From the NCBI RefSeq assembly GCF_002727065.1, contig NZ_PDVP01000007.1, positions 1 to 64,000 of the forward strand: a stretch of 64,000 nucleotides of DNA, written 5' to 3'. The notes beneath the pieces are model-generated. The model made no database searches. It saw only the letters and a program-made list of their open reading frames with translations, and was not told where the DNA came from. Positions 1-64,000 of the stretch are shown one piece after another. A program made the position numbers and the translations under genes. Position 1 is the stretch's first letter; every line of letters starts with the position of its first letter. Source of the stretch: Zhengella mangrovi (GTDB lineage: Bacteria > Pseudomonadota > Alphaproteobacteria > Rhizobiales > Rhizobiaceae).

Positions 1-80
1 AGCCCATCGGAAACGTCCCGCCAGCAGAGGCCGAAGCAAACTTCTATGCAGCTATGGAAACCTCAGAAATGGCCGCGTAG
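1..80 (+). mobile_element. 3' end of an IS3-family transposase (OrfB), truncated by the window edge
   Basis: From base 3 the frame reads PIGNVPPAEAEANFYAAMET and ends EMAA before TAG at 78-80. This is the usual C-terminus of IS3-family OrfB (rve/DDE integrase) proteins. The bases after the stop, translated in the same frame (LISTSLRQTRCGS), also resemble the tail of such elements. The rest of the element lies outside the window, so activity cannot be judged. It marks the left side of the accessory cluster as a place of insertion. Nothing convincing is coded between 81 and 249. Confidence 0.75.
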
Positions 81-249
81 CTTATATCAACCAGCCTCCG
101 GCAAACCCGGTGCGGTTCACTCTCCCCTCCGGCGGTCCAGAGAATGGTATCGGAGCATCTCCAAACGGATGGTCCAAAGTCGAGTCTCACACCAAATAGA
201 GCCTGGACCCTCCAAACTGTTGAAGGGAAATCAAGGCTAAGGTCATGGG

Positions 250-1434
250 CTACGTGTTGGCGCCATCCGACGGTGTTTTTTCCTCGATTTGACCGGCTAT
301 CAAGTAGTGTTCCGGGAGGTTGACTGGTGCATAGCCTTTTGCCATGCGCTGTACCACCGAATTGTGCAGCGATGAGCCGTCCTCAATCTTTCGCCGCTCA
401 CCAAGTGGCAGATAGAGTCCAGCTGATTCGCTCTTTGCTGGAAAGCGCCGCCATTTGAGGCGCTTGGGTACAATTTCAAATGGCCACCAAAATGATGTCA
501 GAGAGTTGTGCGTCGGCCCGGTCGGGTTCGGTTCAACATAATAGTGTTCGCTGCCCGCAAGCGGTTTGCCAAGCGCTAAATGTGCGAAGACGGATTGTCT
601 AACCTCCAAGCCATGCGCCTCTGCCTCCCTTGTCATCCATATCAATGGGTACTTTGCAAGTTGGCTTTCCTTTTCGGCATAGCCCCCACCTACATCTGAG
701 TGGTCACCTGCAAACCATACAGTGAGTTGGTCCTGCGGATCCTCTCCCTCTTGGAAAGGATCGGGCTTGAATAGTTGGCCATCTGTCCATTTGTAGAGCC
801 GGAACATGCTACGCCGCTCATCAATCGCAGCAGCTTGACGAAAAACCCGGACACTGGGATTCTTTTTTGTGTATGGCAAATAAGCTAGACTTGGGAGTCG
901 AAAGGCGCCGGAACGGGTGAACACGGACGCGACGGTATCCCAAACGCCGAGGAAGTGTATTGGTACTCGGCGTCCCCCGATTATACGCCTAAAGTGCCAA
1001 GCTATTTCCAATTCGTTTTCATAGTTTGCGCGCTTATAGGCCTTAAGAGCATACCGTGTCAGATTTGCTTGATCCGGTTCAATAAGGCCTATGAGATGGA
1101 TCAGTCCGGCCAAAGCACGTGCAGTGTATGCACCACGGCTGAAGCCAAAAAGGAATATTCGGTCGCCTTCCTGGTAATTATTTACAAGATACTGGTATGC
1201 TTCGAGTATGTTTTCATCGAGTCCCCAACCGGTAGCCAACCCAAAAACAGACATCGTTCGCTGAGCGATCGGACTCCAATCACTAACCAGTGAAATTGTC
1301 CCGACGCCGGGGTGGTAAAAGACTCTCTGCTTCCGGGAATGATCACATATTCTGTATAACTTGAGAACGTTTGTGAGATCAGCTTTCACCTCATTGCTCG
1401 TACCATCGAGAAGCAGCACAAGATTTCTTGGCAT
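250..1434 (-). CDS. DUF2235-type alpha/beta hydrolase
   Basis: This 394-residue protein matches the DUF2235 (T6SS Tle1-like phospholipase) alpha/beta-hydrolase pattern. It has an N-terminal LVLLLDGTSN strand-loop, the nucleophile elbow GFSRGA with Ser99, a GVWDTVASV segment and a later acidic/His segment WFAGDHSDVGGGYA. No signal peptide or membrane segment is seen. Family members cleave lipid or other esters, and some are secreted toxins while others occur in defence-like operons. It is the last gene of the minus-strand accessory cluster, 254 bp downstream of the MBL-fold gene, with a purine-rich GAGAAG before the ATG. A membrane-attacking effector role is inferred only from the family and the neighbours. 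Confidence 0.85.
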   Translation of the reverse strand: MPRNLVLLLDGTSNEVKADLTNVLKLYRICDHSRKQRVFYHPGVGTISLVSDWSPIAQRTMSVFGLATGWGLDENILEAYQYLVNNYQEGDRIFLFGFSRGAYTARALAGLIHLIGLIEPDQANLTRYALKAYKRANYENELEIAWHFRRIIGGRRVPIHFLGVWDTVASVFTRSGAFRLPSLAYLPYTKKNPSVRVFRQAAAIDERRSMFRLYKWTDGQLFKPDPFQEGEDPQDQLTVWFAGDHSDVGGGYAEKESQLAKYPLIWMTREAEAHGLEVRQSVFAHLALGKPLAGSEHYYVEPNPTGPTHNSLTSFWWPFEIVPKRLKWRRFPAKSESAGLYLPLGERRKIEDGSSLHNSVVQRMAKGYAPVNLPEHYLIAGQIEEKTPSDGANT

Positions 1435-1688
1435 ATGCTTCTCTCTAAATAGAATTGTGTTTAAGTTTAAAGAAAAAGAGCATGTTAGTCGCTTGTTCCG
1501 CTTTTCGGGGATTTAATCGGAGCGTGCCGGCAATTGTTCATCGCGAGCCCGCAAATCGACAAAGGTGAAAAAAACAATTACATTAACTGCTCATGCGTGG
1601 ACCTATCTTTCCGGAACGGAGCGATAAGATTTCGAGCCCTCCCTTTTGGCCGAAGCCGAGGGCAACGCCCGCTATGCAGTCCACTGCA

Positions 1689-2819
1689 TCAATTTTCTCC
1701 TCCGATTGCAATCTCGATCCACGGCTGTGTTCTATTCGCCGGTAGCACGACATTGTAATTATAATTCTCTCTGAGAAGATGGTCGTTCCAGACGGCTGCC
1801 TCTTGATGTGCTGAATTGAAGAATAGGGTTATAGGAAGTCTATTGGGGCGTAGCTTCAGAATGCGTGCGATCGATTGAGGCGCGGGATGTTTGTGTCTGG
1901 CACCGGTCGTTGAGATCACCCATCGTTTAGATTCTATTAATTGTGCGAACCCCGGACTGGTGTTGCGGTCTGCACCGTGGTGCGGAAGGAAGGCTAGATC
2001 AAAGCGTTGGTTCTGGTCTCGGTTATCGACTCGGAGCGCCGTAACGATATCCTCTGCATGCGAATCCGCAGCGACCAAAATCCGAATTTCTCCGTGCTCG
2101 AGGACAAATGCGATACTTGAGCCATTCGTCGTGGACTCGTCTTCAGAGTGACTAGAAGACGCTAGCGTTTCGACATCTGGAACACTGCTGTCACCCATGA
2201 CGACTGCCCCCATTGGCCTAACAGATGTCGTCAAATCATTAATCTCTTGCGTTGGCCAGTCGGAGGCAAGGCGTCGCAACCCTTCGATGGTAGGGCCAAG
2301 CAACCTCAATCGAGTGTTGGCGCCGAGAGCGACATCTACAGGTTGTTCCGAGCGCACCACCGCTTTGTTGGCAAATTTGGCGTTCCAAGCCCAGCCACTC
2401 TTTGCAATTAAGTTGGCAAAATCGTCTCCTTGTCTGGTTGAGAGGGGAACCGCATTTGGCGCGGCGCAACGTGAGGCGTCGTTGAACCATACTTCTCGTA
2501 CGATCTCTCTGAGTTGCTCGTCTCGTGCGATCGCCAGTGCTCCCTCGATATGATCTGCATCAATGTGTGTAAGTATGAATAAATCGATCTTACGATCTTT
2601 TTCGGGCAGGGTGTTTAGGAAAGCCCTTAGATTCTCGACTGCTTCCCGGCGGCCACCATCGACGAGGATGTTGACGGAACCAAGGTAGTCTCGGCATTGT
2701 ATGAGTATACAATCGCCGTCTCCAGCGCGCATCACGGCGATCTCAATGCGAAGCGAGTCTTCAACCTCGGGCTGGCCTGACTCAGCAGGCTTGTCAATTT
2801 CAACTATTCTGCTGCCCAT
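1689..2819 (-). CDS. ComEC/Rec2-like metallo-beta-lactamase-fold hydrolase
   Basis: The 376-residue protein has the metal-binding motif THIDADH (His85, Asp87, Asp89, His90). Before it comes the strand pattern GDGDCILI and LVDGG typical of the stand-alone ComEC/Rec2 MBL domain, and later FLPHHGADRNTS supplies further His ligands. It lacks the membrane competence domain of true ComEC, so it is probably soluble. Such proteins are likely nucleases or phosphodiesterases and recur in bacterial conflict operons. The ATG follows a good AAGAGG ribosome site and lies 8 bp after the stop of the S10-domain frame, so the two are surely co-transcribed. The substrate is unknown. Confidence 0.85.
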   Translation of the reverse strand: MGSRIVEIDKPAESGQPEVEDSLRIEIAVMRAGDGDCILIQCRDYLGSVNILVDGGRREAVENLRAFLNTLPEKDRKIDLFILTHIDADHIEGALAIARDEQLREIVREVWFNDASRCAAPNAVPLSTRQGDDFANLIAKSGWAWNAKFANKAVVRSEQPVDVALGANTRLRLLGPTIEGLRRLASDWPTQEINDLTTSVRPMGAVVMGDSSVPDVETLASSSHSEDESTTNGSSIAFVLEHGEIRILVAADSHAEDIVTALRVDNRDQNQRFDLAFLPHHGADRNTSPGFAQLIESKRWVISTTGARHKHPAPQSIARILKLRPNRLPITLFFNSAHQEAAVWNDHLLRENYNYNVVLPANRTQPWIEIAIGGEN

Positions 2820-2827
2820 GCGGCCTC

Positions 2828-3265
2828 TTATGTTAATGGGAGTTTGACCTCTACGTCGACACCGGCGGCCAATTCGAGCTTCATCAGAGCATCGACGGTC
2901 TGCGGGGTCGGGTCGACGATGTCGATGAGCCGCTTGTGAGTGCGGATTTCGAACTGCTCACGGCTCTTCTTGTCGATATGCGGACCGCGGTTCACGGTGA
3001 ACTTCTCAATCCGAGTCGGCAGCGGAATGGGGCCGCTAACATTCGCGCCGGTACGCTTAGCAGTAGATACGATCTCGCGCGTGGAATCGTCCAGGATGCG
3101 GTGATCGTACGCCTTGAGGCGGATGCGGATAGTGTTGGAGGGAGTCCGATTGCCACGCCCACGGTTTCTGGTCTTCCGAGTAGGGTGTGACGACGAGCCG
3201 GACATTTGCGGTGAAGATAGCGCCGCCGTTCGGCGCAGCGCTGAAATCTGTTGTGTCTTAGCCAA
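2828..3265 (-). CDS. Ribosomal protein S10 (uS10/NusE) domain with basic disordered leader, probably the C-terminal half of a frameshift fusion
   Basis: About the last 100 residues of this 145-codon frame are a full uS10: [20 protein letters not shown], then [20 protein letters not shown] and [17 protein letters not shown]. It is close to the chromosomal alphaproteobacterial S10 but ends in an extra PLT. The preceding 45 residues are Ser/Arg/Thr-rich. The first listed start is TTG without a Shine-Dalgarno site, and the only nearby ATG (3205) also lacks one. The frame stays open upstream for 21 more codons as far as the A11 tract at 3327-3337. Translation as a -1 fusion to the gene at 3313-4419 is therefore more likely than independent initiation. 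Free S10 works in the 30S subunit and, as NusE, pairs with NusB in antitermination. Its role here is unknown. Confidence 0.8.
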
Positions 3266-3312
3266 CAGGTTGTCTGCGAGAACGGCGCCTCGAAGAACTA
3301 GATGTTTAGTAA

Positions 3313-4419
3313 TCAGTTCTTCAATGTTTTTTTTTTTGAAGCGACTACATTCCGCCAGGCTGCGCGATCCTCAAGTTTAGGGAACCCGAGATAAGTTGCG
3401 GACTGGCCGCCTATGTAGGAAGAGTGCAGCATATTATTGACAGCACTTACGTCGGAGGCGAGCGTAGGGTCTGAAGGGCCAGACCGCGCAATATCGACCA
3501 AAATGTTGAAATGATCGTTGAGGAGGCGCAAGGTTTCACCAAAAATAGGTCTTCGCAAAGCACTGATTTTTATCGCGGAACGGATCAAGTGGAAGAAGCT
3601 TGCTTTATCTTCGTGTTTCGTGCCTGCCTGAGCCATGTTGATAAAAGCCTTGAGCAGCGCAATGTCCGCAACTTGATCGTCCGCCATTTTGAGCGCTGCC
3701 AATACGGCTGAACTATACCCGCTCAACAACTGTCGATGGATGAGGATGGCATGGCCTGCTGCGACAGTTGTAATAAGTTTATGTGTACGGTTTCCCGCAC
3801 CTGAAGGGAACTCCGATTCCAGGAGTCGCTTGGCAACCAGAAACGAGGCGGCTGGATTGCCGTGCTCGTTGAAGCCCCAAAAAGCGCCGGGGAGACCCGT
3901 ATCCAGTATCGCGCGCGGAACGAAGCGTTGATTTGGACCGCTGTTGTCACGATCGAGGTACACAGTTGCGCCGTTTACTACATAGGCAGCAGGACCGTCA
4001 TTATTCCTGACAACTGCATAGTAGCGGAAGGGGACCTCCTTGAACTCGGCTTCCGCCTCGATCAATAGGACTGCCCCCTCGTTTCGAACGCTAACCTTAG
4101 CTTCATAGGGTGCCCATACTTGAAAGTCAGGTGGCACCACAGTTTCGCTTGTAGGCGGACTCCACCCAAGTGTAGCGCCTATGTGATTTAAGCAGTCAAC
4201 ATAGGCCGTGTCTGCGCCTTCTTCGACTAGTAAATCGGCGAATGCCCCACTCGGCGCTGCGATACGGAGGCTCAGTTTACCTCTGAGCCAAACAGGCAAC
4301 TTCCGATCTATTTCCAGGAGGCCTTCATGACGCTGGCCCTCAGGGGTGTATGCGACGACGAAAAGCGGAGGAGGTGGAAGATGTGGGCCGGCGTTTGGCA
4401 TATGAGTGTGATGGGCCAT
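3313..4419 (-). CDS. Unknown 368-residue protein of the caspase/S10 cluster
   Basis: I do not recognise a family. The first 150 or so residues look beta-rich ([40 protein letters not shown]). Residues 200-368 look helical, with repeated Leu/Ile/Ala heptads. There is no signal peptide or membrane segment. The ATG has a strong GGGAGG site seven bases upstream and follows the caspase gene by 15 bp, which indicates one transcript. Its 3' end carries the A11 tract that can join it to an S10 domain, so the full product may be a two-part adaptor with an S10 tail. It may be the partner or substrate of the adjacent peptidase. That is inference from position. Confidence 0.75.
3327..3337 (-). other. A11 slippery tract joining the 368-aa gene to the S10 frame (putative -1 frameshift or transcriptional slippage site)
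   Basis: On the coding (minus) strand eleven consecutive A residues occur five codons before the stop of the upstream gene, read TCA AAA AAA AAA ACA in the zero frame. A -1 shift changes the end from KKKTLKN-stop to [20 protein letters not shown] and runs without a stop into the S10 frame. The predicted fusion is about 530 residues (364 + 166). Runs of nine or more A are known sites of polymerase slippage and ribosomal frameshifting. A fixed one-base indel (a broken fusion gene) or a sequencing error in the homopolymer is the alternative. Confidence 0.6.
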
Positions 4420-4434
4420 TTCATCCTCCCGTAT

Positions 4435-5529
4435 CTATAGTGTGATCTTCGGGTAAAAAATCTGTTTACGTATTTTTTTACTTCCTGGATCGAAACAAAA
4501 ATCGTGACTCTTGCGGCTTAGCCGAAATTCGAAAGGCGCCGTTTCGGTTTCAGATGAGATCTGAGTCCCGCTTCCGTCCGCAACGGCATGGCAAATGTTT
4601 GCACTAGGTGGCACAATTTTATCGACATCGACCACGGACTGCGGATTGTCCGTCACCAGAATTGAGTCGGAATGAAGTCTTAGCGGTCCTTCCGTGGATC
4701 CGCCAGGAAGACGTTGGTGTTTCAGCCAACGATTTACCAAGGCTGCTGAGCTCTCAGTAATCTCCGCAGCGAGAATTGGATGCCCCCTGTCGCAATTATG
4801 ATCATATCGAGCGCCGAACCCGCTAAGCGCGGCTAGAAAAGCGCGCGTCCCAACCGCATGACCTCTGCACCCAGCGTTGAGAAGCGATGGCTCCGGACGG
4901 TCGACCCAATAGGCTCTCTTGCCGGAGCTGGCGGAATAAAACACCAATGCATTGTCGCAAAAGCTGTATGATAAGCCAATACCATCAAAATCAACCGAGC
5001 TGTCCCCAAGTGTTCGGCAGGCGTCAATGAAGCAGTACACTGGAAATCCATCAGTGATCACATTGATTAGGTTTAGGGCTCGCGACCAGTCGAGGCCGTT
5101 TTGAGCTTGTTCATATCCGCGGGCAGCCCCGTCAACGTATAGATTTATAACTTTCCCATTTTTAGCGCGTTCGCAACCATGCCCGACCCAATGGAGCACG
5201 CCGGCCCCTTCGTCGACTTTTATGCGCTCAGCCCAATCGAGTAGTGCATTTTTACAGTTGTCGAAAGTTGGACGTGCAACTTTAAGAGAGCTTCCCGTAC
5301 CGTCGGAAACGACCACCGTGCCTTGACTATCGGAAGCGAGGACAGTGATGGTCGAGAGGGCATAAGGCTCCGAGAACTGTTTTGGTTCATACCAAAACGC
5401 TGCCAACTCATCGGTAAATTTACCGGCTTCGACGAGATTATCGAATGATATATATGCTCCCACTACTATGATGAGCACGTGAACCGGTTTCTGGTCGGTT
5501 TGTAGATCGCGATTTACGACAGTGGTCAT
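4435..5529 (-). CDS. Caspase-like (C14) cysteine peptidase
   Basis: Starting at the ATG at 5529 gives 364 residues with a caspase-hemoglobinase fold. A first strand HVLIIVVGAYISFD is followed by the catalytic His in LHWVGHG (His117) and the catalytic Cys in YCFIDACRTLG (Cys171). Then comes a strand ALVFYSASSGKRAYW, as in metacaspase/orthocaspase proteins. The C-terminal 100 residues (DFCFDPGSKKIRKQIFYPKI) may be a binding or effector-associated region. The frame is open upstream to 6105, but that stretch does not look protein-like and I exclude it. No clear ribosome site precedes 5529, so the start is uncertain. It is the first gene of the cluster. Bacterial caspase-like proteins often act in abortive-infection or conflict operons. 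Confidence 0.8.
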   Translation of the reverse strand: MTTVVNRDLQTDQKPVHVLIIVVGAYISFDNLVEAGKFTDELAAFWYEPKQFSEPYALSTITVLASDSQGTVVVSDGTGSSLKVARPTFDNCKNALLDWAERIKVDEGAGVLHWVGHGCERAKNGKVINLYVDGAARGYEQAQNGLDWSRALNLINVITDGFPVYCFIDACRTLGDSSVDFDGIGLSYSFCDNALVFYSASSGKRAYWVDRPEPSLLNAGCRGHAVGTRAFLAALSGFGARYDHNCDRGHPILAAEITESSAALVNRWLKHQRLPGGSTEGPLRLHSDSILVTDNPQSVVDVDKIVPPSANICHAVADGSGTQISSETETAPFEFRLSRKSHDFCFDPGSKKIRKQIFYPKITL

Positions 5530-6398
5530 GAACAGTCTTGAACGTAACAGTTTGATAAACGGGCACCATTGATGAGCCGCAATGGTAGATATTATTGCGC
5601 TACTGAAGGTTGCGCGCAATGTGATTTCTCCTCCCGCGGCAATTCGACTTAAAAGTGCCGCAGAAAATGCGCGGTTGCAACAAAAAGGTGAAGACCTACG
5701 CTTCATTCTCGCTAAGATCTCGTGCGCTTTTGGGCTGAAACAACGTTTGAGATTCAAATTGGTAGAGGCTCTACTTCGAATGACAGTTGTCGACGGGAAT
5801 TGAGTGCCAGAATCAAGACACGCGCGCTCCGCAATGAATTTTGGCCCTACTTTTCGGAGTTTCGGCGCATCAAAAACAACAAGATACCAATAGATGCGCC
5901 ATTGATGGCCCGTGAATTGCAAGTTGAATGGATTGGCGAATGCCATTTCTATAGCACGGAAATTTGAGTTCAGATGAAATATGCCGGAGCGAAAAATTAC
6001 GAGTTTCACCATGTTCGCAGACGTTGCATGCAATCGACCGATGAACACTTCGTCGCCAACGACGTCCAAAGGCTCCACAGTCGTCCGTCTTTGATAAATA
6101 AGCACGTAGGCTCCGAGAACTGCTTCGAAGTAGCTATTTCACGCAGTAATATGACCCGAACGCACTTTAAGGAGCGAATCGAACCGCTCAAACAATGCAA
6201 GACAAATCCTCTCAGAAAACCTGCAGCAGTCAACGATGTTCCGCTTGAACTCGACATTCGCCAGTGGACAACGAAATATGGGGGCATCTGTTAAGAATTT
6301 CGATGTTTTGTTTGTATTCCACGCAGAGGCATAAATGCCATATTCGAACATCTGCAGTTATTCGCTGAAGTAAAGTAAGTCGGACATTCAGCTTTCGC
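5530..6398. other. 869-bp stretch without a convincing gene
   Basis: Several short frames are open on both strands, but none has a ribosome site, a recognisable motif or protein-like composition. The region is AT-rich like the accessory cluster. It should hold the promoter of the caspase operon. Because it abuts the 3' end of the integrase gene, it may also contain the left prophage attachment site. I could not find a direct repeat of it near 40.4 kb or near the tRNA. Confidence 0.4.
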
Positions 6399-7487
6399 TC
6401 ATCTTCGAAATGGTGTAGCGGAAATATTGGGGAGCCGCTGAATATTTGCTTCTGCTGTTGCCATATGCGTTTCAATGGATGTTCCCTTTTCAAATATCCA
6501 CCCCTCGGCTCGGGCGATCTGCCCCAGGTCTGCCGTGGCGAGCTTGACGTAGCGTTGCCATTCCTGGCTCTTCCAGCCGCCCTCGTGCGCCAGCCGCACT
6601 ACGTCCTGCGTCTGCGCGTAGAACCAGGTAGCCCAGGAGTGGCGGAAGATGTGCGGCGTGATGCGGGCGCCGTCCAGGCCGGCCGCTTCCACCGCCCGGC
6701 GCACCGCATATTTGATCTGCCCGCCGTAGCTGTCCGACATAGGGAAGTGGGAACCGTCCTTGCGTCGGAAGACCGGCCCGGGCTTGCCGACGGTGTCCAG
6801 CGTCGAGAGCGCAGCCGTTGTGCGTGAGATCAGCGTCACGCGCCGCTCCTCGCCATTCTTGGTATCCCGGAGGATCGCGAAGCGGCCATCGAGCGACACG
6901 TCCCGTCCGTCCAACGCCAGCGTCTCACCGACGCGACTACCCTGTCCAAGGAGGAAGGTCGCGATTACCGCCATGTGCGGATTCGGATCGGCCGCCAGCG
7001 CCTCGATGATCCGATTGCCCTCGTCCGGCATGATGAAGACGGTGCGCTTGGCACCGCCCGCTGGAGACTTGAACCGCGGCGGTTGGCAGAGCTCGTCCTG
7101 GGCAGAAAGGTTCATGATTGCCTTGACGGGTGTGTAAAGCTGGCGGCGGATCGTTGCGGGCGCTGCCTTTGGAAAGAGTATGGTCGCCGCCCGGCGCATT
7201 TCCGCGTTGCGGATGTCGGCTACCGGCGTGTCGCCGAAATACAGGATCAGGCGATCGACGAACCGCGCTTGCGGCTTGTGGTCGAGGTAAAGCGCGGCCG
7301 CTTGTGCGAAGGTGATCCCAGTTTCCGGATCGATGGTCGCCGCTGTGAGCTCGGCGATGATGCCGGTCAGCGCCCGTTTCGCCGCAGCCTTGTCACTTTC
7401 GCCAGTGCTTCGTTCGACGCGCTTACCGTCGATCGTCCCGCGCGCGATCCAGAATGGTGAGTTCTGCCTTTTGACGAGCTTGAGCAT
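6399..7487 (-). CDS. int: Prophage tyrosine-recombinase integrase
   Basis: The 362-residue protein has the complete tyrosine-recombinase set: Arg185 in GQGSRVGE, His279 and Arg282 in HIFRHSW, His301 in HEGGW and Tyr313 in QRYVKL. The N-terminus has an arm-binding and SAM-like core (residues 1-150). It should integrate and excise the prophage that extends rightward to about 40.4 kb. Its 5' end overlaps the excisionase-like gene by 121 bp in another frame, so the two are made from one leftward transcript. Confidence 0.92.
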   Translation of the reverse strand: MLKLVKRQNSPFWIARGTIDGKRVERSTGESDKAAAKRALTGIIAELTAATIDPETGITFAQAAALYLDHKPQARFVDRLILYFGDTPVADIRNAEMRRAATILFPKAAPATIRRQLYTPVKAIMNLSAQDELCQPPRFKSPAGGAKRTVFIMPDEGNRIIEALAADPNPHMAVIATFLLGQGSRVGETLALDGRDVSLDGRFAILRDTKNGEERRVTLISRTTAALSTLDTVGKPGPVFRRKDGSHFPMSDSYGGQIKYAVRRAVEAAGLDGARITPHIFRHSWATWFYAQTQDVVRLAHEGGWKSQEWQRYVKLATADLGQIARAEGWIFEKGTSIETHMATAEANIQRLPNISATPFRR

Positions 7488-7678
7488 TTGTCCTCCGGGG
7501 CGAACAGTTTTTCGAGATCGGCCGGCGTAAAGAAGATCGCGCGACCAACTGCACGGTAGCAGCCGATGCGCCGAGCCTTGGCGCGCAATTCCCGCTCAGA
7601 GATCTGCACACCGATTTTCCCCATTGTTTCCACAACCGCAGCGGGGGTGAGGTAGTCGATCAGGACGCGGGACATCAT
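7367..7678 (-). CDS. Excisionase-like helix-turn-helix protein
   Basis: The 103-residue protein starts MMSRVLIDYLTPAAVVETMG and contains a winged-helix-like segment (ERELRAKARRIGCYRAVGRA, then IFFTPADLEKLF). This matches the small MerR-like DNA-binding proteins that sit next to phage integrases and act as excisionases. Its start overlaps the upstream stop as ATGA, and its 3' part overlaps int. The C-terminal 35 residues are Ser/Arg-rich and probably disordered. The directionality role is inferred from position and fold. Confidence 0.65.
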   Translation of the reverse strand: MMSRVLIDYLTPAAVVETMGKIGVQISERELRAKARRIGCYRAVGRAIFFTPADLEKLFAPEDKCSSSSKGRTHHSGSRAGRSTVSASNEALAKVTRLRRNGR

Positions 7679-7968
7679 CTTCCCTCAAGTTCGCTCATCA
7701 TTGCTCGCAGGAACCGAAGCACGCGGGGCCGGTCGATCTTTGCGGCGGCGCGCAGGTATGCGCGGTAGGTGGTCAGGTTGCCGAGCTTCCGCTGCGCCTG
7801 GCGGAGACGGCTGTTCTCTAGATCCAGCACCATCTTCTCGGTAATCGGCGCTCCGCTCTCGGCCTCGATGCGTCGGGCGATGACGGCGGGTGTCTCGCCC
7901 TGGTCGAGTAGGGCCATGACGGCTTCGGTGCGCGACGGGTAGCCGAGGCAGGGTTTCCGAGCGCTCAT
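7675..7968 (-). CDS. Small phage early protein with possible HTH
   Basis: I choose the ATG at 7968 (MSARKPCLGYPSRTEAVMAL), 4 bp after the exonuclease stop, which gives 97 residues. An open frame continues to 8043 inside the exonuclease gene but looks spurious. The segment QGETPAVIARRIEAESGAPI resembles a helix-turn-helix and is followed by a basic helical C-terminus. It is translationally coupled to the excisionase-like gene. The function is unknown; regulation of the early operon is a guess. Confidence 0.6.
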   Translation of the reverse strand: MSARKPCLGYPSRTEAVMALLDQGETPAVIARRIEAESGAPITEKMVLDLENSRLRQAQRKLGNLTTYRAYLRAAAKIDRPRVLRFLRAMMSELEGR

Positions 7969-7972
7969 AACG

Positions 7973-8650
7973 TCACCCCGCCGCCAGTAGCCGCACGGCA
8001 TCCGGCAGGTCCTCGGGTTCGCCATATTGTTCAAGCAGGGCATCTTGCTTGCCCCGAAGCTCGTTGAGGAACTCCAGAATGTCGCGCTCCAGTTCGGCGA
8101 TCATCGAGGGATCGCGCGGTATGCGTCGGCAGTGCATCTGCATGCGCTCGGGCAGCCGCGGGTCGAACGACACGAAATCGCACCAGGTGCGGCCCGCGCA
8201 GGCCATCTGCCACTGCATCTGTTTCATGTACCTGACGTCGATGTTTGCGCCGAGCAGGGTGTCGATATGCGTTGCTGTGTTGGGGCACTTGATCTCGACG
8301 AGCCCTTCATCGCCCACAAATCCATCCGGGCTGGCGCCGCTCCCGCCAATAGTGGGATGCAGCACAAAGCCAATTTCCTCGACCATCACGTCATTCATGA
8401 AGCTGTAGGCGGCTCGCGCTTCCGGCTCCATGTCGGTTCCCCACTGCATGGCGCCATTGGCGATGGTATCGCGCGGCGTTCCGGTCAGTCTTTCGGCCAG
8501 CAGTTCGGCCATGTAATTGGCGCGACTTGCCCCCCATCCAGTTCTTGTCCTTGCTGTTGCGTCCGCGATGCGGGATGCGGTCACCTTGCCAAGGCGGGCC
8601 TGTACCCATTCCTCGCTGCGCTGTTCGATGCTCGCAAGATGGTCAGTCAT
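7973..8650 (-). CDS. YqaJ-family phage exonuclease
   Basis: The 225-residue protein from ATG 8650 has the lambda-exonuclease/YqaJ restriction-like fold. It begins IEQRSEEWVQARLGKVTASR and carries GASPDGFVGDEGLVEIKCP, which supplies the Asp and the Glu-x-Lys of the active site, followed by a YMKQMQWQMACAG helix. It degrades one strand of double-stranded DNA ends to give single strands for annealing. It forms a two-component recombinase with the ERF protein encoded just upstream, whose stop it overlaps by 8 bp. Confidence 0.88.
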   Translation of the reverse strand: MTDHLASIEQRSEEWVQARLGKVTASRIADATARTRTGWGASRANYMAELLAERLTGTPRDTIANGAMQWGTDMEPEARAAYSFMNDVMVEEIGFVLHPTIGGSGASPDGFVGDEGLVEIKCPNTATHIDTLLGANIDVRYMKQMQWQMACAGRTWCDFVSFDPRLPERMQMHCRRIPRDPSMIAELERDILEFLNELRGKQDALLEQYGEPEDLPDAVRLLAAG

Positions 8651-9422
8651 CGTTGCCGCCTTCCTGCGCCTGCTTGCGCTTCTTGGCCTGCAAGGATGCG
8701 ACGGCACGGCGGAACATAATCGCCGGCATGGCCGGGATGCTTTCGATCTTCATGTATCCGCAGAAGGCCGCAATATCAGTGCCTGTTTCCTCGATCATAG
8801 TGCGCAGCACTTCGGCCTCGCCTTCGGAGATCGGGCCGGTATCCTCTGCCTTCTTCCCGTCATCATCCGGCGCGGCGGACAGACCGAGCGCAGCCTTGAG
8901 CGTGTACCGCTGAAGATAGGTGACGGTAGATCCGATGGCCTGGATGCTGTTCTTATTCCCGCTCTCGTCACGGCCGGCCATGAGGGTGTTTTCCTCGAAG
9001 TGGCCCATGCGGTGCGAAATGATGCAGGTCACGGAAATCGGTGCATTCGGCTCGGTCACGGTGCGGAACCGATAGGAAAGGCCGAACTTCGACAGGATCG
9101 GATTAACTACGCTGGCAATGGTCGCAAGGTCTTCGTAGTCGTAATTCGTGCGGCCCTTGTTCGTGGTGAAGTCGACCTTCCGGCTTTTCGTGATGGCCGG
9201 GATTTCAGCCTTGGCATTTGCCATTGCGTCATCGAATGCCCTACGAGCCTCATTCGCCTCGTAGCGCTCCTGCAGGAGTAGAAGCTTTTCAAGCGTCTCC
9301 GGGCTGGCATTCGTCTGCAAGGCGCGGTCGATCATCGCCATGGGCGTAACCGGGGCCAGTGCCTTCGGTTCTTCCATGGGGATCAATTCGGCCTGCTTTT
9401 CAGCGGTCGCGTTCATGGTCAT
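8643..9422 (-). CDS. ERF-family single-strand annealing protein
   Basis: The product (259 residues from ATG 9422) has the ERF pattern: ALQTNASPETLEKLLLLQER, ARRAFDDAMANAKAEIPAIT, then GRTNYDYEDLATIASVVNPI and STVTYLQRYTLKAALGL. ERF proteins anneal complementary single strands during phage recombination. The ATG at 9422 overlaps the upstream stop (ATGA). A second in-frame ATG at 9416 sits six bases behind AAGGA and may be the one used. It pairs functionally with the YqaJ exonuclease. Confidence 0.88.
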   Translation of the reverse strand: MTMNATAEKQAELIPMEEPKALAPVTPMAMIDRALQTNASPETLEKLLLLQERYEANEARRAFDDAMANAKAEIPAITKSRKVDFTTNKGRTNYDYEDLATIASVVNPILSKFGLSYRFRTVTEPNAPISVTCIISHRMGHFEENTLMAGRDESGNKNSIQAIGSTVTYLQRYTLKAALGLSAAPDDDGKKAEDTGPISEGEAEVLRTMIEETGTDIAAFCGYMKIESIPAMPAIMFRRAVASLQAKKRKQAQEGGNDD

Positions 9423-9622
9423 TCCTTGTTGTCGGTCAGGTTGAGGTAGAGCCGGCGCGCGGTGCGCCGCGCATGCGGGCCGATGTCGCGTTGCATCTGC
9501 CGCTCGAGGTAGTTGAGCGCATGAGCGCGGGGCATGAAGAGGACTGCTTGGGCTATGGCCCTGGCGTCCAGTTCGTCCCATGCAAAGCTCGTCTGCGCCG
9601 TATCGGAGAGTGCGGCGCTCAC
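9419..9622 (-). CDS. Small phage early protein, unknown
   Basis: A 67-residue protein starts with GTG overlapping the upstream stop (GTGA) and ends in the ATGA shared with the ERF gene. It has helical segments (ELDARAIAQAVLFMPRAHAL, NYLERQMQRDIGPHARRTAR). No family is recognised. Tight coupling on both sides is the main evidence that it is real. Confidence 0.6.
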   Translation of the reverse strand: MSAALSDTAQTSFAWDELDARAIAQAVLFMPRAHALNYLERQMQRDIGPHARRTARRLYLNLTDNKE

Positions 9623-9951
9623 GCCGCCACCTCGGAAACCTGTTCATCAGCCCATTCGCGGGCGTCGTAGAGCTCATCGGAAAGCGCTTCCCAAAGGCGC
9701 TCCTTGAAGCCGTCGAGCGCGGCGGGTGTAGCGTCGTGGTCACCGAGCGAGCAGGCGACAGAAACGGCATCCAGCAGGGTCGGCACGAAGGCGTCGAAGA
9801 TTTCCTCGGCGTACCGGATGGCAAGCTGGGCGCTTTCGGCCTGGTCGAAGTTGCCGTTCACGGTGAGCGGCTGGATGTTGGCCTTCACGCGCGAAAGGCG
9901 GGCTTGGGTCCAGTCGATTGCGTTGGTCAGCTTCTGGCGATCGGCGGTCAT
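9619..9951 (-). CDS. First gene of the leftward early operon, unknown
   Basis: From ATG 9951 the product is 110 mostly helical residues (MTADRQKLTNAIDWTQARLS, later ALDGFKERLWEALSDELYDA), with no recognised family. I prefer this start because GGGAG lies about nine bases upstream and the leader from the predicted start point (about 9972) would be 21 nt. An in-frame ATG at 9972 could instead give a leaderless message with seven more residues. It is the first gene after the operator-controlled promoter. Confidence 0.6.
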   Translation of the reverse strand: MTADRQKLTNAIDWTQARLSRVKANIQPLTVNGNFDQAESAQLAIRYAEEIFDAFVPTLLDAVSVACSLGDHDATPAALDGFKERLWEALSDELYDAREWADEQVSEVAA

Positions 9952-9978
9952 GCGCTTGTCTCCCGTGTTCATGGGAAT

Positions 9979-10007
9979 ATAGTACAAAGCGTACTATTGA
10001 TGGTCAA
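9979..10007 (-). promoter_or_regulatory. Leftward early promoter (sigma70 type)
   Basis: On the minus strand TTGACC (10007-10002) and TACTAT (9984-9979) are separated by exactly 17 bases. One GTAC-N5-GTAC operator fills the downstream part of the spacer and touches the -10, and a second lies just upstream of the -35. Repressor binding would directly block it. It should drive the operon from 9951 leftward through int. Confidence 0.75.
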
Positions 10008-10020
10008 GTACAAAACGTAC
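9982..10020. promoter_or_regulatory. Two repressor operators, GTAC-N5-GTAC
   Basis: Sites at 9982-9994 (GTACAAAGCGTAC) and 10008-10020 (GTACAAAACGTAC) have the same spacing, and 14 bp separate the last base of one from the first base of the other. A third site of this form lies at 11152-11164 in the cro-side promoter. The nearby CI-like repressor at 10485-11102 is the likely ligand. Confidence 0.65.
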
Positions 10021-10160
10021 GATACCTGAATCCGTGATCTTTGCGAAAAAGTCCGGTGCTTGGCCGGGCGGAATCACTAGGTGAGTAGGGGGAAGCTATT
10101 CGCCTTTGTCGGCAGGGCCGGGCAACGGTGAAAAACGTCAGCCGAGGAGTCCGGCGCCGG

Positions 10161-10481
10161 TCATTTCAAGAAGCCAAAGGATCTCGCAACTCGCTCAATC
10201 TGGGTGCAGTGCGCTGTTTTCTGGCTTTGGGTAAATTGCTCTGTTTCGCGGACCGTTCCGCTAACAAATAGGTTCATGTTCGACATGAATTCCATATCGT
10301 CTGCTGCGACATTCGTTTCGATAAAAGCAGCAATTGCGCTTTGATCGAACGAAAACCCACAGGCTTCCTCTGAGCCAATCACAGTCCCCAAATTTTGCGC
10401 GACATCGAGGCTGCCGGCTGACGAGGGAAATGCCATCAGTACTCCTAGGACTGTGAAAGCTAGGTGAGTTCTGCAATTCAC
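10161..10481 (-). CDS. Small secreted protein co-encoded with the prophage repressor (moron candidate)
   Basis: The 106-residue protein starts with GTG, 4 bp after the repressor stop, behind GATAGAAG. The N-terminus RTHLAFTVLGVLMAFPSSAG is a Sec signal peptide. The mature part is about 83 residues with two Cys (EACGF, AHCTQ) that could form a disulfide. Its place behind the repressor means it should be expressed in the lysogen. Lysogenic conversion or superinfection exclusion at the envelope is plausible but unproven. Bases 10021-10160 hold no gene. Confidence 0.65.
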   Translation of the reverse strand: MNCRTHLAFTVLGVLMAFPSSAGSLDVAQNLGTVIGSEEACGFSFDQSAIAAFIETNVAADDMEFMSNMNLFVSGTVRETEQFTQSQKTAHCTQIERVARSFGFLK

Positions 10482-10484
10482 CTT

Positions 10485-11102
10485 CTATCCCCGCGGCTTA
10501 ATCCAGTCGATTGGAGCTGCCCACTCAACCACAACGTCCAGAATGTCCGCATATTGTGCATTCACGCTCTGCAGCGTCCAGAAGCCAGGCCGAGATCCCG
10601 GTCTGATGATTTTGACGAACACCCTGCCGTCAGCAAGCTGAACAACAGCGCGTTGGTTCACCATGACGTCGGGTGGTAAGTGCCGAGAATAGTAGATCAG
10701 TGATCCATCCTCGATGGCCGGGAACATCGAAACGCCATCAACAACCACGGCAATTGTTCCTGGTCGAGCCTCAGGCGGCATCGGAGCCTCATCCCAATCG
10801 TCGTTATCGATGGCCTCTACTTGTTGGCCAGCTCCTACCTTTCCTTTGAGGGGGATGGTCCGCCGTTCTGCCGATGCTGCTTCGCCCTCCCCATAAAGTA
10901 TCCAGCCAGCACTCACACCGAACGCATCAGCATAAACCTGTGCCATCTTCTTTGAGATCGGCCGGTTGCCGTTCTCGTTGCTCGTGATGGTGTTCTGGTT
11001 GATCCCGCGAACGCGGCGTGCCGCATCCGCAGGGGATTCATACCCGGCGGATGCTCTTGCTCGCCTCAATCTGTCCTTCGGCTCTTCCATGGGAAAACGC
11101 AT
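10485..11102 (-). CDS. CI-like prophage repressor (XRE HTH plus S24 LexA-type peptidase)
   Basis: From ATG 11102 (or 11090) the protein is about 205 residues. Residues 7-70 form a Cro/CI-type helix-turn-helix (KDRLRRARASAGYESPADAA, then NTITSNENGNRPISKKMAQV). Residues 85-205 form a S24 peptidase with Ser125 in DGVSMFPAI and Lys164 in RVFVKII. It should self-cleave with RecA during the SOS response and so induce the prophage. It is divergent from the cro-like gene, and both early promoters carry the GTAC-N5-GTAC sites it probably binds. The frame is open upstream to 11306, but that part crosses the operator region. Confidence 0.9.
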   Translation of the reverse strand: MRFPMEEPKDRLRRARASAGYESPADAARRVRGINQNTITSNENGNRPISKKMAQVYADAFGVSAGWILYGEGEAASAERRTIPLKGKVGAGQQVEAIDNDDWDEAPMPPEARPGTIAVVVDGVSMFPAIEDGSLIYYSRHLPPDVMVNQRAVVQLADGRVFVKIIRPGSRPGFWTLQSVNAQYADILDVVVEWAAPIDWIKPRG

Positions 11103-11105
11103 AGC

Positions 11106-11167
11106 GTACGTTAATCGTTCATTGCGTACGATTTTTGTTTGACCGTGATTAGTACGTATTGTACGAA
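11106..11167 (+). promoter_or_regulatory. Rightward early promoter with operators
   Basis: On the plus strand TTGACC (11139-11144), 17 bases, then TACGAA (11162-11167) form a sigma70 promoter. The operator GTAC-GTATT-GTAC (11152-11164) occupies the end of the spacer and overlaps the -10, as in the leftward promoter. Two further GTAC half-sites (11106-11109 and 11126-11129) lie between it and the repressor start and may serve repressor autoregulation. The cro-like ATG at 11175 is only eight bases past the -10, so its message is probably leaderless. Confidence 0.7.
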
Positions 11168-11174
11168 TGATGCG

Positions 11175-11411
11175 ATGAGCACGCCGCGCGACATTGAAGA
11201 TCTGATTTCCAAATGGCCTTCGATTGGCGATTTCGCATCCGCCATCGGGTGCGGATACGAGGCGGCGCGACAAATGCGTATGCGCAACTCCATCGCGCCG
11301 AAGCACTGGACGAATGTAGTCAGCGCTTGCGCGGAAAATGGCGTTGATGGGGTCTCACTTGAATGGCTCGCAGACAATCGAGCTGTATCTGCAAAGGAGC
11401 CCGCCGAATGA
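11175..11411 (+). CDS. Cro-like DNA-binding protein
   Basis: The 78-residue product contains a short YdaS/Cro-like helix-turn-helix (WPSIGDFASAIGCGYEAARQ, then MRMRNSIAPKHWTNVV). It sits opposite the CI-like repressor and should oppose it at the shared operators. I choose ATG 11175. No Shine-Dalgarno site precedes it, and the transcript should start at about 11174, which fits leaderless translation. The next gene begins in its stop (ATGA). Confidence 0.72.
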   Translation: MSTPRDIEDLISKWPSIGDFASAIGCGYEAARQMRMRNSIAPKHWTNVVSACAENGVDGVSLEWLADNRAVSAKEPAE

Positions 11412-11626
11412 AACGCCGCAGGCTCTCCGACGATACCACCACCGCGCGCGAGTTCCGCGACACGATGGAAGGGTGGGGCGATGAACGCCTGCCGCGGGCG
11501 AACCGTGCCGCCTTTCTGACCGATGGTGCGGCTCGGATCGGCTGCGGTGTCGTCATCCTCGGATTGATGTTGCTAGGTCTCAACGCTTTGCGCGCTGCGC
11601 TGGTTGGCTTGGGGCTAGTGCAATGA
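11408..11626 (+). CDS. Small phage membrane protein, unknown
   Basis: A 72-residue protein starting MKRRRLSDDTTTAREFRD has a basic N-terminus and one membrane segment near the C-terminus (IGCGVVILGLMLLGLNALRA). It overlaps the cro-like stop by ATGA and its own stop overlaps the next ATG. The function is unknown. Confidence 0.55.
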   Translation: MKRRRLSDDTTTAREFRDTMEGWGDERLPRANRAAFLTDGAARIGCGVVILGLMLLGLNALRAALVGLGLVQ

Positions 11627-11934
11627 TTTTCGACGGCCGCACACGACCTCCCAGTGCGGACGAAGCCGGTGGCGCTTTCTCCTTCCAAGCGTCACCGGCA
11701 CTTCTTGCCTTTTCCGGGCCCACCTGTCCGGTGCCCGGTCGGGCGATGCGGCGGAGTGGAAGTCACCTGAACTCTGACCTGTTCGGCTCCCTTCTTCGCC
11801 GCATCGTTCCCAAGAGAAAACGGCTCAGGCCAAGTCCTGTTGTCGTTTGCGGCTCTGACCAGCCGCGCATTCCCTTCGGTCCGTCTGACCACGATCCGAA
11901 GCACTGTACCGAGTTTAACGAAAGTCATCCGTAG
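11623..11934 (+). CDS. Doubtful small phage ORF
   Basis: A 103-codon frame starts in the preceding stop (ATGA). Its composition (many Ser, Pro and Arg) and lack of any motif make it only a weak candidate. An opposing frame at 11692-11928 is no better. If neither is coding, about 350 bp here hold only hairpin-rich sequence. Confidence 0.25.
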   Translation: MIFDGRTRPPSADEAGGAFSFQASPALLAFSGPTCPVPGRAMRRSGSHLNSDLFGSLLRRIVPKRKRLRPSPVVVCGSDQPRIPFGPSDHDPKHCTEFNESHP

Positions 11935-11982
11935 CGGCTCCTTCCAACCGTGGTTTCAGCAAACCACGGAAAGGTTGTCCGC

Positions 11983-12327
11983 GTGAGCAAACGTTTTGAC
12001 GGATTGGACAAAATGAGTGTCGCAGTAATCAAACAGGCCAAGTGCATGGCTGAGTTCATTTTGCAGCGGGAACACCGCGGCCCAGGGGACACGATCGACG
12101 CGGCGATGCACCGCGTGGAACGGGCTCACGGCATTCCAGCAACTTGGCTTCACAGACTGCGATATCGCGAAATCAAGGACATGCCTGCCAGCACCTATGT
12201 CGCGCTGACCAAGGCATACGAGGCAGCATGCGCGCGGGCGGAGCGTGCATACGAATTGGAACGGGCAAAGCATGAGACTGATACGGCGGTGGTGCGGATG
12301 GCTGATCTTGTGGCTGGAAAGAAATAG
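11983..12327 (+). CDS. Small phage early protein, unknown
   Basis: GTG 11983 follows AAAGG by eight bases and gives 114 residues; an ATG at 12013 is the alternative. The middle (TIDAAMHRVERAHGIPATWL, then HRLRYREIKDMPASTYVALT) looks like a helix-turn-helix-type helical protein, and the C-terminus is a charged helix. It precedes the GapR-like gene by 11 bp. No family is named with confidence. Confidence 0.55.
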   Translation: MSKRFDGLDKMSVAVIKQAKCMAEFILQREHRGPGDTIDAAMHRVERAHGIPATWLHRLRYREIKDMPASTYVALTKAYEAACARAERAYELERAKHETDTAVVRMADLVAGKK

Positions 12328-12338
12328 GAGGCGCCGAA

Positions 12339-12803
12339 ATGGCTGAAACCATCGCGGCTGGCCAGATCCGCGCCCTTGTCGAGCGCGTTGAGCGCATCGA
12401 GTCCGATGTGCGTGAGCTCAACGCCGACAAGTCCGAAATCTACAAGGAAGCCAAGTCGATGGGCTTCGACGTCGCGACATTGAAACGTGTCGTCCAGCGG
12501 CGCCGCAAAGACCCGACCGAGGCGGACGAGCAAGACGCCATCTTCGACATCTATTGGAGTGCTCTAACCGGTCGTCAAGGCGCCGAGCCTCGCGTGCGCG
12601 TGCACGTGCACGCGCACGAGGAAGTGCCCCAAGCTGCAGCCGAGCCGGATCCGGTCCCGGTGTTCTCGGCCAATCCCAAGCCGCTGCGCGAACACTGCCT
12701 GTCTCCAGAGAACTGCGCCGGATACGGCTCGCGGCATTGCCACCGGTGTCTCACGGCTGCGGCTGTCAGTGAGAAGGCGAACCCGGAGACAATCGATGGC
12801 TGA
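12339..12803 (+). CDS. GapR-like (DUF2312) DNA-binding protein with a C-terminal Cys/His extension
   Basis: Residues 1-80 match DUF2312/GapR: AETIAAGQIRALVERVERIE, then YKEAKSMGFDVATLKRVVQR and DEQDAIFDIYWSAL. GapR is the alphaproteobacterial nucleoid protein that encircles overtwisted DNA and supports replication. The chromosomal protein is about 90 residues. This one has about 70 extra residues with an RVRVHVHAHEE stretch and a Cys/His cluster (HCLSPENC, RHCHRCL) that could bind a metal. The start has a strong GGAGG site. It probably acts on phage DNA during replication or transcription. Confidence 0.82.
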   Translation: MAETIAAGQIRALVERVERIESDVRELNADKSEIYKEAKSMGFDVATLKRVVQRRRKDPTEADEQDAIFDIYWSALTGRQGAEPRVRVHVHAHEEVPQAAAEPDPVPVFSANPKPLREHCLSPENCAGYGSRHCHRCLTAAAVSEKANPETIDG

Positions 12804-13140
12804 TCTTTTTTCGCCCCACATGACCATGGAAGCGCAGATGCAACCGATCAAGGACACCTTCCTTGGTATGGCGCACATCGCAGGCACCGGTCCAAAACAA
12901 AGTACGTGCCGGGAATGCGCTTATTGGTTCCCGACCGATGCCACCAGGAACCGCGGGAAGTATCTGTATTCCGGCGATGGCGAGCAAATGCATCTGCAGC
13001 CGGCTCGGTGCAACAAGCCGATCGCCAACAAGGCCGATAGGCGCGTTCCGCCTTGTGCCAAGGCGTGCAGGCTATTCGAGCCGAATGAAGACGCTCCTGC
13101 GCTCGTCCGAGAATATCTGAGGAGCCGCAAGAATGGCTAA
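12796..13140 (+). CDS. Phage protein with Cys cluster, unknown
   Basis: The 114-residue product from ATG 12796 (GGAG upstream, 8-bp overlap with the GapR-like gene) has Cys residues spaced as in a zinc site: TCRECAYW, ARCNKP and PPCAKACRLF. The function is unknown. A further 18-codon frame with GGAG upstream follows at 13133-13189 and could be a tiny gene, but nothing else supports it. Confidence 0.6.
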   Translation: MADLFSPHMTMEAQMQPIKDTFLGMAHIAGTGPKQSTCRECAYWFPTDATRNRGKYLYSGDGEQMHLQPARCNKPIANKADRRVPPCAKACRLFEPNEDAPALVREYLRSRKNG

Positions 13141-13191
13141 GCCTGTTCCTAGATCACAGTTGGCGTTGCTGCGCTGCCCGGAGCACTGACC

Positions 13192-13431
13192 ATGATCCTG
13201 CCGCCATTTTCCAACGACAGACCACCACCGCCATTAGCGGATATCGTGGACGCGCTCGACACGCTCATTCGCGAGCAACGTACCTGGCTGCATGATTTTG
13301 GCCCGGGCGCAGCGAGGAACAAGCGCCATGGCGCCATGTCGGTCGAACAGCACCAGCACAAGCTGAACGCGCTCCTGTGGGCGCGCCGGGGCTATGCAAC
13401 AGCATTGGAACGAAAGGCGGCGGCCGAATGA
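13192..13431 (+). CDS. Small phage protein, unknown
   Basis: A 79-residue protein has a Pro-rich start (PPFSNDRPPPPLADIVDALD) and a helical remainder. Its stop overlaps the start of the VRR-NUC gene (ATGA). No recognised family. Confidence 0.5.
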   Translation: MILPPFSNDRPPPPLADIVDALDTLIREQRTWLHDFGPGAARNKRHGAMSVEQHQHKLNALLWARRGYATALERKAAAE

Positions 13432-13799
13432 CCCGCGTTCGCCGCACACCGGAAGGGCTCTTGCAACAGGCTGTGGTCGAATTCCTCGACCTGGCTCTGC
13501 CGGCGGGCTTTCGCGCGTTCCATATTCCCAACGAGGGGAAGCGGTCGAAGATCGCTGGCGCCATCGCCAGGAAGGAAGGCTTGCGGGCAGGGGTGCCGGA
13601 TCTGTGCATCGTCCGGCATGGCGGATGGTGTGCATTCATCGAATTGAAGCACGGGCAGAAGAAGCCGACTGAAGAGCAGGTCGAATTCCTGGACTGGTGC
13701 GCCGAGCATGCCATCCCTGCGGCTGTCTGCCGGTCAGTGGAAGGCGTGCGCGACCAATGCCGCGAATGGGGCATTCCGCTCAAGGGAGTGGCGCGATGA
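13428..13799 (+). CDS. VRR-NUC domain nuclease
   Basis: The 123-residue protein is a stand-alone VRR-NUC (PD-(D/E)xK) nuclease. GVPDLCIVRHGGWCAFIELK carries Asp58, Glu72 and Lys74, and an N-terminal helix (EGLLQQAVVEFLDLAL) and a C-terminal EEQVEFLDWC complete the usual length. Family members cut branched or Holliday-like DNA. It probably resolves phage replication or recombination intermediates before packaging. It overlaps its neighbours by ATGA on both sides. Confidence 0.82.
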   Translation: MTRVRRTPEGLLQQAVVEFLDLALPAGFRAFHIPNEGKRSKIAGAIARKEGLRAGVPDLCIVRHGGWCAFIELKHGQKKPTEEQVEFLDWCAEHAIPAAVCRSVEGVRDQCREWGIPLKGVAR

Positions 13800-14548
13800 A
13801 ACTCTCCGCCGCTGTCATCGACGCCATGGTCGCATCCGGATGCACAGCCGAGCAGATTGCCGCGGCCGTCAAGGCATCGCTCATCGAAAATGAGGAGCGG
13901 GCGGCCGAGAAGCGTGAAGCGAGCAGGGTAGGGAACCGGGAGCGCCAGGCTCGTTACCGCGCGAGAAAAAACGCAGAAAAATCAACCGCCCGTAACGCAA
14001 ATAACGCCGTTATGCAGCGTGACACGCGTGACACCCCTTCCTCCCCGGAGGTTTCCCCCCACACCCCCCTTCCTAACCCCTCTAACCCCATACCCCCTTC
14101 GCCCCCTAAAGGGGGCTCTTCCCCCACGGGATCGGGTCAGTTCGCCGATTTCTGGAGCATCTACCCGCACAAGGTCGGCAAGCGGGACGCCGAAAAGGCG
14201 TTCGTCAGGGCGCTTGGCCGTGCACCGTTCGAAACGATCATGGACGGGCTTCGCCGGTACGCTTCGAAAACCGATGACCGACCGTGGTGCAACCCGTCCA
14301 CGTTCCTCAACCAGGACCGATGGGAAGACGCGCCGGCCGATGCTGCACCAAGGCACCAAGGCCGACCGCCGCCACGTCGTGAATCGCCCGACAGTTTCCG
14401 CGCCGCCCTCAAACGACACGCAGGCATGACCGATGAACCAGCTCACGACACCACGAGACACGACCACTCCGGCTACGGAGGCGCAGATCTCGCAGGCTCT
14501 GGCCCTGTTATCGACCTCCTTGCCGTATCGGGACGAGGGCGACGGTGA
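13796..14548 (+). CDS. Phage replication-type protein (HTH N-terminus, conserved C-terminal domain)
   Basis: The 250-residue product starts in the VRR-NUC stop. Residues 1-60 contain a helix-turn-helix-like stretch (CTAEQIAAAVKASLIENEER) and a basic region. A long Pro/Ser linker follows, then FADFWSIYPHKVGKRDAEKA and WCNPSTFLNQDRW. That C-terminal pattern occurs in phage replisome-organiser or helicase-loader-type proteins. The last 116 bp overlap the next gene in another frame. Confidence 0.6.
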   Translation: MKLSAAVIDAMVASGCTAEQIAAAVKASLIENEERAAEKREASRVGNRERQARYRARKNAEKSTARNANNAVMQRDTRDTPSSPEVSPHTPLPNPSNPIPPSPPKGGSSPTGSGQFADFWSIYPHKVGKRDAEKAFVRALGRAPFETIMDGLRRYASKTDDRPWCNPSTFLNQDRWEDAPADAAPRHQGRPPPRRESPDSFRAALKRHAGMTDEPAHDTTRHDHSGYGGADLAGSGPVIDLLAVSGRGRR

Positions 14549-15020
14549 ACTGCGCACACGGGCGTATCTCTCAGCCCTCCACGGAGTCACGCGCTATGGC
14601 TTGAGCCTCGCCACGCAGGCGGCGCTCAAGGGCGAGCACGGATCGAAATTCTTTCCATCCACGGCAGAAATGCGCGGGCTGTACGATACCGCCATGCGAC
14701 CGGTCCACGAGCAGCAGAAAGCGGAACGCCGCGCTGCAGCCGACGCGCATGAACGTGAGACATATCAGTGGGCCATCAACGCGCCTCGCGCCTCAACCGA
14801 TCAGATCACCCAGCGGTTCCGCGATGACAATCGCCGTTCGGAGCGTGTCCTCGAGGACACGCCGCTTGGCCGTTCCATCGCCAAAGCGCGTACCGCGCTC
14901 CTTGGCCGCCAGATCATCGCGGAAGGCGTCTCCATGGAAGGTTTCAAGCGCGGCGCAAAAGAACACCAATGGGGTGAGGGCGCGTCCTATTCGCCCCTCC
15001 TGAAAACTGTCTATCGGTGA
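14433..15020 (+). CDS. Phage protein, unknown (possible replication accessory)
   Basis: A 195-residue protein starting MNQLTTPRDTTTPATEAQIS has an N-terminal segment (LRTRAYLSALHGVTRYGLSL) and a charged helical C-terminal half with EQQKAERRAAADAHERETY. Its position behind the replication-type gene suggests a part in replication. No domain is recognised. Confidence 0.55.
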   Translation: MNQLTTPRDTTTPATEAQISQALALLSTSLPYRDEGDGELRTRAYLSALHGVTRYGLSLATQAALKGEHGSKFFPSTAEMRGLYDTAMRPVHEQQKAERRAAADAHERETYQWAINAPRASTDQITQRFRDDNRRSERVLEDTPLGRSIAKARTALLGRQIIAEGVSMEGFKRGAKEHQWGEGASYSPLLKTVYR

Positions 15021-15029
15021 GGTGATAAA

Positions 15030-15659
15030 TTGCCCTGGTATGCCATTCGCATTTCTCCCGGTGCCGCTCGGCAGAACATGCGCTACCGTGGCCATGTTGG
15101 CCCGCGTGGCGGGTTTCGCCTTGAGCGGTATTCGGACGAGACAGAACGCACAGCGATTGAGGCGGCTTTGGACGATGCCGGCATCGAGCACTATCTGCCG
15201 ACCGAAAAGCGGGAGATCCGGCAGCGCGCCCATACCAACAAGTTCAAGGACGTTCGCCATCCGTTGATCCCGGGCTACTGCTTCGTTCGCAACCCGCCAG
15301 ACTTCATGTGTTTCGACAGCATCCCAGGCGTGATTGGTGTCCTTGGTATCCGCGGCGAACCATCCATCATTCACCCCCAGGCCATCGCCATGCTCAAGAA
15401 TGCCGAGGCTGAAAATGCGGAGCTGCTCGAAAAGCAAAAGCAGAAGCGCCACGAAGCCCAGAAAAAGCTGACGCGGGCGAGGGCGTCACAGCTCTACCCC
15501 GTCGGCTCAAGGATCAAGGTACAGTCGGATCTGCTCGGGATCGTCGATGCCCGTATTACCAGCGTGACGGGACGGAAGACCGTCAAGGCCGTGGCCGAGT
15601 TCCTCAATGGACTGGTCGACATAGAGGTCAGGATTGACCAGATAAGCGACGTCGCCTAG
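15030..15659 (+). CDS. NusG-like transcription antitermination protein
   Basis: The 209-residue protein begins PWYAIRISPGAARQNMRY and continues with LPTEKREIRQRAH and HPLIPGYCFVR, the pattern of the NusG N-terminal domain that binds RNA polymerase. Residues 155-209 (QLYPVGSRIKVQSDLLGIVD, then VKAVAEFLNGLVDIEVRIDQ) resemble a KOW domain, separated by a charged helix. The start is TTG behind GAGGTGA. It lies between the early genes and terminase, so it probably lets polymerase read through into the late genes. The promoterless-looking gap to terS (15660-15778) is short. Confidence 0.78.
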   Translation: MPWYAIRISPGAARQNMRYRGHVGPRGGFRLERYSDETERTAIEAALDDAGIEHYLPTEKREIRQRAHTNKFKDVRHPLIPGYCFVRNPPDFMCFDSIPGVIGVLGIRGEPSIIHPQAIAMLKNAEAENAELLEKQKQKRHEAQKKLTRARASQLYPVGSRIKVQSDLLGIVDARITSVTGRKTVKAVAEFLNGLVDIEVRIDQISDVA

Positions 15660-15778
15660 ATTCAACCCTCAATGGTGATTTGTGCGCGGTGGATTCGTCC
15701 CGGCACGTTGCGGAGCTTCACCGTCCGCGTAAGGCGAATTGCGCCTGAAGTTTCCTTCCAACATCCTGGGTCAAGCCA

Positions 15779-16228
15779 ATGGCGCTCACCGCAAAGCAGC
15801 GCCGCTTTGTCGACGAGTATCTGGTTGATCTCAACGCGACACAGGCGGCCATCAGGGCCGGCTACAGCGCGAAGACGGCTGCCGCTGTCGGTCACGAGAA
15901 CCTTAAGAAACCTGATATCGCTGCCGCCGTCCAGGAACGACAGGCGAAGGCAGCCGAACGCGCGCAGATCACCGTCGACAATGTCATCGCCGGGCTTGCC
16001 CTTGAGGCGCGGCGAGAAGGCGAGGGCACGTCGCACGCGGCTCGCGTTTCCGCATGGGCGGCGCTCGGCAAGCACCTCGGCATGTTCAAGGACAAGGTAG
16101 AGGTGTCCGGACCCGATGGCGGGCCAATCGAGGTGTCGGATGCACGCAAACGCATCGCTGGCCGAATTGCTAAGCTCTCTGCCGGAAGCCGACAGGGCGG
16201 CAGTTCTGGCGGATCTGACGACGGATGA
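15779..16228 (+). CDS. terS: Terminase small subunit
   Basis: The 149-residue product starts MALTAKQRRFVDEYLVDLNA and continues TQAAIRAGYSAKTAAAVGHE, the DNA-recognition helix-turn-helix of TerS. A helical oligomerisation part and a Gly/Ser-rich tail follow. It recognises phage DNA and stimulates TerL. Its end overlaps the terL start by 89 bp in another frame. Confidence 0.88.
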   Translation: MALTAKQRRFVDEYLVDLNATQAAIRAGYSAKTAAAVGHENLKKPDIAAAVQERQAKAAERAQITVDNVIAGLALEARREGEGTSHAARVSAWAALGKHLGMFKDKVEVSGPDGGPIEVSDARKRIAGRIAKLSAGSRQGGSSGGSDDG

Positions 16229-17441
16229 AGCTGAAGCTCTCGAGTACGATTGGCGGTTCTGGGCGCGAAAGAACCAGCTTGCTCCGGAGGGTGATTGGCA
16301 CACGTGGTTGGCGTTGGCAGGTCGCGGCTTCGGCAAGACAGAAGCCGGAGCGCAATGGGTACGCGACAGGGTGAGCTCAGGTGCGCGGTCGATCGCGCTG
16401 GTGGCCGAGACGCAGAAAGACCTCGAGGAGGTCATGGTCGCGCGCATCCTGGCAATTCATCCACCAGATGAAGCGCCGAAAGTCCGCTACAAGCCGGTTC
16501 GCCTGCAATGGCCGAATGGCGCCCAGGCACTGGGTTACAATGGAACCGAGCCGGATCAGCTACGCGGGCCCGAGTTCGACACAGCCTGGGTCGACGAGCT
16601 CGCCAAGTACCGCTACGCCCGCGAAACATGGGACATGCTTCAGTTCACGATGCGCGCAGGGACTGACCCGCGCGTATTCGTGACGACAACACCAAGGCCG
16701 ATTCCGGTCATCCGCGAGATCGCTGCCGATCCAAAGACGGTTATCACGCGAGGATCGACCTACGATAACGCCGCGAACCTTCCGGCGCAGTTCCTGGACA
16801 AGCTCAGGAAGAGGTACGAGGGGACGCGGCTAGGCCGGCAGGAACTTCACGCCGAGGTCCTCGATGATTTGCCCGGCGCTCTCTGGACGCGGGCGATGTT
16901 CGACGACCACCGCGTTGCCAGAACGCCGGACATGCAGCGCATCGTGGTCGCGATCGATCCGTCCGGAACCGCTGGCGCATCGGATGATGGCGACAGCATC
17001 GGCATTGTGGTCGCCGGCAAGGGCATTGATGGGCGCGGATACGTTCTCGCGGACAGGTCCTGCAAACTGAGCCCGGATGGCTGGGGCAGGCGGGCTGTCG
17101 CGGCCTATCACGAGTTCGATGCAGACCGGATCATTGCGGAGCGGAACTTCGGCGGTGCCATGGTTGAGCACGTCATCAAGACGGTCGATCGAATTGTCTC
17201 CTACAAGGAGGTGACGGCCAGCCGCGGGAAGGTAGTTCGCGCCGAGCCGGTCGCAGCGCTCTACGAGCAGGGGCGCGTTTCTCACGTTGGCGCGTTCGAT
17301 GCGCTCGAGGATCAGTGCTGCATGATGGGACCGGAAGGTTTCATCGGCGAGGGATCACCGGACAGGCTCGATGCGATGGTCTGGGCTCTAACCGACCTGG
17401 TCGTCGAGGGATCCTCTTACTCGCTCAATGCTGTCTACTAA
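16140..17441 (+). CDS. terL: Terminase large subunit
   Basis: From ATG 16140 (GAGG six bases upstream) the protein is 433 residues. The Walker A is LAGRGFGKTEAG at about 60, the Walker B is DTAWVDELAKY, and the nuclease domain begins VVAIDPSGTAGASDDGDSIG. It is the ATPase/nuclease motor that pumps DNA into the prohead at the portal. An ATG at 16116 is possible but lacks a ribosome site. Confidence 0.92.
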   Translation: MHANASLAELLSSLPEADRAAVLADLTTDEAEALEYDWRFWARKNQLAPEGDWHTWLALAGRGFGKTEAGAQWVRDRVSSGARSIALVAETQKDLEEVMVARILAIHPPDEAPKVRYKPVRLQWPNGAQALGYNGTEPDQLRGPEFDTAWVDELAKYRYARETWDMLQFTMRAGTDPRVFVTTTPRPIPVIREIAADPKTVITRGSTYDNAANLPAQFLDKLRKRYEGTRLGRQELHAEVLDDLPGALWTRAMFDDHRVARTPDMQRIVVAIDPSGTAGASDDGDSIGIVVAGKGIDGRGYVLADRSCKLSPDGWGRRAVAAYHEFDADRIIAERNFGGAMVEHVIKTVDRIVSYKEVTASRGKVVRAEPVAALYEQGRVSHVGAFDALEDQCCMMGPEGFIGEGSPDRLDAMVWALTDLVVEGSSYSLNAVY

Positions 17442-17450
17442 GGACCAGCG

Positions 17451-18824
17451 ATGACCTCATTGGCACGCATGATGGACGGCTTGCGCAGCTTCACATCCGG
17501 TCTGGGCACCAGCCGCGACAAGCTCTCGACGGTCGCTTATGCGCAAAACCTGATGTCCGATGCCGAATTACTGGCGGCCTACGAGACCTCGTGGCTGGTC
17601 AGCAAGGCCATCGATATTCCGGCACAGGACGCAACACGCGAATGGCGCTCCTGGCAGGCGTCAGAAGATGAAGTCGAAAAGCTGGAGGCCGAAGAAAAGC
17701 GCCTGGCGCTTCGCCAGAAAACCAAGGAAGCGTTGACCCTTGCGCGCATTTGGGGCGGTGCCGCTCTCCTGATCGGTGATGGAACGGATGGAGCTGAGCC
17801 GCTCAACTTGAACCGCGTCCGGCTTGGTGGTCTCAAGTACGTCCAGGCGTTGACGCGTTTCGACCTGTCCGAGGGGGATATCGAGGACGATATAGAAAGC
17901 GAGTATTTCGGGAGGCCGCGTTTCTATCGACTCAACCTGAAAGGCATGCAGCCGGAAATCCATCCCTCGCGCTTGGTCATTTTCCGCGGGGCGCACCGGG
18001 CGCGCATCGGCGCCCTGTCGCGAGTCCATAGTTGGGGCGACAGCATCGTCAATCGCATCTACGAGGCGGCCACCGCTGCGGATAGCACGCACAAGAATAT
18101 CGCGAGCCTAATCTTCGAGGCCAAGGTCGATGTCGTGCGGGTGCCCGACCTGATGAGGCATCTTCAGACCATGGATGGTGAGCAGCGCCTTCGCGACCGT
18201 TTCTCGTTTGCAGCGATGGCCAAGGGGATCAACGGCACGCTGATCCTGGATAAGGAAGAAGAATACCAGAGCAAGTCGGCATCCTTCACAAACCTGCCGG
18301 AGGTCATGCAGACCATGCTCCAGATCGTCTCTGGCGCTGCCGATATTCCGGTCACGAGGTTCCTCGGACAAACGCCGTCCGGCCTCTCATCTACTGGTGA
18401 GAGCGATCTGCGTAACTACTACGATAACGTGAAGGACAAGCAGGAGAACGAGATCGGGCCGGCGATGACCATGCTCGATGAGTGCCTGGTCCGCTCGGCG
18501 CTTGGCGCACGGCCGCCAGAGATCCACTATACCTGGGCTTCTCTCTGGCAGATGTCGGAGAAAGACCGTGCGGAAATCCGCGAGCGGCTCGCCAACTCGA
18601 TATCCAAGCTGGCCGACACCGGGATCTATCCAGGAGAAATTCTTGAAGCGATGCACACGGCTGCATCGGTGGACGCAGGCCTGTATCCCGGCCTTGAGGC
18701 AGCGCTCGATGAATTCGCTGCGGAAGCTGAGGGCTTGAGCGAGGATGATGATGGATTACTCGCTGGCAGACCTGACGCCGAAATCGAAACAGAGACAGGG
18801 CAGAGTGATCCTGCCAGGGATTGA
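17451..18824 (+). CDS. Portal protein, DUF1073 family
   Basis: The 457-residue protein has the DUF1073 portal pattern: AYETSWLVSKAIDIPAQDAT, ALTLARIWGGAALLIGDG, RLVIFRGAHR, then TRFLGQTPSGLSSTGESDLR and NYYDNVKDKQENEI. It forms the dodecameric ring for DNA passage. Some databases label this family as anti-CBASS Acb1-like because the Acb1 domain occurs in related proteins. Here length, order after terL and motifs indicate the portal. The ATG follows AAGGA. Its 3' end overlaps the MuF gene by 80 bp. Confidence 0.85.
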   Translation: MTSLARMMDGLRSFTSGLGTSRDKLSTVAYAQNLMSDAELLAAYETSWLVSKAIDIPAQDATREWRSWQASEDEVEKLEAEEKRLALRQKTKEALTLARIWGGAALLIGDGTDGAEPLNLNRVRLGGLKYVQALTRFDLSEGDIEDDIESEYFGRPRFYRLNLKGMQPEIHPSRLVIFRGAHRARIGALSRVHSWGDSIVNRIYEAATAADSTHKNIASLIFEAKVDVVRVPDLMRHLQTMDGEQRLRDRFSFAAMAKGINGTLILDKEEEYQSKSASFTNLPEVMQTMLQIVSGAADIPVTRFLGQTPSGLSSTGESDLRNYYDNVKDKQENEIGPAMTMLDECLVRSALGARPPEIHYTWASLWQMSEKDRAEIRERLANSISKLADTGIYPGEILEAMHTAASVDAGLYPGLEAALDEFAAEAEGLSEDDDGLLAGRPDAEIETETGQSDPARD

Positions 18825-19539
18825 GGAAAGCAACGGCGCGCGGCGCGCCTACCAGGCCGAGCTTCGCAAAATGCTTGTCGGCATCCGCGCGGAGACGGCA
18901 CCGATTGTTGAGCGATACGCCCGTGATCGCGCTTTCCGCGATGCAGATGAGTTCTGGTTCAACAGCCTCGCAGCGATGGCCGCCAAGTTGGCTTTTCATG
19001 CCGAGAAGATGGTCTACAAGATCATCGGGCTGGAGGCGAAGAGGCACACCGAAACTTTCGTGCGCCACGCGCGCCGGGTTCTTGGCATCGACCTGACTGC
19101 CCTGATTCATCAGGAGGATTTGGCTGATCTTGTTCGGTCCATAAACGGCCGGAACGCATCGCTGATCCGCTCACTTTCAGACGACGCGAAAAAGCGGGTC
19201 GAGCAAGCGGTCTATGAGAGCTGGACGAGCGGGCAGACCGCGAAGGAGTTGCAGGGGCGCTTGAAGAGGGAGTTCGGCGTTTTGGATCGAAGGGCAAAGC
19301 TGATCGCCCGCGACCAGATGGCCAAGATGAACGCGGACTTCAATCAGCGTCGACATGTGCAGGCTGGCATCACGAGCTACATCTGGACCACCAGCCACGA
19401 CGAGCGAGTTCGGACACTGCATCGCAGCCTGGATGGCAGGCAGTACAAGTACGGAAAGCCGACAGGCGCCGAGGGCGGGATGCCGCCGGGCAAGCCAATC
19501 GTGTGCAGGTGCATCGCGCGGGCTGTTGTGGAGTTCTAG
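18745..19539 (+). CDS. MuF-like minor head protein
   Basis: The 264-residue protein ends in the Mu gpF domain: KLIARDQMAKMNADFNQRRH, then GITSYIWTTSHDERVRTLHR and GKPIVCRCIARAVVEF. Such proteins attach to the portal and are injected or bridge head and connector. The start is one of three successive ATG codons at 18745-18751, inside the portal gene. Order portal-MuF-protease is standard. Confidence 0.88.
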   Translation: MMMDYSLADLTPKSKQRQGRVILPGIEESNGARRAYQAELRKMLVGIRAETAPIVERYARDRAFRDADEFWFNSLAAMAAKLAFHAEKMVYKIIGLEAKRHTETFVRHARRVLGIDLTALIHQEDLADLVRSINGRNASLIRSLSDDAKKRVEQAVYESWTSGQTAKELQGRLKREFGVLDRRAKLIARDQMAKMNADFNQRRHVQAGITSYIWTTSHDERVRTLHRSLDGRQYKYGKPTGAEGGMPPGKPIVCRCIARAVVEF

Positions 19540-19778
19540 AGCCCGAGCAGTTTCTTGACATCGACGGGCATGTCGGTGTCGCTCCAGAACGGGTTTTCAC
19601 CGCGCTCCAGAGCATCGGCGATGGCCTTCTTTTCCGGCGGGGCGGTGTGCTCGAACGTCATGTCGTGGAGCAGCGAGATCGCTTCGTCCTGGCGCTGGAG
19701 ATGCTCCTTCATCTCTTCGACCTTGATCGTCAGATCTAGGATCAAGGTCTTGAGTTCGCTGAACTGATCGGGGGTCAT
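19536..19778 (-). CDS. Small helical protein on the opposite strand (moron candidate)
   Basis: An 80-residue frame from ATG 19778 reads MTPDQFSELKTLILDLTIKV and continues EEMKEHLQRQDEAISLLHDM, a likely coiled coil, then GENPFWSDTDMPVDVKKLLG. It is convergent with the MuF gene (4-bp overlap) and fills most of the 386-bp gap before the protease gene. The protein-like composition is the only evidence. The longer frame to 20510 is antisense to the protease gene. Confidence 0.5.
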   Translation of the reverse strand: MTPDQFSELKTLILDLTIKVEEMKEHLQRQDEAISLLHDMTFEHTAPPEKKAIADALERGENPFWSDTDMPVDVKKLLGL

Positions 19779-19925
19779 CGTGGCCTGCTCAAATTGTGCC
19801 GAACGGCGCGCGGCAATCGTGCGCGCGGTTATCAAGCCTAAGACGTGGCGCAAGGAAGTGCAATTCGTCGCGTCCAGCCTGGTCCAGGACGCGAAGGCGG
19901 TCATCATCCGCCGGAGGCCAGTGAA

Positions 19926-21083
19926 ATGACCCAGAAATTTGTCGATGCCGCAGAAGTCGCCGGCACGCGGATCACCAAGGATGGCTACCTGGTTGGCCAT
20001 GCGCGGACCGCGCGCACCGGCATTCAGACCTATGCCGGATGGGAACTTGGCAAGCCCGAGCTCGAGCGCGTTAATGTCTATCGCCCGGAACGCAGCGTGT
20101 TTGCCAAGGACAGTCTGGCCTCGTTCGCGGGCAAGCCGATCACCGACAACCATCCTGACGAGATCGTGAACGCCGAAAACTGGAGCGACTATGCGCGTGG
20201 CCAGATTGGCGAGGAGGTCGCCCGCGATGGCGAGGCGGTTCGGATTTCCCTGGCGCTGATGGACAAGGGGCTCATCGACAAGGTTCAGGCCGGCAAGCGC
20301 GAGCTTTCGGTCGGATACCGTGCCGAACTTGAGTGGGTCGATGGCGTAGCGCCGGACGGAACACCATTCCAGGCAATTCAGAAGAACATCTTTGTCGATC
20401 ACGTCGCAGTGGTCGATCGGGGCCGCGCAGGCCCGGATTTCCGCATCGGTGACGGTGCGGGTGACGGCGGGAGAGACCGCACGAACTGGGGCGCGACCCC
20501 ATTCTGCCATGCAGATCAGAAAGGAGCCGACATGTCGGACAATCTGCGCACTGTGATGGTGGACGGTCTCAAGGTCAAAACGACCGACGAGGGGGCCGCC
20601 GCTATTGAGAAACTGACCAAGGCTCTTGCCGACGCCGAAACTGCGAAGGCCGATGCCATCGCGGCCAAGGATCGCGAGATCGCTTCCAAGGATGGCGAAC
20701 TGGCCAAGAAGGACGCCGAGATCGACGCCCTGAAGGGCAAGGTTCTCGACGATGAAGCCATCGACAAGCGGGTGGCGGATCGTGCCGCCCTCATCGACAC
20801 GGCCCGCAAGGTCGCCAAGGACGTCAAGACCGATGGCCTGACCGACGCGGAAATCCGCCGCGTCGCCGTGGCTGCCGTCAAGGGCGAAGGTGCCATCAAG
20901 GACAAGGCCGACGCCTATGTGGATGCCATGTTTGACATCCTCGCCGAAGAGGGCAGCAAGGACACTGTTCGCGATGCGCTCAAGGGCAATGGCTTTGAAG
21001 CCCCTGCCGACGCCATTGCGGCTCGTGATGCTGCGCTCGAAAAGCGCATCAACGACCTCAAAACCGCATGGAAAGGTGAATAA
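19926..21083 (+). CDS. Prohead protease/scaffold fusion (DUF2213)
   Basis: The 385-residue product from ATG 19926 (GGAGG upstream) has an N-terminal DUF2213 protease-type domain: TRITKDGYLVGHARTARTGI, ITDNHPDEI, then KRELSVGYRAELEWVDGVAP and IFVDHVAVVDRGRAGPDFR. A second half rich in Ala/Lys/Asp coiled coil, like a scaffold, follows. The protease should cleave scaffold and capsid during maturation. An internal start at 20532 probably makes the scaffold alone. Confidence 0.82.
   Translation: MTQKFVDAAEVAGTRITKDGYLVGHARTARTGIQTYAGWELGKPELERVNVYRPERSVFAKDSLASFAGKPITDNHPDEIVNAENWSDYARGQIGEEVARDGEAVRISLALMDKGLIDKVQAGKRELSVGYRAELEWVDGVAPDGTPFQAIQKNIFVDHVAVVDRGRAGPDFRIGDGAGDGGRDRTNWGATPFCHADQKGADMSDNLRTVMVDGLKVKTTDEGAAAIEKLTKALADAETAKADAIAAKDREIASKDGELAKKDAEIDALKGKVLDDEAIDKRVADRAALIDTARKVAKDVKTDGLTDAEIRRVAVAAVKGEGAIKDKADAYVDAMFDILAEEGSKDTVRDALKGNGFEAPADAIAARDAALEKRINDLKTAWKGE
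20532..21083 (+). CDS. Nested scaffold protein from an internal start
   Basis: In the protease frame, ATG 20532 (MSDNLRTVMVDGLKVKT) is preceded by AAAGGAG at proper spacing, a stronger site than most in this region. Initiation there yields 183 residues of almost pure coiled-coil scaffold (ALADAETAKADAIAAKDREI). This is the arrangement of lambda C/Nu3, where protease-scaffold and free scaffold share an end. Confidence 0.65.
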   Translation: MSDNLRTVMVDGLKVKTTDEGAAAIEKLTKALADAETAKADAIAAKDREIASKDGELAKKDAEIDALKGKVLDDEAIDKRVADRAALIDTARKVAKDVKTDGLTDAEIRRVAVAAVKGEGAIKDKADAYVDAMFDILAEEGSKDTVRDALKGNGFEAPADAIAARDAALEKRINDLKTAWKGE

Positions 21084-21085
21084 CC

Positions 21086-21577
21086 ATGGCCGTTCAGACC
21101 ACGTATTCTGACAAGATGGCGGCGGCCTTCAATGGCATGATCGCCAACGAGGAGCCGAGCGTCCTGATCTCTCGCACCGTCGAGACTTCGGGCGGCGTCG
21201 GCTTCGGTATCCCTGTCATCCAGGGCTCTACCGACGATGGCTGCGACGAGGTTGCGGCCTCGACCGACGCTGTGATCGGCATCACCTGCCGCGACCAGTC
21301 CGTGAACCCGGCTGCCGCTGACACCTTCGGCGAAGGCGCATCTGCCCTGCTGATGCGTTCTGGCGTCATCTGGGTGACCGTAACGGATGCTGGCGGCGTT
21401 GCCGCTGGAGATCCGGTCTGGGTCAAGGTTGCCGATGGCACCTTCTCGAACGCCGATGTCGGCACTGACGGCTCGCTGAAGCTGGCGGGTTGCCGCTGGG
21501 AAAGCTCGGCCGCCAACGGCGGCCTGGCGAAAATCCGTGTCAATCTCGACGTGCCCGCTGTGGCCGGCGCATCGTAA
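21086..21577 (+). CDS. Capsid decoration/cement-type protein
   Basis: The 163-residue protein lies between scaffold and major capsid genes and is rich in beta-prone and small residues (RTVETSGGVGFGIPVIQGST, then GVIWVTVTDAGGVAAGDPVW). This matches structural cement proteins of phages with DUF2184 capsids. It probably stabilises the expanded head. Assignment rests mainly on order and composition. Confidence 0.65.
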   Translation: MAVQTTYSDKMAAAFNGMIANEEPSVLISRTVETSGGVGFGIPVIQGSTDDGCDEVAASTDAVIGITCRDQSVNPAAADTFGEGASALLMRSGVIWVTVTDAGGVAAGDPVWVKVADGTFSNADVGTDGSLKLAGCRWESSAANGGLAKIRVNLDVPAVAGAS

Positions 21578-21590
21578 GGGGTAACCTCCA

Positions 21591-22541
21591 ATGAACATGC
21601 ACACTCAGTTCAATGATGCGATGCAGGCCAATCTCGGCTTTGTCGTCAAGCAGACCGCTCACATCGAGGCCGGCGTCTACGAGATCAAGTATCCCGATCT
21701 CGACTATGCGTCGCTGATCCCGGTCGATACGTCCGCGAACCCGTGGGTGACGAGCGTCACCTACTATTCGATGGATAAGGTCGGTGCGGCCAAGTGGATC
21801 AATGGCAATGGTAAGGATGTGCCGGTCGTCGGAACGTCCATGCAGCAGCACGAGACCGCCGTCTACACGGCCGGCATCGGCTATGACTACGGTTTCGAAG
21901 AGGTCAACCAGGCGCGCATGCTCGGCATGGCGCTTGAGGCCGAAAAGGCATCTGCCGCCCGCCGCGCCTATGAGCAGATGGTCTATGACATCGCGTTCAC
22001 GGGCGATACCGAGAAGGGATGGAAGGGGCTGTTCAACTCAGCAGCTGTTACCGCCGCCTCGGTCGCCGCTGATGGCACCGGGTCTGCCACCGGATGGTCT
22101 ACCAAGACCCCGGCTCAGATCCTTCGTGACGTGAACGACATGATCACGGGCATCCACACTGCGACCAAGACGAGCGGCCTGGCGGATACCCTTCTTCTGC
22201 CCTATACGTCGTTCAACGCGATCGCGTCTACGGCGCGCTCGGACAACTCCGACACGACCATTCTGGAGTTCCTCCAGCGTGCCAACGTGTTCACGGCCAA
22301 CTCGGGGCGCCCGCTGACCATCCGAGGTCATCGTGGCCTGGAAACGGCCGGCGCGGCGAATGCCAAGCGCATGGTGGCCTACCGCCGCGATCCCTCGGTC
22401 CTGAAGCTGCACATTCCGATGCCGCACCAGTTCCTTCCGGTGCAGGTCGATGGCCTCCAGTTCACCGTTCCCGGCGTCTTCCGCCTGGGCGGCCTGGATA
22501 TCCGTCTCCCCAAGGAAGTGCTGTACCGCGACGGCATCTGA
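21591..22541 (+). CDS. Major capsid protein, DUF2184 family
   Basis: The 316-residue protein has DUF2184 features: AGVYEIKYPDLDYASLIPVD, GIGYDYGFEEVNQARMLGMA, AFTGDTEKGWKGLFNS and the C-terminal VFRLGGLDIRLPKEVLYRDG. It forms the icosahedral shell with an HK97-like fold. It follows the decoration gene by 13 bp. Confidence 0.87.
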   Translation: MNMHTQFNDAMQANLGFVVKQTAHIEAGVYEIKYPDLDYASLIPVDTSANPWVTSVTYYSMDKVGAAKWINGNGKDVPVVGTSMQQHETAVYTAGIGYDYGFEEVNQARMLGMALEAEKASAARRAYEQMVYDIAFTGDTEKGWKGLFNSAAVTAASVAADGTGSATGWSTKTPAQILRDVNDMITGIHTATKTSGLADTLLLPYTSFNAIASTARSDNSDTTILEFLQRANVFTANSGRPLTIRGHRGLETAGAANAKRMVAYRRDPSVLKLHIPMPHQFLPVQVDGLQFTVPGVFRLGGLDIRLPKEVLYRDGI

Positions 22542-22591
22542 TCGAAAAGCGGGGCGGGTTTGCGCCCGTCCCGCACTCTGGAGGCTTCGCA

Positions 22592-22942
22592 ATGGCGAAT
22601 ATCACCAATCACTACGAAAGCCCGCTGTCGATTGGCGGCGTGGAAATCCGGCCAGGCGCGACCGCTCGCGTTGAAAGCTGGGGCAAGATCAAGGATGCCG
22701 GCGTCTATCCGGCATGGCTGCGCGCTGGCGTGATCTCGGTTGAGGATGCCGACGCCCCCGCGGCTGCGTCCGTCGAAGATGACTTCCCTGCGCCGGAGCC
22801 GGAAGCAGATGAGCCGGAAGACAATGACGACCGTGACCAGATCATCGCCGATCTGGAAGAATTGGGCTTCAAGGTGGATAAGCGCCGATCGACGTTCGCC
22901 CTCAAGGCTGAACTCGATGCGGCAATCGAGGGCAAGGGCTGA
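22592..22942 (+). CDS. Small head-region protein with C-terminal HeH/SAP-like motif
   Basis: The 116-residue protein has a compact N-terminal part (YESPLSIGGVEIRPGATARV), an acidic Asp/Glu/Pro linker and a C-terminal DLEELGFKVDKRRSTFALKA resembling a helix-extended-helix DNA or protein-binding motif seen in small head genes. Its stop shares a base with the next start. The role in head completion is inferred. Confidence 0.6.
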   Translation: MANITNHYESPLSIGGVEIRPGATARVESWGKIKDAGVYPAWLRAGVISVEDADAPAAASVEDDFPAPEPEADEPEDNDDRDQIIADLEELGFKVDKRRSTFALKAELDAAIEGKG

Positions 22943-23358
22943 TGGCCTACAGCGCGCCGGATGCGGCAGCCCTCAAGGCTCGATATCCTGAATTCGGTTC
23001 GGTCGCTGACGCGCTGGTGACAGCCATGCTTGCCGATGCGTTCGTCGATGTCGATGCGACTTGGATTGAGGGCGACAGGGCGCGCGCGCAGATCGCTCTT
23101 GTGGCGCACTGGCTGGCAGCGGAGGGTGAGCCGCAGCGTTCTGCAACGATCGCTGCTGGCGGAACCTGGAACCCGAATTCTGCTCCGATGAAGCGGCGCC
23201 AGGTTGGCGACGTAATGACGGAATTCCAGAACGCCTCCGAGCGGTTTGGCTCGCAGTCCAATGCCGCTATGTCGAAGGAGGCATACGAAACATCGCCTTA
23301 CGGACGCGAGTTTCTGAAGCTGCGCGCCCGGTCATTCCCGGCGATGATTGCCGTCTGA
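22942..23358 (+). CDS. Head-tail connector (DUF4054-like)
   Basis: The 138-residue protein begins YSAPDAAALKARYPEFGSVA, followed by a helical bundle (RARAQIALVAHWLAAEGEPQ), the usual pattern of DUF4054/gp6-like adaptor proteins that dock below the portal. One base overlaps each neighbour. The family call is by pattern and order. Confidence 0.7.
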   Translation: MAYSAPDAAALKARYPEFGSVADALVTAMLADAFVDVDATWIEGDRARAQIALVAHWLAAEGEPQRSATIAAGGTWNPNSAPMKRRQVGDVMTEFQNASERFGSQSNAAMSKEAYETSPYGREFLKLRARSFPAMIAV

Positions 23359-23810
23359 TGCCGGCAACGCTGTCCGTTGTCCGCAAGACCTTCATCAAGG
23401 TTCCGTCGCACATTCGTGGGCCGAAGCATGTCAAGGTCGGGTTCCCGGCAGGCAAGGCCGGCGGGGACGTTGTGGCCCGGGCGATCTGGAACCACTACGG
23501 TACGCGCGGGGGCGGATGGGGCGGCCCGATACCGGCGCGCCCGTTTCTGTCGAACGCGATGCGCGACAACCGCAAGAAGTACGTTCAGGCAATGCTGGCC
23601 AGCGCATCGAAGCTGATGAGATCCAAGACCACTCTTGGCGCTGTGATGCCGAAACTCGGCATCCTGGCGCAGGGCGACATCCAGTCGGAAATCACAACGC
23701 TGAGCTCGCCGCCGAACAGCCCGGTAACGGTCGCACGCAAGGGCTCGAGCAATCCGCTGATCGATAGCGGCGAGATGCGTGGCGCGGTCACCTGGAAGGT
23801 CGAAGAATGA
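23358..23810 (+). CDS. Neck/tail-completion protein (gp10/gpG-like)
   Basis: The 150-residue protein contains HVKVGFPAGKAGGDVVARAI, WNHYGT and IPARPFLSNAMRDNRKKYV, the signature of HK97 gp10-like and Mu gpG-like neck proteins, with a C-terminal LIDSGEMRGAVTWKV. It should join tail to head. The gene order connector-completion-closure supports this. Confidence 0.72.
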   Translation: MPATLSVVRKTFIKVPSHIRGPKHVKVGFPAGKAGGDVVARAIWNHYGTRGGGWGGPIPARPFLSNAMRDNRKKYVQAMLASASKLMRSKTTLGAVMPKLGILAQGDIQSEITTLSSPPNSPVTVARKGSSNPLIDSGEMRGAVTWKVEE

Positions 23811-24148
23811 TCGATGTTGCCCAGGCGATCGATGACGAAAGTGTCACGGTCACGCTCAAGACAAAGGCCGCCGGGTCTTACGACGCCGATGGCAAGTGGG
23901 TCGCCGGCGCTGACAGCGATCCGCTGACGATCTTCGCGGCCGTCTTCCCGATCGGGCAGAACGGAAAAAATCTGGAGGATATGCCGGAAGGCATCAGGGC
24001 CGAGGTTGATCGGATGATGTGGACGCGCGCCGCCATTTCCGTCGAAGACCGGGTGACTTTCGCCGGCAGAACGTGGCGGGTCATGCACGTCTGGGACCGC
24101 TCGACAGAAGGCGGCTTTTACCGCGGGGCGCTCGGAGGCGTGAAGTGA
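23807..24148 (+). CDS. Head-closure-type neck protein
   Basis: A 113-residue beta-rich protein (ESVTVTLKTKAAGSYDADGK, then RVTFAGRTWRVMHVWDRSTE) is coupled by ATGA to the gene before and by GTGA to the gene after. Position and length fit a head-tail stopper. No exact family is certain. Confidence 0.55.
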   Translation: MIDVAQAIDDESVTVTLKTKAAGSYDADGKWVAGADSDPLTIFAAVFPIGQNGKNLEDMPEGIRAEVDRMMWTRAAISVEDRVTFAGRTWRVMHVWDRSTEGGFYRGALGGVK

Positions 24149-24648
24149 CCAACGATGCCGTCCATTCCGCCCTTGTGCGATGGCTTGCCGGCATCACTGG
24201 TGTGATGGTCATTCGAGCGCATCAGTCTGGAGCACGGCCAGACCTGCCGTACCTGATGGTGGACCTGACGGACGTGGCGCCGTTGCGCAATCACGAGACG
24301 GCAATCGACTACCGGGGTACGGGAACGCCGAATGACGAGGGCGAAAACGAGATCGGTGCATCGCCGGTCCTGCCGACCGAATGGCGGTTCATAGTGAGTG
24401 CCTACGGCGACCAGCCGACAGATTTGCTGCGCCCGGTCCGATCCGCTCACATCCTTGGCCAGAAGACCGAGACGCTGCGCCCGGTCGTCATTGCCGAGAT
24501 CGGCCGCGTCCAGGACGTGCCGGAGTGGATCGAGAACGAATGGGAGCAGCGCGCGGTCTGCTCCATCTTCGTGCACGGCCTGATCCGCGACGAATTCGTC
24601 ATCGACGTGATCGACGAACAAACGCCTGAAATCTCCCAGGCAAACTGA
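24145..24648 (+). CDS. Neck/tail-terminator protein (LIC_12616-like)
   Basis: GTG 24145 overlaps the previous stop and yields 167 residues (ALVRWLAGITGVMVIRAHQS, then PYLMVDLTDVAPLRNHETAI). The pattern and place directly before the sheath gene match the phage neck protein family called LIC_12616, probably the tail terminator. Confidence 0.65.
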   Translation: MTNDAVHSALVRWLAGITGVMVIRAHQSGARPDLPYLMVDLTDVAPLRNHETAIDYRGTGTPNDEGENEIGASPVLPTEWRFIVSAYGDQPTDLLRPVRSAHILGQKTETLRPVVIAEIGRVQDVPEWIENEWEQRAVCSIFVHGLIRDEFVIDVIDEQTPEISQAN

Positions 24649-24679
24649 CTGCAATTGAAACCCTAGAAAGGAGCCACCC

Positions 24680-25828
24680 ATGGCGGTGATCCCTTATTCG
24701 CGCGTAGTGGACGTGACCGTCACTCGCGCTGATAATTTTGTGGCGCGCCGGGGCTTTGGCGTGGCCCTTTTCCTCCAGTCAACGGCGAAGGCCGGCAAGG
24801 TCGATGCGTCGAACCGGACGAAGCTCTACGCCTCCATCGAAGAGGTCGCGGCTGACTGGGCGACGACCGATGAGGCTTACAAGGCCGCGCAGATCGCGTT
24901 CTCACAGAACCCGCGCCCAGTTGCCTTCAAGGTTGGCTACTACGATACCTCGACGGCGACCGATGCCGCCGGCATGACCTCGGAACTCAACGCCGTGCGC
25001 GATGCCGATCCGAACTGGTATTTCCTGACCGTCGAAGCCGATCTTCGCGATGACGCCACGCTGGTCCCGGCGATTGCCGCATGGGCGGAGGCGCGGACCT
25101 GCATCGCGATCATCGACAGCAACGACGCCAACATGAAGTACCCGGACGACGAGACGAATATCGCCTACACGCTCAAGCAAACTGGCTACGAGCGCACGGC
25201 GATCTTCTATCACGAGACCGTGGCTGAATACCCGTCCGTGGCGCTGGCGGCCGTGATCGGCACCTTCGTCCTCGATGACGACGAGAGCGCATACACCCCG
25301 GCCTTCAAAACGCTGGCTGGCATCACGCGCTCCAACATCACCAGCGCCGCGCTTCAGGCGGTTACCGGCTTCGTCCCGCAGCTTGGTCAGGACAAGGCGC
25401 AGGGCAACCTCGCGTCCGTCTATGTGGACATCGGCGGCCAGAACCACGTCCAGTTCGGTTCGGTCCTGGAGCAGAACACCTTCATCGATGAGGTGCATTT
25501 CGGCGACTGGCTGAAGGCCCGCACCGAGGAAGAGTTGTTCAACATCCTCAAGAACAACAAGCGCGTGTCCTTCGATGACCGCGGCATGGCGCTGTTGGCG
25601 TCTGGTGTCGAGGTCGTCATGAACCGGGCAATTGCTGCCGGCGCCATTGCCGCGGACTTCGATGATGTCACAGGCGAGTATTCGCCCGAGTACACGATGA
25701 TCGTGCCGCGCGCCACGTCGGTCCCGGCCTCGCAGCGCAACGCCCGCGTGTCGCCGCCGATCCGCGTTTCCTTCCGCTATGCCGGCGCCGTGCACTACGC
25801 GCAGGCCGATTACACCATCACGAGCTAA
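24680..25828 (+). CDS. Tail sheath protein, DUF3383 family
   Basis: The 382-residue protein has DUF3383 motifs: PYSRVVDVTVTRADNFVARR, GFGVALFLQST, FHETV-like segments, LAGITRSNITSAALQAV and a C-terminal PPIRVSFRYAGAVHYAQADY. It is the contractile sheath, so the prophage encodes a myovirus tail. AAAGGAG precedes the start. Confidence 0.88.
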   Translation: MAVIPYSRVVDVTVTRADNFVARRGFGVALFLQSTAKAGKVDASNRTKLYASIEEVAADWATTDEAYKAAQIAFSQNPRPVAFKVGYYDTSTATDAAGMTSELNAVRDADPNWYFLTVEADLRDDATLVPAIAAWAEARTCIAIIDSNDANMKYPDDETNIAYTLKQTGYERTAIFYHETVAEYPSVALAAVIGTFVLDDDESAYTPAFKTLAGITRSNITSAALQAVTGFVPQLGQDKAQGNLASVYVDIGGQNHVQFGSVLEQNTFIDEVHFGDWLKARTEEELFNILKNNKRVSFDDRGMALLASGVEVVMNRAIAAGAIAADFDDVTGEYSPEYTMIVPRATSVPASQRNARVSPPIRVSFRYAGAVHYAQADYTITS

Positions 25829-25840
25829 GGAGCCTGACAG

Positions 25841-26278
25841 ATGGCTGACATTACCACCTATTCTGCCAAGTCCGTCCAGGTCTCGCTCGACGGTCGCGAC
25901 GTGCGCGGCCTGTGGGATGGCGACGATGTTGTGATGGTCGAGCGCAGTTCCGACCGCGGCACACCGGTTGTCGGCGCTGATGGCTCGACGATTTTCTCGA
26001 CCAGTGCGGATGAAAGCGCGGTCATCACGCTCAAACTCCAGCACACCAGCCCGGCTCACGCCTATCTGAGGTCGCTGGAGCGGGCAATGACGGCCGGCCG
26101 GACTCGCAAGTTCCCGGTTTCGATCCGCGACACGGAAAGCGGGGAGGGCGGCTCGGCGGCCGAGTGCGTGATCCAGTCCGTGCCGTCCGTCAATTCCGGC
26201 TCGGCCAATGCGTCGGAGCGGGAGTGGAAGCTGTTCGCTGGTCGCTGGGCCTGGAGCGAGGTCGAGTACGAGGCGTGA
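25841..26278 (+). CDS. Tail tube protein, DUF3277 family
   Basis: The 145-residue protein (ITTYSAKSVQVSLDGRDVRG, then SAVITLKLQHTSPAHAYLRS) follows the sheath gene by 12 bp and matches DUF3277 tube proteins that always accompany DUF3383 sheaths. It forms the inner tube through which DNA passes. Confidence 0.82.
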   Translation: MADITTYSAKSVQVSLDGRDVRGLWDGDDVVMVERSSDRGTPVVGADGSTIFSTSADESAVITLKLQHTSPAHAYLRSLERAMTAGRTRKFPVSIRDTESGEGGSAAECVIQSVPSVNSGSANASEREWKLFAGRWAWSEVEYEA

Positions 26279-26279
26279 T

Positions 26280-26663
26280 CTATGGGAAGAGATCGATATA
26301 CCCGTATTTGATCTCTTTCGCATAGCAGCGCAGTGCGACAACCGGCGAGCCAGTTGAATATTCGTCCATCGGCGAAAGGCTGACGAGTCGGGCATCACGA
26401 GAACTTCCCTTCGCGATGTTCCCCACGTTCCCGCTCAATGACCAGGTGAAGCCTTCCTTTTTTTTCGCCTTGCAGTCGAACTTCGCGGACAGCAGGTCAA
26501 CGATTGGCGATGACACGGCGATGGTCGCGACCATGTAATCGCGGTCAACCGAAAGCCCCTTCATTTCGACATCAATCCCGGACGGAACCGCCATCTCGAA
26601 ATCGGCTGCCGCGGCAGGCGTTGCGGTCGCTATGGCGATGAGAAAAGCGAAAAATCGCGTCAA
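26280..26663 (-). CDS. Secreted protein inserted antisense among tail genes (moron candidate)
   Basis: I choose TTG 26663 because GGAGG lies six to eight bases upstream; this gives 127 residues. The open frame continues to 26729 but would overlap the next gene. The N-terminus LTRFFAFLIAIATATPAAAA is a Sec signal peptide. The mature part is about 107 residues (ADFEMAVPSGIDVEMKGLSV, with Cys at KFDCKAK and ALRCYAK). It sits between tube and chaperone genes on the opposite strand, as morons do, and may act in the periplasm of the lysogen. The function is unknown. Confidence 0.68.
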   Translation of the reverse strand: MTRFFAFLIAIATATPAAAADFEMAVPSGIDVEMKGLSVDRDYMVATIAVSSPIVDLLSAKFDCKAKKKEGFTWSLSGNVGNIAKGSSRDARLVSLSPMDEYSTGSPVVALRCYAKEIKYGYIDLFP

Positions 26664-26674
26664 CAGGAACCTCC

Positions 26675-27115
26675 ATGGCTGAAAAGACAATCGGCGCAGA
26701 AACCTACCGCACCCAACCGCTGCCAGCAAAGCGGGCCTTCGCCTTGTATGTGGATCTCATGCGCATGTTGTCCGATGGGGCTAACAGGTTCGTTCCACAT
26801 GTTGCAGACCTCACGGGCGAGGATGCCGGTCCGATCGCTGAAGTGCTCAGCCTGGCAGCTATTGGCGACATGCTCCGCAACACGCCAACCATGACGCTAA
26901 TTGATCTCCTGGAACGGATCGTGTCGGCCGCAGAAGTGCAGCGTCCCTCCGGCTACGCGCAGGTCAACATTGACGAGGAATTCACCGGCCGTCTCCCTGA
27001 CGTGATCCCCCTTGCCGAATGGGTCCTGAAGGAGCAGTTCGGCGATTTTTTTCCCGTAAGCGCTCTGGCTATCGGCCTCCGCAAGGTCGTTCAGGTCTTA
27101 GCCAGCGCGAAATAG
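26675..27115 (+). CDS. Tail assembly chaperone, short form (gpG-like)
   Basis: The 146-residue zero-frame product starts MAEKTIGAETYRTQPLPAKR and is helical. It lies between tube and tape-measure genes, where the tail chaperone pair is always found. Near its end is a T TTT TTT slippery heptamer at 27046-27052. A -1 shift there replaces the last 20 residues with an 81-residue extension ending at 27297. Confidence 0.75.
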   Translation: MAEKTIGAETYRTQPLPAKRAFALYVDLMRMLSDGANRFVPHVADLTGEDAGPIAEVLSLAAIGDMLRNTPTMTLIDLLERIVSAAEVQRPSGYAQVNIDEEFTGRLPDVIPLAEWVLKEQFGDFFPVSALAIGLRKVVQVLASAK

Positions 27116-27297
27116 AGCGCATAGCGCCGAACGTCGATTTTTTCCTTTACCGCCCGGCCATGGCGCAGCCACCGCTCTGCTCATGGTTCGATTGCGAGAA
27201 ACTGACCATCAACCAGCTTTTCGACATGCATGAAGTCCTCGATCTGAGGGCTGCGCAGCACGACAAAGCCATGGAAGAGGCGAGGCGCAGAAAATGA
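26675..27297 (+). CDS. Tail assembly chaperone, -1 frameshift long form (gpGT-like)
   Basis: Zero frame reads GAT TTT TTT CCC. Slipping back one base at 27046-27052 continues TCC CGT AAG and stays open to 27297, giving 207 residues. The extension contains SGLSQREIERIAPNVDFFLY, then CSWFDCEKLTINQLFDMHEV and a charged C-terminus. No start codon with a ribosome site precedes the extension, and its stop overlaps the tape-measure ATG. This is the lambda G/GT arrangement that sets the ratio of two chaperones wrapping the tape measure. Confidence 0.75.
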
Positions 27298-29024
27298 CAA
27301 TCGCTGAAGAACTCGTCGGCATCCTCGGCTTTCAGATCAAGGGCGAGGAAAACCTCAAGAAGTTCAAGCGCGGCATGGATGACGCTGCTGGGTCTGCCGA
27401 AAAGAGCACCCGCCGGACCCAGGCATTAACCCGCGGCGCGGCTGCGGCCGTGGCGGCGGGGGCAACTGCGGTGGTCGTCGCAACGAAATCGGCCGCCGAC
27501 TTTGAGGAGACCCTTTTCGGCATCAAGAAGAAGAGCGGCGCCACAACCGAGGAAATGGCCAAGATCAAGAACGAAATTCTTGAACTCGGGCGCATCCTGC
27601 CTGCCACGCATGAAGACATCGCGGCTGCCTACGAGCGCGGTGCGGCCGCCGGCATATCATTTGATAAGCTGCGCGAGTTCGCGATCCTTTCGGTAAAGGT
27701 CAGTGACGCCTGGGACATGATGCCGGATAAGGTTGGCAACTCTTTTGCCGGGTTTGAGAAGGGCATGGGCATCCCGCTCGACAAGATGGAGAAGTTTGCA
27801 GACCTCATCAATTACCTGGCAGACAGCGGCATTTCCGACGAAAAAGATATCGTCAACTTCCTGGATCGCGTCGGGGCGTCAGCGAAAAACTTTGGGCTAG
27901 CACCGGAAGAGACCGCGGCGCTCGGTGCATCGCTCGTAAACCTCAAGATGCCGGCAGAAGTTGCCGCCAGGGCGATGGATACGCTGTTTGGAAAGCTGGC
28001 AGCGCCAGAGAACCTTTCCGACAAGTCTTATTCTGCGCTGGAGAAGATCGTCGGCGACCCGAAGGAGTTTAAGAAACTTCTCGGGCAAGACGCCCTTGGC
28101 GGCATCATGGAATTCCTCGGCAAGCTAGAAAAGATGTCCGGGCAGGAAAGGATATCCGCGCTCGGCGCCCTGATGGGCGAGGGGTTCGATGATGAAGTTG
28201 CCCGCCTGGTTGGCGGCGTCGGTGAACTGAGACGAAACCTTGATCTCATCAAGAACACGAAGGCCTTCGATGGAGCGATTTCGGCGCTTTCTGCCGAAAG
28301 AATGAAAATGTTCAACTCTCAGCTCAAGACCACAAAGAACCTTTTGAGCGAGACGACGAAGCTGCTCGGCGGCCTAACCCTTCCGACTGCAAACACTGGC
28401 CTGACGACGCTGAATGACAACATGCGGCGCGATACCGCCATTTGGGAAGGGCACAAGAAGCCGTGCCGAGGCTTCATGGCTGCCCTTCTGTGGGAGGCGA
28501 TGCATTCGCGTGAGGAAAAAATGCGATTAGCCAGGGAGAACGGCTTTGTCGCAACGGGCGACAGCATTGGGACCGAAGCGCGAACCAATGCTCAGAAAGC
28601 CTACGAAATCCTCGGCCGTCGCCCGTCTCGGGTTCATACCCCGACGCCACGACCCGCACCGCATACTTGGATAGGTTCGTCCGCGCGCGAGGCCGAAGCG
28701 GCATCAATGAGGGCACTGCGGTCTGATCCAAACGGGATTGCAGATGCTATCGACGCGGCGCTGTCGCATGGCGCGGATGCTGCGGCGCGCAGCCTTGCAG
28801 ATGGTGGCCGCCAGGCGGGGGATGCGGCGACGGCGGCAATGCAGGGGCAGGCCAACGCCATTGGCAATGCAATCGGGACTGCCGCCGCCGCGGCGATCTC
28901 CCAGGCTGGGGCAAACATCGCGTCCCAGGTGCGCTCCGCGGCGAACTCCGCGCGATCGTCCGGGCCTTCAAGCACCAACTCCGCGCCGTCGCAGTCGCGT
29001 GTCGCAGCTGAGCCCGCGTTCTGA
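27294..29024 (+). CDS. Tail tape measure protein
   Basis: The 576-residue protein is rich in Ala and long helices. It has the usual TMP start (ILGFQIKGEENLKKFKRGMD, then RGAAAAVAAGATAVVVATKS) and the conserved TP901/PhageMin block (FEETLFGIKKKSGATTEEMA, EEMAKIKNEILELGRILPAT). The Ala/Ser/Gln-rich C-terminus is low complexity. It sets tail length. For the family it is rather short, so the tail should also be short. It overlaps both neighbours. Confidence 0.87.
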   Translation: MTIAEELVGILGFQIKGEENLKKFKRGMDDAAGSAEKSTRRTQALTRGAAAAVAAGATAVVVATKSAADFEETLFGIKKKSGATTEEMAKIKNEILELGRILPATHEDIAAAYERGAAAGISFDKLREFAILSVKVSDAWDMMPDKVGNSFAGFEKGMGIPLDKMEKFADLINYLADSGISDEKDIVNFLDRVGASAKNFGLAPEETAALGASLVNLKMPAEVAARAMDTLFGKLAAPENLSDKSYSALEKIVGDPKEFKKLLGQDALGGIMEFLGKLEKMSGQERISALGALMGEGFDDEVARLVGGVGELRRNLDLIKNTKAFDGAISALSAERMKMFNSQLKTTKNLLSETTKLLGGLTLPTANTGLTTLNDNMRRDTAIWEGHKKPCRGFMAALLWEAMHSREEKMRLARENGFVATGDSIGTEARTNAQKAYEILGRRPSRVHTPTPRPAPHTWIGSSAREAEAASMRALRSDPNGIADAIDAALSHGADAAARSLADGGRQAGDAATAAMQGQANAIGNAIGTAAAAAISQAGANIASQVRSAANSARSSGPSSTNSAPSQSRVAAEPAF

Positions 29025-29572
29025 TGCCGATCCTGTTTTCCCGCGCCATCGGCCCAATCCCGGTTTCAGTCATTGAGACCGAGGCGCACGACAGCACAAT
29101 CGAGATCACGAAGATCCCGATCGAGGATGGATCGTCCATCACCGATCACGCCTATCGCAACCCGAACCGCGTCACCCTTGACGTGACATCGGACGCAGCC
29201 GTCGCAACCTATGGCGCGCTGAAGGCATTGCAGGAAAGCCGTGAGCCGTTCGTGTTGATCACGGGCCTGTATGTCTACCGGAACATGCTGATCAAGGCGC
29301 TGTCGCCGGAGCGAAATTCATCGTTCTCATCGGTCTTTCGAGGCAAGGTGGTATTGCAGGAGGCAATCCTCGTTGGCACGACCTACGTGGCCGGCGCAGG
29401 CGCGAGCGGCATGGGGGCGCCCGGAGGGGTAATGAGCACGAGGGCCGCGGCGCCTGCCTTTGCCCGATCTGCTGGCCTGGAGGCGGCACGACGCGCAACG
29501 GCGATGGTCGCGCGCGGCGATAATCGAACCACGATCGTTGGCATCAACGCGGCATTCGCGGGGCTGTTATGA
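29024..29572 (+). CDS. Baseplate protein, Dit-like N-terminal domain
   Basis: The 182-residue protein after the tape measure (VSVIETEAHDSTIEITKIPI, then EDGSSITDHAYRNPNRVTLD) fits the DIT-like phage baseplate N-domain, with an Ala/Gly-rich C-terminus. It probably starts the baseplate hub. Assignment is by pattern and order. Confidence 0.68.
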   Translation: MPILFSRAIGPIPVSVIETEAHDSTIEITKIPIEDGSSITDHAYRNPNRVTLDVTSDAAVATYGALKALQESREPFVLITGLYVYRNMLIKALSPERNSSFSSVFRGKVVLQEAILVGTTYVAGAGASGMGAPGGVMSTRAAAPAFARSAGLEAARRATAMVARGDNRTTIVGINAAFAGLL

Positions 29573-29886
29573 TGCGCCAATTCACCATCATCGATGCCGC
29601 CGACCAGCGGTTTGACACGCTTATCAACGGCAAGCGGGTTTCGATCCGGCTTCGTTACAATGTCTCGACCGATCGATGGACGATGGACCTGGCCGTATCG
29701 TCAACACCAGTTCTAGAAGGGCGAAAGATTGTTCCTGGCGTCGATCTCCTCGGCGCGTTCGATCTCGGGCTCGGCATCATCTTTGTTTCCGGTGAGGCGG
29801 CGCCCCGGTACAGTGACCTGATCAATGGAACCGCGATCCTCTATCACGCCGACGACGCTGATGTGGCAGCCCTGAACGCGGCATGA
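29569..29886 (+). CDS. Baseplate plug-type protein
   Basis: A 105-residue beta-rich protein (DAADQRFDTLINGKRVSIRL, RYNVSTDRWTMDLAVSSTPV) with an acidic C-terminus, coupled by ATGA on both sides. Small proteins of this type (phage baseplate plug family) lie between Dit-like and hub genes in DUF3383-type tails. Confidence 0.65.
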   Translation: MMRQFTIIDAADQRFDTLINGKRVSIRLRYNVSTDRWTMDLAVSSTPVLEGRKIVPGVDLLGAFDLGLGIIFVSGEAAPRYSDLINGTAILYHADDADVAALNAA

Positions 29887-30740
29887 CGCAATATCTTCGC
29901 AAGGTCATTGCCGACTTCGGCGGCCTGGTTATCAACCAGCAGGGCGGGGACCAACTCAAGATCGGGTTCTCGATCTCCAAGGATGTCTCGTCGGCCACGA
30001 ACGATGCGACGATTGAATTGTGGAACCTGACCGAGGGCCACCGCAACGTGGTTGGCAAGGAGTTCGATCACATTACGCTCGAGGCCGGCTACGAGAAGGC
30101 CAACAATATCGGCATTATCTTCGACGGTGATATTCGCGACGTGGAGCACCGCCGCGAAGGACCGGACATCATCACGAAGATCTCCTGCGGTGATGGCGAT
30201 AAGGCGCTGCGCAAGGCCACAATTTCCAAGAGCTTCCCGAAAGACACACCGGTCAAGGATGTGATCGAGGAAGTGCAGAAGCAGCTTGAGAAATACGGCG
30301 TGCAGCGTGGCGAATGGAAGGGCGTTGATGATCTGCCAAAGCTGAAGCGACCGCTTGCACTATGCGGTGCCTGTCTGCGCGACATGAACATGATTGGCCG
30401 GTCGCACAACATCTATTGGTCCATCCAGAACGGGGCGACCGAAGTCATTCCAAGCGACGACGCGCTCGATCAAATCGTTTTCCTGTCACCGAAAACCGGC
30501 CTGATCGGCGTGCCGACCATCACCGACAACGGCGTAAAGTTCGAGGCGCTTCTCAACCCGGAAATACGGCCGAACCGAAAAGTGCAGATCGAAAGCCAGA
30601 CGCTGGAGATGAACGGGGAGGGCGGCATCTACCGCGTCTCATCCGTCACCTATTCCGGTGACAACCGAGACGGCGATTTCAAGGTTGCCGGTCACGGCGA
30701 GGCTTACTCTGGCGGCAAGGTAGACGAAGGCAAGAAATGA
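29883..30740 (+). CDS. Baseplate hub protein (gp27/gpD-like)
   Basis: The 285-residue protein (LKIGFSISKDVSSATNDATI, ELWNLTEGHRN, VKFEALLNPEIRPNRKVQIE, then YRVSSVTYSGDNRDGDF) has the layout of tail hub proteins that carry the spike. It overlaps the spike gene by ATGA. Confidence 0.7.
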   Translation: MTQYLRKVIADFGGLVINQQGGDQLKIGFSISKDVSSATNDATIELWNLTEGHRNVVGKEFDHITLEAGYEKANNIGIIFDGDIRDVEHRREGPDIITKISCGDGDKALRKATISKSFPKDTPVKDVIEEVQKQLEKYGVQRGEWKGVDDLPKLKRPLALCGACLRDMNMIGRSHNIYWSIQNGATEVIPSDDALDQIVFLSPKTGLIGVPTITDNGVKFEALLNPEIRPNRKVQIESQTLEMNGEGGIYRVSSVTYSGDNRDGDFKVAGHGEAYSGGKVDEGKK

Positions 30741-31402
30741 CCGGCTATCTTGGCAAGACGACCAACCGCAGCGGCGACATCCTGCGAACCTATCCGCGTG
30801 TCGAGCGGGAAAACACCTGGGGGCCGCTCAACGGCGAGGTTGTCGACTTCGACCCAGCCAAGCAGACCGCAACGGTTCGCCCGCTCTACAAGCCGATCCA
30901 CGACGGCAAGAAGGTGGATATGCCTGACCTGTTGGAGGTGCCTGTGCGCTTTGCTCGCGCGGGCCACGGCGCCATGACATGGCCAATTCAGAAGGGCGAG
31001 AAAGTCAAGCTGATCCCGATGTTTCGCAGCACCGAGGAATATCACACCGGAGGCGACGACGAAGCCGGGAATTGGGCGCGATCCCATGATCTCTCCGACA
31101 TGGAGGCTCACCTGGCCGGCGGCGAAAGCCTGAAGGACCCAATCCAGAACTTTGACGACGCTAACAGCCATTGGCGCTTCAACGAGCCGGGATCCTACGG
31201 CATTCGGGGCAGCAAGGATGGCAAGGTCGCCATCGAGGGGAACCAGGGCAACATCTACAAGCTCCTCGCTGATGTGGTCGAGTTGCTGTCGAATGACACG
31301 CTGGTCATCAAGTACGGTTCATCGGCCGGCAGCGGGCACCAGCTTGAGTTCAAGGAGCAGTACGCTGAGATCGCCGCGAAACTGCGGGCCATGCAGTTAT
31401 GA
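30737..31402 (+). CDS. Membrane-puncturing spike, Gp138 family
   Basis: The 221-residue protein begins with an OB-like Gp138 domain (GEVVDFDPAKQTATVRPLYK, DLLEVPVRFARAGHGAMTWP, IQKGEKVKLIPMF). It continues with a beta-helical part (GSYGIRGSKDGKVAIEGNQG). It should be the tip of the tube that pierces the outer membrane. Confidence 0.82.
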   Translation: MTGYLGKTTNRSGDILRTYPRVERENTWGPLNGEVVDFDPAKQTATVRPLYKPIHDGKKVDMPDLLEVPVRFARAGHGAMTWPIQKGEKVKLIPMFRSTEEYHTGGDDEAGNWARSHDLSDMEAHLAGGESLKDPIQNFDDANSHWRFNEPGSYGIRGSKDGKVAIEGNQGNIYKLLADVVELLSNDTLVIKYGSSAGSGHQLEFKEQYAEIAAKLRAMQL

Positions 31403-31755
31403 CCTTCTTCGCTCCATCGATCGATCCATCGACCAATGATCTGCACCTGGCCGCCGATGGCAATTTAGCGATGGTCACGGGTGCCGACGCAGTTGGCCAG
31501 CACGGTCGCCAGCGCATCAACACGTTTGAGGGCGAGTGGTTTCTCGACACGACGGCGGGGCTGCCGTGGCTGTCGGATATCCTGGGCCAGGCCTATGACC
31601 CGGAGTTGGCCGAAGCCATCGTCAAGGCCGAAATCCTGGACACTGCCGGCGTGACCGGCCTTTCCGCCTTCTCGATTTCCTTCAACAAGACCACGCGCGG
31701 CGTTCTGATCAAGGACATCGACGTGCTGACCACTGAAGGCGAGGTGACGCTGTGA
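31399..31755 (+). CDS. Baseplate wedge protein, gp25/W-like
   Basis: The 118-residue protein (LHLAADGNLAMVTGADAVGQ, RQRINTFEGEWFLDTTAGLP, WLSDILGQAYDPELAEA) has the gp25-like lysozyme-fold wedge pattern and precedes the J protein. It joins the sheath initiator to the wedge. Confidence 0.8.
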   Translation: MTFFAPSIDPSTNDLHLAADGNLAMVTGADAVGQHGRQRINTFEGEWFLDTTAGLPWLSDILGQAYDPELAEAIVKAEILDTAGVTGLSAFSISFNKTTRGVLIKDIDVLTTEGEVTL

Positions 31756-32633
31756 GCGATTATGGCGTGAAGCCGACCGGATGGGCGCGCAAACCGTTGT
31801 CGGTGATCCTGGCAGAGACCGAAGCCGCGATGATTACCGAGTTCGGCCCTGACGTGATCCAGACCGCGCAGAGCCCGCTCGGGCAGATCAACGGGCTGTT
31901 CGCCAACCTGGCCGCGCAGGTCGAAGAACTGGCCGAGGATGTATACCACTCCTATGACCCGGATCAGGCTGAAGGATTGCGCCTCGATGCCCTGGCGCGC
32001 ATTCGGCAGATCGCCCGCAACGGCCGCGGCGACCCGGCGATGCGTAAGGCGATCACCAATGAGGGCGTAGCCCGTGTCGATCTCGCCGACATCCTGGCGG
32101 CGGTTCGATCGGTCGATGGCGTCACCTATGCGGCCGTTTACACGAACGAGACCAATCTGCGCGATGACAACGGGCTTGACCCGGGATCGGTCGCCATCGT
32201 CGTGATCGGCGGGGACGATGAAGCCATCGCCTACGAGTTCCGCCAATTCATCGCCCCTGGCACCATCATGTTCGGCACAACCTATATCAGCACGACGCGA
32301 GATGGCTTGTGCCGCAGCATCGCCATCGTCCGCCCGATCGTAGTCCCGGTCGATCTTTCGATCTCGGTTCGGGTGCGCAAGGACATCAACGGGTGTCCCC
32401 CTCCGGCAACCGCTGACATTGGCGCCGCCTTCCTCGCCGATTGGGCGGAGAACAACGCCAATGGCAAGGACGTGAACGCTTACAACATCCGCGCGCTCGT
32501 GGAGGGCCGGTTCAGCAACGTGGAAGTCGTTTCTGTCTTGTCGTCGCGGGACAACAATCCGGAGACGGCATCGAGCGCCATCGCGTTCATCGAGATCTCC
32601 GAAATCTCCCAAGTCGAGATCACCGTCCTATGA
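31752..32633 (+). CDS. Baseplate J/gp47-like protein
   Basis: The 293-residue protein has the baseplate J pattern: DQAEGLRLDALARIRQIARN, SVDGVTYAAVYTNETNLRDD and GLDPGSVAIVVIGGDDEAIA. It is a main wedge component. ATGA/GTGA overlaps link it to W and the next gene. Confidence 0.86.
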   Translation: MSDYGVKPTGWARKPLSVILAETEAAMITEFGPDVIQTAQSPLGQINGLFANLAAQVEELAEDVYHSYDPDQAEGLRLDALARIRQIARNGRGDPAMRKAITNEGVARVDLADILAAVRSVDGVTYAAVYTNETNLRDDNGLDPGSVAIVVIGGDDEAIAYEFRQFIAPGTIMFGTTYISTTRDGLCRSIAIVRPIVVPVDLSISVRVRKDINGCPPPATADIGAAFLADWAENNANGKDVNAYNIRALVEGRFSNVEVVSVLSSRDNNPETASSAIAFIEISEISQVEITVL

Positions 32634-33433
32634 TCGCTGACTTCGAAATGGTCGAGCGCGAAGTGAACCGCGTGCTGACGCAGTACCGGGAAAGCCCGAA
32701 GCTGCTGCACATGATCCGGACCTACCTGCGCCACCTGGAGGCAATCGCCCAGCGCATCGAGGTCATCCCGGATGCATTCCATCTCAACACAGCCGTTGGC
32801 GACCAGTTGACCATCATCGGGAAGCGGATGGGCTGGCCGCGCTGCCACTGCGTCTGCAAGACGCAGCCGGTGTTCGGGTTCGAGTGCTACGGCGTCACGT
32901 CGCCCTACCAGATCGCAGGGTTCTGCGAAGAGAACTCGGACTGGATCGACTGCGCGCCGTCCGGCTATTCAGAACTTTGCATAAACGACGATGAGCTTTA
33001 CCGAAAATTCTTGAAGGTTCGCGCCTACCAGGTGGATCGCCGCGTGGACATCGACGCTCTGGAATCCGCGGTGCAAATATTCTGGGGTGACACGGCGCGG
33101 GTTCTGTTCACCGACTTCCGAACCGTTGTCGTGGCGCCTGGTCGCGATTTGACCGTGGCCGAGCGGAACGTCCTCCAGCTTTACCCGCGGGTGCTGCCGA
33201 TCGCCGTTGGCACCGTGGTTCGCTTTCACTTCGATCCGATGACCCGCGTGTTCGGGTTCGGCGATGGCTGGGGCGGCTTTTGCGATGATGTCTGGCCGGA
33301 TGGCACGACGCTTGGCGACGAGTACGGCAACCAGATCACCGACAGCAATTGGACTTCCTTCCTGGTCGAAGGCGTCCAGCGCGATTCCCCGTGGATGTGC
33401 ATGGAAGACGTGCGCCCATACGACTGCGCTTGA
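32630..33433 (+). CDS. Tail protein, DUF2612/gpI-like
   Basis: ATG 32630 overlaps the J stop and gives 267 residues. The N-terminal part (LHLNTAVGD-like DAFHLNTAVGDQLTIIGKRM, GWPRCHC) and FLKVRAYQVDRRVDIDALES match DUF2612, the wedge protein that carries the fibre, as P2 gpI does. It is Cys-rich for a virion protein (CHCVCKTQ, CYG, CEEN, CAPSG). Confidence 0.75.
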   Translation: MIADFEMVEREVNRVLTQYRESPKLLHMIRTYLRHLEAIAQRIEVIPDAFHLNTAVGDQLTIIGKRMGWPRCHCVCKTQPVFGFECYGVTSPYQIAGFCEENSDWIDCAPSGYSELCINDDELYRKFLKVRAYQVDRRVDIDALESAVQIFWGDTARVLFTDFRTVVVAPGRDLTVAERNVLQLYPRVLPIAVGTVVRFHFDPMTRVFGFGDGWGGFCDDVWPDGTTLGDEYGNQITDSNWTSFLVEGVQRDSPWMCMEDVRPYDCA

Positions 33434-33447
33434 AGGAGCAAACCTAG

Positions 33448-34659
33448 ATGGCTGATTTCAATCCTTCCTTCGCGGACGGCGGAGAACGTCGTGCGCCAAC
33501 CAGCACGGAACGCAATCTCGGGATGGCGTGCGGGCCGGCTGACTATCGCCTGTTCAATTACCTCTTCAACCTCATGCAGGGGCAGGTCGAGGCCACTGCA
33601 AATGAGGCCGGCGTAACCTCGAACAGCGATGGCGACAAGACGGTCTTGCTTCGCGCCATTCAGGCACTCATTGCCGCGGCGACCGGCGAAGGCGACACTT
33701 CCGGATTCATCTTGTTCACGCAAGCCAGATCACGCCTTCCGATCTTCCCGGACACGCAAACCGCGAATGGCCGGGTCGGCGTGACGAGCCCGACCACCGG
33801 GGTTGTTCGCATCCCGGCCGGCATCACGTTCTTGCACCGCGGCATCTTCCCGGTTGTCACCACGCTTCAGGATTTTGCGACCGCCGCCTCGAAGGTCTAC
33901 CATCTGCGCTGGCGCTACAACGGCGGGACGCCAGAGTACATTCTGGCCGACACCGTGGCGGGCGGCGCCTACAACCCCTCTTCGCTCGACGAAGACGACA
34001 TCGCGTTCGACAGCACCTACGACGACATGCTTATCGCCCGCGTCGTCACCAACTCGAGCAACGTCCCTACGATTACCGATCTCGCGAACAAGGCGTTCTT
34101 CTCGCTTCTCGATATCGTTTCCAAGGTTGATGGCGTCTCGACGCTCAACTGGGCTCGCCTGCCGGCGCATCTGAAGGGTGACCCGGATTTCTCCGACATG
34201 ACGCGATACGAGACGACGGCGTCGGTCACAGGTTCGTGGGCCGCGTCTTCGCGCAAGATCGTCGCGGGGAAGGGGCTAACGGGCGGCGGCGACCTGACCG
34301 AAGACCGCACGCTCACCATGCGCATCAATACGCTGGATGCCCTATCGGGAGCGGTCGATGACGGCGATCAGATTGCGCTCGATGATCTCTCCGCGAACAA
34401 GTCGGTTCGGATTTCCGTGGCCACCCTGCGTGCTGCGCTCCGGCTCAACCCGCCGGGGCTCAATGATATCGGCTCGTACCGGACGTGGACGCCGTATCCA
34501 ACGGTCACGAGCTACGCGGTCGGCGACACGATAGCTGGCTCGACATTTGGCGCCGGCATACCCGGCACATGGCGGGTTCATGGGAAGTTCCAATACATGA
34601 ACGGCGCATCTGGCGGGACGACCGACTGGCCCACCTACCTGCTTCAGCGGATCACCTGA
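33448..34659 (+). CDS. Tail fibre protein
   Basis: The 403-residue protein follows the gpI-like gene. It has an N-terminal attachment part (NLGMACGPADYRLFNYLFNL), a beta-rich middle and the fibre shaft repeat IVAGKGLTGGGDLTEDRTLT. It probably binds the host surface or anchors the fibres encoded next. Confidence 0.75.
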   Translation: MADFNPSFADGGERRAPTSTERNLGMACGPADYRLFNYLFNLMQGQVEATANEAGVTSNSDGDKTVLLRAIQALIAAATGEGDTSGFILFTQARSRLPIFPDTQTANGRVGVTSPTTGVVRIPAGITFLHRGIFPVVTTLQDFATAASKVYHLRWRYNGGTPEYILADTVAGGAYNPSSLDEDDIAFDSTYDDMLIARVVTNSSNVPTITDLANKAFFSLLDIVSKVDGVSTLNWARLPAHLKGDPDFSDMTRYETTASVTGSWAASSRKIVAGKGLTGGGDLTEDRTLTMRINTLDALSGAVDDGDQIALDDLSANKSVRISVATLRAALRLNPPGLNDIGSYRTWTPYPTVTSYAVGDTIAGSTFGAGIPGTWRVHGKFQYMNGASGGTTDWPTYLLQRIT

Positions 34660-34673
34660 CGCGAGGATAGCAA

Positions 34674-34859
34674 ATGACAAGCGTTCGCATTGGCGATCTG
34701 CCTCCCGCCGTGGAGGCAGATGACGCCGACCTATTGCCGGTTTCCCGCGAAGGCATGGCGATGAAATTGCAGTTCGCGGCCATCGTCGCGTTCGTCATCG
34801 CTGCCATCGACGCCGAAGCCACTGATCTCGTCGCCGTCTATGAGGAAGCCCTGACATGA
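34674..34859 (+). CDS. Small tail-fibre-region protein
   Basis: A 61-residue protein (VRIGDLPPAVEADDADLLPV) has GAGGA upstream and ATGA overlap with the next gene. The phrase resembles the start of many tail-fibre proteins, so it may be a short connector. Otherwise unknown. Confidence 0.55.
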   Translation: MTSVRIGDLPPAVEADDADLLPVSREGMAMKLQFAAIVAFVIAAIDAEATDLVAVYEEALT

Positions 34860-35404
34860 GCTTGCAAACCGTTCTTTCCGCCGCCTTTGTCCGCGTCGGC
34901 CAGGAGGATAAGGCCCTCCGCACGCTGATCAACGGCAACGCCTCCGATCTTTCGGCGCTGACGACGACCGCCAAGAACAATCTGGTCGCGGCCTTGAACG
35001 AAGTCCGCGCGGCTGCCGTTGCGTCCGAGATTCTGGACACGGCGCCGAACACTTCGACGACGAAAACCTATTCGGCGAGCAAGATTACGTCATTGATTGA
35101 CGCGGCGATCGCGTCGCTCGTCGCCGCATCGCCGGCAACGCTGGACACGCTCAATGAACTGGCCGCGGCGCTTGGTGACGATCCTAATTTCGCCACGACG
35201 ATGACCAACGCCCTGGCGTCCAAGGCCCCGCTGGCTTCCCCGGCGTTCTCTGGCAACCCGACCGTGCCGACACAGACGGCCGGCAACAATTCAACCCGGA
35301 TCGCAAGCACGGCTTTCGTGACGGCGGCCGTGGCGGCTCATGCGGCCGATATCGGCGACCCTAATCACTCTTTCCTGACCGACTACACGACGGCGCTCGC
35401 GTAA
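34856..35404 (+). CDS. Tail fibre protein, short
   Basis: The 182-residue protein starts SLQTVLSAAFVRVGQEDKAL and contains KTYSASKITSLIDAAI, LDTLNELAAALGDDPNFATT and the common fibre segment SPAFSGNPTVPTQTAGNNST. These are typical tail-collar/fibre repeats. Its N-terminus resembles that of the following tailspike, so both may attach at the same site. Confidence 0.75.
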   Translation: MSLQTVLSAAFVRVGQEDKALRTLINGNASDLSALTTTAKNNLVAALNEVRAAAVASEILDTAPNTSTTKTYSASKITSLIDAAIASLVAASPATLDTLNELAAALGDDPNFATTMTNALASKAPLASPAFSGNPTVPTQTAGNNSTRIASTAFVTAAVAAHAADIGDPNHSFLTDYTTALA

Positions 35405-35424
35405 GCCTCTAGGGGATTTCCATC

Positions 35425-38070
35425 ATGACTTTGCAAGCAAAGCTGACCGAGTTCGCCACTCGGGTCGGGCAGGATATGAAAGAGGCGCTGACAGGCTATG
35501 TCTCGCCGAACCGGATGCCGATCGGCCGGCGCAATGGTCTTATCCCTAACCCGAACTTCGAAACGGGCAACCTTACCGGCTGGAAGCCGTGGACCAACAT
35601 CCCGAATATTTCGGTTCTCTCTTACAATAGCGCCGGGGTTCCAGCGAATGCACCGTCTCGCTTTGTTGGAAAGATGACCGACGCAGCCGGGACAGTTGTC
35701 GCGATGTTCTCGCACGATGTCCCCTATACTGCGACCTACGGAGGCGTACCTGTTCTCCCTGGCGAAAAATATCGAGCGACTATCACCTACGCGAAAGGAT
35801 CGACAGGGACCGCTCCGACCGTTCGCCTATATGCCTATTTTACGTCAAAAAGCGGGGTGACTTCATCGGCCATCAAGTATCTCTCCGCGCCAACGACGAC
35901 TTGGAACACGGAAACGCTCGACTTTGAAATTCCAGCCGATGTGATCCGTTTTCAGCTGTATATTTACAAGATTGGCGACGGGGATGCGGATTTCTATTTC
36001 ACCAATATCGACGCATGGCCGATCACCGATGCTGCCTTTCTTCGCGACAAGACGGAATTGCCGCAGGGGCTACTCATCAACAGCAAGAGGACGGTTGGAA
36101 GCCTTCAGAAAAGCGCAACATTTTTCGATCCGATGGACGATGCGGATCGCTGGGAGGTTTATATCGGCGCCGCGCCGAATTGCTATGCGTCAACGCTTTC
36201 CCTGTCTGGCGGGAGCATTTTCCAGACGACCGCATACACTTGGCTTATTGCCAAGGAGCGCGTTCTTTTTGATCCATCAAAGCTTTATCGGATCACGTTC
36301 CGCGTCCTGCGGTACGGGGCAGCTGGTGGCGTTGGCGGGGTTTATGCTGGCCTTACCGGATACAAGGCAGATGGGACGACCAAGGTCGCGACCAATGGGT
36401 TAAATACAGGATCGAGCGCGCACTATTGCTCGGCCCTCAACGTTTCCCAAGCCGGGATGGCAACGGGTTGGGTTGAATTTGTCGGATACATCAAAGGCCA
36501 TGCCACGACTGGAACGTCTGCGGCATCCCCCGATCCTGCAAATCCCGGCCAGATGCACACCGATGTCAGGTATATCTCGCCGATCGTGGCGCTCAATTAT
36601 TCGACCGGCACTGACGACATGCGCGTCGATGCGGTCACGATTGAGGAACTCGTCGATGGTGTTTTTGTAAAGAGCAACGGCTCCGGCTGGACGCCGCACG
36701 CAAATAGTAGTCGGACGGCCCAGTATAATACGCTCTACACTGACTATGGATATATTCAGTTTGGCCCAGCAAATTCGGCCTATGCTCACATCTATACAGA
36801 TGTAACAACAGGATTTTATTTCAATAAGGATGCTTATGTACTTGGGAGTAAAATTCGCCATACCGGAAACACACCGGATGGATCAACGGCACTTGCTGAG
36901 GCTGGAACGGACCTCACGAATTTTCGGGCTTGGACGGCTTACCAACTCCACCAAGCGGTAAAAGGCTACGGCCAGAACGTCGTCAAAGGGCCGCCGAAAC
37001 TACTCGCCCTTGATCCGACTATCGATATCTCGGGCGCCGCGGATGTTTCGGGCAAGGTGCAGGCGGTTATCAATTCTGTCTCCAATACCGCTCTGATCTT
37101 GCCGCCAGGCACGCTCACCATGGGCAACGTCAACATGAAGCCCGGAGTCCACCTGGAAGGCGCCGGCGAATATCAGACGATCCTCCGGCCGGTCGCCAAT
37201 AATGACAAGGTGCTCCAATACACTGCCGGCGCGACGGTCAATGATATCGGGCTGCGCAAGCTGGGCTTCGACGTCAACGGCAAGACGAATGTCACGGCGA
37301 TCCATCTGGACGGGACCGACAACGCCAAGCGCATCTCGGGCCTCAACCTCAAGGACTTGCGGATCAGCGGCGCCTTCGTTCGTGGCGTTTACATGCGCTA
37401 TTGCGTCAACTCCGGGCTCCAGAACATCTACCAAATCCTTGTCCACGATGCCTTCCAGTTGGTCGAAAGCGCGGACAGCAACCTCGATGACTGCGAGGCC
37501 CAGCTTGGCGATGGCTACGGGTTCCTGATCCAGGGCGGCGCAGGCGCCTTCGATGAAGGCGTCCGCATGACCAAGTGCATCACGAACGGACAGGCTTACG
37601 GCCTGTCCGTGTCCGGCCAGGGCTGGGGCAATGCCGCGGCGTGCTCGTTCACGACGGCGGCGAATGGCCCGCTGGTCCTCGCTGGTGCCGAAAATTGGGA
37701 TTTTTCGGCCTGCGAGTTCTCGACGGCTGGCGGAACGCCGGCGGCCCCGGCGGCCCAGATGGACTCGGCTTGCCTCGATATCGGGTTTGCAAGCTGCAAG
37801 TTCATCTTGAGCACCTTCGGCCTGATCCTTGGCGGCTATCGGCACAACGTCGTCGGTTGCCGGTTCAAGGCGAACAGCAACGTCGATCTACAGCTTACGA
37901 ACGCCAGCCTTTGCACGGCGCATGCCAACACGATGGACTCGGAAGGATCTACCTATTCGATCTCAGAGTCTGGATCGTCCGACGCCAATTCGTTCGTGGG
38001 CAACGTCGAGAATGGCCTCGAAAACATCATCGGTGCCAACTCGAATTCGCAGGGTCGAATCCAATACTGA
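35425..38070 (+). CDS. Tailspike with jelly-roll and right-handed beta-helix domains
   Basis: The 881-residue protein starts TLQAKLTEFATRVGQDMKEA, like the fibre before it. Residues 35-200 (LIPNPNFETGNLTGWKPW) and about 220-420 look like carbohydrate-binding jelly rolls. From about 520 a pectate-lyase-type helix begins (VVKGPPKLLALDPTIDISGA, ALILPPGTLTMGNVNMKPGV, HLEGAGEYQTILRPV). Such spikes bind or cut surface polysaccharide. Codons from about 35.6 to 36.9 kb are clearly AT-richer than the rest, suggesting a swapped receptor-binding module. Confidence 0.8.
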   Translation: MTLQAKLTEFATRVGQDMKEALTGYVSPNRMPIGRRNGLIPNPNFETGNLTGWKPWTNIPNISVLSYNSAGVPANAPSRFVGKMTDAAGTVVAMFSHDVPYTATYGGVPVLPGEKYRATITYAKGSTGTAPTVRLYAYFTSKSGVTSSAIKYLSAPTTTWNTETLDFEIPADVIRFQLYIYKIGDGDADFYFTNIDAWPITDAAFLRDKTELPQGLLINSKRTVGSLQKSATFFDPMDDADRWEVYIGAAPNCYASTLSLSGGSIFQTTAYTWLIAKERVLFDPSKLYRITFRVLRYGAAGGVGGVYAGLTGYKADGTTKVATNGLNTGSSAHYCSALNVSQAGMATGWVEFVGYIKGHATTGTSAASPDPANPGQMHTDVRYISPIVALNYSTGTDDMRVDAVTIEELVDGVFVKSNGSGWTPHANSSRTAQYNTLYTDYGYIQFGPANSAYAHIYTDVTTGFYFNKDAYVLGSKIRHTGNTPDGSTALAEAGTDLTNFRAWTAYQLHQAVKGYGQNVVKGPPKLLALDPTIDISGAADVSGKVQAVINSVSNTALILPPGTLTMGNVNMKPGVHLEGAGEYQTILRPVANNDKVLQYTAGATVNDIGLRKLGFDVNGKTNVTAIHLDGTDNAKRISGLNLKDLRISGAFVRGVYMRYCVNSGLQNIYQILVHDAFQLVESADSNLDDCEAQLGDGYGFLIQGGAGAFDEGVRMTKCITNGQAYGLSVSGQGWGNAAACSFTTAANGPLVLAGAENWDFSACEFSTAGGTPAAPAAQMDSACLDIGFASCKFILSTFGLILGGYRHNVVGCRFKANSNVDLQLTNASLCTAHANTMDSEGSTYSISESGSSDANSFVGNVENGLENIIGANSNSQGRIQY

Positions 38071-38086
38071 GAAAGGGCGTGAAGCC

Positions 38087-38710
38087 ATGCAGATGACCAC
38101 GATCAACGATCGGACTGTCCAATTCGACAACGCCGAGGAAATCCAGATTTTCTGCAACGGGAAAGAGCACACGCTCGCCCCTGGGCAGGCGATCTTTTTC
38201 GAGGACGAGACGTCTTACGAAATCCTGTTCAACCCGGTCGCCGGCAATCAGGCCGAGCGGTTCTCGATCAGCGTGACCGGCTGGCAGAAGTGCACCGACG
38301 ACGGCTTCCTCGTCGTCGGGATCGCCGATCAGCTCGCTGAGTTCCGCAATCAGGTGATCACGGCCAAGAACGCCGAGGCCGAGGCGATCGCGCTCCACCT
38401 GATCACGCCTGGATTTTACAAGTCGATGATCTACGACGAGAAATACCGCCAGGCGATGGCATACAAGGCCGACGACAAGGCCGAGGTTAGCCTCCTCGCC
38501 AGCGAGGCCGAGATCGACGGGATGACCGTTTCGGAAAAGGTCGACCAGGTGATCGCGAAACGCGATGCTTTCGAGGCTGCCGGCATCGCCATGAATGATG
38601 CGCTTACGTATCTGAAAAAGGATCTCGACGCGGCCAAGACGATTGAGGAGATCCGCGTCGTCAAGAACGCGTTTGCCTGGCCGGAAGGCTTGCCGTCGCT
38701 GGCCGGCTGA
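38087..38710 (+). CDS. Tail-fibre-associated protein, unknown
   Basis: From ATG 38087 the product is 207 residues with a beta-rich N-terminal part (VQFDNAEEIQIFCNGKEHTL) and a helical C-terminal part (SEKVDQVIAKRDAFEAAGIA). It may be a fibre chaperone or small virion protein. No family is recognised. The upstream open part lies inside the tailspike gene and is rejected. Confidence 0.6.
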   Translation: MQMTTINDRTVQFDNAEEIQIFCNGKEHTLAPGQAIFFEDETSYEILFNPVAGNQAERFSISVTGWQKCTDDGFLVVGIADQLAEFRNQVITAKNAEAEAIALHLITPGFYKSMIYDEKYRQAMAYKADDKAEVSLLASEAEIDGMTVSEKVDQVIAKRDAFEAAGIAMNDALTYLKKDLDAAKTIEEIRVVKNAFAWPEGLPSLAG

Positions 38711-38740
38711 TCAAAAACAAGCAACTAAAAGGACAATCCC

Positions 38741-39547
38741 ATGACCGACCGCGATTTCGCGCGGGCGAAGGCTGCTGCGCGCTCGGATCCGTTCTTCGTC
38801 TACCGGCCACTTCTCGATCTCCTCGGCAAGTCCGAAGGGACGGACAAGGGCGACGGCTACAACGAGACACTCGCCTACGGAGCCTTCACCGGCGGAAACG
38901 TCAACCTGGTCAGCATGACGCTTTCGCAGGTCGATGCGCTTCAGACAAAGATGCTCAAGCATCCCGGCAACAAGCTGAACTCATCGGCCGCCGGTCGCTA
39001 CCAGATCGTCCGGACGACGCTGCGCGCGATCCGGAAGACGCTGGGGCTGGGCGGTGATCTCATATTCGATCGGCGGATGCAGGATCGCATGGCCTGCTAT
39101 CTCCTCGGCGTCCGCGGCATCGACAAGTGGCTGGCTGGCCGGCTGAGCACGGCTACGCTGCTCAGCAACCTTGCGCACGAATGGGCCAGCCTGCCGCTGC
39201 CGAACGGGAAGGGCGCCTACGGCGGGCAGCATGCGGCTGTCACCGTTGCCGAGGTCACCGCTGCACTTGCCGAGGTTCGCAAGCGCCATCTCGGCCAGGC
39301 GCCGGCGCGCGAAGTGGTGCCGCCGGAAGTCGAGAAGGAGGTCAAGAAGAAGACCGGTCTGTGGGGCTGGCTGACCGGCCTGGGCGGCGGCCTTGGCACT
39401 GGCGTGGCCGGCCTGATTGGCATGGACTGGAAGACCGTGGCGATCATTGCCGGCGCGGCAGTCGTTCTCCTGGTCGTCATCGTGATCCTGCGCTCGCAGA
39501 TTGCCGGCGCGGTGCGCGAGATCGGCGATGCAGTGGAGGGCAAGTAG
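38741..39547 (+). CDS. Endolysin (lysozyme-like) with C-terminal membrane segments
   Basis: Residues 15-190 have a glycosidase pattern of phage lysozymes: LLGKSEGTDKGDGYNETLAY (Glu32 the likely acid), then SSAAGRYQIVRTTLRAI and AHEWASLPLPNGKGAYGGQH. After a charged hinge (VEKEVKKKTG) come a Gly-rich hydrophobic segment and a transmembrane helix (VAIIAGAAVVLLVVIVILR), so the enzyme is probably membrane-tethered. It opens the lysis cassette. Confidence 0.8.
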   Translation: MTDRDFARAKAAARSDPFFVYRPLLDLLGKSEGTDKGDGYNETLAYGAFTGGNVNLVSMTLSQVDALQTKMLKHPGNKLNSSAAGRYQIVRTTLRAIRKTLGLGGDLIFDRRMQDRMACYLLGVRGIDKWLAGRLSTATLLSNLAHEWASLPLPNGKGAYGGQHAAVTVAEVTAALAEVRKRHLGQAPAREVVPPEVEKEVKKKTGLWGWLTGLGGGLGTGVAGLIGMDWKTVAIIAGAAVVLLVVIVILRSQIAGAVREIGDAVEGK

Positions 39548-39717
39548 TGCCGACGCTGTTCATCGTTCTGGCGATTTTCGCGGGCTGCTGCGCCTGCCTC
39601 GTGGGATGGAACGCGCAGACGGCAGATAGGGCCATGTGGGCGTTCGTCCTCGGCGTCGTCACCATTCTGCTGTTCGCGTTGGCGATCGTCTCCGCGTTCG
39701 TGGGGATGCCGTCTTGA
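39547..39717 (+). CDS. Holin-like small membrane protein
   Basis: GTG 39547 overlaps the endolysin stop and gives 56 residues with two membrane helices (LFIVLAIFAGCCACLVGW and WAFVLGVVTILLFALAIVSA). Size, topology and position between endolysin and spanins fit a class II holin. Confidence 0.65.
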   Translation: MPTLFIVLAIFAGCCACLVGWNAQTADRAMWAFVLGVVTILLFALAIVSAFVGMPS

Positions 39718-40001
39718 GCGTCCTCAATCTCATCCCAGGCGTTTCCACGCTCAAGCTGGCCGGTGTCGGAATTGCAGCTTTGGCCATCGGCGGCGCGGCT
39801 GTCATGGCCTGGGCTGTCTTCAGGTACGGGCCTGACCAATACGATGCCGGCGGACGTGAGAAGGCGGCCGAGCTCGACGCAGCAACCATCAACGCAGCAA
39901 AGGATCTCGCCAATGCAGCCGAAGCAAATCGCCTTGCTCGTCGCGTGTGCCTGGACACTGGCGGCGTGTTCGACTTCGCAGCAGGTCAGTGCCAGCGCTG
40001 A
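39714..40001 (+). CDS. Inner-membrane spanin (Rz-like)
   Basis: TTG 39714 overlaps the holin stop (TTGA) and gives 95 residues with one N-terminal membrane helix (LAGVGIAALAIGGAAVMAWA) and a periplasmic helix (AAELDAATINAAKDLANAAE). The out-of-frame lipoprotein gene inside its 3' half identifies the pair as spanins. Confidence 0.7.
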   Translation: MSVLNLIPGVSTLKLAGVGIAALAIGGAAVMAWAVFRYGPDQYDAGGREKAAELDAATINAAKDLANAAEANRLARRVCLDTGGVFDFAAGQCQR

Positions 40002-40161
40002 TCAGCAGCGCGACACGGCCCGGCGCATCGTCGGTACATCGCTGATCGGGGCTCGTGGCGCCACGCCGATTGACCAGGAGAAGATCGACGACACAGCCGC
40101 GGGGCTGTGCGGGGCAAGGGTCTGGACAGCTTCGGAGTGCAAGCGCCATGGGAGCAAGTGA
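39913..40161 (+). CDS. Outer-membrane spanin lipoprotein (Rz1-like), nested
   Basis: ATG 39913 lies within the Rz-like gene in another frame. The 82-residue product has a lipoprotein signal (IALLVACAWTLAAC, lipobox LAAC with Cys19) and a short mature part. Overlapping Rz/Rz1 genes are the hallmark of Gram-negative spanin pairs that fuse the membranes in the last step of lysis. Confidence 0.75.
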   Translation: MQPKQIALLVACAWTLAACSTSQQVSASADQQRDTARRIVGTSLIGARGATPIDQEKIDDTAAGLCGARVWTASECKRHGSK

Positions 40162-40162
40162 A

Positions 40163-40399
40163 ATGGGCGAAGTGCTCAAGGAATGGTGGGGCGTTATCGC
40201 GGCGTTCGTCGCGGCAGCGGCATGGTTCTTCCGCCTCGAGGCGCGCGGCATAGCAAACGAGAAGGAAATCCGGCGTCTGTGGCAGCAGCGGAAGGAAGAC
40301 CTGGCCAACGCTGCTCAGTCGCGGGAAGAGACCGCTGCGATGCTCCGTGAGATCCGGCACGACATCAAGACGCTGATCTCACGGAACGGCGGCCAATAG
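40163..40399 (+). CDS. Small membrane protein at the end of the lysis cassette
   Basis: ATG 40163 (GGAG upstream, 1 bp past the Rz1 stop) gives 78 residues: one membrane helix (WWGVIAAFVAAAAWFFRLEA) and a charged helix (EIRRLWQQRKEDLANAAQSR). It could be a second holin or antiholin. It is the last rightward gene that is clearly phage. Confidence 0.65.
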   Translation: MGEVLKEWWGVIAAFVAAAAWFFRLEARGIANEKEIRRLWQQRKEDLANAAQSREETAAMLREIRHDIKTLISRNGGQ

Positions 40400-40448
40400 A
40401 TAGGAAATGACCGGCTTTCCATAGCGTCAGGCCATAAGTATCCAAAGT

Positions 40449-40699
40449 CTATTCAGTCGGCAGCTTTGGTTTTTCGGACCTGTTGAAATGGACGACATTG
40501 GGGTTTGATATTTTCTGCTCTTCCAGCATCGCATCCAGTTGGTCGAAGAGCTTCCCAATATCTGTCAAAGAATCTCAGTTTCACCATCCTCGCATCGACG
40601 AAAAACAACCAGTCGAGCGCTAAGCTCGTCCTGGATTGCAACGCGGGAGGACTCTGAGCCTGTGCTGCTTTTCAACACAATGAACCAGCCTTTTGCCAT
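40449..40699 (-). pseudogene. Split small gene related to the one at 43666-43980
   Basis: A 44-codon frame (40565-40699) starts MAKGWFIVLKSSTGSESSRV behind a strong GGGAGG site. Its TGA overlaps a TTG (TTGA at 40568-40565) that opens a second 39-codon frame ending LHF-like NPNVVHFNRSEKPKLPTE at 40449. The first part is similar to MAKGWFFIVEGRSGPQPYRA of the gene at 43980. This is either one gene broken by a one-base change or two coupled tiny genes. The function is unknown. Confidence 0.55.
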
Positions 40700-40747
40700 T
40701 GCAATTCCTCCCGCGCCAAACGCCGTAGTCAGATTACGGGCCTCTGC

Positions 40748-42703
40748 CTAGAACTCCTCCCAACCCTCCTCTTTCAGGGCGGTGTTTCCGACAATGCGCG
40801 GCGCGGCGCGGCGCGCAGGCTCGCGGACCGGTTCGGCCTTGCGTTCGCCGCCAGCGCGCCTCGTCTCTCCGCCAAGTCTAAACTGGCCAATCATTTGCGA
40901 AAGCGCGTCGACCTCGCCGGCCAGGCTGTGGCTCGCCGCCGTCGCCTCTTCGGCCATCGACGCGTTCTGCTGGGTGTTGGTTTCGATGTCAGCGATCGCA
41001 CGGTTTATCTCGTTCAGCGAGAGCGCCTGTTCCTTCACCGCCGTGACGATCGAGGATACGTTGATATCGACGTTCTTGACTTCGGAAACGATGGTTTCCA
41101 ACGTGCGCCCGGTTTCACCCACCAATTCAGCACCGGTCGTCACAAGAGCATTGGAATTGTCGATGAGCTTCTTGATCTCCTTGGCTTGGGCGGCCGAACG
41201 CTGCGCGAGTTCACGGACTTCAGAGGCGACCACAGAGAAACCCTTGCCGGCTTCGCCGGCCCGTGCCGCCTCGACACTGGCATTCAGCGCCAGCAGGTTG
41301 GTCTGGAAGGCGACCTCGTCGATAATCGCAACGATATTGCCGATGTTCTGCGACGCAACCTCGATGTCGCCCATGGCCGCAACTGCCTTGCGGACCACTT
41401 CGCCGGCTTTCTCGGCCGCTACGCCAGTGTTGCGCACGATGCGACCTGCCTCTTCAGCATTCTCGGCCGCGGACGAGACCGATTTGGTGACCTCTTCAAC
41501 GGCGGCGGCTGTTTGCTCAACTGCTGCAGCTTGGCGCTCCGTACGCTGCGAAAGGTTATCGGAGGCAGTGAGCAACTCATGGGACGCGCCGTTGATCATG
41601 TCCCCATTGGCCGCGACCGCTTGGAGTGCAGTACTCAGTTTGGCGACCGAATGGTTGAAGTCATGCCGCAATCCTTCGAAATCGGGGTGGAAATCCACAT
41701 CGATCGTCGAGGTCAGGTCTCCGTCGGCCAAGGTGCGCAGGGCATCGCCGAGCTTCTCGATCGCGTCTGTCGTCGCCTCGGCCTGTGCCAGCACCTGTGC
41801 GTCTGCTTGCTGGCGGATGCGGGCATGTTCCTCGCGCTCCGCTGCGATCTGCTGCTGCCGTTCCAGATTGTCGGCGGAAGCCTGCTTGAACACGCGCACC
41901 GAATGGGCCAGCGCACCGATCTCGTCGCTGCGGTCGAGGAACGGAACCTCGCCCTCATCGCTGCCGGCGGCGAGCCGTGTCGTGTAAGTTGAAATCCTGT
42001 TGAGGGGCCGGATAACGCGCCTGAAAAGTCCAACGAGCAGCAAAGAGAGGATCACCGAAGCGGAGACCACAACTAGCAGCTCGAGGTTTGTGAGCCTGTC
42101 CATTTCCGCCAAAACCGAAGATTGGATCTGGCGTTCTTCTGCGGTGGCGTTGTCGACGATTTCAGCGACGACAGCGCGATGAGCCTCAAAGGCTGCGGAG
42201 AGGCGGTCAAGCGACGCCTTGATGGCGTCAGGATCCTTTGGCCCCGTCGCCATAAGCATCGGGAAAAATGTGCCTTCAGCTTCGGCCCAGAACGGTTCCA
42301 GAGACTTCGGGGAGTCATCAAGGAGATGGGCCTTGATATGCGGGCTAATTCGCGAGGCGCGCCAATAGTCTAGCCGTTCCAGGTATTCGGCCTTGTGCCC
42401 CTTGAACTCTTCAAGATTTGCTCCAGCTGTCTCCGGCTCAGCTGCAGCAGCCAAGACATGGACGTAGGCCTCGATTGCGTATGAAGGCGGCGGCAGGACA
42501 TCGGCCACGAGGTCCTTGTTTTCGATGATCTGCTTGAAATTATCACTACCGATCTGACCTCGGATTTCAGCATACAGACCAATCGCGACCAGAGATCCGG
42601 CCGCGGCAAAGATGACAATCGATGCCAGGATGGCACTTGTGCGAATATTCAGAAATCGACCGAGCGACTTCAGGGCACTGTTGTTTGGAATTGTTTCAGA
42701 CAT
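40748..42703 (-). CDS. Methyl-accepting chemotaxis protein
   Basis: From ATG 42703 (AAAGGA upstream; ATG 42718 is possible) the protein has 651 residues. There are two membrane helices (residues about 24-44 and 205-225) around a helical periplasmic sensor, then HAMP ([20 protein letters not shown]). The signalling domain has the hairpin tip [20 protein letters not shown]. The C-terminus WEEF resembles the CheR/CheB docking pentapeptide. It senses an unknown ligand. No other chemotaxis genes are near. Confidence 0.92.
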
Positions 42704-42979
42704 GATCCTTTGCCCCATGACAGCAACCTGCCTTCAGGTCGCAGATATCCATTCGGACGGCTTGCAAGCCGTCCGCGCTAATGTTGCGGCGTTTCCAGAA
42801 AAGTGGGGATCATCCCCATATTGCCCGTGGGGCCTATCGCACGCCCCTTGATATCATCTCGTCAAAAGTCACACTCAATTTTTAATCTTTTCTTACGGAA
42901 TCCAGCCCGACTGCATTTTTGTGGCGTGCATTCCCTTGCCTTGTTATCTATCCATCACCGAACGACTGGGAAATGCGTC

Positions 42980-43294
42980 ATGGCAGGTGACGGTAAGATC
43001 TTTCGGCTGGCGCCACATGCAGGAATGGAAAGCCACCGTGACTGGGAGGCTTCGATCCTGAAGCCGATGGCATGTTGGGTGAGGGCCGCGAGTGACCTCA
43101 TCGCTCGGAGCTATGTTCAATCGGCAACTGTTAGAGCGACCAGGTCTGACGGCGATGGGGCAAGAAAGGTTAGCCCATGGCAGCAGGCGGAAATAACATC
43201 ATGCGAAGAAGACCAAGCACCACCATTTGAGATCGCTTGGAACTACGTTTTCACGGAAGATGGACAGCGGCTCCAAATCGTTGAACCTAGGTAG
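42980..43294 (+). CDS. Small unknown protein
   Basis: A 104-residue frame from ATG 42980 (MAGDGKIFRLAPHAGMESHR, C-terminus FEIAWNYVFTEDGQRLQIVE). The ribosome site is weak. The ending resembles short rhizobial proteins of unknown role. The terminator at 43432-43462 may end its transcript. Confidence 0.45.
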   Translation: MAGDGKIFRLAPHAGMESHRDWEASILKPMACWVRAASDLIARSYVQSATVRATRSDGDGARKVSPWQQAEITSCEEDQAPPFEIAWNYVFTEDGQRLQIVEPR

Positions 43295-43665
43295 GTGACG
43301 AAGGTGCTGAAGCTGAGAAGAGCTTGAGCGCAAGCGGTAGGTGAGCTAACAATTGTTCGTCACGGCTTGACCACCCCTTTAGGCGCTGTGACGGACCGGG
43401 GCAGCGCACACACAACGCTCCGGACCACCCGAGCCCGCTACCGAAAGGTGGCGGGCTTTTTGGTTCTTGGTGGTAGCCTGTACGGTAGTTTTGCGCATTC
43501 GCGCCATGGAATGCAAAGAGGTCGATCGCCTGCCTCGCCGGCAGAAGACACCACAGGTAGCTGGCTCACCCGGTGCTCGGACAAAGGGTCCAACAATGCA
43601 TGAACGCCTGTACCTGGCATGCGAATAGTCAACTCACTTCGTGACGCGCGCAGAAACGATATCAG
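43295..43665. other. Intergenic stretch with a terminator and one doubtful tiny ORF
   Basis: Besides the hairpin at 43432-43462, the only coding-like item is a 40-codon plus-strand frame at 43506-43628 (MECKEVDRLPRRQKTPQVAG) without a clear ribosome site. The longer frame 43367-43603 runs through the terminator and is unlikely to be a gene. Confidence 0.35.
43432..43462 (+). terminator. Intrinsic terminator
   Basis: AGCCCGC pairs with GCGGGCT around an inner ACC-GAAA-GGT hairpin, followed by TTTTT. It is almost identical to the hairpin at 47395-47423, which suggests a duplicated or common terminator element. Confidence 0.7.
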
Positions 43666-43980
43666 TCAGATGCGCCAGCTGAGAAGATTCGCAATAACCT
43701 TCGTTCCAGTCGACCACTCATCCGTCGCATCCGCTCGCTTGGCAAGTGATCGAAGGGACCCAGCGGATTGTGACTGGTCTTGATCACGAATGCTGAACCT
43801 GCTTGCTGCCACGGTGCCCGCATCGAGACCCGTTTCATCCAACGGGCGAGAGAAAGTGATGCTTCCGTCCGTGCATTCTTTCATGACGGCATGGCGTGCA
43901 GCCAGCTCGTCCGCGATTGCGGCACGATAGGGCTGAGGGCCAGAGCGGCCCTCAACAATGAAAAACCATCCTTTAGCCAT
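43666..43980 (-). CDS. Small unknown protein (MAKGW family)
   Basis: The 104-residue product starts MAKGWFFIVEGRSGPQPYRA and continues AIADELAARHAVMKECTDGS. The first 45 residues are shared with the split copy at 40699, and the rest differs. It precedes nothing obvious and lies just after the end of tadG-like gene 1 on the same strand. No family is recognised. Confidence 0.6.
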   Translation of the reverse strand: MAKGWFFIVEGRSGPQPYRAAIADELAARHAVMKECTDGSITFSRPLDETGLDAGTVAASRFSIRDQDQSQSAGSLRSLAKRADATDEWSTGTKVIANLLSWRI

Positions 43981-43991
43981 GGGATTCTCTC

Positions 43992-45581
43992 CTAAGACGC
44001 CAGGCGGACGGTCACCAGCTTGTCCTTGATCTCCTTGAAGATCGCTTCCAGCTGGTCGTGGTTCGGGCTGTCAAAGAAGTGGTCGCTGCCGCTGGCACAA
44101 CTCTGCAGCAGGGTGCCGGTCGCGACGTTCGGCTCCTCCAGGCGGATCGTGAAGATTTCGATGCCGTCGTTCTTCGCATTCGTGCAGGCAGTCAGCGTTT
44201 GCGCATTCATCGCCTTTGTCGTGGCATCGACAGTTCCGGACACGTTCGGATCAAGTCGATTGTCGACCAGGTAGCCAGTGCTGGTATAGCCAGATTTCAG
44301 GTCGTTGTTGAGGACGCCATAGGAATTGGTGCCGTCGGTGAGCACGACCATGATCTTGCGCGATCCGTGGTTCGAGGCGGAACCCTCACTGAAAGGCTCG
44401 CGGTCGGACAGGGTCCGCCAGCCCCACATCACGCCTTCGGTGATGTTGGTGGATCCATTCGCTTTCAGGGCATTGACCTTGCTTTTGACCTTGTTCAGAT
44501 CACTGGTCAGTGGCTGCAGTGGTTCGGTCTCACAGCCGTATCCGGGCCCCTTGGGATCAGATTCGTTGGAATAGAAGATCGAAGGTGAGGTATCGAGATT
44601 CACGACAAGCGTCGGGTCTTTAACCCATTGGCCAGCAACCTTGATGACACCGTAGCGCGCCAGCTTGGTCGAGACTGGATCGGTGAACTTCACCGACGAC
44701 TTTATGTAGTTGTTCGGGTACTTCGGGAACCCGTTGTACCAGGTGTCATCTGGCTCATCGATGGCGAAGGTCGGTTCGAAAAGTGACATTGCCTCGCTGG
44801 ATTTCGCTTCGCGGTCGGTCAGCGCATAGTCAATGCCAGGCGTATCCATCCGCGTTTCGACGCAGCCAGGCCACTTGAAGCCAAGCGCTTCATACAGCTC
44901 GAAACGGCTCAGACCGGCGGGAAGATCCATCTGCGGGTACTTGAGCAATCCCTTCGTGTCGAGCCAGTCAGCCCCCGTACCGTCGATCACTTTGCCCTTC
45001 TCGTCGAACTGGGGGCCATACTGCGGGCCCACGTTGACGAAGGTCGCATAGGGAACAACGCCGACCTTGAGCGCGCTCTTGGTGGTCACCTGGATCGACA
45101 GGGCGTCGATCATGGTGTTCACTGCGGCCTTCATGGCGGCCAGCTTCGCGCCCTCCATGGACCCTGTGGTATCGAGCACCAACGACAATTCATATTGGGC
45201 CGGGCTGTACTCGGCCACTGACTGGCCGACGATCTTCCAAGTCTCGTTGCCGATAATAGAACCGAAGGCCAGCTTCTTTTCCGTGGTTGCCGAAACGGCA
45301 ACCGAGTAGCCCGTCCGATTGACAGTGACGCTTTCAATTTCGCCACGGTAGTTTGACCGGACGTATTCGTCGGCGATCTTATAGGCCATATCGTTGGAAA
45401 TCTTGATGCCTTCGCGCGCAACAGCCAACGAAGCGGAATCCAATGCATTTTGAAGCTTGGCCTTTTCCGTCGTCAGGCCCGAGTACTCAAGCCCTATTCC
45501 GACGCCCAGAATTAGCGGAACGGCCGACAAGGCCGACATAATCGCAAAGTTGCCCGAACGATCCTGCAGAAACTTCTTCAC
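43992..45581 (-). CDS. TadG-like pilus/surface protein with von Willebrand A domain (copy 1)
   Basis: The 529-residue protein starts with GTG. It has the Tad minor-pilin N-terminus (FLQDRSGNFAIMSALSAVPL, one membrane helix to about residue 33, then GLEYSGLTTEKAKLQNALDS). A vWA domain follows, with MIDAS-like LVLDTTGSMEGAK and later GSRKIMVVLTDGTNSYG. TadG proteins are exported and link Tad pili or adhesion to the envelope. A second TadG-like gene is divergent at 46037. No other tad genes lie in the window. Confidence 0.85.
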   Translation of the reverse strand: MKKFLQDRSGNFAIMSALSAVPLILGVGIGLEYSGLTTEKAKLQNALDSASLAVAREGIKISNDMAYKIADEYVRSNYRGEIESVTVNRTGYSVAVSATTEKKLAFGSIIGNETWKIVGQSVAEYSPAQYELSLVLDTTGSMEGAKLAAMKAAVNTMIDALSIQVTTKSALKVGVVPYATFVNVGPQYGPQFDEKGKVIDGTGADWLDTKGLLKYPQMDLPAGLSRFELYEALGFKWPGCVETRMDTPGIDYALTDREAKSSEAMSLFEPTFAIDEPDDTWYNGFPKYPNNYIKSSVKFTDPVSTKLARYGVIKVAGQWVKDPTLVVNLDTSPSIFYSNESDPKGPGYGCETEPLQPLTSDLNKVKSKVNALKANGSTNITEGVMWGWRTLSDREPFSEGSASNHGSRKIMVVLTDGTNSYGVLNNDLKSGYTSTGYLVDNRLDPNVSGTVDATTKAMNAQTLTACTNAKNDGIEIFTIRLEEPNVATGTLLQSCASGSDHFFDSPNHDQLEAIFKEIKDKLVTVRLAS

Positions 45582-46036
45582 TGCCCCTGAACCCCATGCA
45601 AATTCTTGCCACTCGAAAACACGCTACAAGGAAAGTCTCGCGGGCCTCTGAATCAGATCTCTAAAATTGAATACTTTCGCAAAAAAAGCCCGCCACTGCG
45701 AGGGGGGGCGGGCGTGTGGCGGGCGTAGAGGATACAACTAGGTGCTAGGAACCTCAGCAGTATCGACTAAAGTAGTGTGTGACGCAAGGTGATGGCCCGT
45801 TGGGCTATGGGCGAAGCGGCGTGTTCATTCGATCAAGAGAGGGTGCTTGCGCGTTCAACTGTGCCATACGATGTCAGCAAACATCCGACAGAAATGTCGC
45901 GATAACTGCGGGATCGATTCAAAAGTGCCCCCTACGTCAACCAATCTGCAACCTTCATTTGCAATGTTTTTCGACGGCTTGGGAGATCTCTGTTGAGCCA
46001 ACCAGTGCAGCAATGGCAGTTGGGGCGAAGTGCAGT
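45582..46036. other. Divergent intergenic region between the two TadG-like genes
   Basis: This 455-bp gap must hold the promoters of both TadG-like genes. The only clear element is the minus-strand hairpin at 45681-45713. The plus-strand frame is open from 45779, but its first 86 codons lack Tad features, so I place the start at 46037. Confidence 0.4.
45681..45713 (-). terminator. Intrinsic terminator in the leader of TadG-like gene 1
   Basis: On the minus strand GCCCGCC (45713-45707) pairs with GGCGGGC (45694-45688), followed by seven T (45687-45681). It lies 100 bases before the start at 45581 and points into that gene. No minus-strand gene lies between it and the divergent neighbour, so it could be an attenuator. 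Confidence 0.6.
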
Positions 46037-47329
46037 ATGGGGCGGTTACTCAAGCAATTTCTATCAGACCGATCCGGCAATTTCGCGATGATGTTCGGAT
46101 TGATGTCGATCCCGCTGATCGGGGGGATTGGCATGATGATCGATTTCTTCCAGGTCGACCGGATCCGCACGGAACTGCAGCAGGCGGCCGACGCCGCAGC
46201 GGTCGGTTCGGTCGCAATCCCTTCGCCGGCCTTCTTCGCCGCCGGGTCGATGATGAACGACGGCACCATCAAGGACGGTGTCGACGATGCCGAAAAACTG
46301 TTCGAGGCAGAAGTCTCCGGCGATGCCAGAACGGCCGTGACAAAGGTCGATCCATCGGTCACGAAAAACGGGCGGGACATCACCGCGGTCGTCAACTTTG
46401 AAGCGACGGTCCCGACCGAGTTCATGAAGATCCTCGGCGTCAAGAGCGTTGACATCTCCGGCTCCGCTTCGGCGATGAACTCGACGCCGGCCTTCACGGA
46501 TTTCTATCTCCTGCTCGACAATACGCCGTCGATGGGTCTCGGCGCGACGCAGGCCGACATTGACATGATGGTCAAGAACACGCCGGACAAGTGCGCGTTC
46601 GCCTGCCATGAGACCAGCAACGCTACCGACTACTACGCGCTGGCGAAATTGCTGAAGGTCACCATGCGTATCGACGTCGTCGCCCAGGCCACCGCCAAGA
46701 TGATGGACAAAGCCGATTCGACGGAAAGCTACCCAGACCAGTATCGAATGGCGCTCTACCATTTTGGCGAAAAGGCCGAAACGGCCGGCCTCCAGAGGCT
46801 GGTCAAGCTGACGGGCGATCTCAACCAGATCCGGACGAAGGCCTCCACCTCCGTCGATCTGATGACCGTGCCGTACCAGAACTACAACTTCGACCAGGAC
46901 ACTGATTTTAATGCTGCCCTGAAAGCAATGGACAAGGAAATCTCCGCGGCCGGGACCGGGGCGACATCGATATCCCGCCTGAAGTACCTTATGTTCGTGT
47001 CCGATGGGGTAGCGGACTACTACAACAACACGTCGTGCCAGAAGACCACGACGAGCGGCCGCTGCCAGGAGCCGATCAACACGGCCTATTGCGACACGCT
47101 GAAGAACCGAGGCGTCAAGATCGCCATCCTCTACACGTCCTATTACCCGCTTCCGACGAACGACTGGTACAATACCTGGATCAAGCCGTTCGAAAGCGAG
47201 ATCGGCGCCCGGATGGAAAGCTGTGCGTCCCCGGGCCTGTTCTTCGAGGTAAGCCCGACCGAGGGGATTGCCGAGGCCATGAATGCTCTCTTCGAGAAGA
47301 TGATCTCGCAGCCGAAGATCATCAACTAG
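46037..47329 (+). CDS. TadG-like surface protein with von Willebrand A domain (copy 2)
   Basis: From ATG 46037 the protein is 430 residues: N-terminus LKQFLSDRSGNFAMMFGLMS, a membrane helix, then DFFQVDRIRTELQQAADAAA and a vWA domain with MIDAS-like LLLDNTPSMGLG and LKYLMFVSDGVADYY. It shares architecture with copy 1 but is only partly similar. It is probably exported and surface-associated. It ends 65 bp before a terminator. Confidence 0.85.
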   Translation: MGRLLKQFLSDRSGNFAMMFGLMSIPLIGGIGMMIDFFQVDRIRTELQQAADAAAVGSVAIPSPAFFAAGSMMNDGTIKDGVDDAEKLFEAEVSGDARTAVTKVDPSVTKNGRDITAVVNFEATVPTEFMKILGVKSVDISGSASAMNSTPAFTDFYLLLDNTPSMGLGATQADIDMMVKNTPDKCAFACHETSNATDYYALAKLLKVTMRIDVVAQATAKMMDKADSTESYPDQYRMALYHFGEKAETAGLQRLVKLTGDLNQIRTKASTSVDLMTVPYQNYNFDQDTDFNAALKAMDKEISAAGTGATSISRLKYLMFVSDGVADYYNNTSCQKTTTSGRCQEPINTAYCDTLKNRGVKIAILYTSYYPLPTNDWYNTWIKPFESEIGARMESCASPGLFFEVSPTEGIAEAMNALFEKMISQPKIIN

Positions 47330-47394
47330 GACATACCCGATCCGGTTGACTGCGATGTGATCGAGCTCCACATACGCAGTCTTCGGACGACCAG

Positions 47395-47423
47395 AGCCCG
47401 CTGCCGAAAGGTGGCGGGCTTTC
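47395..47423 (+). terminator. Intrinsic terminator after TadG-like gene 2
   Basis: AGCCCGC and GCGGGCT enclose CCGAAAGG, followed by TTTCCCCC. It ends the TadG-like gene at 47329. Sequence and inner loop match the terminator at 43432-43462. Confidence 0.65.
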
Positions 47424-47433
47424 CCCCAATTGT

Positions 47434-47661
47434 TTAACCGGACCAATACCTACCGCGAGGCGACAACAGCACCCCGCAGTCCCGAGCTCCGCACTCCGAG
47501 CATCTGAGCCGCAAAGCCAGCCGGCGCACTGTCAGGCCGGGCCCGTAGATGGACGCGAGATCCTCAGCATCAAACCGTCTACTACCGCGGCACTGGTAGC
47601 ACCAGGCAATGACATCGATGCGCATGTCGGCCAGTTCGGCCAGCGTGTTCGTCTGTTCCAT
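47434..47661 (-). CDS. Small zinc-ribbon-like protein
   Basis: The 75-residue protein has two Cys pairs, WCYQCRG and RCSECGARDC, as in a zinc ribbon, after MEQTNTLAELADMRIDVIAW. No ribosome site is clear. Its first 20 codons and the bases before the start are repeated in a broken copy at 48704. The function is unknown; nucleic-acid binding is possible. The gap 47662-47873 has only a weak hairpin (about 47774-47812). Confidence 0.6.
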   Translation of the reverse strand: MEQTNTLAELADMRIDVIAWCYQCRGSRRFDAEDLASIYGPGLTVRRLALRLRCSECGARDCGVLLSPRGRYWSG

Positions 47662-47873
47662 GCCGGCAGAATAGGGCGGGCTTGGCAGGGGTGGATATGT
47701 CCTCCTGGGATGGGGAGCGTCATCAGCATTTACGGCTGTTTCATTTGGCGATACATCCCGCCCCTATCGTGAAAGAAGGCAGCCACAAGGCTCGGGCCGC
47801 CTTCCTTTTCCAGTAGGGTCTGGTCAATCTGGATGGAGGTCAGTCGGATCGCATTGGGTGCTGATCGATCAGC

Positions 47874-48356
47874 TTAGTGCTCTAAGACCCAGCAATCTTT
47901 GACCACGCCGTACAATGGATCGCCGAAGGTCTGGTTGTTACAGGCAACCTGATTTCTGGCCGCGACATAGACATACGCGCCCCTAGCCCCGTAGCGAACG
48001 CGTCGGGTTCCGCTGAAACGGCAAACATCGTTCTCCTTTGCGCAATGAACCCAGCGGTGCGAGCGCTCGTTTACCCATTTGAAGCAGGCCTTTCGGACAC
48101 CGTACAAGGGATCGCCAAACGTATTGTTGCTGCAGTGCATTCTGCCGGCGCCGAAATAGTCCATGGCGAAGGTGCCCCTTGCGCCGTATCTCACATCTGT
48201 TCCTTGCTCCAAGTAGCAGTATCCGTTCTCGTCCGCGCATTTCACCCATTCCGCGCGCGCCTGATCCGGTGAGGCGAGGAAAGAAATCAGGAAAACAGTT
48301 ATCGCTGAGAGGAAAATAGTCCCGATGCCGGAACTATAACTGAAAAAACGTTTCAT
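47874..48356 (-). CDS. Secreted protein with two copies of a Cys-rich repeat
   Basis: From ATG 48356 (GGAG upstream) the 160-residue protein has a signal peptide (SGIGTIFLSAITVFLISFLA, cleavage after ARA). Two repeats of about 55 residues follow, each with WVxCAxENxxC at the start, VRYGARG in the middle and NxTFGDPLYGV near the end, followed by a Cys. The four Cys per repeat suggest disulfides. It is probably a periplasmic or secreted small beta protein. No family name is certain. Confidence 0.7.
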   Translation of the reverse strand: MKRFFSYSSGIGTIFLSAITVFLISFLASPDQARAEWVKCADENGYCYLEQGTDVRYGARGTFAMDYFGAGRMHCSNNTFGDPLYGVRKACFKWVNERSHRWVHCAKENDVCRFSGTRRVRYGARGAYVYVAARNQVACNNQTFGDPLYGVVKDCWVLEH

Positions 48357-48572
48357 CTGTTTCTCTCCGTTGTTATGAATCAAAACTGAAATGGCATTCT
48401 CCGAGATCGAATATTCTGATTTAACAAGATTGGCATATTTGTCCCAGTTTTCCAAGCTTGCATATTTCGTAGATGCATTCCGACCACCTCCAGCAAGTGT
48501 CTGGTTTTGCGAGAGTAGCCATGCTTTGGAATCTGCAGGACTATTTTGCCCTTAGCTTGTTGACGGAAGCGA

Positions 48573-48704
48573 TTACCATACCAGTAAGGTTCTGGTTCGA
48601 GGTTGCTTATCCGGAAGCTCTTTCGGCGCGAGACACGCCTTCGGTGAAGCGAAGACTTCAATGTGCATGTCGGCCAGCTCTGCTAGCGTGTTCGTCTGTT
48701 TCAT
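48573..48704 (-). pseudogene. Truncated copy of the zinc-ribbon gene
   Basis: The frame starts MKQTNTLAELADMHIEVFAS, nearly the start of the gene at 47661, and the 30 bp before both ATG codons are also similar. After about 17 codons similarity stops and the Cys pairs are absent. It ends after 43 codons. This points to a partial duplication decayed next to the tRNA. Confidence 0.5.
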
Positions 48705-48933
48705 GCGGAAAGGATAAGACGCGCCTGGCAAGGGTGGATAACCCGCTTGTCCACAGATGCCGATTTTTGTGCACAGATCGGGAACAGGCTCCCCCGATTT
48801 TCCCCCACTAGTCCCCCACAAACTCCTTCTTGTTCTTGTATCGTTCCGTTTTTTACGGTGCGTTTCTACGAGGCAAAAGCACAAAAAAACGCTCTGTGAT
48901 TGCTGTAAGTCAATGAATTTGCTTTGAAAACAA

Positions 48934-49008
48934 TGGTGGGCGCGACAGGGATTGAACCTGTGACCCCTCCCGTGTGAAGGGAGTGCTCTCCCGCTGAGCT
49001 ACGCGCCC
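48934..49008 (-). tRNA. tRNA-Val (anticodon CAC)
   Basis: The minus strand folds as a cloverleaf: acceptor GGGCGCG/CGCGCCC, D arm with AGCTCAGCGGGAGAGC, anticodon stem CTCCC/GGGAG with loop TTCACAC (CAC reads GUG), T arm with GGTTCAATCCC, discriminator A and encoded CCA. Its 3' end faces the accessory stretch to the left, the usual side for island integration. I found no repeat of its 3' end elsewhere in the window. Confidence 0.95.
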
Positions 49009-49071
49009 GGTCGGTTGCGGCGCGTGCCGCTGTCCGGTGCCGCGCGGTATAAGGGGGGCACCGGCTTCAAG

Positions 49072-49806
49072 TCAAGGCGCTTTCGGCGCGGGCGCGCCGG
49101 TTTTGTCGCGCGGCGCGCCGGCGGCCTTCAGAAGGCGCCGCGCCAGCACCGGCGTCAGCTCGTCGAAATGTTCGATGATGATGGACGGCGCGAGGCTCGC
49201 CAGCGGTTCCGACGAATAGCCGAACTCCACGGCAACGACCGGCAGGCCGGCGGCTTTCGCCGTCGCGATGTCGGTATTGGTGTCGCCGATCATCAGCCCC
49301 GTGGCCCTGTCGCCGGCGGCGCGGCGGATCGTTTCGGTAAGGTGGCGGGGATCGGGCTTGCGGAAGGCGAAGGTGTCGGCGCCGGCGATCGCGGCGAAGC
49401 GGTGGGCAAGGCCGAGGCCTTCCAGCAGTTGCCGGGCCAGGCGCTCGTACTTGTTGGTGCAGATGGCGAGGGCGAAGCCGGCGTCCTCGAAGCGGCGCAT
49501 GGCATCGAGCGCGCCGGGGAAGGGCAGCGAGCGGCCGGGCATGCGGCCGGTATAATGGTCGAGGAAGACGGCAAGCAGCCGTTCGCGCTCGGCTTCCGGC
49601 AGCGGCTTGCGATTCTGCGCGAAGGCACGTTCGATCATGGCGCGGCCGCCGTGGCCGGCATAGGCGCGCATGGCCGCCTGGTCGACCGGCGGCAGCCCGG
49701 CCGTGGCGATGGCGTGATCGAGCGCGTCGAGCAGATCCGGCGCGGTATCGACCAGCGTCCCATCCAGATCGAAGACGATGACGGCTTCCGTTTCCCTGTC
49801 AGGCAT
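49072..49806 (-). CDS. gph: Phosphoglycolate phosphatase
   Basis: The 244-residue HAD-superfamily protein has motif I VFDLDGTLVDTAPDL, motif II ICTNKY, the KPDPRHL Lys and motif IV GLMIGDTNTDIATA. It dephosphorylates 2-phosphoglycolate from DNA repair or oxygenation. Its place head-to-head with rpiA is common in this order. The start is ATG 49806; the frame open to 50583 overlaps rpiA and is not coding. Confidence 0.88.
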   Translation of the reverse strand: MPDRETEAVIVFDLDGTLVDTAPDLLDALDHAIATAGLPPVDQAAMRAYAGHGGRAMIERAFAQNRKPLPEAERERLLAVFLDHYTGRMPGRSLPFPGALDAMRRFEDAGFALAICTNKYERLARQLLEGLGLAHRFAAIAGADTFAFRKPDPRHLTETIRRAAGDRATGLMIGDTNTDIATAKAAGLPVVAVEFGYSSEPLASLAPSIIIEHFDELTPVLARRLLKAAGAPRDKTGAPAPKAP

Positions 49807-50049
49807 GTGCTGGCATTCCCCTCGCACGGGTATCGGTGATGGTTCCCTGCCGGCCTGCCTGCCATGGCCGGCGGCGGCCGCTCCAGTCTTTAAACGCGTT
49901 TGCTGCCGGGTCAAACGGTTCGCGTTGCCGGGAGGCCCGGTGGCACGGGCGCGCACGGCGTTCGCGCCGGGGGAGAAAGGCTTTGCCTTGATCGGCAAAA
50001 ATGGTAGGTCAGCGGCGACGAAACCGGGAAGGCGGGAAGCAGGACGCGG

Positions 50050-50760
50050 ATGGATGCGAGGACGCTGAAGATCGAGGCGGCGCGGGTGGCGCTCAGCCAT
50101 GTCCATTCGGGCATGAAACTGGGCATCGGCACGGGGTCGACGGCGGAGGAGTTCGTGCGCCTTCTGGCGGCCGAGGTGGCCGGCGGCATGGAGATCATCG
50201 GCGTGCCGACATCGGAGCGGACCGCCGCGCTGTGCCGCGAACTTGGCGTGCCGCTGACGACGCTGGACGAGATGCCGCACCTCGACCTGACCATCGACGG
50301 GGCAGACGAGATCGACCCGGAACTGACGCTCGTCAAGGGCGGCGGCGGGGCGCTGCTGCGCGAGAAGATCGTGGCGGCGGCGTCCGACGCGATGATCGTC
50401 ATCGCCGACGAGAGCAAGCTGGTCGATCCGCTGGGGCGGTTTCCGCTGCCCATTGAGGTGAACCGCTTCGGCCTCCAGGCGACCAAGCTGGCGGTCGAGA
50501 CCGCGGCGCGCACGCTCGGGCTCGACGGCGCGATCGCGCTGCGCATGGCCGGCGACCAGGAATTCGTCACCGATGGCGGGCACCTGATCCTCGATGCATC
50601 TTTTGGCCGCATTCCCGATCCAAGAGCGCTTTCAACCGCCCTGCATGCCGTGCCCGGCGTGGTGGAGCACGGGCTTTTCATTGACATGGCCAGGCTGGCG
50701 GTCGTCGCCAGGGCCGGCGGCGTGGAGGAAATCACGCCGCGAACGAACCAACGGAGCTGA
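50050..50760 (+). CDS. rpiA: Ribose-5-phosphate isomerase A
   Basis: The 236-residue protein has the RpiA motifs [36 protein letters not shown] and IEVNRFGL. It interconverts ribose 5-phosphate and ribulose 5-phosphate in the pentose phosphate pathway. It lies 7 bp before the DUF2059 gene. Confidence 0.95.
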
Positions 50761-50767
50761 TCCAGAC

Positions 50768-51307
50768 ATGAAACCTTTTCTCCTTTCCCGCCTCGTTCCG
50801 GTTGCCGCTGCCGCGGTTCTCTTCATGGCTCCCGTTTCCGCCGGCGCCCAGGACATCACCGATGCCCACCTGCAGGCCGCCCGGGACGCGATCAACGCGC
50901 TGCACGTGACCGACCAGTTCGACGCGGTCCTTCCCGGCACGGCGCAGCAGCTGCAGGGCCAGCTCGTGCAGAAGAACCCCGACATGGCCGACACGATCAA
51001 CAAGGTCGTCGAGGAAAAAGTGATCGAGATGGTTTCGCGCCGCGCCGACCTGGAGAAGGAAATCGCGCAGGTCTATGCCCGTTCGTTCAGCGAACAGAAC
51101 CTGAAGGACATTGCCGCCTTCTACCGGACCGAAGCCGGCAAGAAACTGCTCTCCGAGGGTCCGATCGCCACGCGCGAGATGATGAAGGCCGCGGAAATCT
51201 GGCAGCAGGGCGTGGCCCGCGACCTGGCGCAGAACGTCGGCGAGGAACTGGCCAAGGATGCGGCCGCGCAGGAGAAGCCGGCCGAAGGCGACCAGAAGGC
51301 CCAGTAA
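50768..51307 (+). CDS. DUF2059 secreted protein
   Basis: The 179-residue protein has a signal peptide (LVPVAAAAVLFMAPVSAGAQ) and the DUF2059 core (SFSEQNLKDIAAFYRTEAGK, then KLLSEGPIATREMMKAAE). It is a periplasmic helical protein of unknown function. Its place between rpiA and gor is typical of Rhizobiales. A terminator follows at 51341. Confidence 0.85.
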   Translation: MKPFLLSRLVPVAAAAVLFMAPVSAGAQDITDAHLQAARDAINALHVTDQFDAVLPGTAQQLQGQLVQKNPDMADTINKVVEEKVIEMVSRRADLEKEIAQVYARSFSEQNLKDIAAFYRTEAGKKLLSEGPIATREMMKAAEIWQQGVARDLAQNVGEELAKDAAAQEKPAEGDQKAQ

Positions 51308-51340
51308 GGGCGGCTTCCGGCGCATCACGCAGACATGAAC

Positions 51341-51370
51341 GGCCCGGTCCTTGCAGCCGGGCCTTTTCTT
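51341..51370 (+). terminator. Intrinsic terminator after the DUF2059 gene
   Basis: GGCCCGG (51341-51347) pairs with CCGGGCC (51357-51363), followed by TTTTCTTT. Confidence 0.75.
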
Positions 51371-51442
51371 TGCGACATCGCTGACCATGTCCTGCCCAGG
51401 CGCATCCGCGCCAGCCATCCCGTGACTTCGAAAGGTATTGCC

Positions 51443-52834
51443 ATGACCGCGTATGACTACGACCTCTTCGTGATCGGCGGAGGATCCGGCGGCGTGCGTG
51501 CCGGGCGCCTGGCCGCTTCGCTCGGCAAGCGGGTCGCGATCGCCGAGGAATACCGCTACGGCGGCACCTGCGTCATCCGGGGTTGCGTGCCCAAGAAGCT
51601 CTTCGTCTATGCCTCGCAATTCGCCGAGCACTTCGAGGATGCGGCCGGGTTCGGCTGGAGCGTCGGCGAAACGACTTTCGACTGGCCGACGCTGATCGCC
51701 AACAAGGACAAGGAGATCGCGCGGCTGGAGGGGCTCTACCGCAAGGGACTCGACAACGCCGGGGCGACCGTTCTCAACTGCCGCGCCGAACTGGTGGACG
51801 CACACACGGTCCGGCTCGTCGGCGAGGACCGGACGGTCACGGCGGACCAGATCCTGATCGCCGTCGGCGGGCGCGCCAACCCGCACAATGCGCTGCCCGG
51901 CCACGAGCTTTGCATCACGTCGAACGAGGCCTTCCACCTCGAGACCCTGCCGAAGGCGATCGTCATCGAGGGCGGCGGCTATATCGCGGTGGAATTCGCC
52001 AACATCTTCCACGGACTTGGGGTCGAGACGACACTGGTCTACCGCGGCAAGGAAATCCTGGGCCGCTTCGACATGGACATGCGCCGCGGCCTGCACGAGG
52101 CGATGGAGGCCAAGGGCATCCGGATCGTCTGTCACAACGTGATCCGCGAGGTCGCGCGCCGCGACGGCGGCGGGCTGACAGCGCATCTTTCCGGGGGCGA
52201 GACGCTTCAGGCCGACCAAATCATGCTGGCCATCGGCCGGGTGCCGAACACCGAGGGGCTGGGGCTGGACGCGGCAGGGGTGGAGACGGACCACGCCGGC
52301 GCCGTCGTCGTCGACGACTACCAGCGCACCAGCGTGGAGAACATCTGGGCGGTGGGCGATGTCACCAACAAGGTGCAACTGACGCCGGTGGCCATCCACG
52401 AGGCGATGTGCATCGTCGACACGCTGTACAAGGGACGTCCGACGAAGCCGGACCGCGACACGATTGCCACGGCGGTCTTCTCGCAGCCGGAGATCGGCAC
52501 GGTGGGGCTGTCGGAAGACGAGGCGATGCACCGGTTCGAGGACCTGGAAATCTACCGCGCTTCCTTCCGGCCGATGCGGCACACGCTGTCCGGGCGGCAG
52601 GAGAAGATGATCATGAAGATCGTCGTCGACGGGGTGACCCGCCGGGTCCTGGGCTGCCATATCCTCGGGCCGGATGCCGGCGAACTGGCGCAGGTACTCG
52701 GCATCGCGGTCAAGGCGGGGCTGACGAAGGACGATTTCGATCGCACGATGGCGCTTCACCCGTCGGCGGCGGAAGAGCTGGTCACCATGTACCAGCCGAG
52801 CTGGCGGGTGAAGAACGGCCAACGGCTCGACTAG
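51443..52834 (+). CDS. gor: Glutathione reductase
   Basis: From ATG 51443 the 463-residue flavoprotein has the FAD fold DLFVIGGGSGGVRAGRLAAS, the redox disulfide GGTCVIRGCVPKK, the NADPH-binding IVIEGGGYIAVEFANIFHG and the C-terminal catalytic His in MALHPSAAEELVTMY. It reduces glutathione disulfide with NADPH. Confidence 0.94.
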   Translation: MTAYDYDLFVIGGGSGGVRAGRLAASLGKRVAIAEEYRYGGTCVIRGCVPKKLFVYASQFAEHFEDAAGFGWSVGETTFDWPTLIANKDKEIARLEGLYRKGLDNAGATVLNCRAELVDAHTVRLVGEDRTVTADQILIAVGGRANPHNALPGHELCITSNEAFHLETLPKAIVIEGGGYIAVEFANIFHGLGVETTLVYRGKEILGRFDMDMRRGLHEAMEAKGIRIVCHNVIREVARRDGGGLTAHLSGGETLQADQIMLAIGRVPNTEGLGLDAAGVETDHAGAVVVDDYQRTSVENIWAVGDVTNKVQLTPVAIHEAMCIVDTLYKGRPTKPDRDTIATAVFSQPEIGTVGLSEDEAMHRFEDLEIYRASFRPMRHTLSGRQEKMIMKIVVDGVTRRVLGCHILGPDAGELAQVLGIAVKAGLTKDDFDRTMALHPSAAEELVTMYQPSWRVKNGQRLD

Positions 52835-52887
52835 AACATTCCCGCCCGTCGTTGCGTTACTCCAATGCTCCATGGCGTTGTTGCTGC

Positions 52888-52931
52888 GCAATTCCGGACG
52901 CGAAACCGGCGTCCACTTTCGCTGGAATTGC
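52888..52931. repeat. 44-bp palindromic intergenic repeat, copy A
   Basis: The unit begins GCAATTCC and ends GGAATTGC, with a central part containing GCGAAACCGG and CCACTTTCGC. Two more copies lie at 62983-63026 and 63040-63083. Such dispersed repeats are common between genes in Rhizobiales. Confidence 0.75.
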
Positions 52932-53057
52932 CCGGGGGCGGTTGCGTGATTTCCGAATCGCTTCAATGGCCTGCCGGCGAACCTTCATGCCGCCGCGAAA
53001 CGGTGCCATCTGTGGCGCTGTTCTCCGGTGGACCGGCGAGCCGCGTCTCCCGATCCT

Positions 53058-53092
53058 GAAAAAAAGCGCTCCGCGAGGGTCCCGCGGAGCGC
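53058..53092 (-). terminator. Intrinsic terminator of the first BA14K gene
   Basis: On the minus strand GCGCTCCGCG (53092-53083) pairs with CGCGGAGCGC (53075-53066), followed by seven T. It lies 16 bp after the gene at 53109. Confidence 0.8.
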
Positions 53093-53108
53093 GTTCATGC
53101 CGGGATTC

Positions 53109-53624
53109 CTACTTCGTGCAGTAGCGCCGTGGCCCGTGGTAGGGCTGGTAGGTGCAGTCCCGCGCCCTGAAGCTGCGATAGGCGCGCGCGCAAGCGCGGT
53201 AATTGCAGTAGGGCGGTTCGTCGTCGTCGTAATACCAGCCGGGAACCGGCACCGGGTACACCCAGTAAGGCGGCGGCGGCAGCCGGCGCCAGTGGCGCGG
53301 CGGGGGATAGCGCCAATGCCGCCTCGGCAGGCGCCGCCAGTGCCTCGGGGCGCGCTGCCTCAGGTCATAGTTCGGCCGCCTGTGCCAGTGGCGCGAACGC
53401 CGGTACGTGTGCCTGAACTCGCTGTTGCGGCCCTGGGCCAGCTGGATATCCGGTTTCGCGGTGGCCTGCTCCGGCAGGATGGTCGCGCCACCGGTTGCCA
53501 GTTTCGGGGGAGCGGCCACCGTATCGGCCGACGAGGCGGCCGCGGCCGGACCTGCCATGGTCGCGGCGACTGCGCAGAGCAGACCCACGGCGCCGGGGAT
53601 GAAAAAGCGGAAAATTCTCTTCAT
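53109..53624 (-). CDS. BA14K-family secreted protein (copy 1)
   Basis: The 171-residue protein has a signal peptide, a long Arg/His/Pro/Trp-rich middle and the BA14K C-terminus (CNYRACARAYRSFRARDCTY, then QPYHGPRRYC). BA14K proteins, first found in Brucella, are small immunoreactive lectin-like envelope proteins. A second one lies upstream on the same strand. Confidence 0.85.
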   Translation of the reverse strand: MKRIFRFFIPGAVGLLCAVAATMAGPAAAASSADTVAAPPKLATGGATILPEQATAKPDIQLAQGRNSEFRHTYRRSRHWHRRPNYDLRQRAPRHWRRLPRRHWRYPPPRHWRRLPPPPYWVYPVPVPGWYYDDDEPPYCNYRACARAYRSFRARDCTYQPYHGPRRYCTK

Positions 53625-53836
53625 CGTCTCTTCCTAACCTGTTTCATCGTCCGGACGTTTCCGTCCGGACCATCAACGTGGCCCATTGAGGCACCCGAGA
53701 CCAGTCCCGTAATTGACGGATGTCAATCGGCCGGCCCGGCAGTGCGGTTGCGCCCGCGCCCGGCGACATGCATGCCGGGCAACGCCGCCCCGCACCGGAA
53801 GTTCCGGCATGCGGGGCGGGAAACACAACGCCCGGC

Positions 53837-54271
53837 CTATTTCGTGCACTGGCGGCGCGGACCGCGATAGGGCTGGAACGTGCAGTCGGACGCGCGGAAG
53901 GTGCGATAGGCGCGCTTGCAGGCGCGGACATCGCAGGACCGCTTCATCGGCCTGCGCTTGCCGGCCATCGCCGGCTTCCGGTTGTCGTGGCGCGGGGCCA
54001 TGGATGGCGGCGGCACGGGCGCCCGCCGTCCCATCCGCGGGGTCTGAGGCACCAGCCAGGCGGGCGGCGTCGGCTGCATGCCAAACGGCGGCGGCGGGAT
54101 GTACTGGGCCGGCAGAACCGCCGGGCCGGATGGCCGGACGGACGTGACTGCGTGCGTCGCGACCGACGCACCGCCCGCGGGGAGCGCCATGGCGGATGGG
54201 GCGGCCGCGATGGCCGCCAGGCACGACACGCCGGCGATCGCCGGCAGGATCGTGCGGAGCAGGGTCTTCAT
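53837..54271 (-). CDS. BA14K-family secreted protein (copy 2)
   Basis: The 144-residue protein has a signal peptide, a Pro-rich middle (IPPPPFGMQPTPPAWLVPQT) and the BA14K end (CDVRACKRAYRTFRASDCTF, QPYRGPRRQC). It is a tandem paralogue of the gene at 53109, with the same spacing of the four Cys. Confidence 0.85.
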   Translation of the reverse strand: MKTLLRTILPAIAGVSCLAAIAAAPSAMALPAGGASVATHAVTSVRPSGPAVLPAQYIPPPPFGMQPTPPAWLVPQTPRMGRRAPVPPPSMAPRHDNRKPAMAGKRRPMKRSCDVRACKRAYRTFRASDCTFQPYRGPRRQCTK

Positions 54272-54450
54272 GATGTCCTCTCTGTTCCTTTGCCTGGCCG
54301 GGATGACGGGGGCAGGAACTCCGGCAGGTCCGGCGAGGCTAGCGGGACGCGGACAAGGGCACCTTGACGGGAATCAATTAAAAGTTGTTGCAATGCTAAT
54401 TTAAGTTGTGCCACGCCGGGTGACGGATGCACAACCGCGTGCCGGGCCTG

Positions 54451-55407
54451 TCAGGCCGCGTGCTCCCGGCCGAAGCCGGGTCGTTTACCGGTTCCCAGCC
54501 AGGCCAGCACCGGCTGCCAGAGGGAGGTCCGGGCCTCCTCGCGAAAGAAGCCCATGTGGCCGATACGGCCGATCTTCACGTCCGCGGGGCGGATGACGTG
54601 GCGGTCGATCGGGGCGCGGGTGAATTTCGCCAGCAGGGCATCCAGCGCACGCTCTGTTGTCCACGGGTCGTCGGTGAAGCCAAGGGCCAGCGTCGGCGTA
54701 TCCACAAGGGCCATGCGGCGGGCTTCGGGGACGGCGGGATCGGAAAACAGGTAATCCCGCTGGCGGGTGAAGCGTGCCCAGTCGGCCAGGATCGAGGCCG
54801 GCACCTGCTGGCCAAGGCCAAGCCAGCCCGGCGCGTGGCCCAGCAGGGCCGACAGCGGGCGGGCGGCCAGGTCCATCCAGGCGGTGAGCTTCCAGCGCTC
54901 GTCGGTGTGGCCGCGCCAGCCATGGCCGGACGCCACCAGGACCTGGCGGGCAAAGAGCGGGTGAAGGCCGGAGAGGGAGAGGGCGATGCCACCGATGGAC
55001 TGGCCGATGGCGGTCATCGGCCGCACCGGATCGATCGCGCGCAGTGCGCGGGCCGCGGCGGCAAAGTCCTGGACCGCCCAGTCCTTCATGTTGAGCCGCG
55101 TGGCCCAACCGGCCGGCCTGTTGGAGCCGGCAATGCCGCGATAATCATAGGTCATGACGGCGCGGAAGCCCGAAAGGCAGGCCGTCCGGGCGAAGCGGTC
55201 GTAGAAGCGGCGCGATACGGCGGTGGCGGAGGACACCAGCAGGAGCGGGCCGGGCGCAACGCGGTTCTCGTAGAGCGTCGCGGCCAGCGGATAGCCGTCG
55301 CGCGCCTCCAGGGCGAGATCCCGGACCTCAACGATGTCCGCCACGACATCGAGGCAGGATGCTGCGACGGGGGCGATGCCGGGAAGGTGATCGGGTCTCT
55401 GGTTCAT
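54451..55407 (-). CDS. Alpha/beta hydrolase
   Basis: The 318-residue protein has the nucleophile elbow AIGQSIGGIAL and an oxyanion strand LLLVSSATAVSRRFYDRFAR. A YDYRGIAGS loop follows, and a C-terminal GHMGFFREEA supplies the probable catalytic His. It lacks a signal peptide. Relatives are serine esterases of unknown substrate. The 3' end is 179 bp from the BA14K gene. Confidence 0.82.
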   Translation of the reverse strand: MNQRPDHLPGIAPVAASCLDVVADIVEVRDLALEARDGYPLAATLYENRVAPGPLLLVSSATAVSRRFYDRFARTACLSGFRAVMTYDYRGIAGSNRPAGWATRLNMKDWAVQDFAAAARALRAIDPVRPMTAIGQSIGGIALSLSGLHPLFARQVLVASGHGWRGHTDERWKLTAWMDLAARPLSALLGHAPGWLGLGQQVPASILADWARFTRQRDYLFSDPAVPEARRMALVDTPTLALGFTDDPWTTERALDALLAKFTRAPIDRHVIRPADVKIGRIGHMGFFREEARTSLWQPVLAWLGTGKRPGFGREHAA

Positions 55408-55495
55408 CGAGTGATGCTAACATCCCGTGCCCGGTTCAATCCGTGACCGAATTCACATAGAAACGGTGATGCAGCATCGGGAAGGACGATTTCGC

Positions 55496-56077
55496 ATGGA
55501 TGCCGGTCTCATCGCCTGGTTCGGATATGGCTCGCTGGTCAACCGGGCGACGATCGGCTGGGCTTACGAAGGTGCCTGGCCCGCGCGGCTGTCCGGCTGG
55601 CGGCGCCACTGGCGGCCGCGGCCCGACATGCCGGGATTCCCGGCCGCGCTGCTGACGGTCTCGGCGGACCCGGAGGCCGGCTGCGACGGGCTTTTGGTTC
55701 TCGACCGGGTGGAAAACCTCCCGGCGCTGGACAGGCGCGAGGGGCGCTATCACCGGCGGCTGGTGGACCGGGCCGCGCTGTCCGGCGTGGAGGTGCTGCC
55801 GGCAACTTGCCCGGTCTACGTCTACGAGGCGATGGACCATCTGCCGGTGCACCGCGACCCGCCACGCATCCTCCGGTCCTATCTCGACGTGGTCATGAAA
55901 GGCTTCCTCGATGAGCACGGGCCGGACGGGCTGGAGCGGTTCCTGCAGGAAACCTTCCGGTTCGACATGCCGATCCACGAGGACCGCGCCGCGCCGGTCT
56001 ATCCGCGCCATGTTCCGGCCAGCGCCGAGGAGCGGGACCTGTTCGACCGGCTGACGGCTTCAATTCAGGTAGAATGA
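55496..56077 (+). CDS. Gamma-glutamylcyclotransferase-like protein
   Basis: The 193-residue protein from ATG 55496 (AAGGA upstream) has the GGCT-like N-terminal IAWFGYGSLVNR, the LDRREGRYHRRLVDR segment with the conserved acidic residue, and CPVYVYEA. The fold releases 5-oxoproline from gamma-glutamyl compounds in known members. The true substrate is not certain. Confidence 0.75.
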   Translation: MDAGLIAWFGYGSLVNRATIGWAYEGAWPARLSGWRRHWRPRPDMPGFPAALLTVSADPEAGCDGLLVLDRVENLPALDRREGRYHRRLVDRAALSGVEVLPATCPVYVYEAMDHLPVHRDPPRILRSYLDVVMKGFLDEHGPDGLERFLQETFRFDMPIHEDRAAPVYPRHVPASAEERDLFDRLTASIQVE

Positions 56078-56165
56078 ATAATCTATTCAGAACAAATTAC
56101 AGCTTGAATTTTTAATTCACGGGTGCTTTAAGGTCTCCGACTGAACGGAAAGAGGCAGCAGACCC

Positions 56166-57830
56166 GTGGATATCCCGACCCTGACAGGACGCCAGATCAA
56201 GTTCATCCGCTCCATGCTCGACCTGTCGCAGGCCGAACTGGCGGCGAAGGCGGGTGTTTCCCAACCGACGATCTACCGCATGGAAATGGACCCCAACCGG
56301 GTTCACGAATCCATCGCGGTGATGAAGATCAAGTCGCTGGCCGACGAAAACCTGCTGATGGTGCCCGACCACGGGGCCTTTTCCGGACAGCCGATCTTTG
56401 CGAGCCCTGCGCCGAGCAGCCAGGCACAGCCAAACCCGATGAAGACAGGTGCGACCATGAGCGAAAACTGGACCCCGGATTCCTGGAGAAGCAAACCGAT
56501 CCTGCAGGTGCCGGACTACCCGGACCCGGCAGCGCTGGACGAGGTCGAGGGGCGCTTGCGCACCTATCCGCCGCTGGTCTTTGCCGGAGAGGCGAGGGCG
56601 CTGAAGAAACGCCTGGCCGCCGTGGCCGAGGGCAAGGCCTTCCTGTTGCAGGGCGGCGATTGCGCCGAGAGCTTCGCCGAGCACGGCGCCGACAATATCC
56701 GCGACTTCTTCCGCGCCTTCCTGCAGATGGCCGTGGTGCTGACCTTCGCCGGTTCCAAGCCGGTGGTGAAGGTTGGCCGCATCGCCGGGCAGTTCGCCAA
56801 GCCGCGCTCTTCCGACAACGAGACGAAGGACGGCAAGACGCTGCCCTCCTACCGCGGCGACATCATCAACGGCATCGACTTCGACGACGCCTCGCGCATT
56901 CCCGATCCGCAGCGCCAGGCAATGGCCTACCGGCAGTCGGCGGCGACGCTGAACCTGTTGCGCGCCTTCGCGCAGGGCGGTTTCGCCAGCCTGGACAACG
57001 TGCACCGCTGGATGCTCGGCTTCGTCTCCGACAGCCCGCAGCGCAACCGCTACGAGGCGCTTTCGGCCCGCATCACCGAGACGATCGACTTCATGCGCGC
57101 CATCGGCATCACCGCGGACAATCACCGCAGCCTTTCGGAAACCGAGTTCTACACCAGCCACGAGGCGCTGCTGCTCGGCTACGAGGAAGCGCTGACGCGC
57201 GTCGATTCCACGTCCGGCAACTGGTACGCGACCTCCGGCCACATGCTGTGGATCGGCGACCGGACCCGCCAGCCCGACCATGCGCACGTGGAATACTGCC
57301 GCGGCGTGGAAAACCCGATCGGCCTGAAGTGCGGTCCGTCGATGGATCCCGACGGCCTGCTGAACCTGATCGACATCCTGAACCCGAACAACGAGGCCGG
57401 ACGGCTGACGCTGATCGCCCGTTTCGGATCCGACAAGGTGGGCGAGCACCTGCCGAAGCTGGTTCGCGCGGTGGAGCGGGAAGGGCGCAAGGTCGTCTGG
57501 TCGTGCGACCCGATGCACGGCAACACGATTTCGGCGGGCGGCTACAAGACGCGGCCGTTCGAACGCGTGCTGAAGGAAGTGGAAGGCTTCTTCGACGTGC
57601 ACCAGGCCGAGGGCACCCATGCCGGCGGCGTGCATATCGAGATGACCGGCAAGAACGTGACCGAGTGCACCGGCGGCGCCCGCGCGATCTCGGCCGACGA
57701 TCTGTCCGACCGTTACCACACTCATTGCGACCCGCGGCTGAACGCCGAGCAGTCGCTGGAACTGGCCTTCCTGATCGCCGAGCGGCTCAAGCGCGACCGG
57801 GCACCGGCCGACCAGATGGCCGCCGAATAG
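56166..57830 (+). CDS. Class II DAHP synthase with an in-frame N-terminal XRE helix-turn-helix
   Basis: Residues 98-554, from ATG 56457 ([15 protein letters not shown]), form a full class II 3-deoxy-7-phosphoheptulonate synthase with [38 protein letters not shown] and [11 protein letters not shown]. This is the first step of aromatic amino-acid synthesis. The frame continues upstream without a stop to GTG 56166 and encodes a XRE-type HTH ([20 protein letters not shown], then [11 protein letters not shown]). The HTH may be a separate read-through domain or a real fusion. Only a weak ribosome site precedes 56457, and an AAAGAGG lies before 56166. Confidence 0.85.
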
Positions 57831-57862
57831 GCCGTCCGCGGGGCGATCCGTCCTCCCGTCAA

Positions 57863-57898
57863 CCGTCCGGCGTTTCCCTGGCGCCGGGCGGTTTTTCG
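57863..57898 (+). terminator. Intrinsic terminator after DAHP synthase
   Basis: CCGTCCGGCG (57863-57872) pairs with CGCCGGGCGG (57882-57891), followed by TTTTT. Confidence 0.8.
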
Positions 57899-57954
57899 TT
57901 TGCGCCCGGTCCGCGCTGTGGCAGTCTCGCGTCCGGTCTGGCTGGAGCGGAATC

Positions 57955-58371
57955 ATGACGGAAACGAGAAGGGGCGGATGCCTGTGCGGCGCGGTCCGGT
58001 TCACGACCCGCGGGGTGCTGCGCGGCGTGGTCTATTGCCATTGTTCGCAGTGCCGCAAGCAGACCGGGCACTATTTCGCCGCGACGAACGTCGAGGATGA
58101 CCGGCTTGCCATCGAGGGCGGAGAGGCGGTCACCTGGTACGCCGCCAGTCCCGGCGCGCGGCGCGGATTTTGCGGCACGTGCGGCTCGGCACTGTTCTGG
58201 AAGGCGGACGGATCGGAGCGGACCTCGATCCTGGCCGGCGCCTTCGACACGCCGTCGGGCCTGGAAGCCGAACGGCACATTTTCGTGGCGGACAAGGGCG
58301 ACTATTACGACATCGCCGACGGCCTGCCGCAGGACGAGGGGTTCGACGACATGAAGCCGGAACGGCGCTGA
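57955..58371 (+). CDS. GFA-family protein (CENP-V/GFA domain)
   Basis: The 138-residue protein has the GFA zinc-binding Cys set: RGGCLCGAVRF, YCHCSQCRKQTG and FCGTCGSALFW. Members include glutathione-dependent formaldehyde-activating enzyme, but most are unassigned. It is a single gene. Confidence 0.85.
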   Translation: MTETRRGGCLCGAVRFTTRGVLRGVVYCHCSQCRKQTGHYFAATNVEDDRLAIEGGEAVTWYAASPGARRGFCGTCGSALFWKADGSERTSILAGAFDTPSGLEAERHIFVADKGDYYDIADGLPQDEGFDDMKPERR

Positions 58372-58468
58372 TCGCACCGCCGTTCAAAATTGATGAACGA
58401 TAAGTCTTCGATTGTTCGCTCGCACGGTGGCCTTGGCGGGATTATCTGAGGGGCAAAGGAGCACTGCC

Positions 58469-59266
58469 ATGTCAGCCATGCCAAGCATTTTCGTATCCCA
58501 CGGCGGACCCAACGTCGTCATCGAGGACACGCCGGCCCGCGACTTCCTGAAGAGCCTGCATGCCCGTTTCCCCGAGACCAGGGCCATCGTGATCGTCTCG
58601 GCGCATTTCGAAACCGACGGACCGGTCGTCGTGACCGACCCGGCCCCCGAGATGATCTATGATTTCGGCGGGTTCCCGCAGGAACTCTACGAGATGGTCT
58701 ACCCGGCGCCGGGCGAGCCGGACCTGGCGATGCGGGTGGCGCACATGCTCAACGATGCCGGGCTGACGCCGCGCATCGCGCCCAAGCGCGGCTTCGACCA
58801 CGGGGTCTGGAACACGCTGATCCTCGGCTTCCCCGAGGCCGACATCCCGGTGGTCATGGTGTCCATCGATCCGCGCCGTGATGCCACTTATCACTACAAA
58901 CTCGGCCAGGCGCTGGCGCCGCTGCGCGAGGAAGGCGTGCTGCTGATCGGCTCCGGCCACATGACGCACAACCTGCGGGTCGTGATGGGGCACATGCGGC
59001 GCGGCGCGGCGCTGGACCCGGACTATCCGCCGAAGGTGAAGGCATTCACCGGCTGGTTCGCCGACCGCTTCGCCGAGGGCGACCGCGACGCCATTCTCGC
59101 CTGGGCCGACAAGGCGCCCTACGTGGCGGAGAACCATCCGACCGACGAACACCTGATGCCGCTGTTCTTCGCCTATGGCGCAGCCGGCGAGAACCCGGTG
59201 GCCGAACGGGCCTGCGACTACATGCAATATGGCATGTTTGCCTGGGACAGCTGGATTTTCCGCTGA
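58469..59266 (+). CDS. DODA-type extradiol ring-cleavage dioxygenase
   Basis: The 265-residue protein from ATG 58469 (AAAGGAG upstream) has LigB/DODA motifs: IFVSHGGPN, VIVSAHFE, PKRGFDHGVWNTL and IGSGHMTHNL, with the His metal ligands. It cleaves catechol-type rings using Fe or Zn. The physiological substrate is unknown. Confidence 0.85.
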   Translation: MSAMPSIFVSHGGPNVVIEDTPARDFLKSLHARFPETRAIVIVSAHFETDGPVVVTDPAPEMIYDFGGFPQELYEMVYPAPGEPDLAMRVAHMLNDAGLTPRIAPKRGFDHGVWNTLILGFPEADIPVVMVSIDPRRDATYHYKLGQALAPLREEGVLLIGSGHMTHNLRVVMGHMRRGAALDPDYPPKVKAFTGWFADRFAEGDRDAILAWADKAPYVAENHPTDEHLMPLFFAYGAAGENPVAERACDYMQYGMFAWDSWIFR

Positions 59267-59322
59267 CACGGAGAGCGCTGTCGCCCAATATCTCCCCCGA
59301 CCGAATCAGGCCGGGGGACAGG

Positions 59323-59682
59323 ATGGAAAGACTCTGGAAGGCGCTGTTGAATTCATTCCGGGCGTTCCGGCGCCTGTCCACCTCGGAAAAGGCGGTGCAG
59401 CAGGAACTCGGCCTGCTGATCGTCGCCCTGCCGGTCGCCTGGTTCATCGCCGACAACTGGGACACCTATTTCCTGCTCGTCCTCTCCGTGGTCTTCCTGA
59501 TCGTGGTGGAAGTGCTGAACACGGCGGTGGAGGCGACCTGCAACGCGATCACCCGCGAGTTCGACAAGGACATCCAGCTTGCCAAGGATTCCGGCTCGCT
59601 GGCAGTGCTGCTGACGATCATCATCGTCGTCAGCATCTGGATCGTCACCATCTACGACGTGTTCGTGACCAAAGCGGCTTGA
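59323..59682 (+). CDS. dgkA: Diacylglycerol kinase
   Basis: The 119-residue protein has three membrane helices and the DgkA signature VVEVLNTAVEATCNAI, with the N-terminal NSFRAFRRLSTSEKAVQQEL. It phosphorylates diacylglycerol released by membrane-derived glucan synthesis. Confidence 0.88.
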   Translation: MERLWKALLNSFRAFRRLSTSEKAVQQELGLLIVALPVAWFIADNWDTYFLLVLSVVFLIVVEVLNTAVEATCNAITREFDKDIQLAKDSGSLAVLLTIIIVVSIWIVTIYDVFVTKAA

Positions 59683-59740
59683 AACCGCGGCCGGCCGCTG
59701 CATCTTTGCATGGCGGGGCCTGACGAACCGGGAGAGCGCC

Positions 59741-60640
59741 ATGCGCGGTGACGAAAAAGCGACCAAGCCTGCCATTACCCAGGCGATGATCGATGCCTAT
59801 GACGACTACACACACCTGACGCTGGACCGGCGCGGCTTCATGAAGACGCTGACGCGGCTGGCCGGCTCGGGGGCGGCTGCCGCCTCGATCGCGTCCCTGC
59901 TGGCCGCGAACCGCGCCCAGGCGGCGATGGTAGCGCCCGACGACGGTCGAATCTCCGGCGCCGATGTTCCCTGGCTTGCCGGCGACATCGAGATGCGCGG
60001 CTATCTCGTCACTCCCGCCGATGCGCAGGGACCGCTGGCCGGCGTCATCGTGATCCACGAGAACCGGGGGCTCAACGAGCACATCCGCGACGTCGCGCGG
60101 CGGCTGGCGCTGGAAGGCTTCGCGGCTTTCGCACCGGATTTCCTGTCGGCCGATGGCGGCACGCCGGAGGACGAGGACAAGGCGCGGAGCATGATCGGCG
60201 CGCTGGACGGGGCGCAGACCACCGCGCGCGCCGTCGCCGCGGCCGGATGGCTGTCCGCCCACGATGCGACGAGCGGCGCCGTCGGAGCGGTCGGCTTCTG
60301 CTGGGGCGGCGGGCTGGCCAACCAGATGGCCGTTGCCGCGCCGGAGGAGCTCAAGGCCGTGGTGGCCTATTACGGACGCCAGCCGGACCCGGCCGACGTT
60401 TCTTGGATCAGCGCCCCGCTCATGCTTCACTATGCCGGGCTCGACGAACGGATCAACGCCGGAATCGACGCCTATCGTGCGGCGCTGGAGGCCGAGGGCA
60501 AGGATTTCACCATCCACGTCTACGACGGCGTGAACCACGCCTTCAACAACGACACGTCGGCGGCGCGTTACGACGCCACGGCCGCACGGCTGGCCTGGGA
60601 GCGGACCGTGACCTTTTTCAAGGACAAGCTTGCGGGATGA
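59741..60640 (+). CDS. Dienelactone-hydrolase-family protein with Tat-like signal
   Basis: The 299-residue protein has a twin-arginine-like motif (DRRGFMKTLTRLAGSG) followed by a hydrophobic Ala-rich stretch. The DLH fold has the Cys nucleophile in VGFCWGGGLANQ, IVIHENRGLNEHIRD and the catalytic His in NHAFNNDTS. It should act outside the cytoplasm on lactone or ester bonds. Its stop overlaps the hemerythrin gene. Confidence 0.85.
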   Translation: MRGDEKATKPAITQAMIDAYDDYTHLTLDRRGFMKTLTRLAGSGAAAASIASLLAANRAQAAMVAPDDGRISGADVPWLAGDIEMRGYLVTPADAQGPLAGVIVIHENRGLNEHIRDVARRLALEGFAAFAPDFLSADGGTPEDEDKARSMIGALDGAQTTARAVAAAGWLSAHDATSGAVGAVGFCWGGGLANQMAVAAPEELKAVVAYYGRQPDPADVSWISAPLMLHYAGLDERINAGIDAYRAALEAEGKDFTIHVYDGVNHAFNNDTSAARYDATAARLAWERTVTFFKDKLAG

Positions 60641-61218
60641 TGACGGACGAGACGCTGGAGACCCGTCCGGGCCTGCCCGAGGACCTGTCATCCCTGATCC
60701 GTCGCTATCCGCGCGACGTCTGGCAGGAACACCGCAACCTCGGCGGGATGGCGCAGTTCTGGCTGGAGCGGCACGCGATGTTCCGGGACCTCGGATCCAA
60801 GCTGCAGAAGGCGGTCGGCGACTGGCGGGAAAGCCGGATCGAATCAGCCGCTTTCGTGCAGTTCTTCGTGCCGCGCCTGAATTTTTTCCTTGGCCAGCTC
60901 GAAGGCCATCACCAGATCGAGGACCATCACTACTTCCCGGTCTTCCGCCGCGCCGAGCCGGGACTGGCGCGCGGGTTCGACATTCTCGACCGCGACCACC
61001 ACGTCATCCACGCGGCGCTGGAGAGCAACGCGGCAGCGGCCAACGCGCTGTTGCAGGCGATGCAGGCGGGCGGGGACGCGATGCTGCGGGCCGGCGATGT
61101 CTACGCCGGCGAAACGGATCGCCTGGTCGCCATGCTGATGCGCCATCTCGACGACGAAGAAGACCTGATCGTGCCGGTGATCCTGGACCAGGGCGAGCGC
61201 TCGCTCGGGCTTGGCTGA
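60637..61218 (+). CDS. Hemerythrin-domain protein
   Basis: The 193-residue protein has hemerythrin-like His/Glu sites in a four-helix bundle: FLGQLEGHHQIEDHHYFPVF, LDRDHHVIHAAL and MRHLDDEEDLIVPVIL. It probably binds a di-iron site and senses or handles oxygen or nitric oxide. It is coupled to the dienelactone hydrolase by ATGA. Confidence 0.8.
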   Translation: MMTDETLETRPGLPEDLSSLIRRYPRDVWQEHRNLGGMAQFWLERHAMFRDLGSKLQKAVGDWRESRIESAAFVQFFVPRLNFFLGQLEGHHQIEDHHYFPVFRRAEPGLARGFDILDRDHHVIHAALESNAAAANALLQAMQAGGDAMLRAGDVYAGETDRLVAMLMRHLDDEEDLIVPVILDQGERSLGLG

Positions 61219-61284
61219 GCCGGTGCGGCGGCGAGGGCACAAGCCGGATTGCCTATCGGGTTGTGTCGGGCTAAGCCTTTCGCC

Positions 61285-62958
61285 ATGACCGACGCTCCTG
61301 ACACACTCCGCATCGCTGTCGCCCAGCTCAACCCGACCGTTGGCGACATTTCCGGCAACCTCGCCCTGGCGCGCGAGGCGCGGGCGGATGCGCGGCGCCA
61401 CGGCGCCGACCTGGTGCTGTTCCCGGAACTCTTCATCGCCGGCTACCCGCCGGAAGACCTGGTGCTGAAACCGGCCTTCGTGGAGGCCTGCGAGCGGGCC
61501 ATGCGCGAGTTCGCGGCCGATACCGGGGACGGCGGGCCGGGCGTGGTGATCGGCCTGCCGCTGCGGCGCGAGACGGGCCTGCACAACTCCGTCGTCCTGC
61601 TCGACGGCGGCGAGGTGAAGGCCGAGCGGCACAAGGTGGACCTGCCCAATTACGGCGAGTTCGACGAGAAGCGCGTCTTCCAGCCGGGCCCGATGCCGGG
61701 GCCGGTCAACTTCCGCGGCGTGCGCATCGGCCTGCCGGTGTGCGAGGACATCTGGGGCGAGCTCGGCGTCTGCGAGACGCTGGCGGAAAGCGGGGCGGAA
61801 ATCCTGCTCGTGCCCAACGGTTCGCCCTATTACCGGGGCAAGGTGGACGTGCGCCAGCAGGTGGTGATCCGCCAGGTCATCGAGAGCGGGCTGCCCATCC
61901 TCTATGCCAATTTCTGCGGCGGGCAGGACGAACTGGTGTTCGACGGCGCGAGCTTCGGCATCCAGGCCGACAGGTCGCTGGCCTTCCAGATGAGCCAGTT
62001 CGAGGCGCAGGTCATGGTGACGACCTGGAAGCGCGAGGAGACGGGCTGGCACTGCGACCGCGGGCCGATGTCGCGCATTCCCGACCGCGACGAGGCGGAC
62101 TACCGCGCCTGCATGCTGGGCCTGCGCGACTACGTGAACAAGAACGGCTTCAAGAACGTGGTTCTGGGGCTTTCCGGTGGCATCGATTCGGCGATCTGCG
62201 CGGCCCTGGCCGTGGATGCGCTGGGCGAGGAGCGGGTGCGCTGCGTGATGCTGCCCTACCGGTACACATCGGAGGAATCCTTCTCCGACGCGGAGGCCTG
62301 CGCGCGCGCGCTCGGCTGCCACTACGACATCGTGCCCATCGAGGCGCCGGTGCAGGGCTTCCTGGCCTCGCTGGCGGAGATGTTCGAGGGAACCGGCGAG
62401 GGCATCACGGAAGAAAACCTGCAGAGCCGGGCGCGCGGGACCATCCTGATGGCGATCTCCAACAAGTTCGGCTCGATGGTCGTGACGACCGGCAACAAGA
62501 GCGAAATGAGCGTCGGCTATGCGACGCTCTACGGCGACATGAACGGCGGGTTCAACCCGATCAAGGACCTCTACAAGATGCAGGTCTACGCGCTGTCGCG
62601 CTGGCGCAACAGCCACGTGCCACCGACCGCGCTGGGGCCGACCGGCATGGTGATCCCGCAGAACATCATCGACAAGGCGCCGTCGGCCGAACTGAGACCC
62701 GACCAGAAGGACGAGGATTCGCTGCCGCCCTATCCGGTGCTCGACGATATCCTGGAATGCCTGGTGGAGCACGAGATGGCGGTGGACGACATCGTGGCGC
62801 GCGGACACGACCGGGCGCTTGTCCACCGGATCGAGCACCTGCTCTACATCGCCGAATACAAGCGGCGGCAATCGGCGCCCGGCGTGAAGATCACGCGCAA
62901 GAACTTCGGCCGTGACCGGCGCTACCCGATCACCAACCGCTTCCGCGATCGGAGCTGA
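61285..62958 (+). CDS. nadE: Glutamine-dependent NAD+ synthetase
   Basis: From ATG 61285 the protein is 557 residues: an N-terminal nitrilase-type glutaminase (FPELFIAGYPPEDL, Lys in KVDLPNYGEFDEKR, Cys in LPVCEDIWG) and a C-terminal synthetase (LSGGIDSAICAAL, TGNKSEMSVGYATLYGDMNG). It amidates nicotinate adenine dinucleotide to NAD. Confidence 0.94.
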   Translation: MTDAPDTLRIAVAQLNPTVGDISGNLALAREARADARRHGADLVLFPELFIAGYPPEDLVLKPAFVEACERAMREFAADTGDGGPGVVIGLPLRRETGLHNSVVLLDGGEVKAERHKVDLPNYGEFDEKRVFQPGPMPGPVNFRGVRIGLPVCEDIWGELGVCETLAESGAEILLVPNGSPYYRGKVDVRQQVVIRQVIESGLPILYANFCGGQDELVFDGASFGIQADRSLAFQMSQFEAQVMVTTWKREETGWHCDRGPMSRIPDRDEADYRACMLGLRDYVNKNGFKNVVLGLSGGIDSAICAALAVDALGEERVRCVMLPYRYTSEESFSDAEACARALGCHYDIVPIEAPVQGFLASLAEMFEGTGEGITEENLQSRARGTILMAISNKFGSMVVTTGNKSEMSVGYATLYGDMNGGFNPIKDLYKMQVYALSRWRNSHVPPTALGPTGMVIPQNIIDKAPSAELRPDQKDEDSLPPYPVLDDILECLVEHEMAVDDIVARGHDRALVHRIEHLLYIAEYKRRQSAPGVKITRKNFGRDRRYPITNRFRDRS

Positions 62959-62982
62959 GCCGGCGGCTTTTTGAGCATCCCC

Positions 62983-63026
62983 GCAATTCCGGACGCGAAA
63001 CCGGTGCCCACTTTCGCTGGTATTGG
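62983..63026. repeat. 44-bp palindromic repeat, copy B
   Basis: The same unit as at 52888, starting GCAATTCC. The right arm reads GGTATTGG, so the palindrome is imperfect. It lies 25 bp after nadE and 13 bp before copy C. Confidence 0.7.
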
Positions 63027-63039
63027 CTTTTCCTTTGCC

Positions 63040-63083
63040 GCAATTCCGGACCCGAAACCGGTGCCCACTTTCGCCGGTATTGC
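63040..63083. repeat. 44-bp palindromic repeat, copy C
   Basis: The unit starts GCAATTCC and ends GGTATTGC. It stands in tandem with copy B and touches the 3' end of the gene at 63085. Confidence 0.7.
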
Positions 63084-63084
63084 T

Positions 63085-63549
63085 CTAACTTTCCTTCAAC
63101 CAGATGCGCGCGGCGGCATGCATGATGGTGAGCACGGCAAGCGTGCCGGCGAAGAGCAGCCAGTGCCGGCGCCCGGGCGACGGGACCAGCCCGGCCCAGG
63201 TGGTGCCGCTCGCCCTGAAGGCCAGCGAGAGGACGTGCGGCGCAGCCACGAGCGCGATCGAATAGAGGGTGAGCACCCATTGCCGGGTGCGCGCATCGTC
63301 GATGTGCCGGACGTCTTCGATCCTGCCGGTCGCCAGCATGCGGATATCGGCCATGACCATGCGCATGTCCGACATGCTCTCCATGAACCCGGAAACCATG
63401 GAGACGAGGCCGACGCCAAGCGCCGCCAGGACCAGCCCCAAAGACCAGGGAACCCAGCTCGCGGCCTTTTCGCCGTCAAGCGGAATGCGCGAGGCAAGAA
63501 GGGCCACAAGGACAACGTAGACCACGAGGAACATGAGCAGATCCCGCAA
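63085..63549 (-). CDS. Four-helix membrane protein, unknown
   Basis: The 154-residue protein has likely membrane segments near residues 4-20, 32-53, 92-110 and 128-148 (LLMFLVVYVVLVALLASRI, SLGLVLAALGVGLVSMVSGF, LLFAGTLAVLTIMHAAARIW), with a cytoplasmic helical loop SDMRMVMADIRML. No family is recognised. Confidence 0.65.
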   Translation of the reverse strand: MRDLLMFLVVYVVLVALLASRIPLDGEKAASWVPWSLGLVLAALGVGLVSMVSGFMESMSDMRMVMADIRMLATGRIEDVRHIDDARTRQWVLTLYSIALVAAPHVLSLAFRASGTTWAGLVPSPGRRHWLLFAGTLAVLTIMHAAARIWLKES

Positions 63550-63763
63550 CGACGACTGCCGTCCATATTCGCTGCATTTTCGAATTAGGCAATTGGCCCC
63601 CCCTGGTCGTCGCGGCCGTCGCGCGTACCATCCCGGTGGCCTTTTTCCGAAGCGACTGAAATCCCAAGGCTTTGTTTACCAGTTCGCTGAACGTGTAATT
63701 CACGTCTCACTGTATAAGCTTATACGTGAATGTTAATTGGTTAGCGGCGGACGGTCAGGGATC

Positions 63764-64000
63764 ATGGCAGAGCAGAAAGCCTATCGCGGCATCTACATGG
63801 CCGCGTTCGCCATCGTCTTCGGTTTCGTCGCGGCCACGATTTTCGTCGTCGACCTCGCCTCGCGGGAAGCCGACCGGTTTTCGCTTGAATCGCAGGTGCG
63901 GATGGTGCGGCTCGAGTTCGAGCGGGCCCGCGACCTGGCTTTGCGGGAGCAGGCGGAAATTTCCAACTGGGACAAGGCGGTCGATGCGCTGGTGAAGAAG
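63764..64000 (+). CDS. N-terminus of a membrane sensor protein (CHASE4-like), cut by the window edge
   Basis: The first 79 residues show a membrane helix (GIYMAAFAIVFGFVAATIFV) and a helical extracytoplasmic segment with SNWDKAVDALV, as at the start of CHASE4-containing diguanylate cyclases or kinases. The output domain is not visible. An inverted repeat TTCACGT (63699-63705) and ACGTGAA (63724-63730) lies upstream and may be a regulator site. Confidence 0.5.
   Translation, partial: MAEQKAYRGIYMAAFAIVFGFVAATIFVVDLASREADRFSLESQVRMVRLEFERARDLALREQAEISNWDKAVDALVKK

What the first reader, a model, noticed from the sequence alone, without database searches (positions are those of the whole stretch)
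56166..57830. Helix-turn-helix fused in frame to DAHP synthase
A XRE-type HTH of about 70 residues and a short linker precede the enzyme without a stop codon. The usual enzyme start is at residue 98 and has only a weak ribosome site. The gene could encode a DNA-binding DAHP synthase able to link aromatic synthesis to transcription, or two products.
Basis: partly seen in the sequence, partly recalled or inferred. Interest (0 to 1): 0.5.

Follow-up and report, generated by a model that had tools for sequence, protein, structure and literature searches.

The report
Conserved DNA-binding domain on DAHP synthase
In a small group of alphaproteobacteria, the enzyme that opens the pathway to aromatic amino acids carries a conserved DNA-binding head, and a matching palindrome lies in front of its gene, so the enzyme may control its own supply.

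Summary
One open frame, 56166-57830 (GTG start, 554 aa), joins an XRE/Cro-type HTH (residues 1-69), a variable linker (70-97) and a complete class II DAHP synthase. It is not a chance frame: 7 of 394 family genomes searched carry the same fusion, in 4 genera, and their enzyme parts group together on a tree. The HTH is under purifying selection nearly as strong as the enzyme's. No frame resembling it lies near the enzyme in 27 unfused relatives. In this genome it is the only DAHP synthase found. New here: the palindrome TGAAT-N5-ATTCA lies twice upstream (56075-56089, 56105-56119), at two of its three places in the genome; it recurs upstream in 6 of 7 fused genomes and in 0 of 27 unfused relatives. 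The internal start at residue 98 keeps a ribosome site typical of unfused relatives; one genus has strengthened it greatly. Best reading: a natural trigger enzyme that binds its own promoter, perhaps with a second, HTH-less product. DNA binding, repression and the second product are inferred. Closest known: PutA/BirA-type trigger enzymes and the engineered HTH-shikimate kinase chimera Q1.

The parts
56075..56089 (.). palindrome 1, TGAAT-N5-ATTCA (candidate operator)
   Evidence: exact; one of 3 places in the 5.07 Mb genome; this dyad is shared by 6 of 7 fused upstream regions and has at least 2 mismatches in 27 unfused ones
56105..56119 (.). palindrome 2, TGAAT-N5-ATTCA, 30 bp from the first, so half-sites are 10, 20 and 10 bp apart
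   Evidence: full dyad in G000, G001, G025; its left half TGAAT is present in all 7
56104..56109 (+). TTGAAT, possible -35 box overlapping palindrome 2 (weak)
   Evidence: read from sequence; the consensus scan found no sigma-70 promoter here
56151..56156 (+). ribosome site of the long form, AGAGGC
   Evidence: -5.8 kcal/mol, spacer 9
56166..57830 (+). HTH-DAHP synthase, 554 aa, GTG start
56166..56372 (+). XRE/Cro-type HTH domain, residues 1-69
   Evidence: Pfam HTH_3; AlphaFold2 best model pLDDT 90.0, the five models 90.0 to 59.8; nearest solved folds C.Kpn2I, HipB, SinR
56373..56456 (+). variable linker, residues 70-97, whose end overlaps the enzyme's older ribosome site
   Evidence: in-frame indels, higher dN/dS; low confidence in the full model
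56447..56451 (+). internal ribosome site AGGTG
   Evidence: -4.7 kcal/mol, spacer 5; like elements in unfused relatives
56457..56459 (+). internal ATG (residue 98), start of the 457-aa enzyme
56469..57779 (+). class II DAHP synthase domain, residues 102-538
   Evidence: PF01474, TIGR01358; P. aeruginosa 5uxm, 684.3 bits

Best explanation
A trigger enzyme. Shown: this genome's only detected DAHP synthase carries an in-frame XRE/Cro-type HTH that is conserved in seven genomes, whose enzyme parts group together, and that selection maintains; a palindrome marks the upstream regions of the fused genes. Best explained by one gain of the HTH between the glutathione reductase gene and the synthase gene. 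Inferred: the long form is made from the GTG at 56166; HTH pairs, brought together by the multimeric enzyme, bind the half-sites TGAAT/ATTCA (10, 20, 10 bp apart, one face of the helix) over the gene's own promoter and repress it; substrate or aromatic end-product binding alters the enzyme and, through the linker, DNA binding, so supply of the pathway's first enzyme follows demand. Also inferred: ribosomes starting at residue 98 make a normal 457-aa enzyme, and mixed multimers may tune repression. My estimates: translated fusion 0.93, palindrome bound by this HTH 0.65, autorepression 0.55, second product 0.5.
For: Fusion in 7 of 394 family genomes with a wide score gap and in 3 of 3 genomes of one genus; one side of a branch on the enzyme tree, support 100/95. 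dN/dS of HTH and enzyme: 0.052 and 0.044 (G000/G001), 0.138 and 0.129 (G000/G025), 0.076 and 0.129 (G001/G025), 0.032 and 0.022 (G072/G228), 0.055 and 0.036 (G072/G164), 0.218 and 0.201 (G000/G119); linker 0.06-1.03. Palindrome: 3 places in the genome, two of them 30 bp apart and 91 and 61 bp before the start; most-shared dyad of the fused upstream regions (6 of 7), 500 single-letter shuffles reached 2 at most, and in 27 unfused upstream regions no dyad was shared by more than 2. No other DAHP synthase in this genome: the one PF00793 hit is KDO-8-phosphate synthase. Residues C166, H451, E492, D522 align with C, H, E, D of the M. tuberculosis enzyme and are invariant in 29 sequences, 7 fused and 22 of the 27 unfused.
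Against: No binding, expression or proteomic data. In G119 the upstream dyad has other spacing and that genome has no exact copy. In g72 only palindrome 1 is complete; in G025 only palindrome 2. The consensus promoter scan found none. The upstream lineages share ancestry, so 6 genomes are not 6 independent cases. The palindrome could belong to another regulator. In distant pairs the HTH's replacement rate is about twice the enzyme's (0.321 against 0.146 for G000/G072; 0.269 against 0.148 for G000/G119). HTH profile scores are modest; four of the five AlphaFold2 models of the HTH are weaker (86.3 to 59.8), no Foldseek match is at E <= 0.001 and VIA Z values are middling. The full-length model is poor (mean pLDDT 58.8), so domain arrangement and tetramer were not modelled.
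Confidence: 0.57

Rival explanations
1. Two products with the HTH mainly a passenger: most enzyme is made from residue 98, and the long form is minor with little regulatory effect.
For: Internal ribosome site where unfused relatives have theirs; in g72 three genomes carry AAGGAGG before an in-frame GTG at the enzyme start, -12.4 to -12.7 kcal/mol, beyond the 1% quantile of in-frame positions.
Against: HTH dN/dS is close to the enzyme's; a passenger should drift as the linker does. In the window the outer start has the better ribosome site (-5.8 against -4.7); the outer sites are -5.8 to -9.3 in 6 genomes and -3.2 in G119.
Confidence: 0.2
2. The HTH is an allosteric or assembly module used for protein contacts rather than DNA; the palindrome belongs to another regulator or is another kind of element.
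For: Class II DAHP synthases use extra elements, N-terminal extensions among them, for assembly and amino acid sensing (PMC6435475, passages).
Against: Palindrome and HTH occur together: 6 of 7 fused, 0 of 27 unfused. S32 Q33 P34 T35 R38 E40 in and before the recognition helix are invariant in the seven. No Rfam match at the site.
Confidence: 0.13
3. The fused protein also acts on several other genes in trans.
For: Further exact palindromes exist in 5 of the 7 fused genomes.
Against: Their number (0-3) is no higher than in 4 unfused genomes (0-6); G164 has only the one at its own gene; the third site in G000 lies by transposase- and acetyltransferase-like frames (my reading). Degenerate sites were not searched, and the surroundings of the further sites in G001, G025, G072 and G228 were fetched but not analysed.
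Confidence: 0.07
4. Sequencing or assembly error, or a chance open frame in high-GC DNA.
For: Long chance extensions do occur: 5 unfused order members have 124-225 open residues before the enzyme.
Against: Those 5 show no HTH in Pfam; seven separate genomes carry the same fusion under selection.
Confidence: 0.02

Closest known systems
Trigger enzymes with an added DNA-binding domain (PutA, BirA, NadR)
   Same: Metabolic enzyme with a DNA-binding domain; E. coli PutA binds only the spacer between putA and putP and represses (PMC8249747, passages)
   Different: Other enzymes and, as recalled, other DNA-binding domains; DNA binding here is untested. No DAHP synthase case appeared in the listings of searches (three of them heavily capped: 15 of 1,052, 15 of 1,297 and 10 of 6,405 papers shown; one search showed 20 of 25)
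BzdR and the Q1/Q2 chimeras (XRE HTH + shikimate kinase)
   Same: N-terminal XRE HTH and linker joined to a shikimate-pathway enzyme fold; Q1 kept catalysis and DNA binding (PMC3602430, abstract and sections 3, 14, 16)
   Different: BzdR has lost catalysis and controls benzoate degradation; Q1 was built in the laboratory; here the fusion is natural, in the pathway's first enzyme, with catalytic residues kept
Class II DAHP synthase of P. aeruginosa PA2843 (5uxm) and M. tuberculosis AroG (2b7o)
   Same: Same enzyme family over residues 95-545 and 105-542
   Different: No HTH; PA2843 is a Trp-inhibited tetramer with a short N-terminal extension (PMC6435475, passages)
C.Kpn2I, HipB, SinR and other XRE regulators
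   Same: HTH fold (VIA Z 8.1 to C.Kpn2I, 69 residues, rmsd 2.9; Foldseek E 1.2e-3)
   Different: Free-standing regulators; 22-38% identity in the ten best Foldseek rows

Membership tests
Class II DAHP synthase (TIGR01358) | score over curated cut-off, whole domain | tested here: met
   712.4 bits against 614.7; positions 1-441 of 443
Class II DAHP synthase (TIGR01358) | metal ligands Cys, His, Glu, Asp (identity as ligands recalled) | tested here: met
   C166, H451, E492, D522 align, counted by hand, and are invariant in 29 sequences
Class II DAHP synthase (TIGR01358) | catalytic activity | not testable with these tools
   only DAHP synthase gene found in the genome, hence probably active
XRE/Cro HTH (PF01381) | score over curated cut-off | tested here: met
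   26.5 bits (whole protein) or 29.0 (fragment) against 23; 31 of 55 positions
XRE/Cro HTH (PF01381) | helical HTH fold | tested here: met
   best model pLDDT 90.0, others down to 59.8; top structural rows are XRE regulators, best Foldseek E 1.2e-3, best Z 8.1
Trigger enzyme | enzyme that also binds nucleic acid and controls expression | not testable with these tools
   domain and conserved palindrome present; binding unproven
HipB / Y4mF antitoxin (TIGR03070) | score over cut-off | tested here: not met
   29.5 (whole protein) or 32.9 (fragment) against 71.65 bits

The most novel reading that the evidence does not exclude
A natural intermediate between enzyme and regulator: the pathway's sole first enzyme is its own repressor, reading aromatic amino acids or substrates through its allosteric sites, with a tetramer's four HTHs laid on four in-phase half-sites, and a built-in second start that supplies HTH-less subunits to tune repression.
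Probability: 0.3. Interest if true: 0.78.

Novelty: new variant of a known kind. Interest (0 to 1): 0.6.

Why it matters
DAHP synthase gates carbon into the shikimate pathway and is usually described as controlled by end products and by separate regulators (recalled). Here control protein and enzyme may be one molecule. The BzdR authors built such an active enzyme-regulator to argue how regulators arise from enzymes (PMC3602430); this clade may hold one that evolution made and kept, with unfused sisters as controls. It is directly testable with one protein and one 60-bp promoter fragment.

Tried and rejected
Separate upstream HTH gene in relatives: no frame like this HTH in 27 unfused loci (an unrelated HTH would have been missed). 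Chance N-terminal extensions: 5 unfused order members have them, without a Pfam HTH. Two more were fetched because one search gave frames of 1122 and 736 aa (L162, L163); in the fetched DNA the frame is 472 aa with 19 residues before the enzyme, and I did not resolve the difference. Class members with this HTH in a long frame: three were opened; by my reading none is a DAHP synthase. Order-wide survey, 397 genomes: among the rows printed only the window aligns from residue 1 (next from residue 63); the list was cut, and none of the other six fused genomes is among the rows I saw. Class survey with the HTH alignment, 385 genomes, at most 15 candidates scored in each: only the window is fused. 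A fusion to an unrelated HTH in other phyla was not searched for. Full-length AlphaFold2 model: poor, not used. Promoter, terminator and Rfam scans: nothing. The first DNA alignment used unturned loci and was discarded. Twelve stretches around further palindromes were fetched and not analysed. In unfused G017 a palindrome lies about 1.8 kb downstream of the synthase gene; I take it as chance. The backward control pattern occurs 1 time in G017 and 3 times in G026, 0 in the other 9 genomes. I did not test for tryptophan-site residues.

The motif was noticed by eye first and then tested; the control used single-letter, not dinucleotide, shuffles. In the window itself, with 1 mismatch allowed, 3 matches against 1.42 expected are not unusual; the weight lies on the exact, genome-wide and cross-species counts. 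The linker's lowest dN/dS (0.06, G072/G228) rests on a dS of 2.9, near saturation.

Full report
OBSERVATION. The frame at 56166-57830 is open and reads 554 residues from a GTG. Pfam places HTH_3 at residues 12-42 (26.5 bits, cut-off 23) and DAHP_synth_2 at 102-538 (706.9 bits); NCBIfam places TIGR01358 over its cut-off. The enzyme part matches the solved class II enzymes of Pseudomonas aeruginosa (684.3 bits) and Mycobacterium tuberculosis (about 452 bits).

NOT CHANCE. With the whole protein, 58 of 61 genomes (the window's own among them) have a match; in 3 (G000, G001, G025) it runs from residue 1, in the other 55 it starts at residue 70 or later or is a fragment. Four of those 55 also have weak unlinked HTH matches (E 2.6e-5 to 6.6e-4). 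With residues 1-73, 7 of 394 family genomes (G000, G001, G025, G119, G072, G228, G164) match at E 1.6e-24 or better in open frames of 555-585 aa; 143 more match at E <= 0.001, the best at 1.8e-8 in a 131-aa frame. All 3 held genomes of the genus of G072 have the fusion. In 385 genomes of the class only the window is fused to this HTH. Long chance extensions exist in the order, but the 5 tested show no HTH.

ONE GROUP. A tree of the enzyme part alone, 7 fused and 27 unfused rows, puts the fused set on one side of a branch (100/95), and the rooting on L033 makes it a clade next to L007 and L018 (94/85). 12 of the 27 unfused loci show a glutathione-reductase C-terminal motif upstream of the synthase. 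In fused loci L034 and L035 the reductase (TIGR01424 over cut-off) ends about 2.5 and 1.9 kb upstream of the HTH; the window has a like frame at 51335-52834; in L111 it ends 85 bases before the HTH start, its stop codon being the first three bases of the palindrome. So the HTH seems to have been gained between these two genes. No frame like it lies near the enzyme in the 27 unfused loci.

SELECTION. dN/dS in the HTH is near the enzyme's in the 6 of 8 pairs that gave a ratio (for example 0.052 and 0.044; 0.138 and 0.129; 0.032 and 0.022), while the linker is looser (0.06-1.03) and carries in-frame indels. In distant pairs the HTH changes about twice as fast as the enzyme (0.321 against 0.146 for G000/G072). 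The HTH folds, in the best of five models, with pLDDT 90.0 into helices 8-17, 22-29, 33-41 and 50-61; the other models are 86.3 to 59.8. It is nearest to C.Kpn2I, HipB and SinR, at moderate scores.

ENZYME FUNCTION. Cys166, His451, Glu492 and Asp522 align with the C, H, E, D of the M. tuberculosis enzyme (that these are metal ligands is recalled) and are invariant among 29 sequences. The genome has one class II match and one PF00793 match, which is KDO-8-phosphate synthase. The fused gene is thus the only DAHP synthase found here and probably active. PF00793 was not searched in the other fused genomes.

PALINDROME. TGAAT-N5-ATTCA occurs at 56075-56089 and 56105-56119 and at one further place in 5.07 Mb, beside transposase- and acetyltransferase-like frames (my reading). 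It is found exactly in the 160 bases before the start in 6 of 7 fused genomes; the seventh, G119, read from an overlapping contig end, has both TGAAT half-sites but other spacing. In 27 unfused relatives the best match within 450 bases has 2 to 4 mismatches. Asked without a motif in mind, this dyad is the most shared among fused upstream regions (6 of 7); shuffles give at most 2, and no dyad is in more than 2 of 27 unfused regions. Half-sites in the window lie 10, 20 and 10 bp apart. Elsewhere the motif is at background: 1, 3, 2, 3, 3, 0 and 0 more in G000, G001, G025, G072, G228, G164 and G119, against 3, 2, 0 and 6 in four unfused genomes. This points to a single target, its own gene.

TWO STARTS. 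The window's residue-98 ATG has AGGTG five bases upstream (-4.7 kcal/mol); the outer GTG has AGAGGC (-5.8). Neither stands far out of the frame's own background (10% of positions reach -6.2). Unfused relatives start at the same place with like sites, for example CAGGTG in L007 of the sister lineage (median -4.3 of 27). So the linker's end looks like the old leader, and the internal start is as good as the relatives' start. In the three g72 genomes it has become AAGGAGG before an in-frame GTG (-12.4 to -12.7), beyond the 1% quantile of in-frame positions. In G001, G025 and G119 it is weak (-3.8, -2.8, -3.4).

MECHANISM. The economical reading is a trigger enzyme that binds its own promoter; Best explanation says which steps are shown and which inferred. 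Characterised type II enzymes are tetramers with amino acid sites at subunit interfaces (PMC6435475, passages), which could couple ligand state to the placing of the HTHs; this is inference. The engineered Q1 protein, an XRE HTH on active shikimate kinase, kept both activities, repressed its promoter and answered to shikimate in vitro through the linker, but not in vivo while catalysis was intact (PMC3602430, section 14). That is a caution for ligand control here, and in my view favours end-product over substrate sensing.

NOVELTY. Trigger enzymes are known (PMC8249747 and PMC6978683, passages). No report of a DAHP synthase with an HTH appeared in the listings of searches of an open-licence library; four listings were capped (36, 54, 80, 81), and most subscription papers are not held. 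The finding is a new variant of a known kind.

Noticed in passing
window 53109-53624 and 53837-54271, minus strand: Two neighbouring small frames are both BA14K-like proteins (PF07886, 29.8 and 26.5 bits, cut-off 26).
   Followed up: partly
L111, L112, L113 (genus g72), before the enzyme start: Near-perfect Shine-Dalgarno inside the coding frame of the fusion, before an in-frame GTG, in 3 of 3 genomes.
   Followed up: partly
L110 and L114 (G119): The fused gene lies across two contigs whose ends overlap by about 100 identical bases.
   Followed up: yes
window 56063-56067: A further ATTCA half-site lies upstream of palindrome 1, also in G001.
   Followed up: no
L111, 4920-4934: The stop codon of the glutathione reductase gene is the first three bases of the palindrome.
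   Followed up: no
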